Assembly: GCF_014174165.1 (NCBI RefSeq)
Contig: NZ_JABEQN010000030.1
Span: 1 to 53,114, forward strand
DNA from: Gluconacetobacter dulcium
GTDB taxonomy: Bacteria; Pseudomonadota; Alphaproteobacteria; Acetobacterales; Acetobacteraceae
Length of the DNA stretch: 53,114 nucleotides
Reading direction: 5' to 3'
Notes under the pieces: generated by a model
The model's input: only the letters and a program-made list of their open reading frames with translations
The model's database searches: none
What the model was told of the DNA's origin: nothing
In this document: piece by piece, positions 1 to 53,114 of the stretch
Position numbering within the stretch: the first letter of the stretch is position 1
Layout: each line of letters opens with the position of its first letter
Program-made: the position numbers and the translations under genes

Positions 1-12
1 GGTTGAGCAAAG

Positions 13-75
13 GCGGAAGGGACCCATGCTCCCAAACGGGCTCCAGACCCTCGGGGGGGACGGGCTCCCTTCCGC
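13..75. repeat. 10-bp inverted repeat at the window edge
   Basis: Perfect arms GCGGAAGGGA (13-22) and TCCCTTCCGC (66-75) enclose a GC-rich spacer. The sequence could fold as a hairpin, but no flanking gene explains it and the left side is cut by the window edge. Nothing else was recognised in positions 1-159. Confidence 0.3.
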
Positions 76-159
76 TATACATCCTCGCACATCACCAACA
101 GACAGGGGGGGCGGGCATACCGCGTTCGATCGCCTCGCTCGGCAGCGCCGGTTGAGGGG

Positions 160-425
160 TCAGGCCGCCGGCGGGGCACCGGGCGGGAGAAGGGTTTTCG
201 TGCGTGTGTCCCATCGCCAGAGGGTCTCGTTGGTCAGGCGCGTGCCGCCCCACCAGCGCAGGATGGGGTTATGACGCGACCAGTCGTCCTGCCCGGCGAC
301 GAGCCGGCGGCCGGGATCGGGCCGTCCACCAGGCGATGGAGGAATGTGAGGATGCGGGCGTCCGGCAGGGCGCGGCGCAGATGCCCTGCCCCGCTATCGC
401 ATGTGATCAGGATCAGGTCGGCCAT
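160..425 (-). pseudogene. Decayed DUF1835/DUF3658-like protein remnant
   Basis: Starting at the ATG at 425-423, about 43 residues read like the N-terminus of DUF1835-family proteins (MADLILITCDSGAGHL, then a segment ending LVDGPIPAAG). From about position 305 down to the stop at 162-160, a different frame reads like the C-terminal end of the same family: LVAGQDDWSRHNP, then a GGTRLTN...WRWD segment. As I recall the family, these proteins are much longer, so the middle appears to be deleted and the two ends joined out of frame. The family assignment rests on remembered sequence patterns; the frame change is visible directly. Region 426-567 holds no further gene. Confidence 0.5.
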
Positions 426-567
426 GGACGGCTCCGTTCTTCCCGCCATCCTCGCGCGGCGGCGCATGACGGGTAGCGTAGGCCGGGGAGGCCCGTACCG
501 GAAGAGGCGCACCGGGTATTCCGCCTCTTGACTTGACAGCGCGCCGACCAGACGGTTCCTCACCCCC

Positions 568-1242
568 TTGGCTTTCCTATTGGACGGGTTCGGTCCGCTG
601 CTTCATTCCTTCGAATCTCTTTTCGTGCATTACGGCTACGGCGTAATCGCGGTCGTCGTCATGCTTGAGAGCATGGGGCTGCCGCTGCCTGCCGAAACGC
701 TGATCATCTCCTCGGCACTCTATTGTGCGGCGACACATCGCCTGGACATCTCCTGGGTGGCGGTGGCGGCGATCGCGGGTGCCATCATGGGCGATAATTT
801 CGGATACCTGATCGGCCGGCGCTATGGCCATCGGCTGCTGGAGCGCCATGGCGGCAAGGTGGGGCTGAACGACCGCCGGCTGATATTGGGGCGCTATCTG
901 TTCCGGCGGCATGGCGGCAAGGTGGTGTTCTTCGGCCGCTTCATCGCCATCCTGCGCGTGTTCGTCGCCCTGCTGGCGGGGGCGAACCGCATGCCGTGGC
1001 ATACGTTCCTGTTTTTTAATGCCCTGGGCGGGGTCGGCTGGGCCGGTGGCTACGCGTTGGTGACGTATTATCTGGGGAATGAGGTGCTCAAACTCTCCGG
1101 GCCGGTCGGGATCGCGCTGGGAGGGATCGCGGTCCTCGTCATCGGCGGCAGTTTTCTCTTTCTGAAGAAAAACGAAGTCAGGCTGACCGAGGAGGCCACC
1201 CGTGCCGCCGAACTGGAACAGAAGGGAAAGTCCAAGCCATGA
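568..1242 (+). CDS. DedA-family inner membrane protein (224 aa)
   Basis: This is an integral membrane protein of the DedA/SNARE-associated (VTT) family. Members are implicated in membrane homeostasis and probably act as lipid or small-molecule flippases; the substrate here is unknown. The sequence shows the family hallmarks: an early amphipathic re-entrant segment with ESMGLPLPAE (about residues 34-43), the GDNFGYLIGRRYG stretch after the second hydrophobic segment, and FFGRFIAILRVFVALLAG (about 121-138) containing the conserved Arg pair. A charged cytoplasmic tail follows the last membrane segment. The start is a TTG at 568, because an in-frame stop at 529-531 leaves no ATG upstream. Its stop overlaps the next gene by 4 bp (ATGA), so the two are probably translationally coupled. 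Confidence 0.85.
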   Translation: MAFLLDGFGPLLHSFESLFVHYGYGVIAVVVMLESMGLPLPAETLIISSALYCAATHRLDISWVAVAAIAGAIMGDNFGYLIGRRYGHRLLERHGGKVGLNDRRLILGRYLFRRHGGKVVFFGRFIAILRVFVALLAGANRMPWHTFLFFNALGGVGWAGGYALVTYYLGNEVLKLSGPVGIALGGIAVLVIGGSFLFLKKNEVRLTEEATRAAELEQKGKSKP

Positions 1243-2186
1243 ATATCGCCGCGAAATGGACCATCGACCGCGCACCGGACCTGACGGGCCGCACCGCCGT
1301 CGTGACCGGAGCGACCGGCGGGCTGGGCTATGAAGTCGCGTATGGCCTGGCCTCGCGGGGCGCGCGCGTGCTGCTGACCGGGCGTGACGCGGCGCGGGGC
1401 GCCCGGGCCGTGGAGATGCTGCGCGAGCGGTTGCCGGAGGCGCGGGCGGAATTTCTGCCGCTCGATCTGGCCTGCCTGCGGTCGGTCGCCGGGTTCGCCC
1501 GCGACCTGAAGGAACGGACCGACACGCTGGACATCCTGGTGAACAATGCGGGGGTGATGGCCTCGCCCCGGCGGCAGGAAACGGCCGATGGGTTCGAATT
1601 GCAGTTCGGTACCAATTATCTGGGCCATTTTGCCCTGACCGGGCAGTTGCGCCCCCTGCTCGTGCGCACGGCGGATGGTGGTCGGGTGGTGAGTGTGGCC
1701 AGTCTGGCGGCGTGGCAGGGGCGTATCATCTTCGATGATCTCCAGAGCCGGCATCGCTACACGCCATTCAGTGCCTACCAGCAGAGCAAGCTGGCCAATC
1801 TGATCTTCGCGCTGGAACTCAACCGTGTGGCGCAGTCCGCCGGGTGGCGGCTGCATTCCATCGCCGCTCATCCCGGCTGGGCGCGAACGGATATCGCGGT
1901 CAGCCGGTCTTCGGCCCCACAGGGCCTCGCCGAGCGGTCGATGCGCCGTATCGTTCGCATCGGGTTCCGCTATCTGGGCCAGTCGGCGGAGGCTGGGGCG
2001 CGGCCGATCCTGTTTGCCGCTGCGGCGCCCGAGGCGCGGGATGGCGGCTATTACGGGCCGGGCGGACGGGGTGAACGGCGCGGCCGGGTGACGGAGGCGC
2101 GCATTCCGCCACAGGCGCTCAGCCTTTCGGTGGCGCGGCGGCTCTGGGCGGTTTCGGAGCGGCTGACCGGGGTGGCGCTTTCCTGA
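1239..2186 (+). CDS. Short-chain dehydrogenase/reductase (315 aa)
   Basis: This is an NAD(P)-dependent oxidoreductase of the SDR superfamily, similar to the retinol-dehydrogenase/WWOX-like subgroup; the substrate cannot be inferred. It has the Rossmann motif TGATGGLG near residue 26, the structural NNAG near 102, the catalytic Ser in VSVASLA, and the YQQSK active-site Tyr/Lys near 180, followed by a PGWARTDI segment. Its length of 315 aa is normal for this subgroup. The start ATG overlaps the stop of the DedA gene by 4 bp. A structured dispersed repeat begins within 10 bp of the stop and may end transcription. Confidence 0.88.
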   Translation: MNIAAKWTIDRAPDLTGRTAVVTGATGGLGYEVAYGLASRGARVLLTGRDAARGARAVEMLRERLPEARAEFLPLDLACLRSVAGFARDLKERTDTLDILVNNAGVMASPRRQETADGFELQFGTNYLGHFALTGQLRPLLVRTADGGRVVSVASLAAWQGRIIFDDLQSRHRYTPFSAYQQSKLANLIFALELNRVAQSAGWRLHSIAAHPGWARTDIAVSRSSAPQGLAERSMRRIVRIGFRYLGQSAEAGARPILFAAAAPEARDGGYYGPGGRGERRGRVTEARIPPQALSLSVARRLWAVSERLTGVALS

Positions 2187-2194
2187 GCGGAAGG

Positions 2195-2306
2195 TCGGGC
2201 TCTGCCCGAACCCGCAAGGGGGCGCGGCCCCCTTGACCCCATTCGTTTAGGAAATGGTTTCCAAGGGCGACGCCTTTGGCCGGTCCAGGGCAAAGACAAG
2301 CCCTGG
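2195..2306. repeat. Dispersed hairpin repeat, family 1, copy 1 (longest copy)
   Basis: The repeat lies directly after the SDR stop. It contains four successive hairpins: TCGGGC/GCCCGA (2195-2209), CAAGGGGGC/GCCCCCTTG (2215-2235), CCAAGGGCG/CGCCTTTGG with one G-T pair (2261-2279), and CCAGGGC/GCCCTGG (2285-2306). The first two recur at 42827-42867 and 52614-52656 with compensatory changes in the arms. There is no T-run, so it is not a classic intrinsic terminator, although its position after stop codons would suit a 3' end or mRNA-stabilising role. The rest of 2187-2513 has no recognisable gene. Confidence 0.75.
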
Positions 2307-2513
2307 CCTTGGAAGCTTGTACGCACGTCGGGGGCATGACATCTTTTCCGGAATGATGACACGCGCGTCTTTTCCCATGACAGGCTGGTGGTGCTCCGGT
2401 TAAGGAGCGGCGCGTCGTCATTCATCATCCACGACCAGTGCCGCCGTGTCCGGTGGGCGCTGACATAAACAGGCAATCCGGTCGCGGCTGCTTTTACGAA
2501 AGCAGGAACAGTG

Positions 2514-2963
2514 ATGTTGCCATTGGATAAAAGCATCGATCTCCCGGAGAGCTATTCGATTCAGGATGCCGTGCCGGGTGTCGAAGAGTATCTGCGGCTT
2601 CGCCGCGTCAGCGGGCTGGCACCGCGCACCGCGCCAGCGGCTGAAGCGGGTTTGCCCAACAGCCTTTTTTCGGTCTGTGTCCGGCAGGGCGCGCATGTTG
2701 TGGGAATGGGCCGCGTCATCGGGGATGGGGCGCTATTCCTGCATATCGTGGATGTGGCCGTGGATCCGCACCATCAGGGACAGGGCTTGGGAAAGGCGAT
2801 CGTTGCGGCGTTGATGCGCCATATCGCACGCACGGTGCCCGCCGAGACTTATGTCAGCCTGATGGCCAATGGGGAAGCGTTCCACCTTTACGAGCAGTTC
2901 GGCTTCGCGGCGGTGACGCCGGAGGCGCGCGGCATGGCCTTGTGGGTCAAGGGACCGTCCTGA
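2514..2963 (+). CDS. GNAT-family N-acetyltransferase (149 aa)
   Basis: This is probably an acetyl-CoA-dependent N-acetyltransferase of unknown substrate. The acetyl-CoA pyrophosphate-binding loop of motif A is clear: VDPHHQGQGLGKAIV, with the Q-x-x-G-x-G core at about residues 88-93. It is followed by LYEQFGFAAV near the C-terminus, the usual motif B ending. The start is the ATG at 2514, preceded by AGGA at suitable distance; an in-frame GTG lies just before it at 2511. The stop codon sits in the loop of a perfect 10-bp hairpin shared with the convergent trmB gene. Confidence 0.85.
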   Translation: MLPLDKSIDLPESYSIQDAVPGVEEYLRLRRVSGLAPRTAPAAEAGLPNSLFSVCVRQGAHVVGMGRVIGDGALFLHIVDVAVDPHHQGQGLGKAIVAALMRHIARTVPAETYVSLMANGEAFHLYEQFGFAAVTPEARGMALWVKGPS

Positions 2964-2975
2964 GCGGACGGTCCC
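2951..2975. terminator. Shared hairpin between convergent genes
   Basis: The arms GGGACCGTCC (2951-2960) and GGACGGTCCC (2966-2975) flank a 5-nt loop that contains the acetyltransferase stop codon. The trmB stop codon starts at 2976. The hairpin fits exactly between the two convergent genes and probably ends transcription in both directions, although it lacks a good T-run. Confidence 0.6.
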
Positions 2976-3725
2976 TTATCGCCGGACGAAGGTCCAGTAG
3001 AGCGGCTGGCGGCCGGCTTGCAGGGCCTTGGCTTCGTAGCGGGTTGGGGGCCAGCCTTCCGGGCGGGTGGTGGCCGGCGGGGCGGTGTCGAACAGGTCCT
3101 GCGCCGCCATGACCTCCTGGACCCAGGCCTGGTAGGTCGGGTCGTCGCTGGCGACGCGCCAGATGGCGCCGGGCTTCAATGCGCGGGCGACCAGGGCGAT
3201 GTTGGCCGGATGGACGAAGCGCCGCTTGGCGTGCCGGGCCTTGGGCCAGGGGTCGGGGAACATCAGGAACATGCGGTCGAGCGAGCGTTCGGGGAGCGCG
3301 CGCAGCAGGGCGCGGGCGTCTTCGTCCCAGATCCGCAGCAGGTCGGGCACCGGGGCGGTGGCTTCCTGATCGTCGGGCACCAGGCGCGACAGCAGGGAGC
3401 ACAGGCCGTTTTCGAAAACTTCGCTGGCGATGTAGCCGACATCGGGATGGGCGGCATGTTGCGCCAGCGAATGTTCGCCGCCGCCGAAGCCGACCTCCAG
3501 CCAGATTTCGGCCGGGACGCGGCCGAAGGCGCGCGCCGGATCGTCCAGACGGGTCTGGTCGAAGCGCAGGCGGGGCAGGGTTTCGTCCAGCAGGCGTTGC
3601 TGGCGGGGCCGCAGCGGGTGGCCCCGCTGGCGGCCATAGAGCCGGTCGGGCGACGCCTTGACGGCAACCGTGGGGGTCCCTGCCGCGTCAGGCGAGGCAG
3701 GGATGGTCGTTTCGGATGCCGTCAC
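2976..3725 (-). CDS. trmB: tRNA (guanine-N7-)-methyltransferase
   Basis: TrmB transfers a methyl group from S-adenosylmethionine to N7 of guanine 46 in the variable loop of tRNAs. The SAM-binding EVGFGGGEHS segment lies at about residues 77-86, and the family signature FPDPWPKARHAKRRF at about 156-170, followed by the C-terminal SDDPTYQAWV segment. I chose the GTG at 3725, giving 249 aa, because it avoids overlap with metK and has GGGGA just upstream. Another GTG at 3758 would add 11 residues and overlap the metK 3' end by 17 bp. Being downstream of metK, which makes the SAM it uses, is functionally sensible, and the two are probably co-transcribed. Confidence 0.92.
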   Translation of the reverse strand: MTASETTIPASPDAAGTPTVAVKASPDRLYGRQRGHPLRPRQQRLLDETLPRLRFDQTRLDDPARAFGRVPAEIWLEVGFGGGEHSLAQHAAHPDVGYIASEVFENGLCSLLSRLVPDDQEATAPVPDLLRIWDEDARALLRALPERSLDRMFLMFPDPWPKARHAKRRFVHPANIALVARALKPGAIWRVASDDPTYQAWVQEVMAAQDLFDTAPPATTRPEGWPPTRYEAKALQAGRQPLYWTFVRR

Positions 3726-3741
3726 GGGGTCCCCGGTCCGA

Positions 3742-4929
3742 TCAGCGGTTGAACGCACCGCGCAGCGCGTCCACCAGATCGGTCTGTTCCCACGTGAAAT
3801 TGTCGCGGGCGGCGTCGGGCGTGCGGCCGAAATGACCGTAGGCCGAGGTTTCGGTGTAGATCGGGCGGTTGAGGCGCAGGTGCCTGCGGATGCCGCGCGG
3901 CGTCAGGTTCATGACTTCACGCAGGACGCGGCCCAGCTTTTCCTCGTCCACGTCCTTGCCGGTGCCGTCGAGGTCCACATAGACCGAGAGCGGGTGCGAG
4001 ACGCCGATGGCGTAGGAAATCTGCAGCGTGCAGCGATCGGCCAGGCCGGCCGCGACCACGTTCTTGGCCAGGTAGCGGCAGGCATAGGCGGCCGAACGGT
4101 CGACCTTCGTCGGGTCCTTGCCGGAGAACGCGCCGCCGCCATGCGGGGCCGCGCCGCCGTAGGTGTCGACGATGATCTTGCGCCCGGTCAGGCCGCAATC
4201 GCCGTCGGGACCGCCGACGACGAACACGCCGGTCGGGTTGGCGTAGAATTCGTCATCCGGGCACATCCAGCCTTCCGGCAGAACGTCCACCACGATCTCG
4301 CGCAGGGCGTCGCGGATGGCGGCCTGGCTGGCGCCTTCGTCATGCTGGGTGGAGATGACGACCGAGGTCGCGCCGACCGGGCGGCCGTCGACATAGCGCA
4401 GCGTGACCTGGCTCTTGGCGTCGGGTTGCAGGTTGGCCACGCGGGCGTCGCCGGCCTTACGCAGGTCGCGGATGCGGTGCAGGATGGCATGCGAATAGAA
4501 CAGCGGCGCCGGCATCAGCGTCTCGGTCTCGCGGGTGGCGAAGCCGAACATGATGCCCTGGTCGCCCGCGCCTTCGTCCTTGTCGCCGGCGCTGTCGACG
4601 CCGACGGCGATGTCGGCGGACTGCGCGTGCAGGAAGGATTCGATCGTCGCGTTCTTCCACGAGAAGCCGGACTGGTCGTAGCCGATGTCGCGGATCGCGG
4701 CGCGGGCGCCTTCGATCAGGGCCTCGGTGGTGACGGAGGCCGGGCCACGGACTTCGCCGGCCAGCACCACGCGATTGGTGGTGACCAGGGTCTCGCACGC
4801 AACACGGGATTCACCATCGGCCGCCAGATAGGCGTCCAGCACCGTATCGCTGATCCGGTCGGCAACCTTGTCGGGATGGCCTTCGGATACCGATTCCGAT
4901 GTGAACAGAAAATCACCTTTGTTACGCAT
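3742..4929 (-). CDS. metK: S-adenosylmethionine synthetase (395 aa)
   Basis: MetK condenses ATP and methionine into S-adenosylmethionine, the general methyl donor, in the cytoplasm. The protein starts [20 protein letters not shown] and carries the ATP-binding [12 protein letters not shown], the hexapeptide region [13 protein letters not shown] and the P-loop-like [19 protein letters not shown]. Its length matches the family (about 385-400 aa). It precedes trmB closely. An inverted repeat and a possible -35 box lie upstream at 5021-5054. I did not recognise a SAM-I, SAM-II or SAM/SAH riboswitch there. Confidence 0.97.
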
Positions 4930-5020
4930 GATGGTCCTGTCTGTCTCGTACGGGGATAGGGAACGACACCGCCACGCATGCGGGGTCCGGGCGGGACCGT
5001 TTGGCCGAGAACCTACAAAT

Positions 5021-5054
5021 CGTCAAGTATTTTTGCGGGATACCACGATCCCGC
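5021..5054 (-). promoter_or_regulatory. Inverted repeat and possible -35 box upstream of metK
   Basis: On the minus strand GCGGGAT/ATCCCGC arms (5054-5035) with a 6-nt spacer are followed by an A-rich stretch and then CTTGACG, where TTGACG (5026-5021) matches a -35 hexamer. No convincing -10 follows at 17 bp. The element lies between dapB and metK, about 90-125 nt before the metK start, and could be an operator or leader structure. The function is inference. Confidence 0.35.
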
Positions 5055-5095
5055 ATGGGCATTGCCGTGACGATTGTTTCGGTTGGGGAGAATAT

Positions 5096-5866
5096 TCAGT
5101 GAAGTCCCAGAACGTCTTCCATGCTGTACAGCCCCGGTGCCCGGCCGCGCAGCCACAGGGCGGCCTGGACCGCGCCGGTGGCGAAAACCCGGCGGTCGAA
5201 CGCGCGGTGGGTCAGGGCGATCTGTTCGCTGGCGGAGGTGAACAGCAGCGTATGTTCGCCCACGATCTGGCCGCCGCGCAGCACGGCGAAGCCGATCGCG
5301 TCGGCCTGACGGGGGCCGGTATGGCCGGTGCGGCCGGATTCCATGTGGCTGGACAGGTCGATGCCGCGCCCGTCGGCGACCGCCTGGCCGATGGCGAGTG
5401 CCGTGCCGGACGGGGCATCGACCTTCTGCCGGTGGTGCATTTCCAGGATTTCGGCGTCGTAGACCGAAGAGGGCAGCACTTCCGCCATCTGGCGGGCCAG
5501 CCGGGTGACCAGGGTGACGCCGGGCGAGTAATTGGCGGCCTGGACCACGGGGATTGTGCGGGCGGCGGTGGCGACGGCATCCTGATCCGCTTGCGACAGG
5601 CCGGTGGTGCCCAGCACCCAGCCGGCGCCGGCTTTGGCCAGGGCGGCGGCATGGGCCTGGACGGTGACGGCGTGGGTGAAGTCGATCACCACGTCGCAGA
5701 GCGGGGCCAGGGCATCGAGCGTGGCGAACAGGCTGCCGTCTTCCTGCCGGTCGCGGCTGGTGCCGCCCGCGAGGAGCGCGCCGGCGGCCGTGACCTCCTC
5801 GCGCAGCAGGCGCCCGACGCGCCCGTTGATGCCGGCGATGCCGATGCGCATCCTGTCTGTCGTCAT
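5096..5866 (-). CDS. dapB: 4-hydroxy-tetrahydrodipicolinate reductase (256 aa)
   Basis: DapB reduces 4-hydroxy-tetrahydrodipicolinate with NAD(P)H in the lysine/meso-diaminopimelate pathway, which supplies lysine and the peptidoglycan cross-link residue. The protein has the dinucleotide-binding GIAGINGRVGRLL near the N-terminus, VIDFTHAV, GTTGLSQ and the catalytic EMHHRQKVDAPSGTA segment with the conserved His and Lys. I start at the ATG at 5866 because 36 upstream residues of the open frame are low-complexity and unlike DapB; the ATG at 5851 is an alternative. The length is close to the typical 265 aa. It lies upstream of metK with a 166-bp gap. Confidence 0.95.
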   Translation of the reverse strand: MTTDRMRIGIAGINGRVGRLLREEVTAAGALLAGGTSRDRQEDGSLFATLDALAPLCDVVIDFTHAVTVQAHAAALAKAGAGWVLGTTGLSQADQDAVATAARTIPVVQAANYSPGVTLVTRLARQMAEVLPSSVYDAEILEMHHRQKVDAPSGTALAIGQAVADGRGIDLSSHMESGRTGHTGPRQADAIGFAVLRGGQIVGEHTLLFTSASEQIALTHRAFDRRVFATGAVQAALWLRGRAPGLYSMEDVLGLH

Positions 5867-6021
5867 GTCACGGTCCGGAAAATGGGTGGCGGCGCGACCG
5901 GGGGATCGCGCCGCCTGATTATCCATGGTGCGAGTTGGGGGGATCACCATGGATAGCGGATTTTCTAGCCGCAACCCGGAGGGGGTTCAACAGCGCGTAT
6001 TGTCGCCCCTGCGGCTGGCGA

Positions 6022-7158
6022 TCAGAGCTTGCCTTCGAAGAAATCACGGACTTTGCTGAAAAAGCCTGTGCTTTCCGGGTTGGCGCGCGCGTGGTCGTCG
6101 GCCTCGGTCTCTGATTCATACTCTTCCAGCAATTCGCGCTGGCGTTTTGTCAGGTGGTGCGGGGTTTCGACCGACACCTGGATATACATGTCGCCGCGCG
6201 CCGACGACCGCAGGACCGAGAAGCCCTTGCCGCGCAGGCGGAAATTCTCGCCGGTCTGGGTGCCGGCGGGGACCTTCACCTTGGCGCGGGAACCGTCGAC
6301 GACCGGGACCTCGATTTCGGTGCCCAGGGCGGCCTGCGTCATGCGCAGCGGGACGCGGCAATAGATGTTGGCGCCGTCGCGCTGGAAGATCGGGTGGGGT
6401 TCGACCGCGATATGCACATAGAGGTCGCCGGGCTGCGCACCCTTGCCGCCGGCCTCGCCCTCGCCCGACAGGCGGATGCGCGTGCCGTCCTCGACCCCCG
6501 CCGGGATCGCGACTTCCAGCGTCCGCTCGCGCTCGACGGTGCCGGCGCCACGGCAGACGGTGCAGGGATTGCGCACCACCTTGCCCGCGCCGTGACAGGT
6601 GGGGCAGGCGCGCTCGACCAGGAAGAAGCCCTGTTGCGCGCGAACCTTGCCGGCGCCATGGCAGGTCGGGCAGGTCTCGGCGCCCTGGTCGCGGTCGGCC
6701 GAGCCGGTGCCCTCGCAGGATTCGCAGGTGACGCGGGTGGGCACCGTGATCGCCTTCTTGATGCCCGAAAATGCCTCGGTGAAGGAAATCGAGACCTGCA
6801 CCTGGATGTCGCTGCCCGAGCGGCGGCCGCCGCGACGGCCGCCCATCATGTCGCCGAACATCTGCTCGAAGATGTCGCCCAGGCCACCGCCGCCGCCGAA
6901 ATCGAAGCCGCCGGCACCGGGGCCGCCGCCCTCGAACGCCGCATGGCCGAACCGGTCGTAGGCGGCCCGCTTCTGGTCGTCCTTCAGGACATCGTAGGCT
7001 TCGCTGATTTCCTTGAACCGCGCCTCGGCCGAGGCATCGCCGGGGTTGCGGTCGGGATGGTACTGCATGGCCAGCCTGCGATACGCCTTCTTTACCTCGT
7101 CGCCATTTGCATCGCGGGAGATTTCGAGCGTGGCGTAATAATCAAGCTTGGTGGCCAT
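6022..7158 (-). CDS. dnaJ: Chaperone protein DnaJ (378 aa)
   Basis: DnaJ is the Hsp40 co-chaperone that delivers clients to DnaK and stimulates its ATPase. The J-domain with HPD is at residues 34-36, followed by a Gly/Phe-rich linker (about 76-105). A cysteine-rich zinc domain has four C-x-x-C-x-G-x-G repeats between about 145 and 206 ([16 protein letters not shown] twice, CVCRGAG-like last repeat CTVCRGAG), and the substrate-binding beta domains follow. I used the ATG at 7158 ([12 protein letters not shown]) rather than the one four codons upstream. It is transcribed after dnaK; a terminator-like hairpin lies between them and may lower dnaJ expression. Confidence 0.97.
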
Positions 7159-7244
7159 AATGGTCCTCATTGGCGGGGCCGCTTCGCAGCGGGTCGGGGG
7201 ACGGTGCCCCCGGCCGGCATGCGGCCCTGACAGTCATGTCATGG

Positions 7245-7274
7245 AAAAGCGCCCGCCTTCAGGGAAGGGGGCGC
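7245..7274 (-). terminator. Hairpin with short T-run between dnaK and dnaJ
   Basis: On the minus strand GCGCCC (7274-7269) pairs with GGGCGC (7254-7249). An inner CCTT/AAGG extension follows, and TTTT lies at 7248-7245. This looks like a weak intrinsic terminator or attenuator after dnaK. The rest of the dnaK-dnaJ gap (7159-7349) is GC-rich without a gene. Confidence 0.5.
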
Positions 7275-7349
7275 CTCGCTTGGGGCAGGACGCCGGCCCG
7301 GAGGCCGGCGCGCGCCGCGCGGTAAACGCCGGCCTGTGGGGCCGACCGC

Positions 7350-9254
<1,905 letters not shown>

Positions 9255-9383
9255 ATGTCTTCTCTCCTGTCAGCGGTCCGGACCGGCCCGAAGCACCGGA
9301 ATGGACCCTAGAAAAACTGCCGTGAAGCGGGATGGGTGGACTGTTTGACCACATCCGCCTGTACCGCCATGGCCGTCTTCAGC

Positions 9384-9412
9384 ATGTATTCAGCCATGGC
9401 GCCTGTTTCAAG
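9384..9412 (-). promoter_or_regulatory. Candidate RpoH (heat-shock) promoter of dnaK
   Basis: The minus strand reads CTTGAA (9412-9407), then after 17 bp ATACAT (9389-9384). This resembles alphaproteobacterial sigma-32 promoters (CTTG, then a -10 around TATNT). The position, with a leader of about 130 nt before dnaK, is plausible. No transcript data support it. Confidence 0.4.
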
Positions 9413-9421
9413 GGGGGCTGT

Positions 9422-9447
9422 CGCCGGGGGGCGGCGTCCCCCTGGCG
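9422..9447 (-). terminator. GC-rich hairpin after grpE
   Basis: On the minus strand CGCCAGGGGG (from 9447) can pair with CCCCCCGGCG (to 9422). The hairpin lies three bases past the grpE stop, has no T-run, and is followed by the candidate dnaK promoter. It may partly end grpE transcripts. Confidence 0.4.
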
Positions 9448-9449
9448 TT

Positions 9450-10079
9450 TCAGCCCGCCGGCGTTTCCGCCGCCGGGGGCGCGCCCTTGGAGACGACGAC
9501 CATCGCCGGCTTCAGCAGGCGGCCATGCAGCGTCCAGGCCGGTGTCCATGCCTGGATCACGGTGCCATGGGCGTGCTCGTCGCTATGCTGTTCGGCCATC
9601 GCCTGATGATGGTTGGCGTCGAACGGATGGCCGGCCGGGTCGGCGGCCGAGATGCCGTTGCGCTCCAGGATGCCCAGGAACGAGCGCTCGGTGCTCTCGA
9701 TCCCTTCGCGCATGCGGGTGATCAGGGCGTCTTCCCCTTCGGCGGGCGCGGGCAGGCTGCTCAGGGCGCGCTTGAGGTTCTCGGCGGCCTCGACCACGTC
9801 GCGGGCGAATTTCTGCGTGGCATATTGCCGCGCGTCGTCCACCTCGCGCTTGGTGCGGGTGCGCAGGTTCTGCATCTCCGCTTCGGAGCGCAGCCATTTC
9901 TCGCGCATCTCCTCCAGGGCTGCTTCCAGCTCCTGGATGCGGGGGTGGGTGGCTTCGGTCTGGCCGCTTTCCGGCCGGATCGGGTCCTGATCGGTGCCGG
10001 GGTTTTGGCCCGGCGCGGACGCCCCGGTCTCTCCGCTCGGAGAGTCGGCGACGTGGGTGGGGTCGGTATCGTGGCTCAT
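9450..10079 (-). CDS. grpE: Nucleotide exchange factor GrpE (209 aa)
   Basis: GrpE drives ADP release from DnaK. The protein has an acidic, disordered N-terminus and a long coiled coil (about residues 40-110, including EMREKWLRSEAEMQNLRTRT). The C-terminal beta domain has NHHQAMAEQ and the end VIQAWTPAWTLHGRLLKPAM. I place the start at the ATG at 10079 (MSHDTDPTH); 27 residues of open frame upstream are not GrpE-like. Order grpE-dnaK-dnaJ on one strand is a heat-shock cluster. Confidence 0.93.
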   Translation of the reverse strand: MSHDTDPTHVADSPSGETGASAPGQNPGTDQDPIRPESGQTEATHPRIQELEAALEEMREKWLRSEAEMQNLRTRTKREVDDARQYATQKFARDVVEAAENLKRALSSLPAPAEGEDALITRMREGIESTERSFLGILERNGISAADPAGHPFDANHHQAMAEQHSDEHAHGTVIQAWTPAWTLHGRLLKPAMVVVSKGAPPAAETPAG

Positions 10080-10213
10080 GCCCTGAGAAGTAGGTGAGCC
10101 CAGGCGCTTGGACAAGGCGTAACGACCACCTTCAACGCGATGTTCATGTGGCATTCCCATCCCATGCAGGGCAGGAATGCGCCGATGGAGACGGATGGGA
10201 AGATGGATGGATC

Positions 10214-10235
10214 GTCATGAGCCGGCAGTCATGAC
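10214..10235. promoter_or_regulatory. Perfect 7-bp palindrome upstream of chvI
   Basis: GTCATGA (10214-10220) and TCATGAC (10229-10235) are separated by 8 bp and lie 60 bp before the chvI start, in the divergent grpE-chvI gap (10080-10294). It could be an operator, possibly for autoregulation by ChvI, but the binding protein is unknown. Confidence 0.4.
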
Positions 10236-10294
10236 ATCGGCACATGGCCGGGGCTAAGATGGCGGCTGGACTGTGATGGAGCGAGAACGCCGCG

Positions 10295-11005
10295 ATGGAG
10301 CCGACGAAACACACGATCGCCCTGGTCGATGACGACCGGAATATCCTGGCGTCGGTCCAGATGACGCTGGAGGCCGAGGGGTTCAACGTCCGCACCTATA
10401 CCGACGGCGAAAGCGCGCTGCACGGGCTGATGAGCCGGCCGGTCGATCTGGCGGTGCTGGACATCAAGATGCCCCGCATGGACGGCATGGAACTGTTGCA
10501 GCGCCTGCGGGCGCGCTCGCAGCTTCCCGTCATCTTCCTGTCCTCGAAGGACGAGGAGGTGGACCAGTTGATGGGGCTGCGGCTGGGGGCCGACGATTAC
10601 ATCACCAAGCCGTTCTCGCAGCGGCTGCTGCTGGAGCGCATCCGCGCCCTGCTCCGCCGCAACGAGGCCAATAGGGCCGAGGCCGGCGGACCGGCCGTCG
10701 GCGGCTCGCTGGTGCGGGGCGAACTGTCGCTGGACGAGACGCGGCATCAATGCCTCTGGCGCGGCAAGGACATCCAGTTGACGGTGACGGAGTTTCTGCT
10801 GGTCAAGGCGCTGGCGGCGCGGCCGGGGCTGGTGAAGTCCCGCGACCAGTTGATCGACGCGGCCTATGGCGAGAACATCTATGTCGATGACCGGACCATC
10901 GACAGCCACATCAAGCGGGTGCGCAAGAAATTCCGCCAGGTGGACGAGGATTTCAACCAGATCGAGACGCTGTACGGCATCGGCTACCGGTACAAGGAAG
11001 AATAA
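10295..11005 (+). CDS. chvI: Response regulator ChvI (236 aa, OmpR type)
   Basis: This is a DNA-binding response regulator of the ChvG/ChvI acid and envelope-stress system found in many alphaproteobacteria. The receiver domain has the acidic pocket VDDD (11-14), the phospho-acceptor Asp56 in [12 protein letters not shown] and Lys105 in TKPFSQRLL. The C-terminal winged helix carries [16 protein letters not shown] and the recognition segment [17 protein letters not shown]. The match to the ChvI subgroup is close in the receiver ([34 protein letters not shown]). The stop TAA shares one base with the ATG of chvG, so the two are translationally coupled. A palindrome at 10214 may be its control site. 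Confidence 0.93.
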
Positions 11006-12798
11006 TGCCGGTGCGCGGCCGAGACGGCGGGGCGTCGCCGGCGGGCCTGCTGGCGCGGGCGCGGCGGGGCATGGCGTCGTGGGCCGAGATCCAGACCCAT
11101 GATGCCGCTTCGGCCTTCCACGAATATCGGACGCGCCTCGTCTCGCCGCTGATGCGGCGTATTCTTCTGGTCAACGCCCTGCCGCTGATGCTGCTGGCGC
11201 TGACGCTGTTCTATCTCAACCAGTTCCAGAACAGTCTGCTGGAAGCCGAGGTGATGGCGCTGCGCGAGCAGGCGCGCATCTATGCCGGCGCGCTGGGGCA
11301 GAACGCGGTGACCGCCAGCCGTGGCGGCGACCCGGTGCTGGATGCCGCGCAGGCGCGGCCGCTGCTGCTGCGGCTGACCGAACCCAGCCCCAGCGCCCAT
11401 GCGCGGCTGTTCGCGCCGGACGGGCAACTGGTGGCCGACAGCCGGGTCGAGGCGGCGGCGGTCCGGCACCGCCGGGTGCGCGGGCAGATCGATGCCCAGC
11501 CCCTGCCCTCGCCCGTTGCCGGCGATGACGGTGACGACCGGGTGGTGGATACCGCCGCCAATGTGGGGTTTGTCGAACGGTTCTATGACCGGCTGCTGTC
11601 GATGCTGCCGACCCTGTCGGGTACGCGGATCATCACGCTGGCGACGCCCGACACCGATCCGTCCGTCCAGCCCATGGCGGGTGGCGGCAAGGCCGCGCCG
11701 GAAATGCCGCCTTATATCCGCCGGACCGCCAACCGCCATCTGATCGTGACCGTGGCCGAGCCGGTGATGCATGAGGGGCAGACGGTCGGCATCATCCAGT
11801 TGACGCGCCAGGCGCGCGATGTGGACCGGTCGCTGTTCGCGGTGCGGTCGTCGATCCTGTCGCTGGTGCTGGTGGCGCTGGCGCTGACCGTGCTGCTGTC
11901 GTGGTACCTGTCGCTGACCATCGCGCGGCCGCTGCTGCGGCTGGCGGCCTCGGCCCATGTGATCCGCGAATCCTCCGGCCGGTCGGACAGCGTGCCGCCG
12001 CGCCTGCTGGCCCGGCGGGACGAGATCGGCGAGGTGGCGCGGGCCTTGCAGGACAGCGCCCGCGCGTTGTGGGCGCGCATGGATGCGATCGAACGTTTCG
12101 CCGCCGATGTGAGCCATGAGATCAAGAATCCGCTGTCTTCGATCCGTTCGGCGATCGAGACGCTGTTGCGGATCGAGGATTTGAACCGTCAGCGCCGGCT
12201 GCTTTCCATCATCAATGACGATGTGCGCCGGCTGGACCGGTTGATCACCGATATTTCCGATGCCAGCCGGGTGGATGCCGAACTGTCGCGCGCGCGGGCC
12301 GAGCCGGTGGCGGTGGTGCCGATGCTGTCGGTGCTGGCCGAAATCCATCAGGCGACCCGCAGCGCGGGCCAGCCGATCCTGAGCGTCAGCGCCGGGCCGG
12401 CGGACAAGCCGCTGACGGTGATGGCGGTCGAGGACCGGCTGGTGCAGGTGCTGCGCAACCTGATCGGCAATGCGATCTCGTTTTCGCCGCCGGACGGCCA
12501 GATCGTGCTCAGTGCCGCCGCCGTTTCCGGCGGGATGGTGGAGATTGCGGTGACCGACCAGGGGCCGGGTATTCCGGCCGCCAAGCTGGGCAGCATTTTC
12601 GACCGGTTCTATTCCGAACGGCCGACCAGCGAGAATTTCGGCCAGCATTCCGGGCTGGGCCTGTCCATCAGCCGCCAGATCGTCGAGGCGCTGCGCGGCA
12701 CGATCCGTGCCGAGAACCGGGTGGGGGCGGACGGGCAGGTGACGGGGGCGCGCTTCGTCGTGACCCTGCCGCGTGGCGGGGTGCAGGGTCACGGGTGA
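11005..12798 (+). CDS. chvG: Sensor histidine kinase ChvG (597 aa)
   Basis: This membrane sensor kinase partners ChvI. One transmembrane helix spans about residues 52-72 and a second about 283-306, leaving a periplasmic sensor domain of about 210 residues. HAMP follows, then the phospho-acceptor H371 in VSHEIKNPLSSI, the N box LRNLIGNAISF and the G boxes DQGPGIP and HSGLGLSISRQIVE. The size and layout match ChvG/ExoS. In rhizobia this pair lies next to HPr kinase and PTS genes; here the 3' neighbour is a convergent peptidase instead. The 36-bp gap to that gene shows no strong terminator. Confidence 0.92.
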   Translation: MPVRGRDGGASPAGLLARARRGMASWAEIQTHDAASAFHEYRTRLVSPLMRRILLVNALPLMLLALTLFYLNQFQNSLLEAEVMALREQARIYAGALGQNAVTASRGGDPVLDAAQARPLLLRLTEPSPSAHARLFAPDGQLVADSRVEAAAVRHRRVRGQIDAQPLPSPVAGDDGDDRVVDTAANVGFVERFYDRLLSMLPTLSGTRIITLATPDTDPSVQPMAGGGKAAPEMPPYIRRTANRHLIVTVAEPVMHEGQTVGIIQLTRQARDVDRSLFAVRSSILSLVLVALALTVLLSWYLSLTIARPLLRLAASAHVIRESSGRSDSVPPRLLARRDEIGEVARALQDSARALWARMDAIERFAADVSHEIKNPLSSIRSAIETLLRIEDLNRQRRLLSIINDDVRRLDRLITDISDASRVDAELSRARAEPVAVVPMLSVLAEIHQATRSAGQPILSVSAGPADKPLTVMAVEDRLVQVLRNLIGNAISFSPPDGQIVLSAAAVSGGMVEIAVTDQGPGIPAAKLGSIFDRFYSERPTSENFGQHSGLGLSISRQIVEALRGTIRAENRVGADGQVTGARFVVTLPRGGVQGHG

Positions 12799-12834
12799 GG
12801 CAGTCCGCGCCGGGTGTCCTGAGAGCGGTTTCGG

Positions 12835-14907
12835 TTATTGCTTCTGCCCGGCCTGCAGGTGGGCGTCGAGAAAATGCAGTGTCCACAGATAGGCGGCGAG
12901 CCAGTCCTGCGTGCGGAGGAAGGCGTGGCGCTCGCCGGGGAAGATGTGATCCTCGAACGGGATGTTGCGTGCCGTGAGCATGCGGGCCAGCAGGGTGGAT
13001 TGTTCGAATTCGACGTTATGGTCGTCATCGCCGTGGATCAGCAGGACGGGCGCCTGCCAGTGCGCGATGTCGGCGGCGGGGGACGATCGCCATTCGGTGT
13101 CGCGCGCCTGCTGTTTTTCCTCGGGGGAGAGACCGGGGTGGTCGGGTTCCGTGAGGTCGTGCACGCCGTGGAAATCGGCGCCGGCGGCGAACAGGGCGCT
13201 GTCGCGGGCGAGGGCCAGGGCCGTCAGGTAGCCGCCCCAGCTTCCGCCCCAGATGCCGATCCGCGCCGGTGCCACGTCGGGGCGGGCGCGCAGGTAGAGG
13301 CCGGCCGCGTGGACATCGCCATATTCGCTGGCGCCGGCCCGGCCGATGCCGGGTGCGTCGCGGAAGGCCAGGCCGTAGCCGGTGCCGCTGCGATAATTCA
13401 CCGACAGGACGACATAACCCCGCGCCGCCAGAAGCTGGTTCATGATGTAGGCGTTGGAATAATAGCCCATGGCGTTGAAGGCCGGCAGCATCTGCCGTTC
13501 CGGGCCGCCATGGACGAAGATCAGCGCCGGATGCGGGCCGGGCGTTGTGGCCGGCGGCAGGAATAGCTGGCCGTGGATGTCGTACCCGTCCGCGCCGTGG
13601 ATGTGGACGATCTGGGGGGCGGTGAAGGTGAAGCCGTCCGGCACCGTGGCGGTGACGGGGACCCGACGGCCGCCGTTTTGCAGCACCACCGGATGGGCGG
13701 GCTGGGCGATGCCCGTGGCCATGACGGCGATGGCCTGGCCGGCCGTCGTCAGGGTCGTGACCTGTTCGTCTTCGGCGGTCAGCGGGGTGGCCGGGGTGTC
13801 GTCGAGCGGTTGCGACCAGGCGCGCCAATGGTCGAGATCGCCGCTATTGGCCGTGTAGAGCAGGTGCGTGCGGTCCGCCGACAGGCGATAGGTGGCGATT
13901 TCGGCGCCGTCCGGCGTCAGGCAATGCGGGGTTGGCGGGCTGGCCGCGACCGGGAGCGCGCAGAGCCGGAGCCAGCCGCTGCCCTCCCACGGGAAGAGCA
14001 GCCGTCCGTCGCCGGTCCAGGTCAGGCCCATGCCCTCCGGTGCCCAGAAGCGGCTGCCTGCGCCTTCCGGTGCCGTCCAGAGCGTGCGTTCCGTGCCGGT
14101 GGCGATGTCGTAGGTCTGTATCGACCAGAAATGGCCCTTTCCGCGTTCGGCCGTCAGCAGGGGCGTGCGCACCCGCACGAAGGCGATGGATCGTCCGTCC
14201 GGCGAGAAGGCCGGCATCTGGTCCTGGGCCAGGGCGGCGGGGAGGAAGACGGGGGCCTCATTGCCGGGTTTGTCCTGCCATAACGCGATGAGGGCGTGCG
14301 ATCCGCGATCGATCTCAATGGCCAGACGGGTGCCGTCGGGCGACCAGTGCAGGGCGGTGATCGCGCCCGGTGTGGTCAGGACCGCGCGGGGGACGCCGCC
14401 GGCCCGGCCGACCAGCAGCGTGCCGCCATGCGCGAAGGCCAGTTGTCGGCCGTCGGGCGAGAATGTCGGTGCGTGTCCCTCCCCTGCCGTGACGATCCGG
14501 CCGTCGGGGAGGACGACGCGCACCGTCTGCTTGCCCGGCATTGGCGCGTTGCCGGCGTTCGGCGGCGCGTCGTCGGGATATTCGGGATCGCCTCCCTCGA
14601 CGAAGGCGAGCATCCGCCCGTCGGGGCTGAGGGTGAGGCCCCAGAGGTCGGTTCCGTCGTCTTGCGTGTAGGCCGTGACACGGTGCGGCGTGGCGCCGCC
14701 GTCCGAGACCAGGATATTGCGGATGCCGTTGCGGCGTTCGACCCATGCCAGGCGGGGCGCGTCGGCGGCACCGGTCAGGCCGTTGGCGTAGGGCATGGCC
14801 AGCAGGGCGGCCAGACGGGTGGCGTCCGTCGCCGGGGCGGCGTGAGCGGGGAGAATGGTGGCGGCGAGCAGGGCCGACGCGGCGAGGAGGGAGGATCGGA
14901 CGGTCAT
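12835..14907 (-). CDS. Secreted S9-family (prolyl-oligopeptidase-like) peptidase (690 aa)
   Basis: This is a serine peptidase or acylaminoacyl-peptidase with an N-terminal beta-propeller and a C-terminal alpha/beta-hydrolase domain. A Sec signal peptide (MTVRSSLLAASALLAATI, cleavage near AHAA) indicates export. Repeated SPDG blades (LTLSPDGRMLAF, FSPDGRQLAFAHG, HWSPDGTRLAIE) mark the propeller. The catalytic Ser is about 556 in GGSWGGY, Asp about 629 in HGDDDHNV, and His about 661 in FPGERHAF. I start at the ATG at 14907, 4 nt after the stop of the upstream SxxK hydrolase, so both are in one operon with the amidase. A role in digesting small peptides in the periplasm is likely. Confidence 0.9.
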   Translation of the reverse strand: MTVRSSLLAASALLAATILPAHAAPATDATRLAALLAMPYANGLTGAADAPRLAWVERRNGIRNILVSDGGATPHRVTAYTQDDGTDLWGLTLSPDGRMLAFVEGGDPEYPDDAPPNAGNAPMPGKQTVRVVLPDGRIVTAGEGHAPTFSPDGRQLAFAHGGTLLVGRAGGVPRAVLTTPGAITALHWSPDGTRLAIEIDRGSHALIALWQDKPGNEAPVFLPAALAQDQMPAFSPDGRSIAFVRVRTPLLTAERGKGHFWSIQTYDIATGTERTLWTAPEGAGSRFWAPEGMGLTWTGDGRLLFPWEGSGWLRLCALPVAASPPTPHCLTPDGAEIATYRLSADRTHLLYTANSGDLDHWRAWSQPLDDTPATPLTAEDEQVTTLTTAGQAIAVMATGIAQPAHPVVLQNGGRRVPVTATVPDGFTFTAPQIVHIHGADGYDIHGQLFLPPATTPGPHPALIFVHGGPERQMLPAFNAMGYYSNAYIMNQLLAARGYVVLSVNYRSGTGYGLAFRDAPGIGRAGASEYGDVHAAGLYLRARPDVAPARIGIWGGSWGGYLTALALARDSALFAAGADFHGVHDLTEPDHPGLSPEEKQQARDTEWRSSPAADIAHWQAPVLLIHGDDDHNVEFEQSTLLARMLTARNIPFEDHIFPGERHAFLRTQDWLAAYLWTLHFLDAHLQAGQKQ

Positions 14908-14911
14908 CGGC

Positions 14912-16180
14912 TTACTTTCCTGCGTCGGCGAGGGCGGTGAACAGTTCCTCCTCGACATGGGTGAAGGAGGAATAGGCGCCCGGACGCTCCTGCCCGTCAT
15001 CGGGGAAGCCGTCGGCCGCGAACAGGAAGCCGTCGCCGGTGGCCGGGTCGTACCAGAAGCCCGATTTCAGCCCGTATGCGTCGCCCAGATGGCCGGCCAG
15101 GTCGCCGGAATAGCCTTTGTAGGGGCGGGTTTCCCGCCCGGAGGAATCCCGCTGGCCGGTCAGCCGGATCATGCTGAGCCCGTAGCTGGCGATCGGGTAC
15201 GGGCAGGTGCCGTTATGGCCGTCATACTGCCAGCTTGGCGTCAGCATCAGGTCGATGCTGTGGGGCGAGAGCAGGCGTGTGCCGTCCAGCGTGCCGTGGC
15301 CGAGCATGAAGCGTGCGAGGCGGGTCAGCCCCCGCATGGAGATGCGCAGGCCGCCCTGCGGAGAAAAGAGGGTGCCGTTGGTGCCGGGCGTATAGGTGGC
15401 CAGCGCCGCCGCGCTCCGGTTTTCGACCGGTAGCGTGTCGGTCGCAGCCGTCCAGCCCGAGGGCAGGTGGTGGTAGAGCGTGGCCAGACGCTCCGGGTGG
15501 GCCAGGGTGGCCGGGTTGTAGCCGCCGTCGATGCCCAGCGGGGCCAGCACATGCGCCTGCTGGAAACGGTCGAACCGTTCGCCGCTGGCGCGCTCCATCA
15601 TCGTGCCGATCAGGCCGTAGCAGAGATTGCAGTACTCGAACCACGAGCCCGGCGGGTGGCCGTCGGCATGGGCGAAATGATAGGCGGGATCGCTGGGTTT
15701 GCGGGACGGGTCGAAAAATTCCGCGATCCGGTGGCCTGGCGGGAGCGTGTAGCCGTCGGCGTCACGGATGCTGGACGTATGATTGAGCAGCATCCGCACC
15801 GTGATCGGCACATCCGGGAAATCGGGATTGCGGAGCGGGAAGCCCAGATAGTCGGACGCGTCGTGATCGAGCGTGATCCTGCCCTGTTCGACCAGTTCCA
15901 TCAGTCCGATGGTCGTGACGATCTTGGAGATCGAGGCGATGCGGAACAGTGTGTCCGGATCGACGGGGGTTGTGCCGGTCCGCGTGCGGCGGGCGAAGCC
16001 GCCATAGTAGCTGTAGGCGACCTGGCCGTGGCGCAGGCGGATGGCGGCGATCGCGGCCAGTGGCCGGGCCTCGCCTTCGGCCAGCACGCGGTCGAGTGCC
16101 TGGTCGGCGGTCGTCTGTGCCTGTGCCGCTGAGGGCAGGACGGCCAGTGCGGCGAGGGCGCAGGCCCGCCAGATTCTCAT
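14912..16180 (-). CDS. Secreted class C beta-lactamase-related serine hydrolase (422 aa)
   Basis: This is a penicillin-recognising SxxK enzyme of the AmpC/esterase/D-aminopeptidase group. A signal peptide ending near SAAQAQ marks it as exported. The nucleophile motif is S83-I-S-K86 (FRIASISKIVTT), and Y183-C-N185 (FEYCNLCYG) is the second motif. LLNHTSSIRD and LDHDASDYLGFPL are typical neighbours. No strict KTG was obvious, which is common in esterase or peptidase members. The ATG at 16180 overlaps the amidase stop by 4 bp (ATGA), so it is coupled to that gene. It could be a beta-lactamase, an esterase, a DD-peptidase or a D-stereospecific aminopeptidase; the sequence does not decide. Confidence 0.88.
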   Translation of the reverse strand: MRIWRACALAALAVLPSAAQAQTTADQALDRVLAEGEARPLAAIAAIRLRHGQVAYSYYGGFARRTRTGTTPVDPDTLFRIASISKIVTTIGLMELVEQGRITLDHDASDYLGFPLRNPDFPDVPITVRMLLNHTSSIRDADGYTLPPGHRIAEFFDPSRKPSDPAYHFAHADGHPPGSWFEYCNLCYGLIGTMMERASGERFDRFQQAHVLAPLGIDGGYNPATLAHPERLATLYHHLPSGWTAATDTLPVENRSAAALATYTPGTNGTLFSPQGGLRISMRGLTRLARFMLGHGTLDGTRLLSPHSIDLMLTPSWQYDGHNGTCPYPIASYGLSMIRLTGQRDSSGRETRPYKGYSGDLAGHLGDAYGLKSGFWYDPATGDGFLFAADGFPDDGQERPGAYSSFTHVEEELFTALADAGK

Positions 16181-18564
16181 GGCCTGGGTCCTGGCTGGAG
16201 GGTCTGGCGCCGGACGGCGGCGGCGTTGACGCCGTGTGTGCTGAAGGGGAGCTTTTGCATCGCGCCCCGCAGCCAGACGGGGAGGAAATCGGCGTAATGC
16301 GGTGAATGCGGGTCGGCCGACTGGCCGGGGAAATTGAGGAACAGCGATTGGTCCCAGTCCCCGACATCGCAGACCATCAGATAGCTCGCGCCGCCCGTTG
16401 CGGCATAGGCGTGCTCTCCGCCCGTTCGCGGGCTGTACCAGCGGGCCATGACGGTGTAGGGGTCGCCGCCGCTTTCCGCCGTGGTGCCGCCGATGGCGGG
16501 GAAGGCCGCCGCGATCGCCGGAACGGAGGCCAGCGGGTGGCGCAGCGTGATGGTGTGCAGCGCGCCCCATCGCCAGGCGGCCGGCAGGGGACCCAGCCGT
16601 TCGCGCAGTTCGGCGACCGCCGCGCTGAAACAGTCGGCCAGCATTCTGTCGCGTGCCTGCGCCGGGTTGGGTCCGAAGCGGGAATCGGGTGACTGGAACA
16701 GGGAAAGCTGCACCGTGGCGCCGACCGGGCCGGGCAGGAGGTCGTGCAGCGTTGGCGGGATGATCAGGGCGTGCAGCGCGCGCTCCAGCCGCGTCCACCA
16801 GACTTCATACAGGGCCGCCGCCGCGCTGTCGGCGTCCACGCGGCCGTTCCAGGCGCGCAGCAATGCGGCTTCGGCGGCCAGAGAGGGCGGGGTTGCCGGC
16901 AGCAGCCGCACCATCTGCAAGGCCAGTACCGACAGCGTGTCGTGTTGCAGCGCCGCGCTGTCCGCCAGGGTTGCGCGGGGGGTGGCATCCAGCATCTGGG
17001 CGACGCGCTCGTGGCGGAAGCGGTCGCGCCATTCGAAGCTGACGCGCCGTTCTTCCGCCGGGTAGTCCGGTGGGAGGTTCATCTCGTTCGAGGTGCCGAA
17101 CCAGCCGCGCGTGGGGTTGAAGCTGCTGGGCAGGGCCTCCAGCGGTTGCAGACCCTGCCAGTCGTATCGTCCGTTGCCCGGCGCCGGCATCAGCCCGTCA
17201 TGGCCGTCCGCGCGGTGGGGCAGGCCGCCGGCCGCCTGCCAGCCGATATTGCCGCTGGTATCGGCATAGGTGAAATTGGTCGGGCTGGTGTGGACCCGCA
17301 ATGCCTCGCGGAAGCTGGGCCAGTCATGGGCGAGGTTGATGCCGATATTGGCCAGCAGGCCGTTCGCGCCGGGGGCCAGCCAGGTGGCCGAAACCGCCGT
17401 CGCGCGGTGGTGCGCCGTATCGCGCGCCACCACCGGCCCCTGCACGGAATAGAACAGGCTCACCACCCGATCGGGCTCGCCGCGCACCGCGATTGTCGTT
17501 TCGACCTGCTCCATCCGCTTCCAGCCGCCCTGGTGGGCATAGCGCAGCGGGTCGCGCGGGTCGGTGTCCAGGATGAACAGGTCTTCCTGGTCGATATGGA
17601 AGTTGGTGCGTCCGAAAGCGATTTTTGCGTTATGGCCCTGCATGATTCCGGGCATGCCCGCCGATCCGCCGCCGATCACGTCCAGCCCCGGTGCCGTCAG
17701 ATGCACGACATGGCGCGGGCCGGGTACGCCGAAACTCAGATGCGGATCGTTGGCCAGGATCGGCCGGCCGGTCGCGGTGCGTGAGGGGGCGATGGTCCAG
17801 GCATTGCTGCCCTCGTTCCGCCGCCTTGTTTCGTCGTTGGTCGCCGCGTGCAGGCCCCGCAATGGCAGCGAAGCCTGCAATACGCCGAACAGTCCGAGAT
17901 CGGCCTCGGTGATCGCGTCGACATCCAGCCCGTCCGGCACGCGCAGCGCATGGACGGGCTCGAGCGGGGTCATGATCGTGTCGTAAGCCAGCGCGCCCCG
18001 TGCCGCCAGTCGTGCCCGGCGGATCTCCGCGCGCGTGTTGCCCGTGACTTCGGCGCGTATGCGGATCAGGTCCAGCACATCCCATTCCAACGGCGTGCAG
18101 GCGAAGAGTGCGAATTCGGGTGGGAGTTGTGTCGGATCGGTTCTGGTTTCGGCGATCCGCGCGTTGATCCCCGCGACATAGGCGCGCGCGCATGCCTGTA
18201 CCAGCGGCGGGAAGGCGGCGAGTTCCTGTTCCGCGTCGCCTCGGAACAGCACCAGCCGGTTGGCGGTGTCGGAAGGGACGAAGGCCGCGCCGAAGAGTTC
18301 GGCCAGCCGGCCCAGCGACTGGCGGTGGCCGAAATCCAGCTCCCACAGCCGGTCCCGCGCCACAAGATAACCGTCGGCGAAGAAGGCGTCGGGGATGGTA
18401 TGGGCGCGTACATGGGGAATACCCCAGCGATCTTCCAGAATCTCGACCGGTTGGTCGAGCCCGGCGAGACCGTGAAGGGATGGGGCGGCCCTGGGGACGC
18501 GCATCGGCATGGACAGGGTTGCGGCGACGCCGCCAAGAAGAACCGCGCGACGGGTCGTCTGCAT
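16177..18564 (-). CDS. Tat-exported penicillin acylase family amidase (795 aa)
   Basis: Members of this Ntn-hydrolase family are made as precursors, cut themselves, and use the new N-terminal Ser to hydrolyse amides such as penicillins, N-acyl-homoserine lactones or N-acyl peptides. A twin-arginine leader TTRRAVLLGGVAATL starts the protein. The alpha-chain segment WGIPHVRAHTIPDAFFADGY is clear, and S253 in EGSNAWTIAPSR is the expected self-processing nucleophile. The downstream ANDPHL, HDW and GGxxQS-like parts of the beta chain follow. I chose the ATG at 18564, which has AGGAAC upstream, over the open frame extending to 18630. It follows the DadA-like gene by 46 bp and overlaps the next hydrolase by 4 bp. 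Confidence 0.92.
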   Translation of the reverse strand: MQTTRRAVLLGGVAATLSMPMRVPRAAPSLHGLAGLDQPVEILEDRWGIPHVRAHTIPDAFFADGYLVARDRLWELDFGHRQSLGRLAELFGAAFVPSDTANRLVLFRGDAEQELAAFPPLVQACARAYVAGINARIAETRTDPTQLPPEFALFACTPLEWDVLDLIRIRAEVTGNTRAEIRRARLAARGALAYDTIMTPLEPVHALRVPDGLDVDAITEADLGLFGVLQASLPLRGLHAATNDETRRRNEGSNAWTIAPSRTATGRPILANDPHLSFGVPGPRHVVHLTAPGLDVIGGGSAGMPGIMQGHNAKIAFGRTNFHIDQEDLFILDTDPRDPLRYAHQGGWKRMEQVETTIAVRGEPDRVVSLFYSVQGPVVARDTAHHRATAVSATWLAPGANGLLANIGINLAHDWPSFREALRVHTSPTNFTYADTSGNIGWQAAGGLPHRADGHDGLMPAPGNGRYDWQGLQPLEALPSSFNPTRGWFGTSNEMNLPPDYPAEERRVSFEWRDRFRHERVAQMLDATPRATLADSAALQHDTLSVLALQMVRLLPATPPSLAAEAALLRAWNGRVDADSAAAALYEVWWTRLERALHALIIPPTLHDLLPGPVGATVQLSLFQSPDSRFGPNPAQARDRMLADCFSAAVAELRERLGPLPAAWRWGALHTITLRHPLASVPAIAAAFPAIGGTTAESGGDPYTVMARWYSPRTGGEHAYAATGGASYLMVCDVGDWDQSLFLNFPGQSADPHSPHYADFLPVWLRGAMQKLPFSTHGVNAAAVRRQTLQPGPRP

Positions 18565-18610
18565 CGGAACCTGTTCCTTTCCTCGAGAGCCTGTTTGGAC
18601 CGTCGGCTTC

Positions 18611-19831
18611 TTATCCGATGGCCCGGTCATCGGCTCCGGCCACGATCTCTTTCAGCCGGAGTGCCGAGCCGACCGACAGCGTGAAGCCTAGGGCACCATG
18701 CCCGACATTAAGCAGAAGATTGTCATAGCGGGTCCGCGCGATGATCGGAACGCCGGTCGGCGTGGCCGGGCGCAGGCCGGCCCATGGCGCGTCCTCGCCC
18801 TGCCCCAGTGCCCCCGGCAATGTTGCGGCGACCAGGGCGCGCAGGTCCGCCAGGCGCCTTGGGTCGGGCGTGGTCTCTTCGGTGCCGATATCGACCATCG
18901 CCGCCACCCGCAGCCGGTCGCCCAATCCTGCATAGACCACGCGATTGTCGTAATCCGTCACGCTGACCGATGGCAGAATGCCGGGTTGCGGCCGGGTGGT
19001 CAGGCTATAGCCTTTCAGGCCGTACAGCGGTAGGTCGAGCCCCAGCGGTCGCGCCAGCGCACGGGAGGCGATGCCTGCCGCGAGAATGACGAGATCGGTC
19101 TCGAACGGTTGGCCATCGACGCTGACGGTGCATCGGCGGCCCATGCCGGGGGTGAGCGCGGCCGTGCCCCGCACCAGACGGAAGCCCGGCTCCGCCGCCA
19201 GCGCCTTGCGCAGGGCCTTGCAGAACAGGAAACAATCCCCGACTTCGTCCTCGGGCGAGAAGAGTCCGCCCGCGAGCCGGGGTTGCAATCCCGCGAACGC
19301 GGGTTCGACCGCCACGCATTCGGCTGGAGATAGCGCGCGCTGTCGGGCTGGATCGGTGATGGAGCGCGCCGCCTTGCGGAATATCGAAGCCGTCCGATAC
19401 AGCACGAGTTTTCCCGGACGGCGCCACAGGAAATCGTCCAGCCCGGCATTGCGCCACACCTGGAGTTCCGTCTGCCCGCTCAGGGCAAGATCGAGCAGGA
19501 TTGCGGCATTTTCGCGATTTGTCCGCCGGTTGCATGCCAGCAGGAAGGCGAGCAGCCAGCGCCACTGGCCTGGATCGGCCCGCAGCCGCAAGGCGATCGG
19601 CGAATGTGGGCGCAGCAACCAGCCCAGAGCGTCGCGCATTACGCCGGCATCGGCCAGCGGGCTGACATAACGGTAGCTGAGTTGCCCGCCATTCGCGAAG
19701 CTGGCTTCCTGCCCGATATCCTCGCCACGCTCGATCAGCGTGATCTCGTGGCCCTCCCGAACGAGGGTATAGGCGGCGGTGAGACCGATGACGCCGCCGC
19801 CGATGATGGTGATGGTCCGTCTGCCGGCCAT
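18611..19831 (-). CDS. DadA-like D-amino-acid dehydrogenase / FAD oxidoreductase (406 aa)
   Basis: This flavoprotein is of the D-amino-acid dehydrogenase small-subunit (DadA) type, which oxidises D-amino acids to 2-oxo acids and passes electrons to the quinone pool at the inner membrane. The FAD-binding G11-G-G-V-I-G16 is followed by LTAAYTLVREGHEITLIERG and the DadA-like EASFANGGQLSYRYVSPLA. The C-terminal GLRPATPTGVPIIART and NVGHGALGFTLSVGS are also family features. There is no signal peptide. It is first in an operon with the amidase, SxxK hydrolase and S9 peptidase, so its likely substrate is a product of those enzymes. Other DAO-family amine oxidases cannot be excluded. Confidence 0.86.
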   Translation of the reverse strand: MAGRRTITIIGGGVIGLTAAYTLVREGHEITLIERGEDIGQEASFANGGQLSYRYVSPLADAGVMRDALGWLLRPHSPIALRLRADPGQWRWLLAFLLACNRRTNRENAAILLDLALSGQTELQVWRNAGLDDFLWRRPGKLVLYRTASIFRKAARSITDPARQRALSPAECVAVEPAFAGLQPRLAGGLFSPEDEVGDCFLFCKALRKALAAEPGFRLVRGTAALTPGMGRRCTVSVDGQPFETDLVILAAGIASRALARPLGLDLPLYGLKGYSLTTRPQPGILPSVSVTDYDNRVVYAGLGDRLRVAAMVDIGTEETTPDPRRLADLRALVAATLPGALGQGEDAPWAGLRPATPTGVPIIARTRYDNLLLNVGHGALGFTLSVGSALRLKEIVAGADDRAIG

Positions 19832-19997
19832 GAAATTTCCGAATATCCAGAGGCTGGCCGCACTGATGTGCCGTCACGATGGGCAAAGCCTAGAAGTCCG
19901 GGAGCGTTTCAGCCAATGCAAAGAGACCGTCCTCTCATAACCTGTGGTTAACGGTTCGGTTTGATAAAAAACGAATGGAGAGGGTATGGGGGCGGTC

Positions 19998-20122
19998 TCT
20001 GTTCTTTTTTGAAAAAAAGAACCAAAAAACTTTGATTCGGTCGGGAGCCTTGTGCTGGGGACGCGCGATGACCCTGAACGGATTAAAGTCTTTTTGCTTC
20101 TTTTTCTTCAGAAAAAGAAGAA
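19998..20122 (+). repeat. Palindromic AT-rich repeat, family 2, copy A
   Basis: The repeat carries two perfect hairpins, GTTCTTTTTT/AAAAAAGAAC (20001-20022) and CTTCTTTTTC/GAAAAAGAAG (20097-20120). The whole element also folds back on itself: about 28 nt after the first hairpin are largely complementary to the 28 nt before the second. A near-identical copy in the same orientation lies at 22766-22890. Its right end overlaps the last codons of the hydrolase gene on the minus strand. It resembles a small MITE-like or REP-like element. The rest of 19832-19997 has no gene and should contain the promoter of the DadA-like operon. Confidence 0.85.
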
Positions 20123-21702
20123 CTGACTTTCCTCGGGTGCAGATCCTGCGCATCGAAGCTGAAATCGGACCCGATCACGCGCATGTTCATGCCGACCACC
20201 TGGCCGGAGACATCGCGTTCGAACTGCACATAGGAATCGTCGCTGGCATCCTGTCCGCGATCGTCCCACCGGACGACGAACAGATCGTGCGGCAGGGCGG
20301 AGAGTGTGCCGGTCAGGCCATCGGCATGGCTGAATGCCATCCGCAGGTCCTGTCCTCGGCGGCTGATGGTGATCGGGCCGCGCCAGTCGTCGCGATAGGT
20401 GCCGATATAGTCCTGCTGCGTGCTTTCGGAGAGGGTGATGAATGGCCGCGCGGGCGAGCCGGGGCCGGTGCTGGCGGCGGCTTTCGCCTCCGCCGCGTGT
20501 GCGGCGTTCTCCGCGTCCTGCCAGTGCGCGACCCAGTCGGCGCTGGCGCCGGTTGCGACATAGGCGCTCAGCGTCGTTGCGATGGCGTAGGTCGCGTTGT
20601 GGTCGTCATGGTTGGTCAGGATGACGATGGCCGTCCGGCTTTCCGGCAGGAAGGTCATATAGCTGACCATGCCGTCGATGGTGCCGGTGTGCCAGACGCG
20701 CTTCTGGCCGAAGAAATCCTCCATGAACCAGCCATAGCCATAGGCGCGGAAATGGGTTTTCGTTGCCTCCGCCGTGTCGGGCAGCGGCAGCAGCGCATGC
20801 GGCGCCCACAGCGTATCGCGGCTGGCCTGGCTGAAGATCTGCCGGCCTTCGGGCGTGCGGCCGCCGTTGAGATAGGTCTGCGCCCAGCGGGCCATGCCGT
20901 CGGCGCTGCACCAGATGCCGCCGGCGGGCGCCACGCCGGGCAACCGGAGCGCGGCCTTGTCGGGCAGGATGCCGGTTTCACCCTCGCCGGTCGCGACGTT
21001 CGTCTGGCCCTTGACCCGCGGCGTGCTCTGGCAGGCGGGCAGGCCGGCGGCGTCGATCAGTCGCTTCTGGACGATTTCTTCCCAGCTTTGCCCGGTCAGT
21101 CGCTCGACCAGCGCGCCGGCTACGACATAAAGAAGATTGTTGTAGGCGTATTGGGTGCGGAACGGCGCTGTGAAGGGCATGAACGGCAGGCCGGCGAGGA
21201 TTTGCGGCCGCGTGAGGGTGCTGTGCGAGAACAGCATCAGGTCTCCGGCGCCCAGCCCCATTCCGCTATGGTGGGTCAGCAGGTCCGACACGCGGAAATC
21301 CCGCGTGATCGACGGATCGGCGACGCGGAATTCCGGCAGGTGGTCGATGACGCGGTCGTTCCAGTCCAGCTTGCCCTGATCGACCAGTTGCGCCAGCGCC
21401 GTGGTGGTGAACTCCTTGGTGTTCGACCCGATGGCGAACAGCGTGCGGCGATCGACCGGCGCGCTGCTCTTGTCTTCCGCGCGGCGTCCGTAACCGTGGC
21501 TGAACACGATGTCTCCGTCATGCACCACGGCGACCGCGATTCCGGGCACGTTGAATGCCTGCCGGGCGCGTTCCACCGTCGTGCCGATTGCCTGCTCCGT
21601 CAGTCCCGGTGGCAGGGACGCGGCATGGCCGACGCATGGCACGGACAGGAGGGCGACCGCCGAGACGGCCATCATGCATGAATGTCGGAAACGCTGGAGC
21701 AT
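20083..21702 (-). CDS. Secreted class C-type serine hydrolase with C-terminal extension (539 aa)
   Basis: This is a second exported SxxK hydrolase, only distantly similar to the one at 14912. The signal peptide ends near VGHAAS. Motifs are S93-N-T-K96 (FAIGSNTKEFTT), Y187-N-N189 (AYNNLLYVVAG) and H338-T-G340 (WHTGTIDGMVSY), the full class C set with HTG in place of KTG. After about residue 430 a separate beta-rich domain follows, like the lipocalin-like C-terminal domain of D-aminopeptidases and related esterases. The last residues (SFSEEKEAKRL) and the stop are encoded inside repeat copy A, so the original C-terminus was probably replaced when the repeat inserted. It may hydrolyse D-amino-acid amides, peptides or esters. 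Confidence 0.88.
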   Translation of the reverse strand: MLQRFRHSCMMAVSAVALLSVPCVGHAASLPPGLTEQAIGTTVERARQAFNVPGIAVAVVHDGDIVFSHGYGRRAEDKSSAPVDRRTLFAIGSNTKEFTTTALAQLVDQGKLDWNDRVIDHLPEFRVADPSITRDFRVSDLLTHHSGMGLGAGDLMLFSHSTLTRPQILAGLPFMPFTAPFRTQYAYNNLLYVVAGALVERLTGQSWEEIVQKRLIDAAGLPACQSTPRVKGQTNVATGEGETGILPDKAALRLPGVAPAGGIWCSADGMARWAQTYLNGGRTPEGRQIFSQASRDTLWAPHALLPLPDTAEATKTHFRAYGYGWFMEDFFGQKRVWHTGTIDGMVSYMTFLPESRTAIVILTNHDDHNATYAIATTLSAYVATGASADWVAHWQDAENAAHAAEAKAAASTGPGSPARPFITLSESTQQDYIGTYRDDWRGPITISRRGQDLRMAFSHADGLTGTLSALPHDLFVVRWDDRGQDASDDSYVQFERDVSGQVVGMNMRVIGSDFSFDAQDLHPRKVSSSFSEEKEAKRL

Positions 21703-21848
21703 GGACGGTCCTGAATACGAAAAGTCCGGCCCTGGGGCATGGATGGGCCAAAAAGGAAAAGGGATTCATTAAGAGCACGAAATGGATCGCCTGTCCCGTT
21801 TCGCAGATGTACCTTTCCCTTAACCTGATGTTACAGCCCTGCCGGGTG

Positions 21849-22739
21849 TCATTCGGCCAGCGCGGCCAGGTCGATTGCCAGTTCGTTTCGTAACAAGGCA
21901 AGGATGCTCTGCGAAATATGCGACAGTGCGTGGTCGGCGCGGAACAGGACGGTGCAGGTCACGCTGAGTGGCGGGGAGAGCGGGCGCGGCCGGGGCAGGC
22001 CCGGATGATGCAGGGCTGTCAGGGCATCCACGATGGCGCAGCCCCCGCCGAGGCGTACGAGTTCGGCCGCCATGAAATGGGTGCGTACCCGCACCGGTGG
22101 CGTGGCCGGAATGCCGGCTTCGTCCAGTGCCATGTCGAGCAGGCGGGCCGTGGGGTCGTTCTCGCTCAGCCCGATATAGCGGGCCGGGTCGATTTCGGCG
22201 ATGTTGACGGGGCCTTCCCCGCCCTCGGCGTCGATCACCAGCAGGGGAATATCCGCGATATGCAGTGCGGTCAGCCCGTCGCGCGTGTAATCGCCGAACA
22301 CGATCCCGAGGTCGAGATCGTGGTTGAGGATGCGGGACACGATTTCGGAGCCGTGCATGGCGTCGATCGTGAGTTCCATGCCGGGATGGGCGGTGCGATA
22401 ACGCTGGACTACGCGCGGCACCAGGCTCAGCCCCAGGCTCGGCACGCAACCGATGCTGATCGAATGCCCGTCTCGCGCATAGCGCAGATTGTCGGTCAGG
22501 CGTTTGAGGTCCGACAGTTTTTCGAAAATGGCGTTGACGTGCGGCAGCATGATGCGGGCTTCGCGCGTCGGCACCAGTCGGCCGCCCGCGCGCTCGAACA
22601 GTGCGAAGCCCAGCGATTGCTCGGCGTAGCGCAAGACCTTGCTGGCCGCCGGCTGCGAGACGTGCAGCAGTTCGGCGGCGCGCCGGAGCGAACCCGTCGT
22701 CATGATCGCGTAGAAGACTTCGATCTGGCGCAGGCGCAT
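21849..22739 (-). CDS. LysR-family transcriptional regulator (296 aa)
   Basis: The N-terminal winged helix-turn-helix reads MRLRQIEVFYAIMTTGSLRR, then AAELLHVSQPAASKVLRYAE, a classic LysR DNA-binding domain. A periplasmic-binding-protein-like effector domain follows from about residue 90 (SISIGCVPSLG). The open frame continues upstream to 22793, but that part (LFFKKEQK) is encoded by repeat copy B, so I start at the ATG at 22739, 27 bp past the repeat. It lies downstream of the cytochrome and upstream of a hydrolase on the same strand, and it probably controls the surrounding island; the inducer is unknown. Confidence 0.9.
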   Translation of the reverse strand: MRLRQIEVFYAIMTTGSLRRAAELLHVSQPAASKVLRYAEQSLGFALFERAGGRLVPTREARIMLPHVNAIFEKLSDLKRLTDNLRYARDGHSISIGCVPSLGLSLVPRVVQRYRTAHPGMELTIDAMHGSEIVSRILNHDLDLGIVFGDYTRDGLTALHIADIPLLVIDAEGGEGPVNIAEIDPARYIGLSENDPTARLLDMALDEAGIPATPPVRVRTHFMAAELVRLGGGCAIVDALTALHHPGLPRPRPLSPPLSVTCTVLFRADHALSHISQSILALLRNELAIDLAALAE

Positions 22740-22765
22740 CGGGGATCCTTGGCTGGGGCGTGGTT

Positions 22766-22890
22766 TCTGTTCTTTTTTGAAAAAAAGAACCAAAAAACTT
22801 TGATTCGTTCAGGAGCCTTGTGCTGGGAATACGCGACGGCCCAAAACGGATAAAAGTCTTTTTGCTTCTTTTTCTTCAGAAAAAGAAGAG
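22766..22890 (+). repeat. Palindromic AT-rich repeat, family 2, copy B
   Basis: This is a near-identical direct copy of 19998-20122. Hairpins GTTCTTTTTT/AAAAAAGAAC (22769-22790) and CTTCTTTTTC/GAAAAAGAAG (22865-22888) are both perfect. It sits in the short gap between the 3' end of the cytochrome gene and the 5' end of the LysR gene, so it lies in the LysR leader or promoter. Together with copy A it encloses the LysR gene and one SxxK hydrolase. Confidence 0.85.
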
Positions 22891-22906
22891 AACGATGCGG
22901 CGTGTT

Positions 22907-23302
22907 TCATGACGGACAGGCCGAACGCGTCCGCGCCCCGACACGCACGGTCTTGCCTTGCGGGAGATCGTTCGCCGCCAGCAGGAACGCGACGACGGCC
23001 CGTGTGTCGTCCGGCGACAGCGTGCCGGGGGCCATCAGCGGCATGGCCCGATGGACATAGGCTTCCAGTTCCGAAACCGGTGCCCCGGCCCAGTTGGCGA
23101 CGAAGCGGCCCGTCAGCGCGGGGGTTTCGAAATTGCCTTCCAGCCGTGTGCCGTGGCACATCGCGCAGGCCGTGCGATAGAGGTCCGCGCCGTGAGCCGG
23201 CTCGGCGCATGGTGTGGCGGCGGCAAGGGGGTGTGCCGGGGCCATGCCGAGCGTGAGGGCGGCCATGCAGGCCGCCATTGTGCTTTTTATGCGCATCGTC
23301 AT
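22907..23302 (-). CDS. Exported mono-haem c-type cytochrome (131 aa)
   Basis: This is a small cytochrome c with a Sec signal peptide (cleavage near PLAAA). The haem-binding CAMCH is at residues 46-50, and a Met-containing segment (HRAMPLMAPG) probably supplies the axial ligand, followed by the typical DDTRAVVAFLLA C-terminal helix. It is one base downstream of the stop of the Tat-exported flavo-oxidoreductase, so the two are co-translated. The likely role is to take electrons from that flavoprotein in the periplasm, as cytochrome subunits do in acetic-acid-bacterial dehydrogenases; this is inference from gene order. Confidence 0.9.
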   Translation of the reverse strand: MTMRIKSTMAACMAALTLGMAPAHPLAAATPCAEPAHGADLYRTACAMCHGTRLEGNFETPALTGRFVANWAGAPVSELEAYVHRAMPLMAPGTLSPDDTRAVVAFLLAANDLPQGKTVRVGARTRSACPS

Positions 23303-23303
23303 G

Positions 23304-24551
23304 TCACCCGCCCGCCATCGGCATGCGCGCGAACAGGTCGGCGAAGACGCCGATGGCGCGCGCGGCCTCCGCCGGGTCGGGGTGCTCGAAGGAATTGCCG
23401 ACGCCGGTCATCTCGCCCAGCCCGTCCAGATCCACGGCCTGGATCATCACGCCGTCGGTCTTCGACAGCAGCGCGGCGCCCCGGTAATCGAGGCCGTAGG
23501 GGGCCTCGGGGCGGGGTGGCAGCCAGGCTGTCTGGCCCCGGACGGGGATCAGGCTGTCATCGCGCCACCAGTCGCGCGCGGCGTAGCCGGGGCAGTTGAT
23601 GATCACCTTCTCCGGCAGGGAGGTCAGATCCTGGGGGGTGTGGAACGAGCGGATGACGATGCGGCCGCCCGCCTGGTGAAATTCGGACAGCAGCAGGTGG
23701 CCGTAGGCGCCGAAATTATAGATCATCAGGGAATGCCGCTTTGCGTACGGCGCGGCGAAGGGATTTTCCGCCGCCGGAACATCCTCGGCCGCCGGGATGA
23801 TATCGCGAATCCTGCTGTCGAAGGCGGCGAAATCCTCGGTGGCGCGGGGCATCCGTCCCGGTGCGCCGGCGGGCGCCGGTCTGGCCGGCCCTTCGTCGAA
23901 GGGTTTGTCGGACAGGATGTAGTTGTCTTCGAACAGGATCGGCGCGCCGGGCAGGCCGAGATAGGTGCGGTAGGTCGCCCACGAGAACCGCGCCATCTGC
24001 TCCCACTGGTCGGCGAAGGCGGGGCCGGCGGTCTGGGTCAGGGCGATGCGGGACGCCGGCGTCCAGCTTCCGTTCGCGCGGACCGAGCGCGTGTGCGGCA
24101 GCAGGTCGCGGGTATAGATCGTGACGTCGAAGCCCGCGCGCTGTGCCGTCAGCGCGGCCGTGAGCCCGACGATGCCGCAGCCGATGACCGCGACCTTGCG
24201 GTTGAGCGTTGCCGCCACCTTGCCGACCACCAGATTGGCCGAGCCCCAGGACAGGGACCAGCCGCTGCCGCCATGGCCGTAATTATGGAAGACCGTCTTG
24301 TCGCCGATCCGCTCGACATCCAGCCGGGGGCCGGCGGCGCGGAAGGGCCGGATACAGACCTTGATGTCGGTGATCTGGTCCACGCGCGGGTGCAGCGGCA
24401 CAAGGTGGGGCGGGTGCGCCGGCGCGCGTGCGTCGCCCGCCGAGGCGGCGTGTGGCAGGAGGATGTGCTCCCCCGCCATCATTGCGGCCGCGCCCAGTGC
24501 GGCGCCGCCCGCGAACACGCCTCGGCGCGAAAGAGTCCTGCCAGTATCCAT
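23304..24551 (-). CDS. Tat-exported D-amino-acid-oxidase-like flavoprotein, permuted motif order (415 aa)
   Basis: A twin-arginine leader (TLSRRGVFAGGAALGAAAM) predicts folded export. The D-amino-acid oxidase signature normally found near the C-terminus, an R-P segment then HNYGHGGSGWSLSWG, is here at residues 68-103. The FAD-binding GCGIVG that normally opens the family follows at 124-129. Downstream segments line up with the rest of canonical DAAO in order: YTRDLLPHT, then VIINCPGYAARDW, VRGQTAWLPP and GVMIQAVDLDG, and the protein ends where DAAO would continue into its signature. The simplest reading is a circular permutation. The start at 24551 gives a proper Tat leader; the open frame extends further without one. 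The substrate is inferred, not shown. Confidence 0.83.
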   Translation of the reverse strand: MDTGRTLSRRGVFAGGAALGAAAMMAGEHILLPHAASAGDARAPAHPPHLVPLHPRVDQITDIKVCIRPFRAAGPRLDVERIGDKTVFHNYGHGGSGWSLSWGSANLVVGKVAATLNRKVAVIGCGIVGLTAALTAQRAGFDVTIYTRDLLPHTRSVRANGSWTPASRIALTQTAGPAFADQWEQMARFSWATYRTYLGLPGAPILFEDNYILSDKPFDEGPARPAPAGAPGRMPRATEDFAAFDSRIRDIIPAAEDVPAAENPFAAPYAKRHSLMIYNFGAYGHLLLSEFHQAGGRIVIRSFHTPQDLTSLPEKVIINCPGYAARDWWRDDSLIPVRGQTAWLPPRPEAPYGLDYRGAALLSKTDGVMIQAVDLDGLGEMTGVGNSFEHPDPAEAARAIGVFADLFARMPMAGG

Positions 24552-24747
24552 AACCGCGCCGCGCCACCCCGCTGCATGATCGCATGCTTCTTCCTTCGCC
24601 GATCGCGGCCCGCTTAGGAAGGTCAAACTTTTCCACAGGTGATAACCCAAGGCTAACGCATGGTAACTTCGGTGAATTGGTCTGGTGTGGAAACGAAGAT
24701 TATGATGGCCTCGGAATGAGGTGGACGTGCCACCGAGGAGATCAACC

Positions 24748-25671
24748 GTGCCGCCATCTGGAATGCGCCTTCTGACACGCGGCGCCGTTGCCTTGTGCGC
24801 GCTCCTTCTTCTTGCCGGGCCGGCCCGGGCGGCGCGTGCATCCGCCATGGCGGACGCTGTCGCGCGACTGACGGCCGGGCAACCGGGGGAGTTCGCCGTC
24901 TATGCCGCGCCATCGGGGCAGGCGCCGGATGTCTGCCTGCATTGTGACGAGCCGATCAATGCCGCCAGCACCATCAAGCTGCTTGTGCTCGATGCCGCCT
25001 ATGCCGCCTTCCGTGACGGCACGCTGAAGCCGGATGAGGCGATCATCGTTCATAACCGTTTTCACTCGCTGGTCGGCATGGGCAGTTTTTCGCTGGACCA
25101 GAAGGAGGATTCCTACGATCCGCTCTATGCCGAGGCCGGCAGGCCGGTCACGGTGATCGAATTGCTGCGGGTCATGATCCAGTACAGCAGCAACCTCGCC
25201 ACCAACCTGATGGTCGAGCGGCTGGGTGTGATCCAGATCCGTGGCGTGGTGGCGCAGCAGGGACTGGAGGGCATTACCTTCGGCCGCATGATCGAGGATT
25301 TCGATGCCGATGCAAAAGGCATCCGCAATCGCGTGACGGCGCGCGGGCTGGGCGGTTTCCTGCAGAAGCTCGACCACGGCGCGATCGTCGGCCCGGCCGA
25401 GAGCCGTGCGATGATCGGCATCATGCTTGGCCAGACCTTCAACGACCTTATCCCGCCCGGATTGCCCGCCGGTACGCTGGTGGCGCACAAGACCGGGTGG
25501 GTCAACGGCGTGCGCAATGATGCCGCGATCGTGTTTCTGCCGAACGGGGCGCACTATATCCTGGTGGAACTCAGCCGCGACCTGCCGGACGAGGCGGCCG
25601 GCATCAAGGTGCTGAATGCCATTTCCAGCACGGTCTTCAAAGCCTATCGGCGCCGTCTGGGTGGCCCGTAG
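24748..25671 (+). CDS. Secreted class A beta-lactamase-related serine hydrolase (307 aa)
   Basis: This is a third exported SxxK-family protein, of the class A fold. A hydrophobic signal peptide (GAVALCALLLLAGPARA) is present. Motifs are S74-T-I-K77 (NAASTIKLLV), S147-S-N149 (QYSSNLATNL, the SDN position) and K248-T-G250 (AHKTGWVNG). I saw no clear omega-loop ExxxN, so true beta-lactamase activity is uncertain and a peptidase or esterase role is possible. I start at the GTG at 24748, because AGGAG precedes it by about 7 nt. The gene is divergent from the flavo-oxidoreductase across a 196-bp region, and its 3' end overlaps the convergent TetR gene by 35 bp. Confidence 0.86.
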   Translation: MPPSGMRLLTRGAVALCALLLLAGPARAARASAMADAVARLTAGQPGEFAVYAAPSGQAPDVCLHCDEPINAASTIKLLVLDAAYAAFRDGTLKPDEAIIVHNRFHSLVGMGSFSLDQKEDSYDPLYAEAGRPVTVIELLRVMIQYSSNLATNLMVERLGVIQIRGVVAQQGLEGITFGRMIEDFDADAKGIRNRVTARGLGGFLQKLDHGAIVGPAESRAMIGIMLGQTFNDLIPPGLPAGTLVAHKTGWVNGVRNDAAIVFLPNGAHYILVELSRDLPDEAAGIKVLNAISSTVFKAYRRRLGGP

Positions 25672-26299
25672 CCGGCTTCTGAGCGGGCATCAGCCTGGTG
25701 GCGAGATAGAGCCGGTTCATCAGGCGCAGTTCGTCTGGCGCGCCTGGTGATGTCGGGGCGGTCTTCAGGGCCATGCCGAGCATCGTCTTCATGTTGTTGA
25801 GCACGACGGTCGCGATATCGTCGGCCTCCCGCCGGTCCAGTTTCGGCGCGCAGGCGATCAATGCCGCGGAAATGCCGCCCAGCGCCGTGGCCCGCGACTG
25901 CTGGCTGAGTTCGGTCCGGTCCGTGCTGACATCCATGAGGGCGGGAAGCGATTTTACACGCGGATAGAGCGTGGTCAGAAGATCGATCAGGATATCGGCC
26001 AGTTCCTCGGGCGTCGCGCCGGTCGCGCGCTGGCCAAGCGTGGCATACGCTTCGCGCAGGATGTCGAGATGCCGGCGCAGCAGGGTGTCGGCGATCGCCT
26101 CCTTGTTCGGGAAAAAGCGATAGAGCGATCCGATCCGGGCACCGGCCCGCTCGGCGATCGCGGCCATGGTCGTCGCCTGATAGCCGCGTTCGGCGATCAG
26201 GTCGGATGCCGCCGCCAGCAGATCCGCCACGCGCTGGCGACCGACCGCGCGCTGGGGCTGCAATGCGGTGCGATCGGTCCTTGACGAAGTTGAGCCCAT
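25637..26299 (-). CDS. TetR/AcrR-family regulator (220 aa)
   Basis: The N-terminal helix-turn-helix is clear: RVADLLAAASDLIAERGYQA followed by TTMAAIAERAGARIGSLYRF and FPNKEAIADTLL. The C-terminal part is an all-helical ligand-binding domain. I use the ATG at 26299; a TTG two codons upstream is also possible. Its start region contains two TTGAG-N6-CTCAA palindromes (26290-26305 and 26319-26334), the first over the start codon, which suggests autoregulation and control of the divergent isochorismatase-MFS operon. Confidence 0.9.
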   Translation of the reverse strand: MGSTSSRTDRTALQPQRAVGRQRVADLLAAASDLIAERGYQATTMAAIAERAGARIGSLYRFFPNKEAIADTLLRRHLDILREAYATLGQRATGATPEELADILIDLLTTLYPRVKSLPALMDVSTDRTELSQQSRATALGGISAALIACAPKLDRREADDIATVVLNNMKTMLGMALKTAPTSPGAPDELRLMNRLYLATRLMPAQKPATGHPDGADRL

Positions 26300-26334
26300 G
26301 CTCAAATAATGCCCCTGCTTGAGTTTGTCCTCAA
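26290..26334. promoter_or_regulatory. Twin TTGAG-N6-CTCAA palindromes (probable TetR operator)
   Basis: Two palindromes share the same half-sites and the same 6-bp spacing: 26290-26305 and 26319-26334, centres 29 bp apart. They lie in the divergent region between the TetR gene and the isochorismatase-like gene. The first covers the TetR start codon. The pairing is seen directly; binding by the adjacent regulator is inference. Confidence 0.6.
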
Positions 26335-26403
26335 ATTCTATCGGACCCCGCCGGAGCGGACAACGCGCCGGGGGAACGAATGTAACGATATCGGAGCCGC
26401 ATC

Positions 26404-26973
26404 ATGATGTCTCTTCCCGCTTCCCGGACCGCGCTGGTGTTGATCGATCTCCAGAAAGGCATTGTCGGCCGAGCCCTGGCGCCGCGTCCGGGCGACGACG
26501 TGGTGGCGTGTTCCAAGCGCCTGGCCGGCCGTTTCCGGGCGGCCGGCGCGCCGGTCGTGCTGGTCAATGTCGCCTTTTCGGCCGATTTCGCCGATGCGGT
26601 GCGTACGCCGGTCGATCGGCCGTTTTCCCCGCCGCCGGGCGGCTTTCCCGAGGACTGGACCGAACTGGTGGACGGTCTGGCCGAACCGGGGGACCTGACG
26701 GTGACGAAGCGCCAGTGGGGCGCTTTTTACGGCACGGACCTGGATCTGCAACTGCGTCGGCGCGGCATCACGACGATCGTGCTCGGCGGGATCGCGACCA
26801 ATATGGGCGTGGAATCCACCGCCCGCGCCGCGCATGAGCATGGCTATGCGGTGGTGGTGGCGGAAGATGCGACCTCCGGCCTGTCGGCGGACATGCACGG
26901 CTTCGCCTTCGAGCATATCTTTCCGATGCTCGGCCGGGTGACGACCACCGATGCCGTCGAACTGACGGCCTGA
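26404..26973 (+). CDS. Isochorismatase-family hydrolase, Gly in the Cys position (189 aa)
   Basis: This is a cysteine-hydrolase-fold protein. Two of the catalytic triad positions are clear, D15 (LVLIDLQKG) and K102 (VTKRQWGAFYGTDLD). The third, usually Cys, is Gly135 (GIATNMGVESTARAA). The same Gly variant is seen in the YecD-like group and in true isochorismatases, so the enzyme need not be dead but cannot use a cysteine thioester mechanism there. It is the first gene of a likely two-gene operon with an MFS exporter 13 bp downstream, probably repressed by the divergent TetR protein. The substrate is unknown. Confidence 0.87.
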   Translation: MMSLPASRTALVLIDLQKGIVGRALAPRPGDDVVACSKRLAGRFRAAGAPVVLVNVAFSADFADAVRTPVDRPFSPPPGGFPEDWTELVDGLAEPGDLTVTKRQWGAFYGTDLDLQLRRRGITTIVLGGIATNMGVESTARAAHEHGYAVVVAEDATSGLSADMHGFAFEHIFPMLGRVTTTDAVELTA

Positions 26974-26986
26974 ATCGCCGCCGCAT

Positions 26987-28438
26987 GTGCAGCCCCGGCT
27001 TTTCAGCTTGAGCCGCGCCCCGGATGCGGGCGCGGGCTCGGTGCTGGGGGGGAGTGACCGCCTGCCGCGTGGTATCTGGAAAATCGCCAGTGTCGCGGCC
27101 ATCGGTTCGTTCATGGCGCAGCTCGACGCCACGATCGTGAACGTCTCGCTACCGGGGTTGGCGGGAACGCTGCATGCCGCGTTCCCGACCATCCAGTGGG
27201 TCATGAGCGGGTATCTGCTGGCGCTTGCGCTGACCTTGCCGCTCAATGGCTGGCTGGTCGACCGCATCGGTGCCCGCGCGCTGTATCTCCGGTGTTTCGC
27301 GGCGTTTACCCTGGCATCGGGCCTGTGCGGGCTGGCATGGTCGGCACCGTCGCTGATCGGGTTTCGCGTGGTGCAGGGCATGGCGGGCGGCCTGCTGGCG
27401 CCGATGGCGCAGATGCTGGTCGCGCGGGCCGCCGGCCGGCATCTGCCGCGCGTGGCCAGCATGGTGACGATGCCGATCCTGCTGGCGCCGCTTCTGGGGC
27501 CGATCGTCGCGGGGGGGATTCTGACATTTGCTTCCTGGCGCTGGATCTTTCTGTTCAACCTGCCGGTCGGCCTTCTGGCTTTTGCGCTCGCGTGGCGTTT
27601 TTTGCCCGATGACAGGCAGGAGGCGCGCCCGCGTGCGCTCGATCTGACCGGTCTGGCGCTGCTCTCGCCGGCTCTTGTGTTCTTTCTTTACGGCATCGAT
27701 CGTCTTGGCCAGCGCGTGGGCGGTGCGCTGGTGTGTGGCGGGCTGCTGCTTTTCGCGCTGTATGGCGTGTGGGCGCAGCGGAAGGGTGATGATGCCCTGA
27801 TCGACCTGCGGCTGTTCGGGGGACGGGTTTTTTCCGCTTCGGTCGCCACCCTGTTCCTGCTGAACGGCGCCCTGTTCGCGGGGCAGATGCTTGTGCCCGT
27901 CTGGCTGATCCACGGATGCGGCCTGTCGCCCGACCGGGTTGGCTGGCTGATGATGCCGATGGGGCTGGGCATGATGTGCACCTATCCGTTGATGGGGCGT
28001 CTTACGGACCGGTTCGGTATCCGGAGACTGACGAACTGCGGCGCGCTGGCGGCATTTGCGGGGGCTCTGCTGCTTGTGTTTCTTGCGCTGCGTGGGTCAG
28101 CTTTTTCACTTCTGGCCGGCGCGCTGTTTCTGCGGGGGGCCGGGATGGGGGCGATCGGCATTCCGTCCATGAGCGCGGGATATGCCTCGGTGAAGCGGGA
28201 GGACCTGCCGGTTGCGACCACGGCGCTGAATATCGTGCAGAGGCTGGGCGGCCCGATCTGGACGACGCTGTGCGCGATGACGTTGGGTGGGCAGGCATCC
28301 GCCAGCCCGTTCATGGCATCGCGGGCCTTTGGGCTGGCGTTCGGTCTGCTGTGCGTGCTGCATGCGGGGCTGTTCCTCGCAACCCTATTGCTGCCCGTGC
28401 GGCTGGCCGGGAAGCGCGGGGGATCGGCGCCGGATTGA
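26987..28438 (+). CDS. MFS multidrug transporter, DHA2 type (483 aa)
   Basis: This is a drug:H+ antiporter of the major facilitator superfamily with about 13-14 hydrophobic segments. Motif A-like GWLVDRIGARALYLR follows the second helix. The antiporter motif C region (LAPLLGPIVAGGI) and the early AQLDATIVNVSLPG motif D1 are both clear, as in the EmrB/QacA group. It starts at a GTG 13 bp after the isochorismatase-like gene. With the divergent TetR gene this is a typical regulated efflux unit; the substrate is not known. Confidence 0.9.
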   Translation: MQPRLFSLSRAPDAGAGSVLGGSDRLPRGIWKIASVAAIGSFMAQLDATIVNVSLPGLAGTLHAAFPTIQWVMSGYLLALALTLPLNGWLVDRIGARALYLRCFAAFTLASGLCGLAWSAPSLIGFRVVQGMAGGLLAPMAQMLVARAAGRHLPRVASMVTMPILLAPLLGPIVAGGILTFASWRWIFLFNLPVGLLAFALAWRFLPDDRQEARPRALDLTGLALLSPALVFFLYGIDRLGQRVGGALVCGGLLLFALYGVWAQRKGDDALIDLRLFGGRVFSASVATLFLLNGALFAGQMLVPVWLIHGCGLSPDRVGWLMMPMGLGMMCTYPLMGRLTDRFGIRRLTNCGALAAFAGALLLVFLALRGSAFSLLAGALFLRGAGMGAIGIPSMSAGYASVKREDLPVATTALNIVQRLGGPIWTTLCAMTLGGQASASPFMASRAFGLAFGLLCVLHAGLFLATLLLPVRLAGKRGGSAPD

Positions 28439-28499
28439 CGCGAATTATCGTGGATCTTTATGCTGATATGATCGCCATAAGATTTGCGGGTGGAATACA

Positions 28500-28976
28500 A
28501 TGCGCGGAATCGTTCTCGATTATGACCCCAGGAATGGAGAAGGATTGATCAGCGGGGACGATAATCATCGGTATAAATTCAGGGGGACGAGCGTAAAGTC
28601 TGATTTTTCATCCCTGAAAAGCGGCGCAAGGGTCGATTTCGATCCGGGCAATGGCGAGGCGTTCTCGATATTTGTTCTGCGTGATCAGGCAGCGGGCGGC
28701 ATCAATATAGATATCAATACATCAGGAGAGAAATCGAAGGTCGTTGCGGGTCTTTTGGCGATCTTTCTGGGCGGGTTCGGGATTCATAAATTTTATCTGG
28801 GATACAATAAAGCCGGCATCGTCATGCTGCTCTTTACGATGTTCGGATTTCTGTTTTTTGGTATCCCTGGTGCGATTATCTGGCTGATCGGCTTGATCGA
28901 GGGCGTTATCTATATTTCGAAGTCCGATCAGGATTTTTTCGAGACGTATGTCGCTCATCAGAAAGAATGGTTCTGA
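28500..28976 (+). CDS. Cold-shock-like domain fused to TM2 domain (158 aa)
   Basis: Residues 1-60 read like a compact cold-shock/S1-like beta barrel (MRGIVLDYDPRNGEGLISGD, then RYKFRG and ARVDFD). Residues 78-148 form a TM2 domain: two hydrophobic helices with LAIFLGGFGIHKFYLGYNKA between them and an inner-face IYISKSDQDFF tail. Base composition is visibly more AT-rich than its neighbours, and codons ending in A or T are frequent, which may point to transfer. The function of this architecture is unknown; TM2 domains occur with many partner domains. A short AT-rich leader (28439-28499) probably holds its own promoter. Confidence 0.82.
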   Translation: MRGIVLDYDPRNGEGLISGDDNHRYKFRGTSVKSDFSSLKSGARVDFDPGNGEAFSIFVLRDQAAGGINIDINTSGEKSKVVAGLLAIFLGGFGIHKFYLGYNKAGIVMLLFTMFGFLFFGIPGAIIWLIGLIEGVIYISKSDQDFFETYVAHQKEWF

Positions 28977-29032
28977 AAGCCGGTCCGGGCAGGTTTCGGG
29001 CGGATGGGCCAGGCTTCCCTGGCCGGGGGCGG

Positions 29033-29950
29033 TCATGATCCTTTCGGTTGGGATGGCCTGAAAAGCAGGATGGCGACGAGCATCATCAGATATTGCATGC
29101 CGATGCCCGGAATGCTGAACATGACGCCGTTATCGCCTCCGTTGAGCCATGCGGGACCGGCGACGAGCAGGTGGACGATCTGGAACGGGCTGCTGTCGGC
29201 ATGGGGGTCGGGCGAACCCAGGACGATGTTGGACAAATCGGCGACGGCATGGGCGCCGGCACCCAGCCAGAGAGAGCCCGTGACGCGGCGGAGGCCGCAC
29301 AGGACGAGTCCCGACAGGAACAGCAGGACGATTTCGACGATATTTTCGCCGTTATTGGCCAGGTGAAAGGTGGCGAAGACGAGGGACGTAGCGAGAGCGG
29401 CGGGCCACCAGCCGATGGCGTCTTTAAGGCGCTGCTGCGGATAGCCACGGAACCACAACTCTTCGGTCAATCCGACGATGGTGAGGGTGGCGGCCGAGAG
29501 CAGGATGATCGCGGCCGTGACCGGGCCGTTCCAGATCAGCCCGGTAAAGCGCAGGCCGCCGAAGAGACATTCGAATGCCCCCAGGAGCAGGGCGCCGACC
29601 AGCGATAACCCGCATCCCTGCGCGATGCGCAGGAGAGCCGTCCTGTCGAGCGGAAAGCCGCAATAGGCGGCATCCTTCCGCGTCGTCGCGGCGAAGGCGG
29701 CCGTGAGGCAGCAGATCAGAAACAGCATGAACAGTTCGTGGAGGCATAGATTGCCCAGCTTTGCGGTGGTGTGCGCGGCGGGGGACGAGCCGGGCCTGTC
29801 GGACAGCAGGAGAAAGCCCGGCAGGTGAATATATTTGAATGCCACCAGAGAAAGAATGAAATACCCTGCGACGGAGGCGATGCCTGGCAGGGTCTTTCGC
29901 AGAGAGCGCGGCATGAACGGTTCCCGGACTGATTTGTTCCAGGGTAGCAT
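29033..29950 (-). CDS. CPBP-family intramembrane metalloprotease (305 aa)
   Basis: This is a multi-pass protein of the CPBP (CAAX prenyl protease 2/bacteriocin-processing, Abi) family. The catalytic E163-E-x-x-x-R168 (TEELWFRGYPQQ) and the two later His positions H196 (VFATFHLANN) and H234 (GAGAHAVADL) are all present, so it should be active. The substrate is unknown; family members process peptides or modify immunity to them. A second start at 29914 (MPRSLRK) is possible. It is isolated, with convergent TM2 and co-directional pqqE neighbours. Confidence 0.87.
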   Translation of the reverse strand: MLPWNKSVREPFMPRSLRKTLPGIASVAGYFILSLVAFKYIHLPGFLLLSDRPGSSPAAHTTAKLGNLCLHELFMLFLICCLTAAFAATTRKDAAYCGFPLDRTALLRIAQGCGLSLVGALLLGAFECLFGGLRFTGLIWNGPVTAAIILLSAATLTIVGLTEELWFRGYPQQRLKDAIGWWPAALATSLVFATFHLANNGENIVEIVLLFLSGLVLCGLRRVTGSLWLGAGAHAVADLSNIVLGSPDPHADSSPFQIVHLLVAGPAWLNGGDNGVMFSIPGIGMQYLMMLVAILLFRPSQPKGS

Positions 29951-30025
29951 CGTCCTGTCTGGCGTGACAGCCGGCTGGAGCGGAGACTGCCTGAACGGGC
30001 GTGCAGTCGGGACGGTGAAGAGACT

Positions 30026-31141
30026 CTAACCGGGTGCGTTGCCGTAGCGGCGATAGACCAGCGGGGGTGGTGTTTCCGGCAGGTCGGCGAGGATCTTGCT
30101 GATGCGGGCGTGGTCGGGCGAGCGGGTGCAGACCGGGTCGGTGGCCGCAGCGTCGCCCAGCAGGGCCAGGGCCTGGCAGCGGCAGCCGCCCCAGTCCTGC
30201 TCGCGCAGGTCGCAGCCGCGGCAGGGTTCGGGCATCCAGTCCGTGCCGCGAAACAGGCGGAACAGGGGGGCGTCGGCCCAGATGGCGGCCAGACTGTCGG
30301 TGCGGATGTCGGGGATGGGGACGCCCGTGATCGTCTCGGCGGCGTGGCAGGGCAGGACGTGGCCGGTGGGGGAGATATTGACGAAGCGTCGACCCCAGCC
30401 GCCCATGCAGGGTTTGGGCTGGTCGGCATAGTAGTCGGGGGTGACGTAGTCGATCGCGAGTGTTCCGGCGAGCCGGGTGCGGGCGTCTTCGACCGCGCGG
30501 GTGGCGTCTTCGAGCTGGGCGCGGCTGGGCATGAGGGCGGCGCGGTTGACCAGCCCCCAGCCATAATACTGGGTATGTGCGATTTCGGCCCGGCGGGCGC
30601 CCAGTTCTACCGCCAGATCGAGCATGCGCCCGATGCGGCCGACATTGCCGCGATGAATGACGAAATTGGTCGTCAGCGGCATGCCTTCGGCCACGATCAG
30701 GCGCGCGGCGGCCAGTTTTTTTGCCTGCGCGCCGGGCATGCCGCCCATGGTCTCGGCCGGTGCCGTGTCCACGTCCTGGAACGAGAGCTGCACATGGTCC
30801 AGCCCGGCTTCGGCCAGTTGGGCCAGGGTGGCTTCGGTGAGCAGCACGCCGGAGGTGATGAGGTTGCTGTACAGCCCCAGCGATGCCGCGTGGCGCACCA
30901 GTTCGGGCAGGTCGCGCCGGGCCATCGGCTCGCCGCCGGAGAAATGGACCTGCAACACGCCCAGCTCCGCCGCCTGTTCCAGCACGCGGCGCCAGTCGTC
31001 GGTGCCAAGCTCGCCCTCCCGCCCGTCCAGCGCCAGCGGGTTGGAGCAATATGGGCATTGCAGCGGGCAGCGATGCGTCAGCTCGGCAAGCAGGCTCATC
31101 GGGGGCTGGACGGGGGCGGGAGGGGCCGGGGCGATGGTCAT
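30026..31141 (-). CDS. pqqE: PqqA peptide cyclase, radical SAM (371 aa)
   Basis: PqqE is the radical-SAM enzyme that links the Glu and Tyr side chains of PqqA, the first chemical step of PQQ synthesis. The cluster-binding C25-x3-C29-x2-C32 ([13 protein letters not shown]) is near the N-terminus, and the SPASM-type auxiliary cysteines are in [17 protein letters not shown] near the C-terminus. The open frame extends far upstream, but the ATG at 31141 overlaps the pqqD stop as ATGA, which sets the start. It acts with PqqD, which presents PqqA. Confidence 0.97.
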
Positions 31142-31434
31142 GCTGTCAGCACCTGCCGTTCGGTCAGGCTGGCGATCATCTCCAGCACATCCTGCGCGAT
31201 GACGGGGCGCGGGGCGGCGAACCGCTCGGCCAGGGTGTCGATGATGGCGGACACCGGTCGCGTGCCGTCCACCAGACGCAGGATCTCGGCGGCGATCGGG
31301 TCGGCGATGAAGGCGCGTTCGGGCGCCTGGATCACCCACTGGTCGCGCACCCGGTCATGGTGCAGGCGGGTGCCGCGCAGGAAGCGGACGATTGTTTCCT
31401 CGCCGACCGGGGACGGAGTGGGGGCGCCGGTCAT
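31138..31434 (-). CDS. pqqD: PqqA-binding chaperone PqqD (98 aa)
   Basis: PqqD is the small recognition-element protein that binds the PqqA peptide and delivers it to PqqE. The fold is visible in the order [20 protein letters not shown], then [19 protein letters not shown] and [14 protein letters not shown]. The start ATG at 31434 overlaps the pqqC stop by 4 bp and its own stop overlaps the pqqE start by 4 bp, a fully coupled arrangement. Confidence 0.95.
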
Positions 31435-32168
31435 GAGGCGTCGGGCGTGAAGGCGCCGGGCGGGATGCGGCCGGGGACGACATAGGCGTAATCCAGCGCA
31501 TCGAGCATCGACCACAGCACGGCGCATTTGAAGGTCAGCGCGTCCAGCACCGCTTTCTGCTCGGCGGCGGTGCGGGCATGTTCGCGCACATAGGCCAGGG
31601 CGAAGTCGGAATCGCGCGGGGCCTGGGTCAGCCGGGGCTGGAAATAGGCCAGCGTTTCGGGCGTGACGAAATCATAATGGCGCAGCATGCCCGACACGCG
31701 CTCGCTGATGATGGTGGGCGAGAACAGTTCGGTCAGCGACGAGGCGATGGCTTCCAGGATCGGGCGGTCGCGGACGAATTCCACATACGCATCGACGGCG
31801 AAGCGGGTGGCGGGGAGCAGGCCCGCCAGCGACTCGACATAGGCGCGGTCCAGCCCGACGCCGTCGGTGAGTTTCAGCCAGCGGGCGACGCCGCCGGTGC
31901 CCGGGGCGTCGCCGTCATGATCGACCAGTCGCCGCCGCCATTCGCGGCGCAGGTCGGCCGTCGGCAGGCGGGCCAGCAGGGTCGCGTCCTTGGCGGGGAT
32001 GCGGCACTGGTAATAATAGCGGTTGAGCGCCCAGGCCTGCACCTGGCCTTTCGTCAGGCGCCCGTCATGCAGGGCCCGGTGGAAGGGATGCAGGTTGTGG
32101 TAGCGCTCGGCGCCGATGGCGCGCAGCGCGGCCTCCAGGTCGTCGGGAGAGAGCGGGCGGTCCGTCAT
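31431..32168 (-). CDS. pqqC: Pyrroloquinoline-quinone synthase (245 aa)
   Basis: PqqC is a cofactorless oxidase that performs the final ring closure and eight-electron oxidation giving PQQ. The protein is all-helical, with family segments RYHNLHPFHRALHDGRLTKG, QVQAWALNRYYYQCRIPAKD and YDFVTPETLAYFQPRL. The start ATG at 32168 overlaps the pqqB stop as ATGA; a further 12 upstream codons of open frame are rejected for that reason. The length is close to the usual 250 aa. Confidence 0.96.
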   Translation of the reverse strand: MTDRPLSPDDLEAALRAIGAERYHNLHPFHRALHDGRLTKGQVQAWALNRYYYQCRIPAKDATLLARLPTADLRREWRRRLVDHDGDAPGTGGVARWLKLTDGVGLDRAYVESLAGLLPATRFAVDAYVEFVRDRPILEAIASSLTELFSPTIISERVSGMLRHYDFVTPETLAYFQPRLTQAPRDSDFALAYVREHARTAAEQKAVLDALTFKCAVLWSMLDALDYAYVVPGRIPPGAFTPDAS

Positions 32169-33088
32169 GCCGTTATCCTCATACCATCGAAGGCCACGTC
32201 CCATCCGGCTGCGTTGGCCGAAGCGCGCTCCGGGCTGTCGGCCAGCAGGACGGGGTTGGAATTATTGATGTGGATCAGGATTTTGTGCCCGATTTCCAGA
32301 TCGGACAGTGCGCTGATCGTACCGTCCGGACCGCTGACCGACATATGGCCCATGCGCTGGCCGGTCTTCTGCCCCAGCCCGGCGCGGAGCATCTCGTCGT
32401 CGGTCCAGAGCGTGCCGTCGAAGAACACGATGTCCGCCCCGCGCAGACGAGCCCGCAGCGCGTCGGTCATGCGTGCGCAGCCGGGAATGAAGAAGACGTG
32501 GCGCGTGCCGTCGGTGATCGACAGCCCCACCGTCTCGCCATTTTCGACGATGGCCGCCGGATCGGGGCCGGTTTCGGCGTAGAGCGGCACTTTGCCGGGC
32601 ACCGCGAAGGGGGTGATCGTCAGCCCGGCCGGGGTGCCGTCGGGCAGCGCCAGCGCGCAGGGCGCGTCCAGCGCCAGGGCGTGGCGCGGTACGATGGTGC
32701 GGTCCAGGGCTTCGAAGATCGGGTTGGCATCCAGCAGGTCCAGCACCGGGCGCGTGCCCAGCAGGGTGAAAGGCTGGCGCTCGCGCAGGGTCAGCAGGCC
32801 GGTCACGGTATCGACCTCGCCGCCGGTCAGGATCACCCCGGCGATGGGGGTGGAGCGCAGGCCGTCGCGCGGGTGCAGCGAAGGTGTCTGGCCGATCTGC
32901 GCGCGCAGGTCCGGCGAGGCGTTGACGACGAACCAGTGCGCGCCGTCGCCGCTGATGGCGATCGAGGCCTGGGTGCGGGGCAGAGCGTCCGGGTCGCCCG
33001 ATCGGGCGCGCCGGCATCCGGCCGCGTTGGAATTCCATTGCGGGAAGCCGCCGCCAGCGGCCGCGCCGAGAACGATGATGTCGATCAT
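32165..33088 (-). CDS. pqqB: PqqB, metallo-beta-lactamase-fold protein of PQQ synthesis (307 aa)
   Basis: PqqB belongs to the metallo-beta-lactamase fold and is required for an oxidative step on the cross-linked tyrosine before PqqC. It starts MIDIIVLGAAAGGGFPQWN, the conserved N-terminus, followed by the CRRARSGD Zn-region. VILTGGEVDTVTGLLTLRE, FFDGTLWTDDEM and GHMSVSGPDG also match the family. It is the first of the coupled B-C-D-E set and follows pqqA after 60 bp that holds two alternative hairpins. Confidence 0.96.
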   Translation of the reverse strand: MIDIIVLGAAAGGGFPQWNSNAAGCRRARSGDPDALPRTQASIAISGDGAHWFVVNASPDLRAQIGQTPSLHPRDGLRSTPIAGVILTGGEVDTVTGLLTLRERQPFTLLGTRPVLDLLDANPIFEALDRTIVPRHALALDAPCALALPDGTPAGLTITPFAVPGKVPLYAETGPDPAAIVENGETVGLSITDGTRHVFFIPGCARMTDALRARLRGADIVFFDGTLWTDDEMLRAGLGQKTGQRMGHMSVSGPDGTISALSDLEIGHKILIHINNSNPVLLADSPERASANAAGWDVAFDGMRITA

Positions 33089-33110
33089 GGCGCAGATATC
33101 TAGAACAGAA

Positions 33111-33147
33111 ACGCCGCCCGCACGAGGCTGGGCGGCGTCTCGTGCGG
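33111..33147 (-). promoter_or_regulatory. Mutually exclusive hairpins between pqqA and pqqB (attenuator-like)
   Basis: Read on the minus strand after the pqqA stop, hairpin 1 pairs CCGCACGAG (33147-33139) with CTCGTGCGG (33126-33118). Hairpin 2 pairs ACGCCGCCC (33138-33130) with GGGCGGCGT (33119-33111) and is followed by TTCTGTTCT. Both stems are 9 perfect base pairs. They share bases at 33118-33119 and interleave, so they cannot form together. Hairpin 2 looks terminator-like, hairpin 1 would block it. This could set a high pqqA to low pqqB-E ratio. Confidence 0.65.
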
Positions 33148-33148
33148 C

Positions 33149-33229
33149 TTATTTCTTCTGGCCGCAGACGTAGCTGTTGATTTCCGCGCCCAGCGGAATT
33201 TCGGTGATCTTCGGAGCAGTCCAGGCCAT
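33149..33229 (-). CDS. pqqA: PqqA precursor peptide (26 aa)
   Basis: This is the ribosomally made precursor of PQQ. It is 26 residues long, begins MAWTAPKITEIPLGAEI and ends VCGQKK. Glu16 and Tyr20, spaced E-x-x-x-Y, are the residues fused to build PQQ. A strong GGAGG lies just upstream of the ATG at 33229. The open frame continues upstream, giving a 62-residue version, but the conserved 26-residue form and the ribosome site favour the short start. Confidence 0.97.
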   Translation of the reverse strand: MAWTAPKITEIPLGAEINSYVCGQKK

Positions 33230-33361
33230 GTGATCCTCCATCATTCTGGTCATGAAGGCGGGGCTTCCGCTTTCAGGTTGGATGTGAGCCCCGATGATGG
33301 CGGCTTTCAACCCTTGATCGTCGCCTTTTGCGACCATTGCCGTTCAGAACTCTCACGTTTC

Positions 33362-33387
33362 TGTGACGTTGGGGTGTTTGTGACGTT
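33362..33387. promoter_or_regulatory. Direct repeat upstream of pqqA
   Basis: TGTGACGTT occurs at 33362-33370 and again at 33379-33387, 17 bp apart; the following bases (GGGGTG and CGGGTG) are also nearly the same. A related GGACGTC lies at 33393-33399. The repeats are about 130-160 bp upstream of pqqA, where a promoter or activator site is expected. The rest of 33230-33555 has no gene I can support. Confidence 0.4.
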
Positions 33388-33555
33388 CGGGTGGACGTCA
33401 AGGGGGGCGAGGGGTCACATCTCCGCACCGGGCGCGTGGCACCAATGCTGGCGTGCGTTATGGCTTGCGTCGGCGCGGGTGGGGGACTACGCCCCTTTTC
33501 AACAATGGTCGGACGGGTTCCGACTGCTGGTTGCCGTTGGCGAGGCTGGGGCGTG

Positions 33556-34779
33556 ATGCTGGCTCCCGAGAGTGAAGAAGCGGATTCGTTCGAGACGCGC
33601 CAGCAGCAGCGGGCCATAGAGGTGGTGCGCCGCAGCCGCTTCAGCGCGCAGACCATCTGCCTGCTGATCCTGACGGTGCTGGCCGTTTTCTACACCCTGT
33701 ATTTCGCGGCGGCGATCATCCTGCCGATCGTGCTGGCGCTGGTGGCCAACCTGCTGCTGTCGACGCCGATGCGCCTGCTGCATGCGCGCCTGAAGCTGCC
33801 CAAGACGTTGGCCGCCCTGACCCTGATCCTGTGCCTGTTCGGGGTGATCGGGGCGATCGGCACCGCGATTTCGGTCCCGGCCGCCGGCTGGATCAGCCGT
33901 GCGCCGCAGACCATGGCGGCGATCCAGGCGCATATGGCGGTCCTGCGTGGGCCGCTGCGGATGATTCAGGCGGCCAATGAGCGGATCGACAGTTTTCTGG
34001 CGGTGGTCAGCGGGCGTGGGAGCGGCGGGGGGCATGCCGCGCTGCTGGCGTCGTCCGCGCCCTCCGGCCAGGGGGGCCTGGGGATGTTCGGCTCCAGCGT
34101 GCTGCTGGGGACTCGGGCATTCGTGGGGCAGCTCTTTACCATGATGCTGATGCTGTTCTTCCTGCTGGCGCAGGGGGACAGCCTGCTGCGGCGCTTCGTC
34201 GAGATCATGCCGACCTTTGCCGACAAGCGCCGCGCGGTGCAGATCGCCTACCAGATCGAACGCAACGTCTCGCTGTACCTGACGACGATCACGATCATCA
34301 ACGTGCTGGTCGGGCTGGCGAACATGCTGCAATGCTGGGTGTTCGGCCTGCCCAACCCGCTATTGTGGGGCGTGCTGGCCTTCCTGCTGAACTACATCCC
34401 CATCATCGGCCCGCTGACCGGGATTGCGATCTATTTCGTCGTCAGCCTGTTCGTCTTTCCCTCGATGCTCCAGGCGCTGCTGCCGCCGATGGTCTATCTG
34501 TGCATCCATCTGATGGAAGGCGAGACGATCACGCCCATGGTGCTGGCCCGGCGTTTCACGCTCAATCCGGTGCTGGTCATGGGGTCGCTGATGTTCTGGG
34601 ACTGGCTGTGGGGGGTGTGGGGGGCGTTTCTCTCGGTGCCGATGCTCGCGGTCTTCAAGATCATCTGCGACCATGTGGAGGTGCTGACGCCGATCGGCCA
34701 CGTCGTCGGCGGCCCGACGCGCGGCCCGAAGAGCCGTCCGGCCGCCGCTCTCCCCGAGACGAGCCACGAGGCGGATTAA
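33556..34779 (+). CDS. AI-2E/PerM-family transporter (407 aa)
   Basis: This is a membrane protein of the AI-2 exporter (PerM/TqsA) superfamily. Two N-terminal hydrophobic hairpins (about 37-55 and 56-75) precede a soluble segment, then a block of helices with LFFLLAQGDSLLRRFVEIMP and LWGVLAFLLNYIPIIGPLTG, the family's PxxG signature, and the final GVWGAFLSVPMLAVFKII. The real substrate of most members is unknown. I start at the ATG at 33556; GTG at 33553 and longer upstream starts are possible. No terminator was found in the 58-bp gap to the convergent regulator gene. Confidence 0.87.
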   Translation: MLAPESEEADSFETRQQQRAIEVVRRSRFSAQTICLLILTVLAVFYTLYFAAAIILPIVLALVANLLLSTPMRLLHARLKLPKTLAALTLILCLFGVIGAIGTAISVPAAGWISRAPQTMAAIQAHMAVLRGPLRMIQAANERIDSFLAVVSGRGSGGGHAALLASSAPSGQGGLGMFGSSVLLGTRAFVGQLFTMMLMLFFLLAQGDSLLRRFVEIMPTFADKRRAVQIAYQIERNVSLYLTTITIINVLVGLANMLQCWVFGLPNPLLWGVLAFLLNYIPIIGPLTGIAIYFVVSLFVFPSMLQALLPPMVYLCIHLMEGETITPMVLARRFTLNPVLVMGSLMFWDWLWGVWGAFLSVPMLAVFKIICDHVEVLTPIGHVVGGPTRGPKSRPAAALPETSHEAD

Positions 34780-34837
34780 AAACCTGTTTCAGAAGCCCTG
34801 ATGGCCCCTCGTGGCCGCCCGCCGGCAGCCGCGCTGT

Positions 34838-35593
34838 TCAGCCGGCCTCGCCGGCGGCCAGGGCGTGGAGGCGCTCCATCGCGATGATGCGCACGGTGTG
34901 ACCCTTGCCGATCGTGACCAGCCGTTCGGTCCGCATCCAGCTCAGTGTGCGGCTGACCGTTTCGATCGTCAGGCCCAGATAGTCGGCCATGTCCGAGCGG
35001 GTCATGGGCAGCGGCACGTCTTCGGACGGATTGGCGACCTCGCGCACGCGCTCCAGCAGGAAGCTGGCCACCCGTTCGCGCGCGGTCTTGCGGCCCAGCA
35101 GCAGCATCTGGTTCTGCGCCGCCACCAGTTCGTTCGATGCTTCCGCCAGCAGCCTGCGTTCCAGGCGGGGAAAATCGTCCATCAACAGCCGCATCCGCGC
35201 CCGCGAAAACCGGCACAGTCGCACCGTGTCTATCGCCTCGGCACCGAACGCATACAGGTCGGACACCGCCAGACCGAGGAAATGGCCGGTGGTGGCGAAG
35301 CCGGTGATCTGCCGGCGCCCGTCGGGCAGGGCCTTGAACAGCTTCACGTTGCCTGACGTGATATTGTAGAAATCGGTGGCCGGGGCGCCTTCCTCGATGA
35401 AGCTGCGGCCCGGCAGGACCAGCGTTTCGACCGCCGTTTCGGCCAGTCGGGCGATGTCGTCATCGTCGATGACGCTGCATACGCTCTGGGCCCGGATGCC
35501 GCAGCTCAGGCAATAGCCGGGCTGGCGGTGGGCTCCGGCCAGAATCAGGCGACGCGGACGGGCATCGCGCTGGCAGGCGGTCTGGTCAGACAT
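34838..35593 (-). CDS. Crp/Fnr regulator of FnrN type with Fe-S cysteines (251 aa)
   Basis: This is an oxygen-sensing transcription factor. Four cysteines suited to a [4Fe-4S] cluster are present: C28, C31 and C39 (CLSCGIRAQSVC) and C127 (VRLCRFS). A cyclic-nucleotide-binding-like beta barrel (about 50-135) is followed by a dimer helix and a winged helix. The recognition helix reads LTIETVSRTLSWM; E211, S214 and R215 are the FNR residues that contact TTGAT. Matching FNR boxes lie at 35838-35851 and 36385-36398, upstream of the next genes on the plus strand, so those genes are its likely targets. Confidence 0.93.
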   Translation of the reverse strand: MSDQTACQRDARPRRLILAGAHRQPGYCLSCGIRAQSVCSVIDDDDIARLAETAVETLVLPGRSFIEEGAPATDFYNITSGNVKLFKALPDGRRQITGFATTGHFLGLAVSDLYAFGAEAIDTVRLCRFSRARMRLLMDDFPRLERRLLAEASNELVAAQNQMLLLGRKTARERVASFLLERVREVANPSEDVPLPMTRSDMADYLGLTIETVSRTLSWMRTERLVTIGKGHTVRIIAMERLHALAAGEAG

Positions 35594-35674
35594 ATCGTCC
35601 GGGTTCCTCCCGGTTCAGGCCCGCGGGACAGCGGACCGGTCGTTTTGGCACGGACGGCCATCCGTCCGCTAAGA

Positions 35675-35834
35675 GCCTGACCGCAAATGTGCCTTGGTGG
35701 CGATCCGGCATGTGTTTCCTGCGCTCCGATGCTCAGAAACACACGCTGGACGCGGCCCTGACAGGCCACTCTCGCTCACCAGCCCGCATTTTCGGTCAGG
35801 CCCTCATGCCCGCATGCATAGCAGAATGCGGGCT
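35675..35834. repeat. Nested inverted repeats in the fnr upstream region
   Basis: Three inverted pairs are interleaved here: GCCTGACCGCAAATG (35675-35689) with CATTTTCGGTCAGGC (35787-35801), 14 of 15 matching; TGTGTTTC (35711-35718) with GAAACACA (35736-35743); and AGCCCGCATT (35781-35790) with AATGCGGGCT (35825-35834). The outer pair bounds 127 bp, the size of a small non-autonomous element. No target duplication is obvious. No gene was found in 35594-35911. Confidence 0.5.
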
Positions 35835-35837
35835 GAA

Positions 35838-35851
35838 TTGATCTGAATCAA
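35838..35851. promoter_or_regulatory. Perfect FNR box (TTGAT-CTGA-ATCAA)
   Basis: The site is an exact match to the TTGAT-N4-ATCAA consensus, 60 bp before the start at 35912, with an FNR-type regulator encoded next door. It is well placed for activation of the plus-strand gene. Confidence 0.85.
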
Positions 35852-35911
35852 TGCCTTTTACTGCATCGGACCCAAGCGTGCGGGTATGGAAGGTTCCAGC
35901 CGCGCCCAACG

Positions 35912-36388
35912 ATGAATTCCGACCCCTCGCTTGTCGTCGGCCTGCTGGGCCCCCAGGACGCCCCGCTGGTCTATCCGCTGGTGCGCCTGGCCTATCCGGG
36001 AATGGCGCGCGGCGCGTGGATGCGGCTGGCGCGCCGTGCCCTGCGCACGGGTCCGCGCGGCCGGCAGGGTATTCTCGTGGCGCGTCACGCCCCCTCTTCT
36101 CCACCCTGCGGATTGATATCCTTTCGGTGCGCGCCTGATATGCGCCACGGGCGGGTCCTGACGGCGGAGCACTTCGTCGCGCTGACGTTCGGCGAGGTCT
36201 GGTCGGTGCTGGACGCTTTCCTGCCCGCTCTGGAAAATATGGCGTGCGAGGCCGGGTGCGGGAGCGCGCGCGTGATCCTGCCGGGGGACCAGCAGGCGCT
36301 GGCGGCACGCATGGCCACCCGTGGGGGCAATACGACACACCCGATGCCGATTCGTACACTGATCGAGATATCGCAGAATATGGCTTGA
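35912..36388 (+). CDS. Conserved hypothetical protein, possibly GNAT-like (158 aa)
   Basis: I do not recognise this protein securely. The order QDAPLVYPLVRLAYPGM, then RRALRTGPRGRQGILVARHA, CGLISFRCAP, VLTAEHFVALTF and an alanine-rich C-terminal helix would fit a divergent N-acetyltransferase fold, but no clear acetyl-CoA loop is visible. There is no signal peptide. A perfect FNR box upstream and the FNR-type gene next door suggest low-oxygen expression. Its 3' end overlaps a second FNR box (36385-36398) that serves the next gene. Confidence 0.6.
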   Translation: MNSDPSLVVGLLGPQDAPLVYPLVRLAYPGMARGAWMRLARRALRTGPRGRQGILVARHAPSSPPCGLISFRCAPDMRHGRVLTAEHFVALTFGEVWSVLDAFLPALENMACEAGCGSARVILPGDQQALAARMATRGGNTTHPMPIRTLIEISQNMA

Positions 36389-36398
36389 TTTAAGTCAA
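36385..36398. promoter_or_regulatory. FNR box with one mismatch (TTGAT-TTAA-GTCAA)
   Basis: The box overlaps the last codons of the preceding gene and lies 75 bp upstream of the OmpW-like gene. It matches the FNR consensus in nine of ten half-site bases. Confidence 0.75.
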
Positions 36399-36473
36399 GG
36401 CGATGACAGCCGGTGCGTGATCAATGCACACCACACGATGTTGTTCATCGCTTGAATTTGAAAGGCGCATACG

Positions 36474-37262
36474 ATGAAACTCACCCGTAGCCTCGTCGTC
36501 CCGGCCCTGGCCGGTCTGTTGGCGCTGGCACCGGGCGCGGGACGCGCCCAGACGGCTACGCCGTCGGCTTATGTCAATGCGCCCGTTACCTCGGATTCCG
36601 TTCCGCCGCCGCCCTCGCATGGCAGCCATTGCGGCCTGTTCGAGACCTGCGCCAGCACCAAGATCGGTCTGGGCAAGGGCGATTTCCTGATCCGTCTGTC
36701 CGCGCTGGGCGTGCTGCCCGAAGACCGGGACAGCAAGCTGTGGATCAACGGCAACGCGGTTGCGGGCCGGGTGAAGACCACGCGCCAGGTTACGCCGGAA
36801 CTGACGTTCGAATATTTCTTCACCGACAATCTTTCGGTGGACCTGATCGCCGCCAGCTCGCGGCATGAGGTTGCCGCCGACGGTGTCGGCGGGGCGGCCC
36901 ATGTCGATGTCGGCAGCGCCTGGGTGCTGCCGCCCACCGTGACCTTCGCGTGGCATTTCCGGCCGCACAAGCGCTTCAACCCCTATGTGGGTGTCGGCGG
37001 CACGATGGCGTGGTTCCATAACGTCTCGCCGGCCGGCGGCCTGGTGCAGAAGCTCAATGTCGGCTTCACCGGCGGGCCTTCGGTCAATGCGGGCTTCGAT
37101 TACCAGCTCGTGGGCAACTGGTTCTTCAACTTCGACGTCAAGCAGATGTTCATGCGGATGCATGCCTGGGCCAACGACCGTGGCACCAGCAGCCCCTTCA
37201 TCAAGGCGCATGACTCGCTCGACCCGACCGTGGTTGGCGCCGGTATCGAATACCGGTTCTGA
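36474..37262 (+). CDS. ompW: OmpW-family outer membrane protein (262 aa)
   Basis: This is an eight-stranded outer-membrane beta barrel of the OmpW group, which forms a narrow hydrophobic channel. A signal peptide ends near GRAQT. The barrel segments show GDFLIRLSALGVLPEDRDSK, TPELTFEYFFTDNLSVDLIA, FNPYVGVGGTMAWFH and a final strand GAGIEYRF with C-terminal Phe. In enterobacteria ompW is under FNR control, which agrees with the FNR box upstream. The hemN start follows after 5 bp, so both are probably co-transcribed. Confidence 0.9.
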   Translation: MKLTRSLVVPALAGLLALAPGAGRAQTATPSAYVNAPVTSDSVPPPPSHGSHCGLFETCASTKIGLGKGDFLIRLSALGVLPEDRDSKLWINGNAVAGRVKTTRQVTPELTFEYFFTDNLSVDLIAASSRHEVAADGVGGAAHVDVGSAWVLPPTVTFAWHFRPHKRFNPYVGVGGTMAWFHNVSPAGGLVQKLNVGFTGGPSVNAGFDYQLVGNWFFNFDVKQMFMRMHAWANDRGTSSPFIKAHDSLDPTVVGAGIEYRF

Positions 37263-37267
37263 TCCCG

Positions 37268-38641
37268 ATGGACATGTTGCCTCCTTCCGACGTTCTGGTT
37301 CGGTATGGGGGCAACATGCCGCGCTATACGAGTTACCCGACCGCGGCGCAGTTTGACGCCTCGGTCGGTGCCGCCGAAGCCGATGCGTGGCTTCGTGCGG
37401 TTCCGGCGGGCACGCCGGTATCGCTTTATCTGCATGTTCCGTTCTGCGACATGCTGTGCCTGTTCTGCGGGTGCAACAGTTCGGTCGTGCGCGATGCCGA
37501 CCTGCGGGCGGCCTATGCGCGGCTGCTGATCGACGAATTGCACCGGGTGGCGGCGCGCCTCGGCGCCGGCCGGCCCGTGCGGCATGTGCAGTGGGGCGGC
37601 GGTACGCCGACGACCCTGCCGCCCGAGAGCATGCGCGCGGTGATGGAGACGGTGCATCGCCTGTTCGCCGTGGAGGCGGATGCCGAAATCGCCATCGAAC
37701 TCGACCCCCGTTTTCTGCCCGACGATTATCCGCCGCTGCTGGGCGCGCTGGGGTTCAACCGTGCCAGCCTGGGCGTGCAGGACCTCGATCCGGCCGTGCA
37801 GGCGGCCAGTGGCCGGGTGCAGAGCCTGGAACAGACCGAGGATTGCGTGCGCCGGGTGCGCGCGGCGGGACTCCGCTCGGTCAATGTCGATCTGATCTAT
37901 GGCCTGCCCTACCAGACCGTCGATGGTGCGGGGGATACGGCATTGACCGTCGCGGAGGTGCTGCGGCCGGAGCGGCTGGCGGTGTTCGGCTACGCGCATG
38001 TGCCGTGGAAGCAGAAGCGCCAGGCCCTGCTGCCGGAAGCGGCCCTGCCGCCGCCCGTCGAGCGGCTGGCCCAGCGGGCGCGTATCGACGAGGCCCTGCG
38101 CCTATCGGGTTATGGCGCCGTGGGGCTGGATCATTATGCCCGGCCCGATGATGCGCTCTGCCTTGCGGCGGCGGCCGGCACCCTGCGCCGCAATTTCCAG
38201 GGTTATACCGTCGATCCCGCGCCGGTGCTGGTCGGAGTCGGGGCCTCGGCGATTTCGAATTTTCCCCAGGGCATGACGCAGAACGTACCGGCGAATGCAT
38301 TCTATGCGCGCGCCATGGAGACCATGCCCGACAGTCTGCCCGCCGTGCGCGGCGTGTGCCGGACCGGGGACGACCGGCTGCGCGGCGAGGTGATCGAGCG
38401 GCTGATGTGCGACCTTCAGGTCGATCCGGCTGCCATCGGGGCTCGCCATGGGGCTTCGACCACCTGGTTTGACGGTGCATGGCCGGCCCTGCGGCAGGCC
38501 GAGAAGGACGGGCTGGTGGTGCTGGACGGCCCCGTGGTTCGCGTGACCGAGAAGGGCCGGCCGTTCCTGCGCAATATTGCTTCCGTCTTCGACGCGCATC
38601 ATGTGCCCGCCGGTGTGAAGCGTCATGCCGGTGCGCTGTAG
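37268..38641 (+). CDS. hemN: Oxygen-independent coproporphyrinogen III dehydrogenase (457 aa)
   Basis: HemN is the radical-SAM enzyme that decarboxylates coproporphyrinogen III to protoporphyrinogen IX when oxygen is absent. The cluster cysteines are C60, C64 and C67, followed by C69 (PFCDMLCLFCGCNS). The NMPRYTSYPTA N-terminus, VQWGGGTPTTLP, LGVQDLDPAVQ and DLIYGLPYQT match HemN rather than the HemW group. The C-terminal HemN domain is present. It lies 5 bp after ompW, downstream of an FNR box, consistent with anaerobic haem synthesis. Confidence 0.95.
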   Translation: MDMLPPSDVLVRYGGNMPRYTSYPTAAQFDASVGAAEADAWLRAVPAGTPVSLYLHVPFCDMLCLFCGCNSSVVRDADLRAAYARLLIDELHRVAARLGAGRPVRHVQWGGGTPTTLPPESMRAVMETVHRLFAVEADAEIAIELDPRFLPDDYPPLLGALGFNRASLGVQDLDPAVQAASGRVQSLEQTEDCVRRVRAAGLRSVNVDLIYGLPYQTVDGAGDTALTVAEVLRPERLAVFGYAHVPWKQKRQALLPEAALPPPVERLAQRARIDEALRLSGYGAVGLDHYARPDDALCLAAAAGTLRRNFQGYTVDPAPVLVGVGASAISNFPQGMTQNVPANAFYARAMETMPDSLPAVRGVCRTGDDRLRGEVIERLMCDLQVDPAAIGARHGASTTWFDGAWPALRQAEKDGLVVLDGPVVRVTEKGRPFLRNIASVFDAHHVPAGVKRHAGAL

Positions 38642-38651
38642 CCCTGCCGTG

Positions 38652-39302
38652 ATGGACATGGGGAGGCCGATGCCCAATCAGGCGGCCGCGTCGGTGCGGG
38701 CGGCGGAAGAGCGGGCGTGGCCGTTCGCGCACTGGGTGCTGGAGGATGTTCTGCCGCCGCCGGTCTGTGCCGCGCTGCTGGCGTGGGACCCTGGAGCGGA
38801 TGCCCATGGCGGCGATACCGGCGGCCGGCGCGATGCCCGCAACGGCCGGCGTGTCTTCGTGACCCCCGAGACGCGCCGCGTGCCGGGGCTGGACCGGCTG
38901 GCCCGCATGTTCGATGCCGTGGAGGCTCGCGATGCCATTTCCGCGCGGTGCGGAGCCCGGCTGGCCGGGACGGCCCTGCGGCTGGAACTGTGCCTCGATA
39001 CCGATGGATTCTGGCTGGAGCCGCATACCGATATCGGGGCGAAGAAGCTGACGCTGCTGATCGCGCTGTCCACCGATGCGGGGGCGGCGGAATGGGGCAC
39101 CGACCTGATGACGGCGGATGGCCAGCCGGTCGCGCGGGCCAGCGGCGCGTTCAATTCCGGCCTGATGTTCGTGCCCGGCGAAGAGAGCTGGCATGGGTTC
39201 GTCCGTCGGCCGATCCGGGGCCTGCGGCGGTCGTTGATCGTCAATTTCGTCTCGCCGGAATGGCGCGCGCTCGGGGAATTGGCGTTCGGTCCCGCGTGCT
39301 GA
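38652..39302 (+). CDS. 2-oxoglutarate/Fe(II)-dependent oxygenase (about 216 aa)
   Basis: The iron-binding H125-x-D127 (EPHTDIGAKKLTLLIAL) and distal H181 (SWHGFV), with R192/R193 (GLRRSLIVNF) for 2-oxoglutarate, mark a prolyl-4-hydroxylase-like double-stranded beta helix. The substrate is not known; similar small oxygenases sit beside sugar or protein modification genes. The start is uncertain: ATGs at 38652 and 38670 are possible, and the open frame begins at 38625 within hemN. It lies 10 bp after hemN, so both may be read from the FNR-controlled promoter, which is odd for an oxygen-using enzyme. Confidence 0.8.
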   Translation: MDMGRPMPNQAAASVRAAEERAWPFAHWVLEDVLPPPVCAALLAWDPGADAHGGDTGGRRDARNGRRVFVTPETRRVPGLDRLARMFDAVEARDAISARCGARLAGTALRLELCLDTDGFWLEPHTDIGAKKLTLLIALSTDAGAAEWGTDLMTADGQPVARASGAFNSGLMFVPGEESWHGFVRRPIRGLRRSLIVNFVSPEWRALGELAFGPAC

Positions 39303-39413
39303 TGTGCCGTCGCTTTTGCGTTCCGGCCCCGTTCGGTTCTAGGAAGGCATAAATCTTCCATCCGGGCCGTGGCGTTCATGGCGCAGCAACTGCATGACGA
39401 GGCAAGAAAGGCG

Positions 39414-41051
39414 ATGACCGAAAACGCGCGCGAGACAATGGAATTCGATATTGTCGTTGTCGGTGGCGGACCGTCCGGTCTGGCGGCGGCGATCCGTCTG
39501 CGGCAGCTCGTGCCGCAGGCCACGGTCTGCCTGATCGAGAAGGGCAGCGAGATCGGTGCCCATATCCTCTCCGGCGCGGTGATCGAACCGCGTGCGCTCG
39601 ACGAATTGCTGCCGGACTGGCGCGAGACCGGCGCGCCGCTGAATACGCCGGTGACGGAAGAGGCCATGCTCTTCCTGACCGAAAAACGCGGCTATACCGT
39701 GCCGATGCTGGACCGGGTGATGCCGCACATGCGCAACCACGGCAATTACATCGTCAGCCTCGGCGATGTCTGCCGCTGGCTGGCCGGGCGGGCCGAGGAA
39801 CTGGGGGTGGAGATCTATCCCGGTTTCGCCGGCGCGGACCTGCTGGTCGAGGACGGGCGCGTGGTGGGGGTGGTGACGGGCGACATGGGCATCGGCCGCG
39901 ATGGCGAGCCCGGCCCCAACTACGCGCCGGGCATGGAACTGCGCGCGAAATATACCCTGTTCGCCGAAGGGTGCCGGGGGTCGCTGAGCAAGCGGCTGAT
40001 GGCGATGTATAATCTGCGCAAGGGCGTGGACCCGCAGACCTACGGCCTGGGGATCAAGGAATTGTGGGAGGTTCCGGCCGAGCAGCATCGTCCGGGGCTG
40101 GTGCAGCATAGTTTCGGCTGGCCGCTGGACGACCGGACCTATGGCGGCGCCTGGATGTATCATTTCGGTGAGAACCTGGTCTCGTACGGTTTCGTGGTCG
40201 GGCTGGATTATCCCAATACCTGGCTCTCGCCGTTCGACGAGATGCAGCGGCTGAAGCTGCACCCCTCCTTCCGGGCCACGTTCGAGGGCGGTCGCCGCAT
40301 TGCCTACGGCGCGCGGGCACTGTCGGAGGGGGGCATCCAGTCGCTTCCGCGCCTGACGTTCCCCGGTGGCGCGCTGATCGGCGATACGGCGGGCTTCCTG
40401 AACGTGCCCAAGATCAAGGGCACCCATACCGCGATGAAATCGGGCATGCTGGCCGCCGAGGCGGTGGCCGAGGCGATGGAGGGGGGCCGGGCGGAGCCGA
40501 CATCCTATACCGCGCGGGTCCGCAAATCCTGGCTGTGGGAGGAACTGCGCGGCGTCCGTAACATTCGCCCCGCCTTCGCGCGGTTCGGCATGAAGGGCGG
40601 CGCGCTCTATTCGGGCATCGACGCCATGCTGTTGCGGGGGCGTGCGCCGTGGACGCTGCATCATCGGCATGCGGACAACGAGGTTCTGGAATCCGCCAGC
40701 GCCTCGCCGCAGATCGCCTATCCGAAGCCGGACGGCAAGATCACGTTCGACAAGCTGTCGTCGGTCTTTCTCTCCGCCACCAATCATGAGGAAGACCAGC
40801 CCGTTCATCTGAAGCTGCGTAACGACGCGCTGTGGAAGACGGTGAACTGGGATGTGTTCCGCGCGCCCGAGAGCCGTTATTGTCCGGCCGGCGTTTACGA
40901 GGCGGTGGATGTCGAGACCGCGCCGCGCTTGCAGATCAACGCCCAGAACTGCGTGCATTGCAAGACGTGCGACATCAAGGACCCGACGCAGAATATCGAC
41001 TGGTGCACGCCCGAGGGCGCCGGCGGGCCGAATTACCCCGGCGGGATGTGA
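39414..41051 (+). CDS. Electron transfer flavoprotein-ubiquinone oxidoreductase (545 aa)
   Basis: ETF-QO carries electrons from reduced ETF into the ubiquinone pool at the inner membrane. The FAD motif GGGPSG is at about residues 17-22. GAHILSGAVIEPRALDELLP, the quinone-site region GWPLDDRTYGGAWMYHFGEN and the C-terminal [4Fe-4S] cysteines (SRYCPAGVYE, then CVHCKTCDIKDPTQNIDWC) are all present. I start at the ATG at 39414; ATG at 39378 is also possible, but without a better ribosome site. It is followed by etfB and etfA, giving the complete electron branch from acyl-CoA or other dehydrogenases to the respiratory chain. Confidence 0.95.
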   Translation: MTENARETMEFDIVVVGGGPSGLAAAIRLRQLVPQATVCLIEKGSEIGAHILSGAVIEPRALDELLPDWRETGAPLNTPVTEEAMLFLTEKRGYTVPMLDRVMPHMRNHGNYIVSLGDVCRWLAGRAEELGVEIYPGFAGADLLVEDGRVVGVVTGDMGIGRDGEPGPNYAPGMELRAKYTLFAEGCRGSLSKRLMAMYNLRKGVDPQTYGLGIKELWEVPAEQHRPGLVQHSFGWPLDDRTYGGAWMYHFGENLVSYGFVVGLDYPNTWLSPFDEMQRLKLHPSFRATFEGGRRIAYGARALSEGGIQSLPRLTFPGGALIGDTAGFLNVPKIKGTHTAMKSGMLAAEAVAEAMEGGRAEPTSYTARVRKSWLWEELRGVRNIRPAFARFGMKGGALYSGIDAMLLRGRAPWTLHHRHADNEVLESASASPQIAYPKPDGKITFDKLSSVFLSATNHEEDQPVHLKLRNDALWKTVNWDVFRAPESRYCPAGVYEAVDVETAPRLQINAQNCVHCKTCDIKDPTQNIDWCTPEGAGGPNYPGGM

Positions 41052-41132
41052 TTTTTTGGCGAAATGCGCTATGGGGGGCGCCCCCCCGAGGGCGGTTGCT
41101 CTCTTTCCGCTGACAGACAGGCGAAGAGGTCC

Positions 41133-41882
41133 ATGAAGGTTCTTGTTCCCGTAAAGCGCGTGATCGATTTCAACATCAAGCCGCGCGTGAAGGCGGACGG
41201 CACGGGTGTCGAGACCGCTGGCGTGAAGATGTCGATGAACCCCTTCGACGAGATCGCGGTCGAGGAAGCCGTGCGCCTGAAGGAAAAGGGCATCGCGACC
41301 GAAGTGGTCGTGGTGTCGGTCGGTGTGCAGCAGGCGCAGGACACGCTGCGCACCGCCATGGCGATGGGTGCTGATCGGGCGATTCTGGTCCTGACCGACG
41401 TGGCGGTTGAGCCGCTGGCGGTGGCCAAGGTCCTGAAGGCGCTGGTGGCGAAGGAAAGCCCCGACCTGGTGCTGCTGGGCAAGCAGGCGATCGACGACGA
41501 CATGAACGCCACCGGCCAGATGCTGGCCGGTCTGCTGGGCTGGGCCCAGGGCACGTTCGCCAGCAAGATCGAGATCGCGGACGGCAAGGCCACCGTGACG
41601 CGCGAGATCGATGGCGGGCTGGAAACGCTGACGCTGACGCTGCCGGCCATCGTGACCGCCGACCTGCGGCTGAACGAGCCGCGCTATGCCTCGCTGCCCA
41701 ACATCATGAAGGCGCGCAAGAAGCCGCTTGAGACGATCGCGCCCGCCGATCTGGGTGTGGATGTGACGCCGCGCCTGACCATCGTCTCGGTGACCGAGCC
41801 GCCGGCGCGCCAGCAGGGCATCAAGGTCGAATCCGCCGCCGATCTGGTGGCGCGTCTGCGCAACGAAGCGAAGGTGATCTGA
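41133..41882 (+). CDS. etfB: Electron transfer flavoprotein beta subunit (249 aa)
   Basis: EtfB is the AMP-binding subunit of the ETF heterodimer that collects electrons from flavin dehydrogenases. It begins [20 protein letters not shown] and contains [40 protein letters not shown] and [21 protein letters not shown] start at the ATG at 41133, which has AAGAGG upstream, and reject an open frame from 41064. The gap to etfA is 2 bp. Confidence 0.97.
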
Positions 41883-41884
41883 TC

Positions 41885-42817
41885 ATGGCCGTACTCGTTT
41901 TTCTGGATCATGAGTCCGGTGTCATTCGTCAGGCGTCGCGTTCGGCCGTCACGGCGGCGCGGGCGCTGGGCGAGGTGCATGCGCTGGTCACCGGCGATGC
42001 CGCCGTGGCCGATGCCGCCGCGCGGATCGACGGCGTGGCCAAGGTGCTGCGCGCGGCCGGTGCCGCAACCGCCCATGAACTGGCCGAGCCGCTGGCGGCG
42101 GTGATCGCCGATCTGGCCCCGGCCTACAGCCATATCGTCGCGGCCTCGGGCGCGAGCGGGAAGAACGTGCTGCCGCGTGCCGCCGCCCTGCTGGACGTGC
42201 AGCCGATCCCCGACGTGGTGTCGATCGTCGATGCCGAGACGTTCGTGCGCCCGATCTATGCCGGCAGCGCGCTGGCGACGGTGAAGTCGTCGGATGCGAA
42301 GAAGGTGCTGACGGTGCGCGCCTCGTCCTTCGATCCCGCTTCGGCCGAAGGCGGCGCCGCCCCGATCGAGCAGGTGACGGTGCCGGACGGGCCGGCGGTG
42401 TCGGCGTTCGTCTCGATCGCGCTGTCGAAATCCGAGCGTCCCGAGCTGGAATCGGCGCGGGTGATCGTCTCGGGTGGCCGGGGCATGCAGAACGAAGAGA
42501 ACTTCAAGCTGCTGAACCCGCTGGCCGACCGGCTGGGAGCGGCGATCGGCGCCTCGCGCGCCGCCGTCGATGCCGGGTTTGTGCCCAACGATTATCAGGT
42601 GGGGCAGACCGGCAAGATCGTGGCGCCGGACCTGTATATCGCCGTTGGGATTTCCGGCGCGATCCAGCATCTGGCGGGGATGAAGGACAGCAAGGTGATC
42701 GTCGCGATCAACAAGGACCCTGAAGCCCCGATCTTTCAGGTGGCGGATTACGGGCTGGTCGGGGACCTGTTCGAGATCCTGCCGCAGGTTGAGGCGGCGC
42801 TGGATACGGCGGGCTGA
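41885..42817 (+). CDS. etfA: Electron transfer flavoprotein alpha subunit (310 aa)
   Basis: EtfA holds the FAD of the ETF dimer. The FAD-binding C-terminal half has [60 protein letters not shown] and [17 protein letters not shown]. The N-terminal domain ([19 protein letters not shown]) is also normal. It follows etfB directly. A family-1 hairpin repeat begins 10 bp after the stop. Confidence 0.97.
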
Positions 42818-42826
42818 AGGGGAAGG

Positions 42827-42867
42827 TCGGGCTCCGCCCGAACCCGCAAGGGGCCGGCGGCCCCTTG
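42827..42867. repeat. Dispersed hairpin repeat, family 1, copy 2
   Basis: Hairpins TCGGGC/GCCCGA (42827-42841) and CAAGGGGCCG/CGGCCCCTTG (42847-42867, 10 perfect pairs and a 1-nt centre) lie between the convergent etfA and small hypothetical gene. The arms differ from copies 1 and 3 by paired changes. The stop codon of the hypothetical gene at 42879 is in the repeat border. Confidence 0.8.
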
Positions 42868-42878
42868 ACCCCGATTCG

Positions 42879-43082
42879 TTAGTCTTCGCCCAGGACCGCT
42901 CGGGCACGGCGGACGATTGTTTCGTACTCCTCCGCGTTCAGGTGGCCCTCGTGCAGCATCGCGCTGGCGCGTGCCAGCGCATCGCGGGCATGGGCGGCGT
43001 CGGGGATCGGGTAGCGGCGGCCGGGGAGCGCGAACGCGTCGTCCGGCAGGGCATTGCGCTCTTCTTCGGTGAGACGGGACAT
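42879..43082 (-). CDS. Small hypothetical protein (67 aa)
   Basis: This is a short soluble protein with conserved-looking order: LTEEERNALPDDAFALPGRR, then YPIPDAAHARDALARASAML and EEYETIVRRARAVLG. The middle resembles a short motif often seen as LPG-R-YPI-D-AHAR in phage-related and plasmid-borne hypotheticals, which also occurs in small chromosomal proteins. No function can be given. It is upstream-adjacent to nothing on its strand except the MATE gene, whose stop lies 23 bp before its start. Confidence 0.65.
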   Translation of the reverse strand: MSRLTEEERNALPDDAFALPGRRYPIPDAAHARDALARASAMLHEGHLNAEEYETIVRRARAVLGED

Positions 43083-43105
43083 CGGGGGGCCTTTCTTTAA
43101 GGGGT

Positions 43106-44551
43106 TCAGACGCGGGCGACGTCTTCGGCGATCTGGTCTTCCTCATCCAGTTCGTTCAGTTCGGCCATTGCGCTCTTGGCGGTTCGGCCCGGCAGTTCGG
43201 TGGCCAGGCCTGGGACGATTCGTCCGGGCTTGAGATTGCGCACCACCGAGAAGGCGGTCAGCACGGCCCAGGTGCCGAAGACGACGCTGCCCAGAACCTG
43301 CCCGACCTGCACGCCGCAGGGGCCGAACCGCATGCCGATCCAGACGAACGGAATGGTGCCCAGCGTTGCCCGCCCCCAGTTGAACAGCGTGGAATAGAGC
43401 GGGAAGCCCAGATTGTTGAAGGCCGTGTTGGCGACGAACAGCATGCCGATGAACAGGTAGCTGCCGACGGTCCAGGTGCAGAACAGGCGGATCAGGTCGG
43501 CCGTGGTGCCCTGGGCGGCAAACGCCTGCACCACGAGATTCTGTGCCGGCAACAGGATCGCCCAGGTCAGCGCGACGCAGAGGGCGACCAGCTTGAGCGC
43601 CGCCACCAGGGTCTGGCGCACCCTGTCCAGTTGGCCCGCCCCCTGATTCTGCGACATGATCGGCCCCACCGAGCCGGTCAGCGCGAAGACGAAGGCGAAG
43701 GCGACGGGCACGATCCGGTCGATGGTCGCCTGCCCCGCCACCGCCGCCAGGCCGAACGTGGCCATGGCATGGGTGACGAACAGGCCGCCGATGGGGGTGG
43801 CCAGGTTGGTCAGGATCGCCGGCATCGCGACCCCGCCGACCAGTTTGGCGTCATGCAGAATGTAGCGGGTGGAGGGCATGGCCAGCAGGTCGTGCCGCCG
43901 CACCGCCAGATAGCTCAGGATGGCCACCAGCCCACGGGACAGGATGGTGCTGATGGCGGCGCCCGCCAGCCCCAGATGCAGCCAGAAGATCAGCAGCGGG
44001 TCGAGCATGGCCGAGGCCAGTGCCCCGATCAGCGTCACGTTCATGGATTGTTTGGCGTCGCCGACCGCGCGCAGCAGGCTGGAGCAGCCCATGCCTGCCG
44101 CGACCAGCCACAGGGCGGGGGAGACGATGCGGATATACTGGCCGGCCTGCTCCGCCACGCGGCCCGTTGCGCCGAACAGATGCAGGATCGGGGTGGAGAA
44201 GATGGCCGTTGCCAGCCCCAGCGCGACCATGACCGCCGTCATGACCAGCACGAAGGACGAGGCGATGCGCCGCGCCCGGTCGTGCCGGCCGGCGCCGATC
44301 TGGCGGGCGGTGACGGCGCCCAGTCCGATCGACATGCCGATGGAGACCGCGATCTGGACATAGCCGACCGCGCCGGTAAAGCCGATCGCCGCCGTGAGCG
44401 CCGGGTCGTTCAGGCGCGAGATGTAGAACAGGTTCAGCAGATCGACGGCGAACACGGCCATCAGCCCGATCGCCCCGGTGCCGGCCATGACGACGACATG
44501 GCGCATGATGTCGCCGGAGCAGAAACGAGCGGGACGGCATGCCTGCGTCAT
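43106..44551 (-). CDS. MATE-family efflux transporter (481 aa)
   Basis: This is a Na+- or H+-coupled multidrug exporter with 12 hydrophobic segments in two related halves. FAVDLLNLFYISRLNDPALT, IGLGAVTARQIGAGRHDRAR and LTGSVGPIMSQNQGAGQLDR are typical of the family, including the repeated acidic/glycine turn after helix 3 and 9. I start at the ATG at 44551 (MTQACRPARF); the open frame continues upstream without membrane features. An acidic, Glu/Asp-rich tail ends the protein. The 202-bp gap to the TetR gene holds a CTTTCCC/GGGAAAG hairpin (44655-44673) and no gene. Confidence 0.88.
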   Translation of the reverse strand: MTQACRPARFCSGDIMRHVVVMAGTGAIGLMAVFAVDLLNLFYISRLNDPALTAAIGFTGAVGYVQIAVSIGMSIGLGAVTARQIGAGRHDRARRIASSFVLVMTAVMVALGLATAIFSTPILHLFGATGRVAEQAGQYIRIVSPALWLVAAGMGCSSLLRAVGDAKQSMNVTLIGALASAMLDPLLIFWLHLGLAGAAISTILSRGLVAILSYLAVRRHDLLAMPSTRYILHDAKLVGGVAMPAILTNLATPIGGLFVTHAMATFGLAAVAGQATIDRIVPVAFAFVFALTGSVGPIMSQNQGAGQLDRVRQTLVAALKLVALCVALTWAILLPAQNLVVQAFAAQGTTADLIRLFCTWTVGSYLFIGMLFVANTAFNNLGFPLYSTLFNWGRATLGTIPFVWIGMRFGPCGVQVGQVLGSVVFGTWAVLTAFSVVRNLKPGRIVPGLATELPGRTAKSAMAELNELDEEDQIAEDVARV

Positions 44552-44753
44552 CGGGCCGCGTCCCTGCCCGCCCCGGCTGCGCGTGTGGCCGCGCCCCTGG
44601 TGCAGCATGCGGCGCCGGCTGAGGGTCCTGGGATCATTGCCCCGATGATAGACTCTTTCCCGCCGCGGGAAAGCCCGATCGTGCATGGGTCGCGCGGACG
44701 GCGGCCCGTCGTGGGCATGAGATGGCCGGATGCGGGGGGCGGAACGCCGGCGG

Positions 44754-45464
44754 TCAGAAGCGGCCCGGTTCGGTGGCGGCCAGCCCGGTCAGGAAAATGC
44801 GTACCCAGCGGCGGATATTGGCCTCGATCTCGTCCCAGGCCATGAGGTCGCGCGCATGGAACAGTTCGCCCAGGATCAGCTTGCCGACCGTCATGTTGAA
44901 CAGGCCGATGGCGAGGTCCTCGACATCGTCGATGGGCCAGGTGCCGGCCGCCTGCTGGCGCAACAGCCATTCCTCGATCTGGTTGCAGTTTCCGCTCAGC
45001 TCGATGCTTTGCATGATGCGGCGGATTTCGGCGGAATCGCGGATTTCGCCGACGATGGCGCGGACCAGGCACATCCGGTCCGGTGCCAGCACGCGGGTGG
45101 CGATCGTCAGCAGAATATGGACCAGTTCGGCCTCGGGCGCGATGTCGGCCGGGCAGCGGACCGTCATGTGCTTGATGTCGAACAGCCGCTCGCGGATCAG
45201 GGTGCGGAACAGGTCCTCCTTCGAGGCGAACATCTGGTAGATGGTCTTCTTGGACATGCCCGACATCTGCGCCAGCTTGTCCATGGATGCGCTATGGTAG
45301 CCGTGATCGTCCAGAATCTGGCAGGCGGCGTTCAGGATCAGCTCCCGCCGTTCGCCACCGTCCAGCACCGGAGGACGGCCCGGGCATCGCTTTTCGGCGC
45401 ACGGTCCGGGTTCGCGGGGGCGGGCAAGCATCAGATCCGATATCGTCGCCCCGGTAGCGGGCAT
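44754..45464 (-). CDS. TetR/AcrR-family repressor of the RND pump (236 aa)
   Basis: The helix-turn-helix is at about residues 38-85 (RRELILNAACQILDDHGYHS, then ASMDKLAQMSGMSKKTIYQM and FASKEDLFRTLI). The C-terminal domain (VRAIVGEIRDSAEIRRIMQS) is of the AcrR type. I start at the ATG at 45464, which has GGAAGGG upstream; a very long open frame continues to 46769 but is antisense to the adaptor gene. It is divergent from the RND operon, with a GAAAC-N6-GTTTC palindrome between them, so it most likely represses the pump. Confidence 0.9.
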   Translation of the reverse strand: MPATGATISDLMLARPREPGPCAEKRCPGRPPVLDGGERRELILNAACQILDDHGYHSASMDKLAQMSGMSKKTIYQMFASKEDLFRTLIRERLFDIKHMTVRCPADIAPEAELVHILLTIATRVLAPDRMCLVRAIVGEIRDSAEIRRIMQSIELSGNCNQIEEWLLRQQAAGTWPIDDVEDLAIGLFNMTVGKLILGELFHARDLMAWDEIEANIRRWVRIFLTGLAATEPGRF

Positions 45465-45511
45465 TCCAGCAATCCCTTCCTGTCGCGAGCGGCCGGCCTG
45501 TCGGGCGACCA

Positions 45512-45541
45512 TTGACCGGAGTTTAGAAACGAAATAGTTTC
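45512..45541 (+). promoter_or_regulatory. Candidate RND promoter overlapped by a palindromic operator
   Basis: TTGACC (45512-45517) and TAGTTT (45535-45540) are 17 bp apart and could form a plus-strand promoter. A GAAAC-N6-GTTTC palindrome (45526-45541) covers the -10 hexamer, as repressor operators often do. The rest of 45465-45671 shows no gene. Confidence 0.45.
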
Positions 45542-45671
45542 CCGGCAAGAAAACCACTCGGTTTCCATATGCCGGCATTGCATGGGACGGTTTCGCGGGG
45601 GCATGGCTGCCGCGACGCCGGTTTTCGGTCAGGGCCGGCGATCTGTCGTTTCCGCAGGGCTCAATCACGCA

Positions 45672-46835
45672 ATGACGTACCCCCGTCCCCATCGCGCCGT
45701 CCTTCTTGCCGCCTGCGCATCTCTGGCGCTGGCCGGCTGCAAGCGTCAGGCTGCTCCCCCCGCTCCTCCGCCGCAGCAGGTCGGCGTCAGGACCCTGAGC
45801 GCGGCACCGTTCAGCGTCACCACCGACCTGCCGGGCCGGACCGAGGCGATCGAGATCGCCCAGGTGCGTCCGCAGGTGAACGGCGTGATCCAGAAGCGCC
45901 TGTTCGTGGAGGGTTCTGACGTGACCGCCGGCCAGCAGCTCTACCAGATCGATCCGTCGGCCTATCAGGCGACCTATGATGCGGCCAAGGCGCAATTGCA
46001 GCACGCGCAGGCGGCGCGTGTCACCGCGCAGGCGAAGCTGGACCGCTACGGGCCGCTGGTGCGCGCCCATGCCGTCAGCCGTCAGGATTACGACGATGCC
46101 ACGGCCGCCGCGCGCGAGGCCGATGCCGACATCGCCCAGGCGCACGCGAATGTCGAAAGCGCCATGGTCAACCTGAATTATACCCGCGTGCTGTCGCCGA
46201 TTTCCGGGCGGATCGGCCGGTCGCTGATGACGGTCGGCGCGCTGGCCACGGTGGGGCAGACCTCGAGCCTGTCGGTCGTGACCCGGCTGGACCCGATCTA
46301 TGTCGACGTCAACCTGCCGGCGACGCGGCTGCTCGAACTGCGGCGCGAGTTGCAGCAGGGGCGGTTGCAGCGTGCGGGCCAGGACGCGGCCACCGTCACG
46401 CTGACGCTGGAGGATGGCAGCACCTACGAGCAGCCGGGCCGGCTGGAATTCTCGGAAGTGAATGTGGACGAGACGACGGGGACCGTGGTGGTGCGTGCGG
46501 TGATGCCGAACGCGGCGCACATGCTGCTGCCCGGCATGTATGTCCATGCCAGGCTTGAAGAGGGCGTCGATCCGTCCGCGCTGCGCGTGCCGCAGGAAGC
46601 GGTCACCCGCAATTCGCACGGCGATCCGACGGTGATGGTGGTGAGCGCGGACAACAAGGTTGCCATTCGCGGCATCACGACCGGGCCCGCCGTCGGAAGC
46701 GACTGGATCGTGACTGCCGGGCTGAAGGCGGGTGAGCGGATCGTGGTCAGCGGCCTGCAGAAGATCCACCCTGGCGATACCGTTTCCCCCACCGAGGCGG
46801 CCGCCCAGCCCGCCCAGCAGGGCAAGGCGGGATAA
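45672..46835 (+). CDS. RND efflux periplasmic adaptor lipoprotein (387 aa)
   Basis: This is the membrane-fusion subunit of a tripartite drug efflux pump. A lipobox LALAGC (Cys about 22) anchors it to the inner membrane. The biotinyl-lipoyl halves (IAQVRPQVNGVIQKRLFVEG and TRVLSPISGRIGRSLMTVGA) enclose a coiled-coil hairpin, followed by beta-barrel and membrane-proximal domains (NAAHMLLPGMYVHARLEEGV). It matches the AcrA/MexA type. The start at 45672 is 131 bp after the operator-like palindrome. The permease starts 6 bp after its stop. Confidence 0.94.
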   Translation: MTYPRPHRAVLLAACASLALAGCKRQAAPPAPPPQQVGVRTLSAAPFSVTTDLPGRTEAIEIAQVRPQVNGVIQKRLFVEGSDVTAGQQLYQIDPSAYQATYDAAKAQLQHAQAARVTAQAKLDRYGPLVRAHAVSRQDYDDATAAAREADADIAQAHANVESAMVNLNYTRVLSPISGRIGRSLMTVGALATVGQTSSLSVVTRLDPIYVDVNLPATRLLELRRELQQGRLQRAGQDAATVTLTLEDGSTYEQPGRLEFSEVNVDETTGTVVVRAVMPNAAHMLLPGMYVHARLEEGVDPSALRVPQEAVTRNSHGDPTVMVVSADNKVAIRGITTGPAVGSDWIVTAGLKAGERIVVSGLQKIHPGDTVSPTEAAAQPAQQGKAG

Positions 46836-46841
46836 AAACGC

Positions 46842-49800
46842 ATGTCACGTTTCTTCATTGATCGGCCCATCTTCGCATGGGTCATCGGGCTGGTGATCAT
46901 GCTGGTGGGGGCGGTTTCGGTCTTCCGCCTGCCGATCGCCCAGTATCCCTCCATCGCGCCGCCGCAGATCGCGATTACCGTGACCTATCCGGGCGCTTCG
47001 GCCGAGACGGTGAACAACACCGTGGTCCGGCCGATCCTGCAGCAGATGTACGGCCTGGACCATCTGGAATATGTCTCGGCGCAGTCGTACGCCAGCGGAC
47101 AGATGGAAATCGACCTGACGTTCGAACAGGGGACCAACCCCGACATCGCGCAGGTCCAGGTGCAGAACAAGCTCCAGCTTGCCCAGCCGCGTCTGCCGAC
47201 GGAAGTGACGGCCCAGGGCCTGACCGTGACCAAGGCCGTGAAGAACTTCATGCTGGTGTTGGGCTTCATTTCCACCGATGGCAGCATGACCGGCCCGGAT
47301 ATCGCGGACTATGTGGCATCGAACGTTTCCGATCCGCTCAGCCGCGTTTCGGGTGTGGGCGATCACACGCTGTTCGGCGCCGAATATGCCATGCGGATCT
47401 GGCTGGACCCCGGCAAGCTGTTCAAATACGGGATGACGATCAGCGACGTGCAGACGGCGCTGCAGGACCAGAACATCCAGATTTCCTCGGGCGAGATCGG
47501 CGGCCTGCCGGCCAAACCGGGGGCACGGCTGGATGCCACCATCATCGGGCCGACCCGGCTGACGTCGCCCGAGGAGTTCGGCAATATCCTGCTGCGCGTG
47601 GCGCAGGGTGGTTCGCAGGTGCGGATCCGCGATGTCGCGCGGGTGGAGCTTGGGCCGCAGAGCTACAACATCACGTCGTTCTATAATAACCAGCCGAATG
47701 TCGGCATGGCGCTGAAGCTGGCGCCTGGTGCGAACCAGTTGACGACCGAAGCGGCGGTGCGGACCGAGATCTCGCAGCTTGAGAAGTTCTTCCCGCCGGG
47801 GCTGAAGGTCGTCTATCCGCTGGATACCGAGCCTTTCATCGTGCTGTCGATCAAGGAAGTCGTCATTACGCTGGCCGAGGCAATCGCTCTCGTCTTCGTG
47901 GTCATGCTGATCTTCCTGCAGAATTTCCGTGCGACGCTGATCCCGACCATCGCGGTGCCGGTGGTGCTGCTGGGCACGTTCGGCATTCTTGCCGCGCTGG
48001 GATTCTCGATCAACACGCTGACCATGCTGGCCATGGTGCTGGCGGTGGGCCTGCTGGTCGATGACGCCATCGTCGTGGTCGAGAATGTCGAGCGCGTGAT
48101 GTCGGAAAAGAATCTCTCGCCGAAGGAAGCCGCGCGCGTTTCGATGGACGAGATCTCGGGCGCGCTGGTCGGCATCGTGCTGGTGCTGACGGCGGTGTTC
48201 CTGCCGATGGCGGCCTTCGGCGGGTCGACCGGCGTGATCTATCGCCAGTTCTCCATCACCATCGTTGCCGCGATGTGGCTGTCGGTGCTGGTGGCGATGA
48301 TCATGACCCCTGCCCTTTGCGCCACGATGCTCAAGCCCGGCACGCATGAGAAGACCACCGGTCTGGCCGGATGGTTCAACCGCAGCTTCGCCCGCGTCAA
48401 CAATGGCTATCAGTCCGGCGTGCGCTGGATGCTGGGACGCAGCGTGGTGTCGCTGATCCTGTATGCGCTGCTGACCGGGCTGGTGGTGTTCCTGTTCGCC
48501 CGTCTGCCCCAGGGCTTCCTGCCGGACGAGGACCAGGGGCTGATCTTCGGCCAGGTGACGATGCCGCCGGGTGCGACCAAGGAGCAGACGGCAGCCGTCA
48601 ACCGCAAGATCACCGATTACATTCTGAAGACCGAAGGCGACAATGTGGTGTCGGTCTTTGCGATGAACGGCTTCAACTTCGCCGGTCAGGGGCAGAATGC
48701 CGGAGCGTTCTTCATCCGGTTGAAGGATTGGGATGTACGGCCGAATGCGTCGCAGAGTTCTTCAGCGATTGCCATGCGGGTCATGATGCATTTCTGGGGC
48801 GACCCGGAAGCGCAGATTTTCGCCATCAATCCGCCGGCGGTGCTGGAACTGGGCAATGCGACGGGCTTCGACCTGGAACTGGAGGATCGCGGGCATCTGG
48901 GGCATGAAAAGCTGCTGGCCGCGCGCAACCAGATACTGATGGCGGCGGCCAAGGACCCGCGCCTGATGGCGGTGCGCCCCAACGGCCTGGAAGACGCCCC
49001 GCAATACAAGCTGGACATCGACCGCGAGAAGGCGAACGCGCTGGGCGTGACCAATGCCGAGATCAATACGACGATCGAAGGCGCGCTGGGGTCGATCTAC
49101 GTCAACCAGTTCATGCGCAGCGACCGCGTGAAGCAGGTCTATATTCAGGGCGAGCCTGACGGGCGCATGCTGCCCGAGGATCTGGGCAAGTGGTACCTGC
49201 GGAATGTGGGGAACACGCTGGTGCCGTTCAACGCGATTGCGTCGGGGCACTGGATTGTCGGCCCGCAGAAGGTGGAAGATTACAACGGCCTGAATTCTTA
49301 CGAAATTCTCGGCCAGCCATCGGCGGGATACAGCACGGGCACGGCCATGGTGGCGATCCAGGAGGCGCTGGCCAAGCTGCCGCCCGGCATCGGCTATGAA
49401 TGGACCGGTCTGTCGTACGAGCAGATGGCGTCGGGGGGCTCGACCGGGCCGCTCTATGCGCTGGCAGGGACGGTGATCCTGCTCTGCCTGGCGGCGCTGT
49501 ATGAAAGCTGGGCGGTGCCCTTCGCGGTGATGCTGGTCATTCCGCTGGGCGTGCTGGGGGCGCTGACCGCCACGCTGTGGCGGGGCCTGGCCAACGACGT
49601 GTATTTCCAGGTGGGGCTGCTGACCACGGTGGGGCTGGCGGTGAAGAACGCGATCCTGATCGTGGAATTCGCCAAGGCTTTCTTCGAATCCGGCGACAGC
49701 CTGCTGGACTCGGTGGTCAAGGCCGGGCGCGAGCGGCTGCGGCCGATCCTGATGACGTCGATCGCCTTCGTCTGCGGTGTGTTTCCGCTGGCGATCGCGA

Positions 49801-50003
49801 CCGGGGCCGGGTCGGGCGCGCGCGTGGCGATCGGCACCGCCGTGGTGGGCGGCATGCTGTCCGCCACCCTGCTGGCCATCTATTTCGTGCCGCTGTTCTT
49901 CGTGCTGGTGCTGCGGCTGTTCCGGGTTCGCCGGGTGAAGGACCGTGTGGACCCGCATGCCGATCTATCCCGTCCCGCCGGGCCGTCCGGTCAGGAGAGC
50001 TGA
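46842..50003 (+). CDS. RND multidrug efflux permease, AcrB/MexB (HAE1) type (1053 aa)
   Basis: This is the proton-driven inner-membrane pump. It starts MSRFFIDRPIFAWVIGLVIM and has the paired Asp of helix 4 in VGLLVDDAIVVVENVERVM, the residues that carry protons. The periplasmic porter domains are in two repeats, and FQVGLLTTVGLAVKNAILIV and PLAIATGAGSGARVAIGTAV mark the C-terminal helices. The length of 1053 aa is normal. It is the second gene of the adaptor-permease-channel operon; substrates are unknown. Confidence 0.97.
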   Translation: MSRFFIDRPIFAWVIGLVIMLVGAVSVFRLPIAQYPSIAPPQIAITVTYPGASAETVNNTVVRPILQQMYGLDHLEYVSAQSYASGQMEIDLTFEQGTNPDIAQVQVQNKLQLAQPRLPTEVTAQGLTVTKAVKNFMLVLGFISTDGSMTGPDIADYVASNVSDPLSRVSGVGDHTLFGAEYAMRIWLDPGKLFKYGMTISDVQTALQDQNIQISSGEIGGLPAKPGARLDATIIGPTRLTSPEEFGNILLRVAQGGSQVRIRDVARVELGPQSYNITSFYNNQPNVGMALKLAPGANQLTTEAAVRTEISQLEKFFPPGLKVVYPLDTEPFIVLSIKEVVITLAEAIALVFVVMLIFLQNFRATLIPTIAVPVVLLGTFGILAALGFSINTLTMLAMVLAVGLLVDDAIVVVENVERVMSEKNLSPKEAARVSMDEISGALVGIVLVLTAVFLPMAAFGGSTGVIYRQFSITIVAAMWLSVLVAMIMTPALCATMLKPGTHEKTTGLAGWFNRSFARVNNGYQSGVRWMLGRSVVSLILYALLTGLVVFLFARLPQGFLPDEDQGLIFGQVTMPPGATKEQTAAVNRKITDYILKTEGDNVVSVFAMNGFNFAGQGQNAGAFFIRLKDWDVRPNASQSSSAIAMRVMMHFWGDPEAQIFAINPPAVLELGNATGFDLELEDRGHLGHEKLLAARNQILMAAAKDPRLMAVRPNGLEDAPQYKLDIDREKANALGVTNAEINTTIEGALGSIYVNQFMRSDRVKQVYIQGEPDGRMLPEDLGKWYLRNVGNTLVPFNAIASGHWIVGPQKVEDYNGLNSYEILGQPSAGYSTGTAMVAIQEALAKLPPGIGYEWTGLSYEQMASGGSTGPLYALAGTVILLCLAALYESWAVPFAVMLVIPLGVLGALTATLWRGLANDVYFQVGLLTTVGLAVKNAILIVEFAKAFFESGDSLLDSVVKAGRERLRPILMTSIAFVCGVFPLAIATGAGSGARVAIGTAVVGGMLSATLLAIYFVPLFFVLVLRLFRVRRVKDRVDPHADLSRPAGPSGQES

Positions 50004-50007
50004 GTTC

Positions 50008-51522
50008 ATGAACGGGTTTCTTTCTCCGCGCCGGGCCGGGCTGATGGTTCTGGCGGCGCTGTCGGGATGCACGATGATTCCCGACTACAAGCGGCCGGCC
50101 CTGCCGGTCGCATCCACCTGGCCGCAGGGGCCGGCCTACCATGCCGCTGCCCCTGGGCAGATCGGCACGGCGGCGTCTGACCTGGGCTGGCGCGAATTCT
50201 TCGTCGATCGGCGGCTTCAGGCGCTGATCGCGCTGGCGGTGCGGGAGAATCGCGACCTGCGGTCGGCGGCCTATGCCGTGGTGCAGGCGCAAGGCCAGTA
50301 CCGGGTGCAGCATGCGTCGCTCTTTCCGCAGATCGGATCGACCGGTGCGGCGATCTATCAGGCGCCTTCGAGCCATGCGGGCTTGAGTTTCGCACCGGGT
50401 CTGGATGCGGGCCGGAGCGGACAGCCTTACAGCGATGGCCGGGTCTTCAAATTCTACCAGGCGGGCATCGGCTTCTCGTCCTATGAGATCGACCTGTTCG
50501 GCCGTATCCGCAGCCTGTCGCGCGAGGCGGCGGACCAGGTGCTCAGCCAGGCCGCCAGCGAGCGCAGCCTGCTGATCAGCGTGATCTCGCAGGTGGCGAC
50601 GACCTATGTGGCCTGGCTGGCCGATACCGAGCAGCTCAAGGTGACCGAGCAGACGCTGGCATCGCAGAAGGAGACGCTGCGCCTGACCCAGGCCGGCTTC
50701 GATAACGGCGAGGCCAACCAACTGACCTTGCGTCAGGTCGAGACGCAGGTGGAGCAGGCGGCGGCCAATCACGCCCAGTATCAGCGCCAGGTGGCGCAGG
50801 ATGAAAACGAACTGGTGCTGCTGGTCGGGGCGCCGCTGCCCGCGAACCTGCCGGCGCCGGCGCCGTTCGGGCAGCAGACGATCCTGGCCGACCTGCCGGC
50901 GGGCGTGCCTTCCGACCTGCTGGACCGGCGGCCGGACATTCAGTCCGCCGAATTCTCGCTGCTGTCGGCCAACGACGATATCGGCGCGGCGCGGGCCGCC
51001 TTCTTCCCGCGCCTGACCCTGACGGCATCGGACGGCGTGTCCAGCCTGCAGTTTCGCAACCTGTTCACCCAGGGTGCCACGACGTTCGGGATCAATCCCC
51101 AGATCCAGATCCCGCTGCTGACCTGGGGGCAGAACGAAGGCACGTTGCAGGCCTCCAAGGCCCTGCGCAACCAGCGCATGGAGGCCTATGAAAAGGCGAT
51201 CCAGACGGCGTTCCACGAAGTTTCGGACGCGCTGACCGCGCGGGCGACCTATCTGGACCAGTCGCGCCAGCTCGATGCGCTGGTGGCGTCTTCGGCCGAT
51301 GCCTACCGGCTGGCGCGGATGCGCTTCGATGCGGGGGTGGATTCCTACCTGAGCACGCTGGATGCGCAGCGCACGCTCTATGGTGCGCAGCAGAGCCGGA
51401 TTTCGGTGCATGAGGCGCGCTACCAGAATCTGATCACCGTCTATCGTGCCCTTGGGGGCGGGTGGACGGAACGGACCGTGCCACCGGGCCGGGTTGCCGC
51501 GGCGGCGACGCAGAAAGGCTGA
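50008..51522 (+). CDS. Outer membrane efflux lipoprotein, NodT/OprM type (504 aa)
   Basis: This is the trimeric outer-membrane channel of the RND pump. A lipobox (LAALSGC, Cys about 19) predicts a lipid anchor. Two outer-membrane-efflux repeats are visible, each with long helices (QALIALAVRENRDLRSAAYA and YRLARMRFDAGVDSYLSTLD). SDLLDRRPDIQSAEFSLLSA is the classic signature between them. The start at 50008 is 4 bp after the permease stop; an upstream frame from 49945 is rejected. A strong terminator follows 28 bp after the stop. Confidence 0.94.
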   Translation: MNGFLSPRRAGLMVLAALSGCTMIPDYKRPALPVASTWPQGPAYHAAAPGQIGTAASDLGWREFFVDRRLQALIALAVRENRDLRSAAYAVVQAQGQYRVQHASLFPQIGSTGAAIYQAPSSHAGLSFAPGLDAGRSGQPYSDGRVFKFYQAGIGFSSYEIDLFGRIRSLSREAADQVLSQAASERSLLISVISQVATTYVAWLADTEQLKVTEQTLASQKETLRLTQAGFDNGEANQLTLRQVETQVEQAAANHAQYQRQVAQDENELVLLVGAPLPANLPAPAPFGQQTILADLPAGVPSDLLDRRPDIQSAEFSLLSANDDIGAARAAFFPRLTLTASDGVSSLQFRNLFTQGATTFGINPQIQIPLLTWGQNEGTLQASKALRNQRMEAYEKAIQTAFHEVSDALTARATYLDQSRQLDALVASSADAYRLARMRFDAGVDSYLSTLDAQRTLYGAQQSRISVHEARYQNLITVYRALGGGWTERTVPPGRVAAAATQKG

Positions 51523-51549
51523 AGAAACCGGTATGGGCCGGATGTGCAG

Positions 51550-51577
51550 GGCGGGTTCTTCGGAACCCGCCTTTTTT
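51550..51577 (+). terminator. Intrinsic terminator of the RND operon
   Basis: GGCGGGTTC (51550-51558) pairs with GAACCCGCC (51563-51571), closed by a UUCG tetraloop and followed by six T. This is a textbook terminator. Confidence 0.95.
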
Positions 51578-51634
51578 GTTCTGCACGAAAATTCAGCACT
51601 CTCATGAAATAACATTGAATTGAACCTGATCATT

Positions 51635-51666
51635 TATTGTGCGTTGCAATGTATTGTGCGGTGCAA
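51635..51666. promoter_or_regulatory. Tandem 15-bp direct repeat in AT-rich gap
   Basis: TATTGTGCGTTGCAA (51635-51649) and TATTGTGCGGTGCAA (51652-51666) match in 14 of 15 bases, 17 bp apart. Each holds an imperfect palindrome around TTGnnCnGnnCAA. They lie upstream of the structured RNA candidate and are probably a regulator site. Confidence 0.5.
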
Positions 51667-51724
51667 CAAAATCATAAAACAGCATTTATTTGCATATTTC
51701 GTTTGACCGGTAGAAAAAAACACG

Positions 51725-51876
51725 TCATTAAAGCTTCATCAGAGTGAGAAGACCGGAACGGCCCACTCTTATGAACAAGAAACCCGTGGCGATACGATCG
51801 CGGGACTTATAAACGGGGGATCGAACCCTCGAACTGACCCTAAAAAAGGTGCATCTTTCACGATGCACCTTTTTTT
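51725..51876 (+). ncRNA. Candidate structured small RNA or leader
   Basis: Between an AT-rich region and a strong terminator, three hairpins follow in order: AGAGTG/CACTCT (51741-51769), GCGAT/ATCGC with an outer CCC/GGG (51783-51804), and CGGGGG/CCCTCG with one G-T pair (51814-51831). The terminator stem is 51848-51869. A possible -35 box TTGACC lies about 25 bp upstream of the given start, with a poor -10. A 13-codon frame (51771-51812) has no ribosome site. The 5' end is a guess. It could be a trans-acting sRNA or the leader of the following gene. Confidence 0.45.
51848..51876 (+). terminator. Strong, potentially bidirectional terminator
   Basis: GGTGCATC (51848-51855) pairs with GATGCACC (51862-51869), followed by seven T and preceded by six A. 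It can act on both strands and ends the candidate RNA just before the next gene. Confidence 0.9.
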
Positions 51877-51893
51877 ATTGGCCTGGCTGCGAT

Positions 51894-52610
51894 ATGCGCG
51901 GTTTCTTCGTTTGTGAGGACAGGCCCGGATTGAAACAGATTTCCCACGACCCCAGGCTGGTTATTGTCGTCATTATGGTCACGGTTGCCATGGGGGCGCT
52001 GGATGCTGTTTCGCTGACTCATCTGAAGGTCTTTACCGGCTACATGACGGCGACCGTCATTCTGATTGCGGTGCATCTGACGTCGGGGGAATCCGTTGCC
52101 GGGCCGGGCGTGGTGGCGATTACCGCCTATCTGGCCGGGGCTGCGCTGGGGGGACGGCTGGTCCGGCGATCTTATTCGCGGCGGCGGACGGTGGCGGACC
52201 TGCTGACGGGGGTGGGGGCGCTCGTGCTGGTGGCGGCCCTGATCTGGTGGCAGGACGCGGCCTGGCGGTACTATGCCACGCTGGTCGTTCTGGCGATTGC
52301 CATGGGGTTGCAGACATCCGCGACCCGTCACGCCCAGGTTACGGACCTGACCTTGCCGGCTGCGACCATGCTGCTGCACGGGTTGATGCATGACAGCCGG
52401 CTGGCCGGCGGGCCGGCGAAAGGAGCCTGGCGGCGGGTGGCCGCGATCCTGGCCCTGTTCAGCGGGGCGGTGCTGGGGGCGCTGGTGTCCAGCGTGTCGG
52501 TGCCGATCGCGATCGGTCTGGTGGGGCTGCTGATCGGCACCGCCGGAGGCTTGCTTTACGTGGGTGACCATCCGCTGCTGGAGCGGCTGGAAACGCTCGG
52601 CCCGTTGTGA
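51894..52610 (+). CDS. YoaK/DUF1275-family membrane protein (238 aa)
   Basis: This is a six- to seven-helix inner-membrane protein of the DUF1275 (YoaK) family, whose function is not established. The conserved early GALDAVSLTHLKVFTGYMTA and the central LAIAMGLQTSATRHAQVTDL are both present, as is the GGLLYVGDHPLLERLE end. The start is uncertain: ATG at 51894 is used here, and a TTG at 51930 has a better AGGA-like site. An upstream ATG at 51849 lies within the terminator stem and is rejected. A family-1 repeat starts 4 bp after the stop. Confidence 0.82.
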   Translation: MRGFFVCEDRPGLKQISHDPRLVIVVIMVTVAMGALDAVSLTHLKVFTGYMTATVILIAVHLTSGESVAGPGVVAITAYLAGAALGGRLVRRSYSRRRTVADLLTGVGALVLVAALIWWQDAAWRYYATLVVLAIAMGLQTSATRHAQVTDLTLPAATMLLHGLMHDSRLAGGPAKGAWRRVAAILALFSGAVLGALVSSVSVPIAIGLVGLLIGTAGGLLYVGDHPLLERLETLGPL

Positions 52611-52613
52611 AGA

Positions 52614-52690
52614 TCAGGGCGCTGCCCTGAAACCCGGCAGGGGCCGACGGCCCCTGCACCCCGATTTCCTGACGAATGGTTTCCAAAGGC
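52614..52690. repeat. Dispersed hairpin repeat, family 1, copy 3, interrupted
   Basis: Hairpins TCAGGGC/GCCCTGA (52614-52630) and CAGGGGCCG/CGGCCCCTG (52638-52656) keep the structure of copies 1 and 2 with changed bases. The repeat then reads GAATGGTTTCCAAAGG, like copy 1, and breaks off where copy 1 continues into its third hairpin. The transposon end begins there. Confidence 0.75.
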
Positions 52691-53114
52691 TCTGTTATCG
52701 TTAAGTGTTGGGTTTGGGATCGTTGTGCTGTTTTGTGCGTTTCATCTTATGTTTCCTGGAGGGAAGCGAGATGGACCGCGAAGCCTTTGGACTGCTTTTG
52801 GGCCAGGTCAGCGTTCTGGACGATGTCCAGCGTGAGACGCTGTGCCGCGTTTTGTCGGATCAGGACCCTGGAGCCGAAGTGGCGGCCCTTGTGGATGGTG
52901 CGGGAGGCCAATCACGATCCTGCCCGCGATGTCGGAGCGATCGGATTGGCGCATGGGGACAGGCTCATGGTCTGCCGCGCTATCGCTGCAAGGCGTGCCT
53001 GCGGACCTTCAATGCGCTCACGGGCACCAGCCTTGCCCGGCTTCGTCACAAGGACCGCTGGCTGGGGTTTGCCGCGGCGCTTGCGCAGGCCACGAGCATA
53101 CGCAAGACCGCGAA
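52690..53114 (+). mobile_element. Left end of an IS1595-type insertion sequence (cut by window)
   Basis: Homology to repeat copy 1 ends at about 52690. The following AT-richer stretch (starting CTCTGTTATCGTTAAG) is probably the left inverted repeat and promoter, followed by a transposase gene at 52771. The right end is outside the window, so the inverted repeat and target duplication cannot be checked. Confidence 0.7.
52771..53114 (+). CDS. IS1595-family transposase, 5' part (114 codons seen)
   Basis: The frame opens at the ATG at 52771, with GGAGGG just upstream, and runs open to the window end. An N-terminal zinc ribbon is clear (CPRCRSDRIGAWGQAHG, then YRCKACLRTFNALTGTSLA), followed by RHKDRWLGFAAAL, the order typical of IS1595/ISXO2-like transposases. 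The DDE catalytic domain would follow outside the window. Confidence 0.88.
   Translation, partial: MDREAFGLLLGQVSVLDDVQRETLCRVLSDQDPGAEVAALVDGAGGQSRSCPRCRSDRIGAWGQAHGLPRYRCKACLRTFNALTGTSLARLRHKDRWLGFAAALAQATSIRKTA

Follow-up and report, generated by a model that had tools for sequence, protein, structure and literature searches.

Introduction

What kind of enzyme carries the closing signature of its family near the beginning of its chain? This question is raised by a gene on the minus strand at 23304..24551 of the window, by which we mean the whole analysed stretch of 53,114 nucleotides from Gluconacetobacter dulcium. D-amino-acid oxidase (DAAO), among the best studied flavoenzymes, uses O2 and makes hydrogen peroxide, and in its family's canonical order the HNYGHGG...WG signature is C-terminal. 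An earlier note, made from the sequence alone, had read the gene as encoding a circular permutation of DAAO with a Tat leader added in front. In the literature searched, most subscription papers being outside its reach, no natural DAAO permutant was found described: the string “permut” is absent from the main text, as far as accessible, of two papers on DAAO-type enzymes (PMC5169069, PMC9844085), and circular permutation was met in the accessible text on another FAD-linked superfamily, in the PutA and MTHFR barrels (PMC3779223). What is new here is the permuted form as a whole family, the altered active site in the window's branch of that family, and the pairing with a cytochrome c in the window's clade.

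Architecture of the flavoprotein

Translation of 23304-24551 on the minus strand yields 415 aa with no internal stop. The protein exceeds canonical DAAO in length and is matched by the Pfam DAO model (PF01266) at 71.5 bits, above the gathering cut-off of 27.9; phmmer and the profile comparisons described below identify it likewise. An RR leader, LSRRGVFAGGAALG, lies close to the protein start, within a Tat-like leader of about residues 1-40 (24432..24551, minus strand) that has RR at residues 9-10 and a putative cleavage site at AASA, residues 35-38. There follow, in order and on the same strand, RPFR (residues 68-71), HNYGHGGSGWSLSWG (residues 89-103; 24243..24287), a short linker, the dinucleotide-binding motif GCGIVG (residues 124-129; 24165..24182) and a DAO-type remainder, the signature and GCGIVG being identified from the sequence and from a reading of the family. 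The translation places both motifs exactly where the earlier note had put them. It also agrees with the note's statement that the protein ends where the signature would normally come, since no second HNYGHGG-type signature is found at the C-terminus of the 415 aa. The HNYGHGG...WG signature of the DAAO family is present, at residues 89-103, and the canonical order is absent, the blocks being swapped in 45/45 members of the family.

Two blocks can be delimited. Residues 59-109 (24225..24377, minus strand) form the moved block, the counterpart of the C-terminal end in canonical DAAO (positions 259-310 of a canonical profile and 259-313 of the comparison with a profile of the window's branch). 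Residues 117-409 (23325..24203, minus strand) run from the equivalent of the canonical N-terminus to the helix preceding the RP strand (canonical positions 2-70 and 110-190; 2-255 with the branch profile). From the GCGIVG motif, we infer that the flavoprotein binds FAD.

Evidence for a circular permutation

In its native order, the protein aligns to DAAO in separate pieces whose order is swapped. With phmmer against the PDB, residues 64-116 fall on 7ct4 324-376 and residues 117-341 on 7ct4 23-239. When the Pfam DAO profile was run over the whole genome, this gene appeared as profile 293-350 at window 24404-24228, a piece whose 24.9 bits are alone below the cut-off, and, downstream in the minus-strand reading, as profile 1-73 at window 24197-23955 (38.6 bits). 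Against a canonical profile built from five canonical DAAO-type sequences, the native flavoprotein gave profile 259-310 at residues 59-109 (43.0 bits), 2-70 at residues 119-188 (29.1 bits) and 110-190 at residues 260-341 (27.5 bits). Fifty shuffles of the flavoprotein reached a maximum of -0.6 bits against this profile, and a chance motif was rejected on that basis.

Rotation of the sequence joins the pieces. The rotated flavoprotein matched canonical profile 111-310 as one domain of 69.7 bits, with 2-70 still separate (29.0 bits). Three other members, cut a few residues ahead of GxGxxG, matched the whole canonical profile after rotation, and their best single domains rose from 68.4 to 110.4 bits (L007), from 115.5 to 170.0 bits (L055) and from 121.9 to 172.2 bits (L017). 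A fourth, L106, gained nothing against the canonical profile (97.6 bits both native and rotated), perhaps on account of its C-terminal tail. For none of the five canonical controls, each omitted from its own profile and cut every five residues, did any rotation score above the native order.

The most complete picture comes from profile-profile comparison, carried out with 28 rows of the window's branch and 12 of the other, and with the cut chosen by hand at the GxGxxG strand. Natively, the window's branch matched template 2-255 at query 67-347 (score 186.4) and template 259-313 at query 7-60 (score 127.0); once rotated, it covered template 1-313 in one alignment (score 304.5, E 1.3e-43). The other branch went from 289.8 and 145.0 natively to 425.9 over 1-314 (E 8e-62). 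In all these tests rotation brings little or no gain in score and acts by joining pieces, as expected of a permutation; for the window's branch the summed native score is 313.4 vs 304.5 rotated. Rotated phmmer against 7ct4 behaved similarly, with the total going from 44.6 to 46.9 bits and one 43.1-bit domain replacing two (30.1 and 10.0 bits); for most of the listed DAAO chains, the pieces were not joined. On the canonical profile, the new chain ends map to the loop preceding the RP strand, between positions 255-257 and 259.

An assembly error was rejected because the same block order is repeated in orthologues from six named Gluconacetobacter species and in all 45 members. Judged by these alignments, the flavoprotein is almost certainly a natural circular permutant of the DAAO fold. 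The central claim of the earlier note is upheld: the alignment to DAAO with permutation allowed, which it had suggested, gave complementary pieces in swapped order that become contiguous over 1-313 on rotation with the branch profile, while the five canonical controls gained nothing. That a non-permuted DAAO-like protein simply carries an additional signature at its front, by chance or by duplication, would suit a length exceeding that of canonical DAAO, but is very improbable given a C-terminal end devoid of a second signature and native halves that cover the canonical profile once each, do not overlap and are joined by rotation.

Predicted structure

AlphaFold produced a moderate model of the mature window protein with ten sequences (pLDDT 59.4, pTM 0.65) and a poor one with nine (pLDDT 39.8). 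In the numbering of the trimmed chain, to which 48 is added to obtain the full-length residue number, blocks 51-100, 131-160 and 201-270 of the moderate model reach a pLDDT of ~73-93, and the last quarter is unreliable (26-42). Its elements are strands at 28-34 and 37-43, a helix at 53-65, a strand at 71-75, a helix at 79-90 and a strand at 94-99. This order, strand-strand-helix and then strand-helix-strand, is what a DAAO tail placed ahead of the FAD-binding unit would predict. With the same model, the top 32 Foldseek rows were DAAO-type chains (best E 2.1e-8, TM 0.30-0.42, 192-222 columns), of which 28 are titled DAAO or D-aspartate oxidase and four (4qfc, 4qfd) have no enzyme name; the latter we take to be DAAO. 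Since Foldseek aligns in chain order, these matches support the fold family and not the location of residues 59-109.

A family of permuted proteins

Is the swapped order peculiar to this locus? Orthologues are present in six named Gluconacetobacter species, with the best segment at 90-94% in five of the six and at 85% in G. sacchari, and the signature precedes GxGxxG in all 45 members read, a count that includes near-identical members and two copies of the same viral sequence. As the 45 were selected as strong matches to permuted queries, this figure is biased toward permuted members, and a search with a canonical fungal DAAO serves as the unbiased check: it matched 11/240 genomes of the class, ten with permuted members and one (G355, locus L108) with a canonical DAAO. 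The search for other proteins with the same order and a Tat leader, also proposed in the earlier note, thus returned 45 permuted members, with an RR leader in 40 of them.

Matches were found in 14/385 genomes of the class (E 1e-20), in 20/398 genomes of the phylum (E 1e-15; this draw overlaps that of the class) and in 2/148 genomes of the order of G686, the deep searches covering Pseudomonadota only. At the level of the taxonomic family, 33/120 genomes matched at E 0.001; only six, the window's genome among them, fell below E 1e-40, and most other matches were weak and lay around the FAD motif. A scan of one genome per species over 84,980 species and a plasmid search, which returned 2 records, both used the window protein as sole query and reach close relatives only, so that members in other phyla may exist.

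In a quick tree, 38 permuted and 5 canonical rows lie on opposite sides of one branch (SH-aLRT 97). The end branches of three canonical rows out of the five are long, which makes a single origin of the permuted form, as judged from these sequences, likely rather than proven.

Some members were found on viral contigs, three distinct contigs having come from three scans. Permuted DAAO-like genes lie near phage terminase genes at L105 1450-2536 and at L106/L107 2926-4008; L105 also has a portal protein gene farther along, and L106 a resolvase. The L105 copy shows a frame change close to its end. These genes could be prophage cargo. The leaderless members L071 and L106 share an additional C-terminal tail, (D/E)IHIH(N/H)P.HAPIVNP, absent from the other aligned rows.

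Leader and predicted export

An RR motif before a hydrophobic stretch is seen in the window protein, as judged by pattern and by eye, and a simple script flagged an RR leader in 40/45 members. In L063, the script's start is too late and the RR leader is visible upstream. The five members whose read stretch shows no RR leader are L043, at a contig edge, L064, which follows an in-frame stop, and the apparently leaderless L071, L106 and L107. A TatC gene is present in the genome. The Tat leader described in the earlier note is therefore supported by the RR motif in 40/45 members and by TatC, export itself being predicted, and it is highly probable that the flavoprotein leaves the cytoplasm by the Tat route. 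A crude lipobox pattern occurs in 26/45 members, those of L010 and L043 looking false; many members of the family may thus be lipoproteins, and the window's clade looks soluble. At locus L104 (963-4610, genome G364), scpB and a tatA-type gene flank a permuted flavoprotein gene on the same strand, which places it beside part of the export machinery that its product apparently uses.

Active site and substrate

Conservation was read from a rotated alignment comprising 41 permuted rows and 5 canonical ones, from which L003, L043, L105 and L107 were excluded. The three glycines of GxGxxG are kept in 41/41 permuted members. The substrate Arg, R68 in the window, is kept in 41/41 permuted and 5/5 canonical rows; its column is presumably that of pig R283, the Arg of the substrate carboxylate. 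The family then divides. A Tyr before the (F/Y/H)PR turn is found in 5/5 canonical rows, in 12/12 rows of branch I and in 1/29 rows of branch II, to which the window belongs with A360. We take the lost residue to be the equivalent of pig Y228, which helps hold the substrate carboxylate in DAAO. Branch II has W98, R168 and Q371 in 29/29 rows, the last in replacement of the GG that follows the Tyr, and Y at 356 in 25/29; the rows are related and some near-identical, so that these counts are not independent changes. In the tree, the branch at the base of branch II is long, at 1.14 changes per column.

The lost Tyr makes D-amino-acid oxidase activity less sure. On these residues, the substrate of the window's branch probably differs from that of DAAO, and D-amino-acid oxidation may have been lost there; in branch I, activity as a D-amino-acid oxidase or dehydrogenase may persist. 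We read the window's branch as having a remodelled pocket in which an anionic group would still be expected. The Arg, together with the gene neighbours, tips the balance toward an amino-acid-like substrate, and a free D-amino acid as the main one is conceivable but doubtful. An enzyme of the window's branch that no longer acts on amino acids, and reuses the fold for another amine or hydroxy compound or for a peptide end, is a serious if less favoured possibility: the Tyr lost in 28/29 rows, the three branch-specific residues in 29/29 (rows again related) and the long branch at the base all speak for it, whereas the Arg unchanged in 41/41 rows and neighbours that are amino-acid or peptide enzymes speak against it.

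A probable cytochrome c partner

Who receives the electrons? Directly downstream of the flavoprotein gene lies a gene for a secreted cytochrome c with one CxxCH (22907..23302, minus strand; PF13442 42.8 bits, cut-off 27; PF00034 also above its cut-off), whose start codon comes one base after the flavoprotein stop on the same strand. This arrangement is found in 11/11 members of the window's clade, nine of which are tree rows (support 100). Among the 11 is the genome's own paralogue (L099, contig 3), with stop and start overlapping, and in the members printed the cytochrome start overlaps the flavoprotein stop or lies within 1-4 bases of it. No downstream cytochrome c was found in the 34 other members (L106 being readable for 255 bases only), nor any short CxxCH frame nearby outside the clade in the loci covered by a wider look; L016 and L017, which come from the window's own family-level group, are without one.

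The pairing makes the cytochrome c a reasonably likely electron partner of the flavoprotein. The alternative is that the permuted protein is an oxidase reacting directly with O2 and delivering H2O2 into the periplasm, while the cytochrome c acts elsewhere or removes the peroxide. Oxidases are indeed the closest relatives of solved structure, and 34/45 members have no such downstream cytochrome; yet the two genes are tightly paired in 11/11 members of the clade, and the pair is kept where the remaining cluster is rearranged or absent, which leaves direct use of O2 rather unlikely.

Gene neighbourhood

Beyond the cytochrome gene, and on the same minus strand, the cluster comprises a LysR-type regulator (21849..22793, by Pfam), an S12 serine hydrolase of the beta-lactamase/D-aminopeptidase kind (20083..21702; PF00144, the D-aminopeptidase model giving 73.7 bits, far below its cut-off of 443), a DadA-like D-amino acid dehydrogenase (18611..19831; NF001933 359.4 bits, cut-off 383), a penicillin-amidase family hydrolase with an RR leader and a putative start (16177..18630; PF01804 611 bits) and an S9 family peptidase (12835..15000; PF00326). 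The divergent neighbour, on the plus strand, encodes a class A beta-lactamase-like protein (24721..25671; PF13354, class A model 82.3 bits, cut-off 200). Unlike the permuted flavoprotein, the DadA-like neighbour has the normal motif order, with Pfam DAO 2-350 in one piece. Membership of the flavoprotein itself in the DadA group was rejected at 31.1 bits with NF001933 (cut-off 383) and 38.2 bits with NF009074 (cut-off 494). Genes presumably resembling pqqE, pqqC and pqqB lie at 30026-33088 on the minus strand, ~5-8 kb from the flavoprotein gene.

The window's cluster is common to six Gluconacetobacter loci as far as these extend, two of them having no S9 match. Plasmid pKB14400_3 of Kozakia baliensis carries the LysR (81%), S12 (75%), DadA (64%), S9 (64%), flavoprotein (69%) and cytochrome (63%) genes in a different order, with an additional S12-type gene, a CocE/NonD hydrolase and a TonB receptor beyond, and no amidase in the cluster; its annotated record names the flavoprotein just “FAD-dependent oxidoreductase.” In an Acetobacter genome bin, the flavoprotein and cytochrome are accompanied by an S12 hydrolase, and at the paralogue L099 and in G037 (L097) the pair stands alone within the 14.5 kb examined.

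Beyond the clade, no single neighbour is shared by most of the 21 loci that could be placed (22 were examined, L094 being unplaced). At G133, an S9 peptidase gene lies 397 bases after the flavoprotein gene on the same strand, the one S9 case among the 21. In 4/21 loci, a gene of the D-isomer 2-hydroxyacid dehydrogenase family is nearby (L080 2931-4022, L082 8201-9121, L083 8261-9283 and L092 10902-11888), at most ~2.7 kb away and on the opposite strand in three, Pfam having been applied to one. Such a neighbour could handle keto acids from a deaminating enzyme, or be there by chance.

Two further observations concern the genome itself. Locus L100 (its own contig 8, 18500-33000) holds the cluster a second time, in decayed form. 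Next to a class A beta-lactamase-like gene there are pieces of the S12, amidase and S9 genes and the remains of a flavoprotein gene, which is incomplete and interrupted by stops; the DadA-like gene there can still be aligned over 390 residues (84%). An interspersed repeat of 134 bases lies at window 19988-20121 and 22756-22889, the copies being 90% identical; close to its ends it bears short palindromes rich in T and A. It has 45 matches in the genome, a few of which are the same place on both strands, and resembles a small mobile or REP-like element.

Proposed function and meaning

How does this protein compare with known systems? It is closest to D-amino-acid oxidase and D-aspartate oxidase (7ct4, 1c0i, the pig and human DAAO, 6rkf), with which it shares the substrate Arg and both blocks, with their GxGxxG, HNYGHGG and WG motifs, and among which its nearest solved folds are found; it differs from them in its swapped blocks and Tat-like leader and, in the window's branch, in having neither the Tyr nor the GG. 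DadA-type D-amino acid dehydrogenases have a respiratory role, and the electron-feeding amino-acid dehydrogenase role proposed here resembles theirs, a DadA-like gene being in the cluster. In flavoprotein-cytochrome c dehydrogenases of acetic acid bacteria such as gluconate dehydrogenase, an exported flavoprotein is encoded beside a c-type cytochrome, as is proposed here; that flavoprotein is of another family, however, and the cytochrome subunits are multi-heme, with one CxxCH here.

The reading we lean toward is that of an exported respiratory dehydrogenase for amino-acid-like substrates, built on a permuted DAAO fold. In the sequence, the last part of DAAO (the strand of the substrate Arg, the HNYGHGG strand and the final helix) comes ahead of the FAD-binding strand, joined to it by a short linker. 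The RR leader would take the folded, FAD-loaded flavoprotein through Tat to the periplasm, where the conserved Arg would bind an amino-acid-like substrate and a hydride would pass from it to FAD. In the acetic acid bacteria, the electrons would then go to the small cytochrome c of the next gene and on to the respiratory chain. Because the neighbours are an S9 peptidase, a penicillin-amidase family hydrolase, a D-aminopeptidase-like hydrolase and DadA, peptides or amides would be the source of the substrates, and D-residues are probably among them. Exported dehydrogenases feeding the respiratory chain are a known trait of acetic acid bacteria, which makes a respiratory role plausible.

Put together, and as a tentative whole that is less likely than not, one ancient permutation may have given rise to a DAAO-like family of its own in Pseudomonadota, for the most part exported. 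Its remodelled branch in acetic acid bacteria would then be a new respiratory entry enzyme, a two-gene flavoprotein-cytochrome c dehydrogenase that oxidises amino-acid substrates derived from peptides or amides on the outer side of the cytoplasmic membrane. A family of natural permutants is a direct test of how far the DAAO fold depends on chain order, and also of the conversion of an intracellular oxidase into an exported one. Branch I, which keeps both the Arg and the Tyr, may yield enzymes for the present uses of DAAO. And if the cytochrome c is the partner, an amino-acid-type dehydrogenase would be added to the exported oxidation systems of the acetic acid bacteria.
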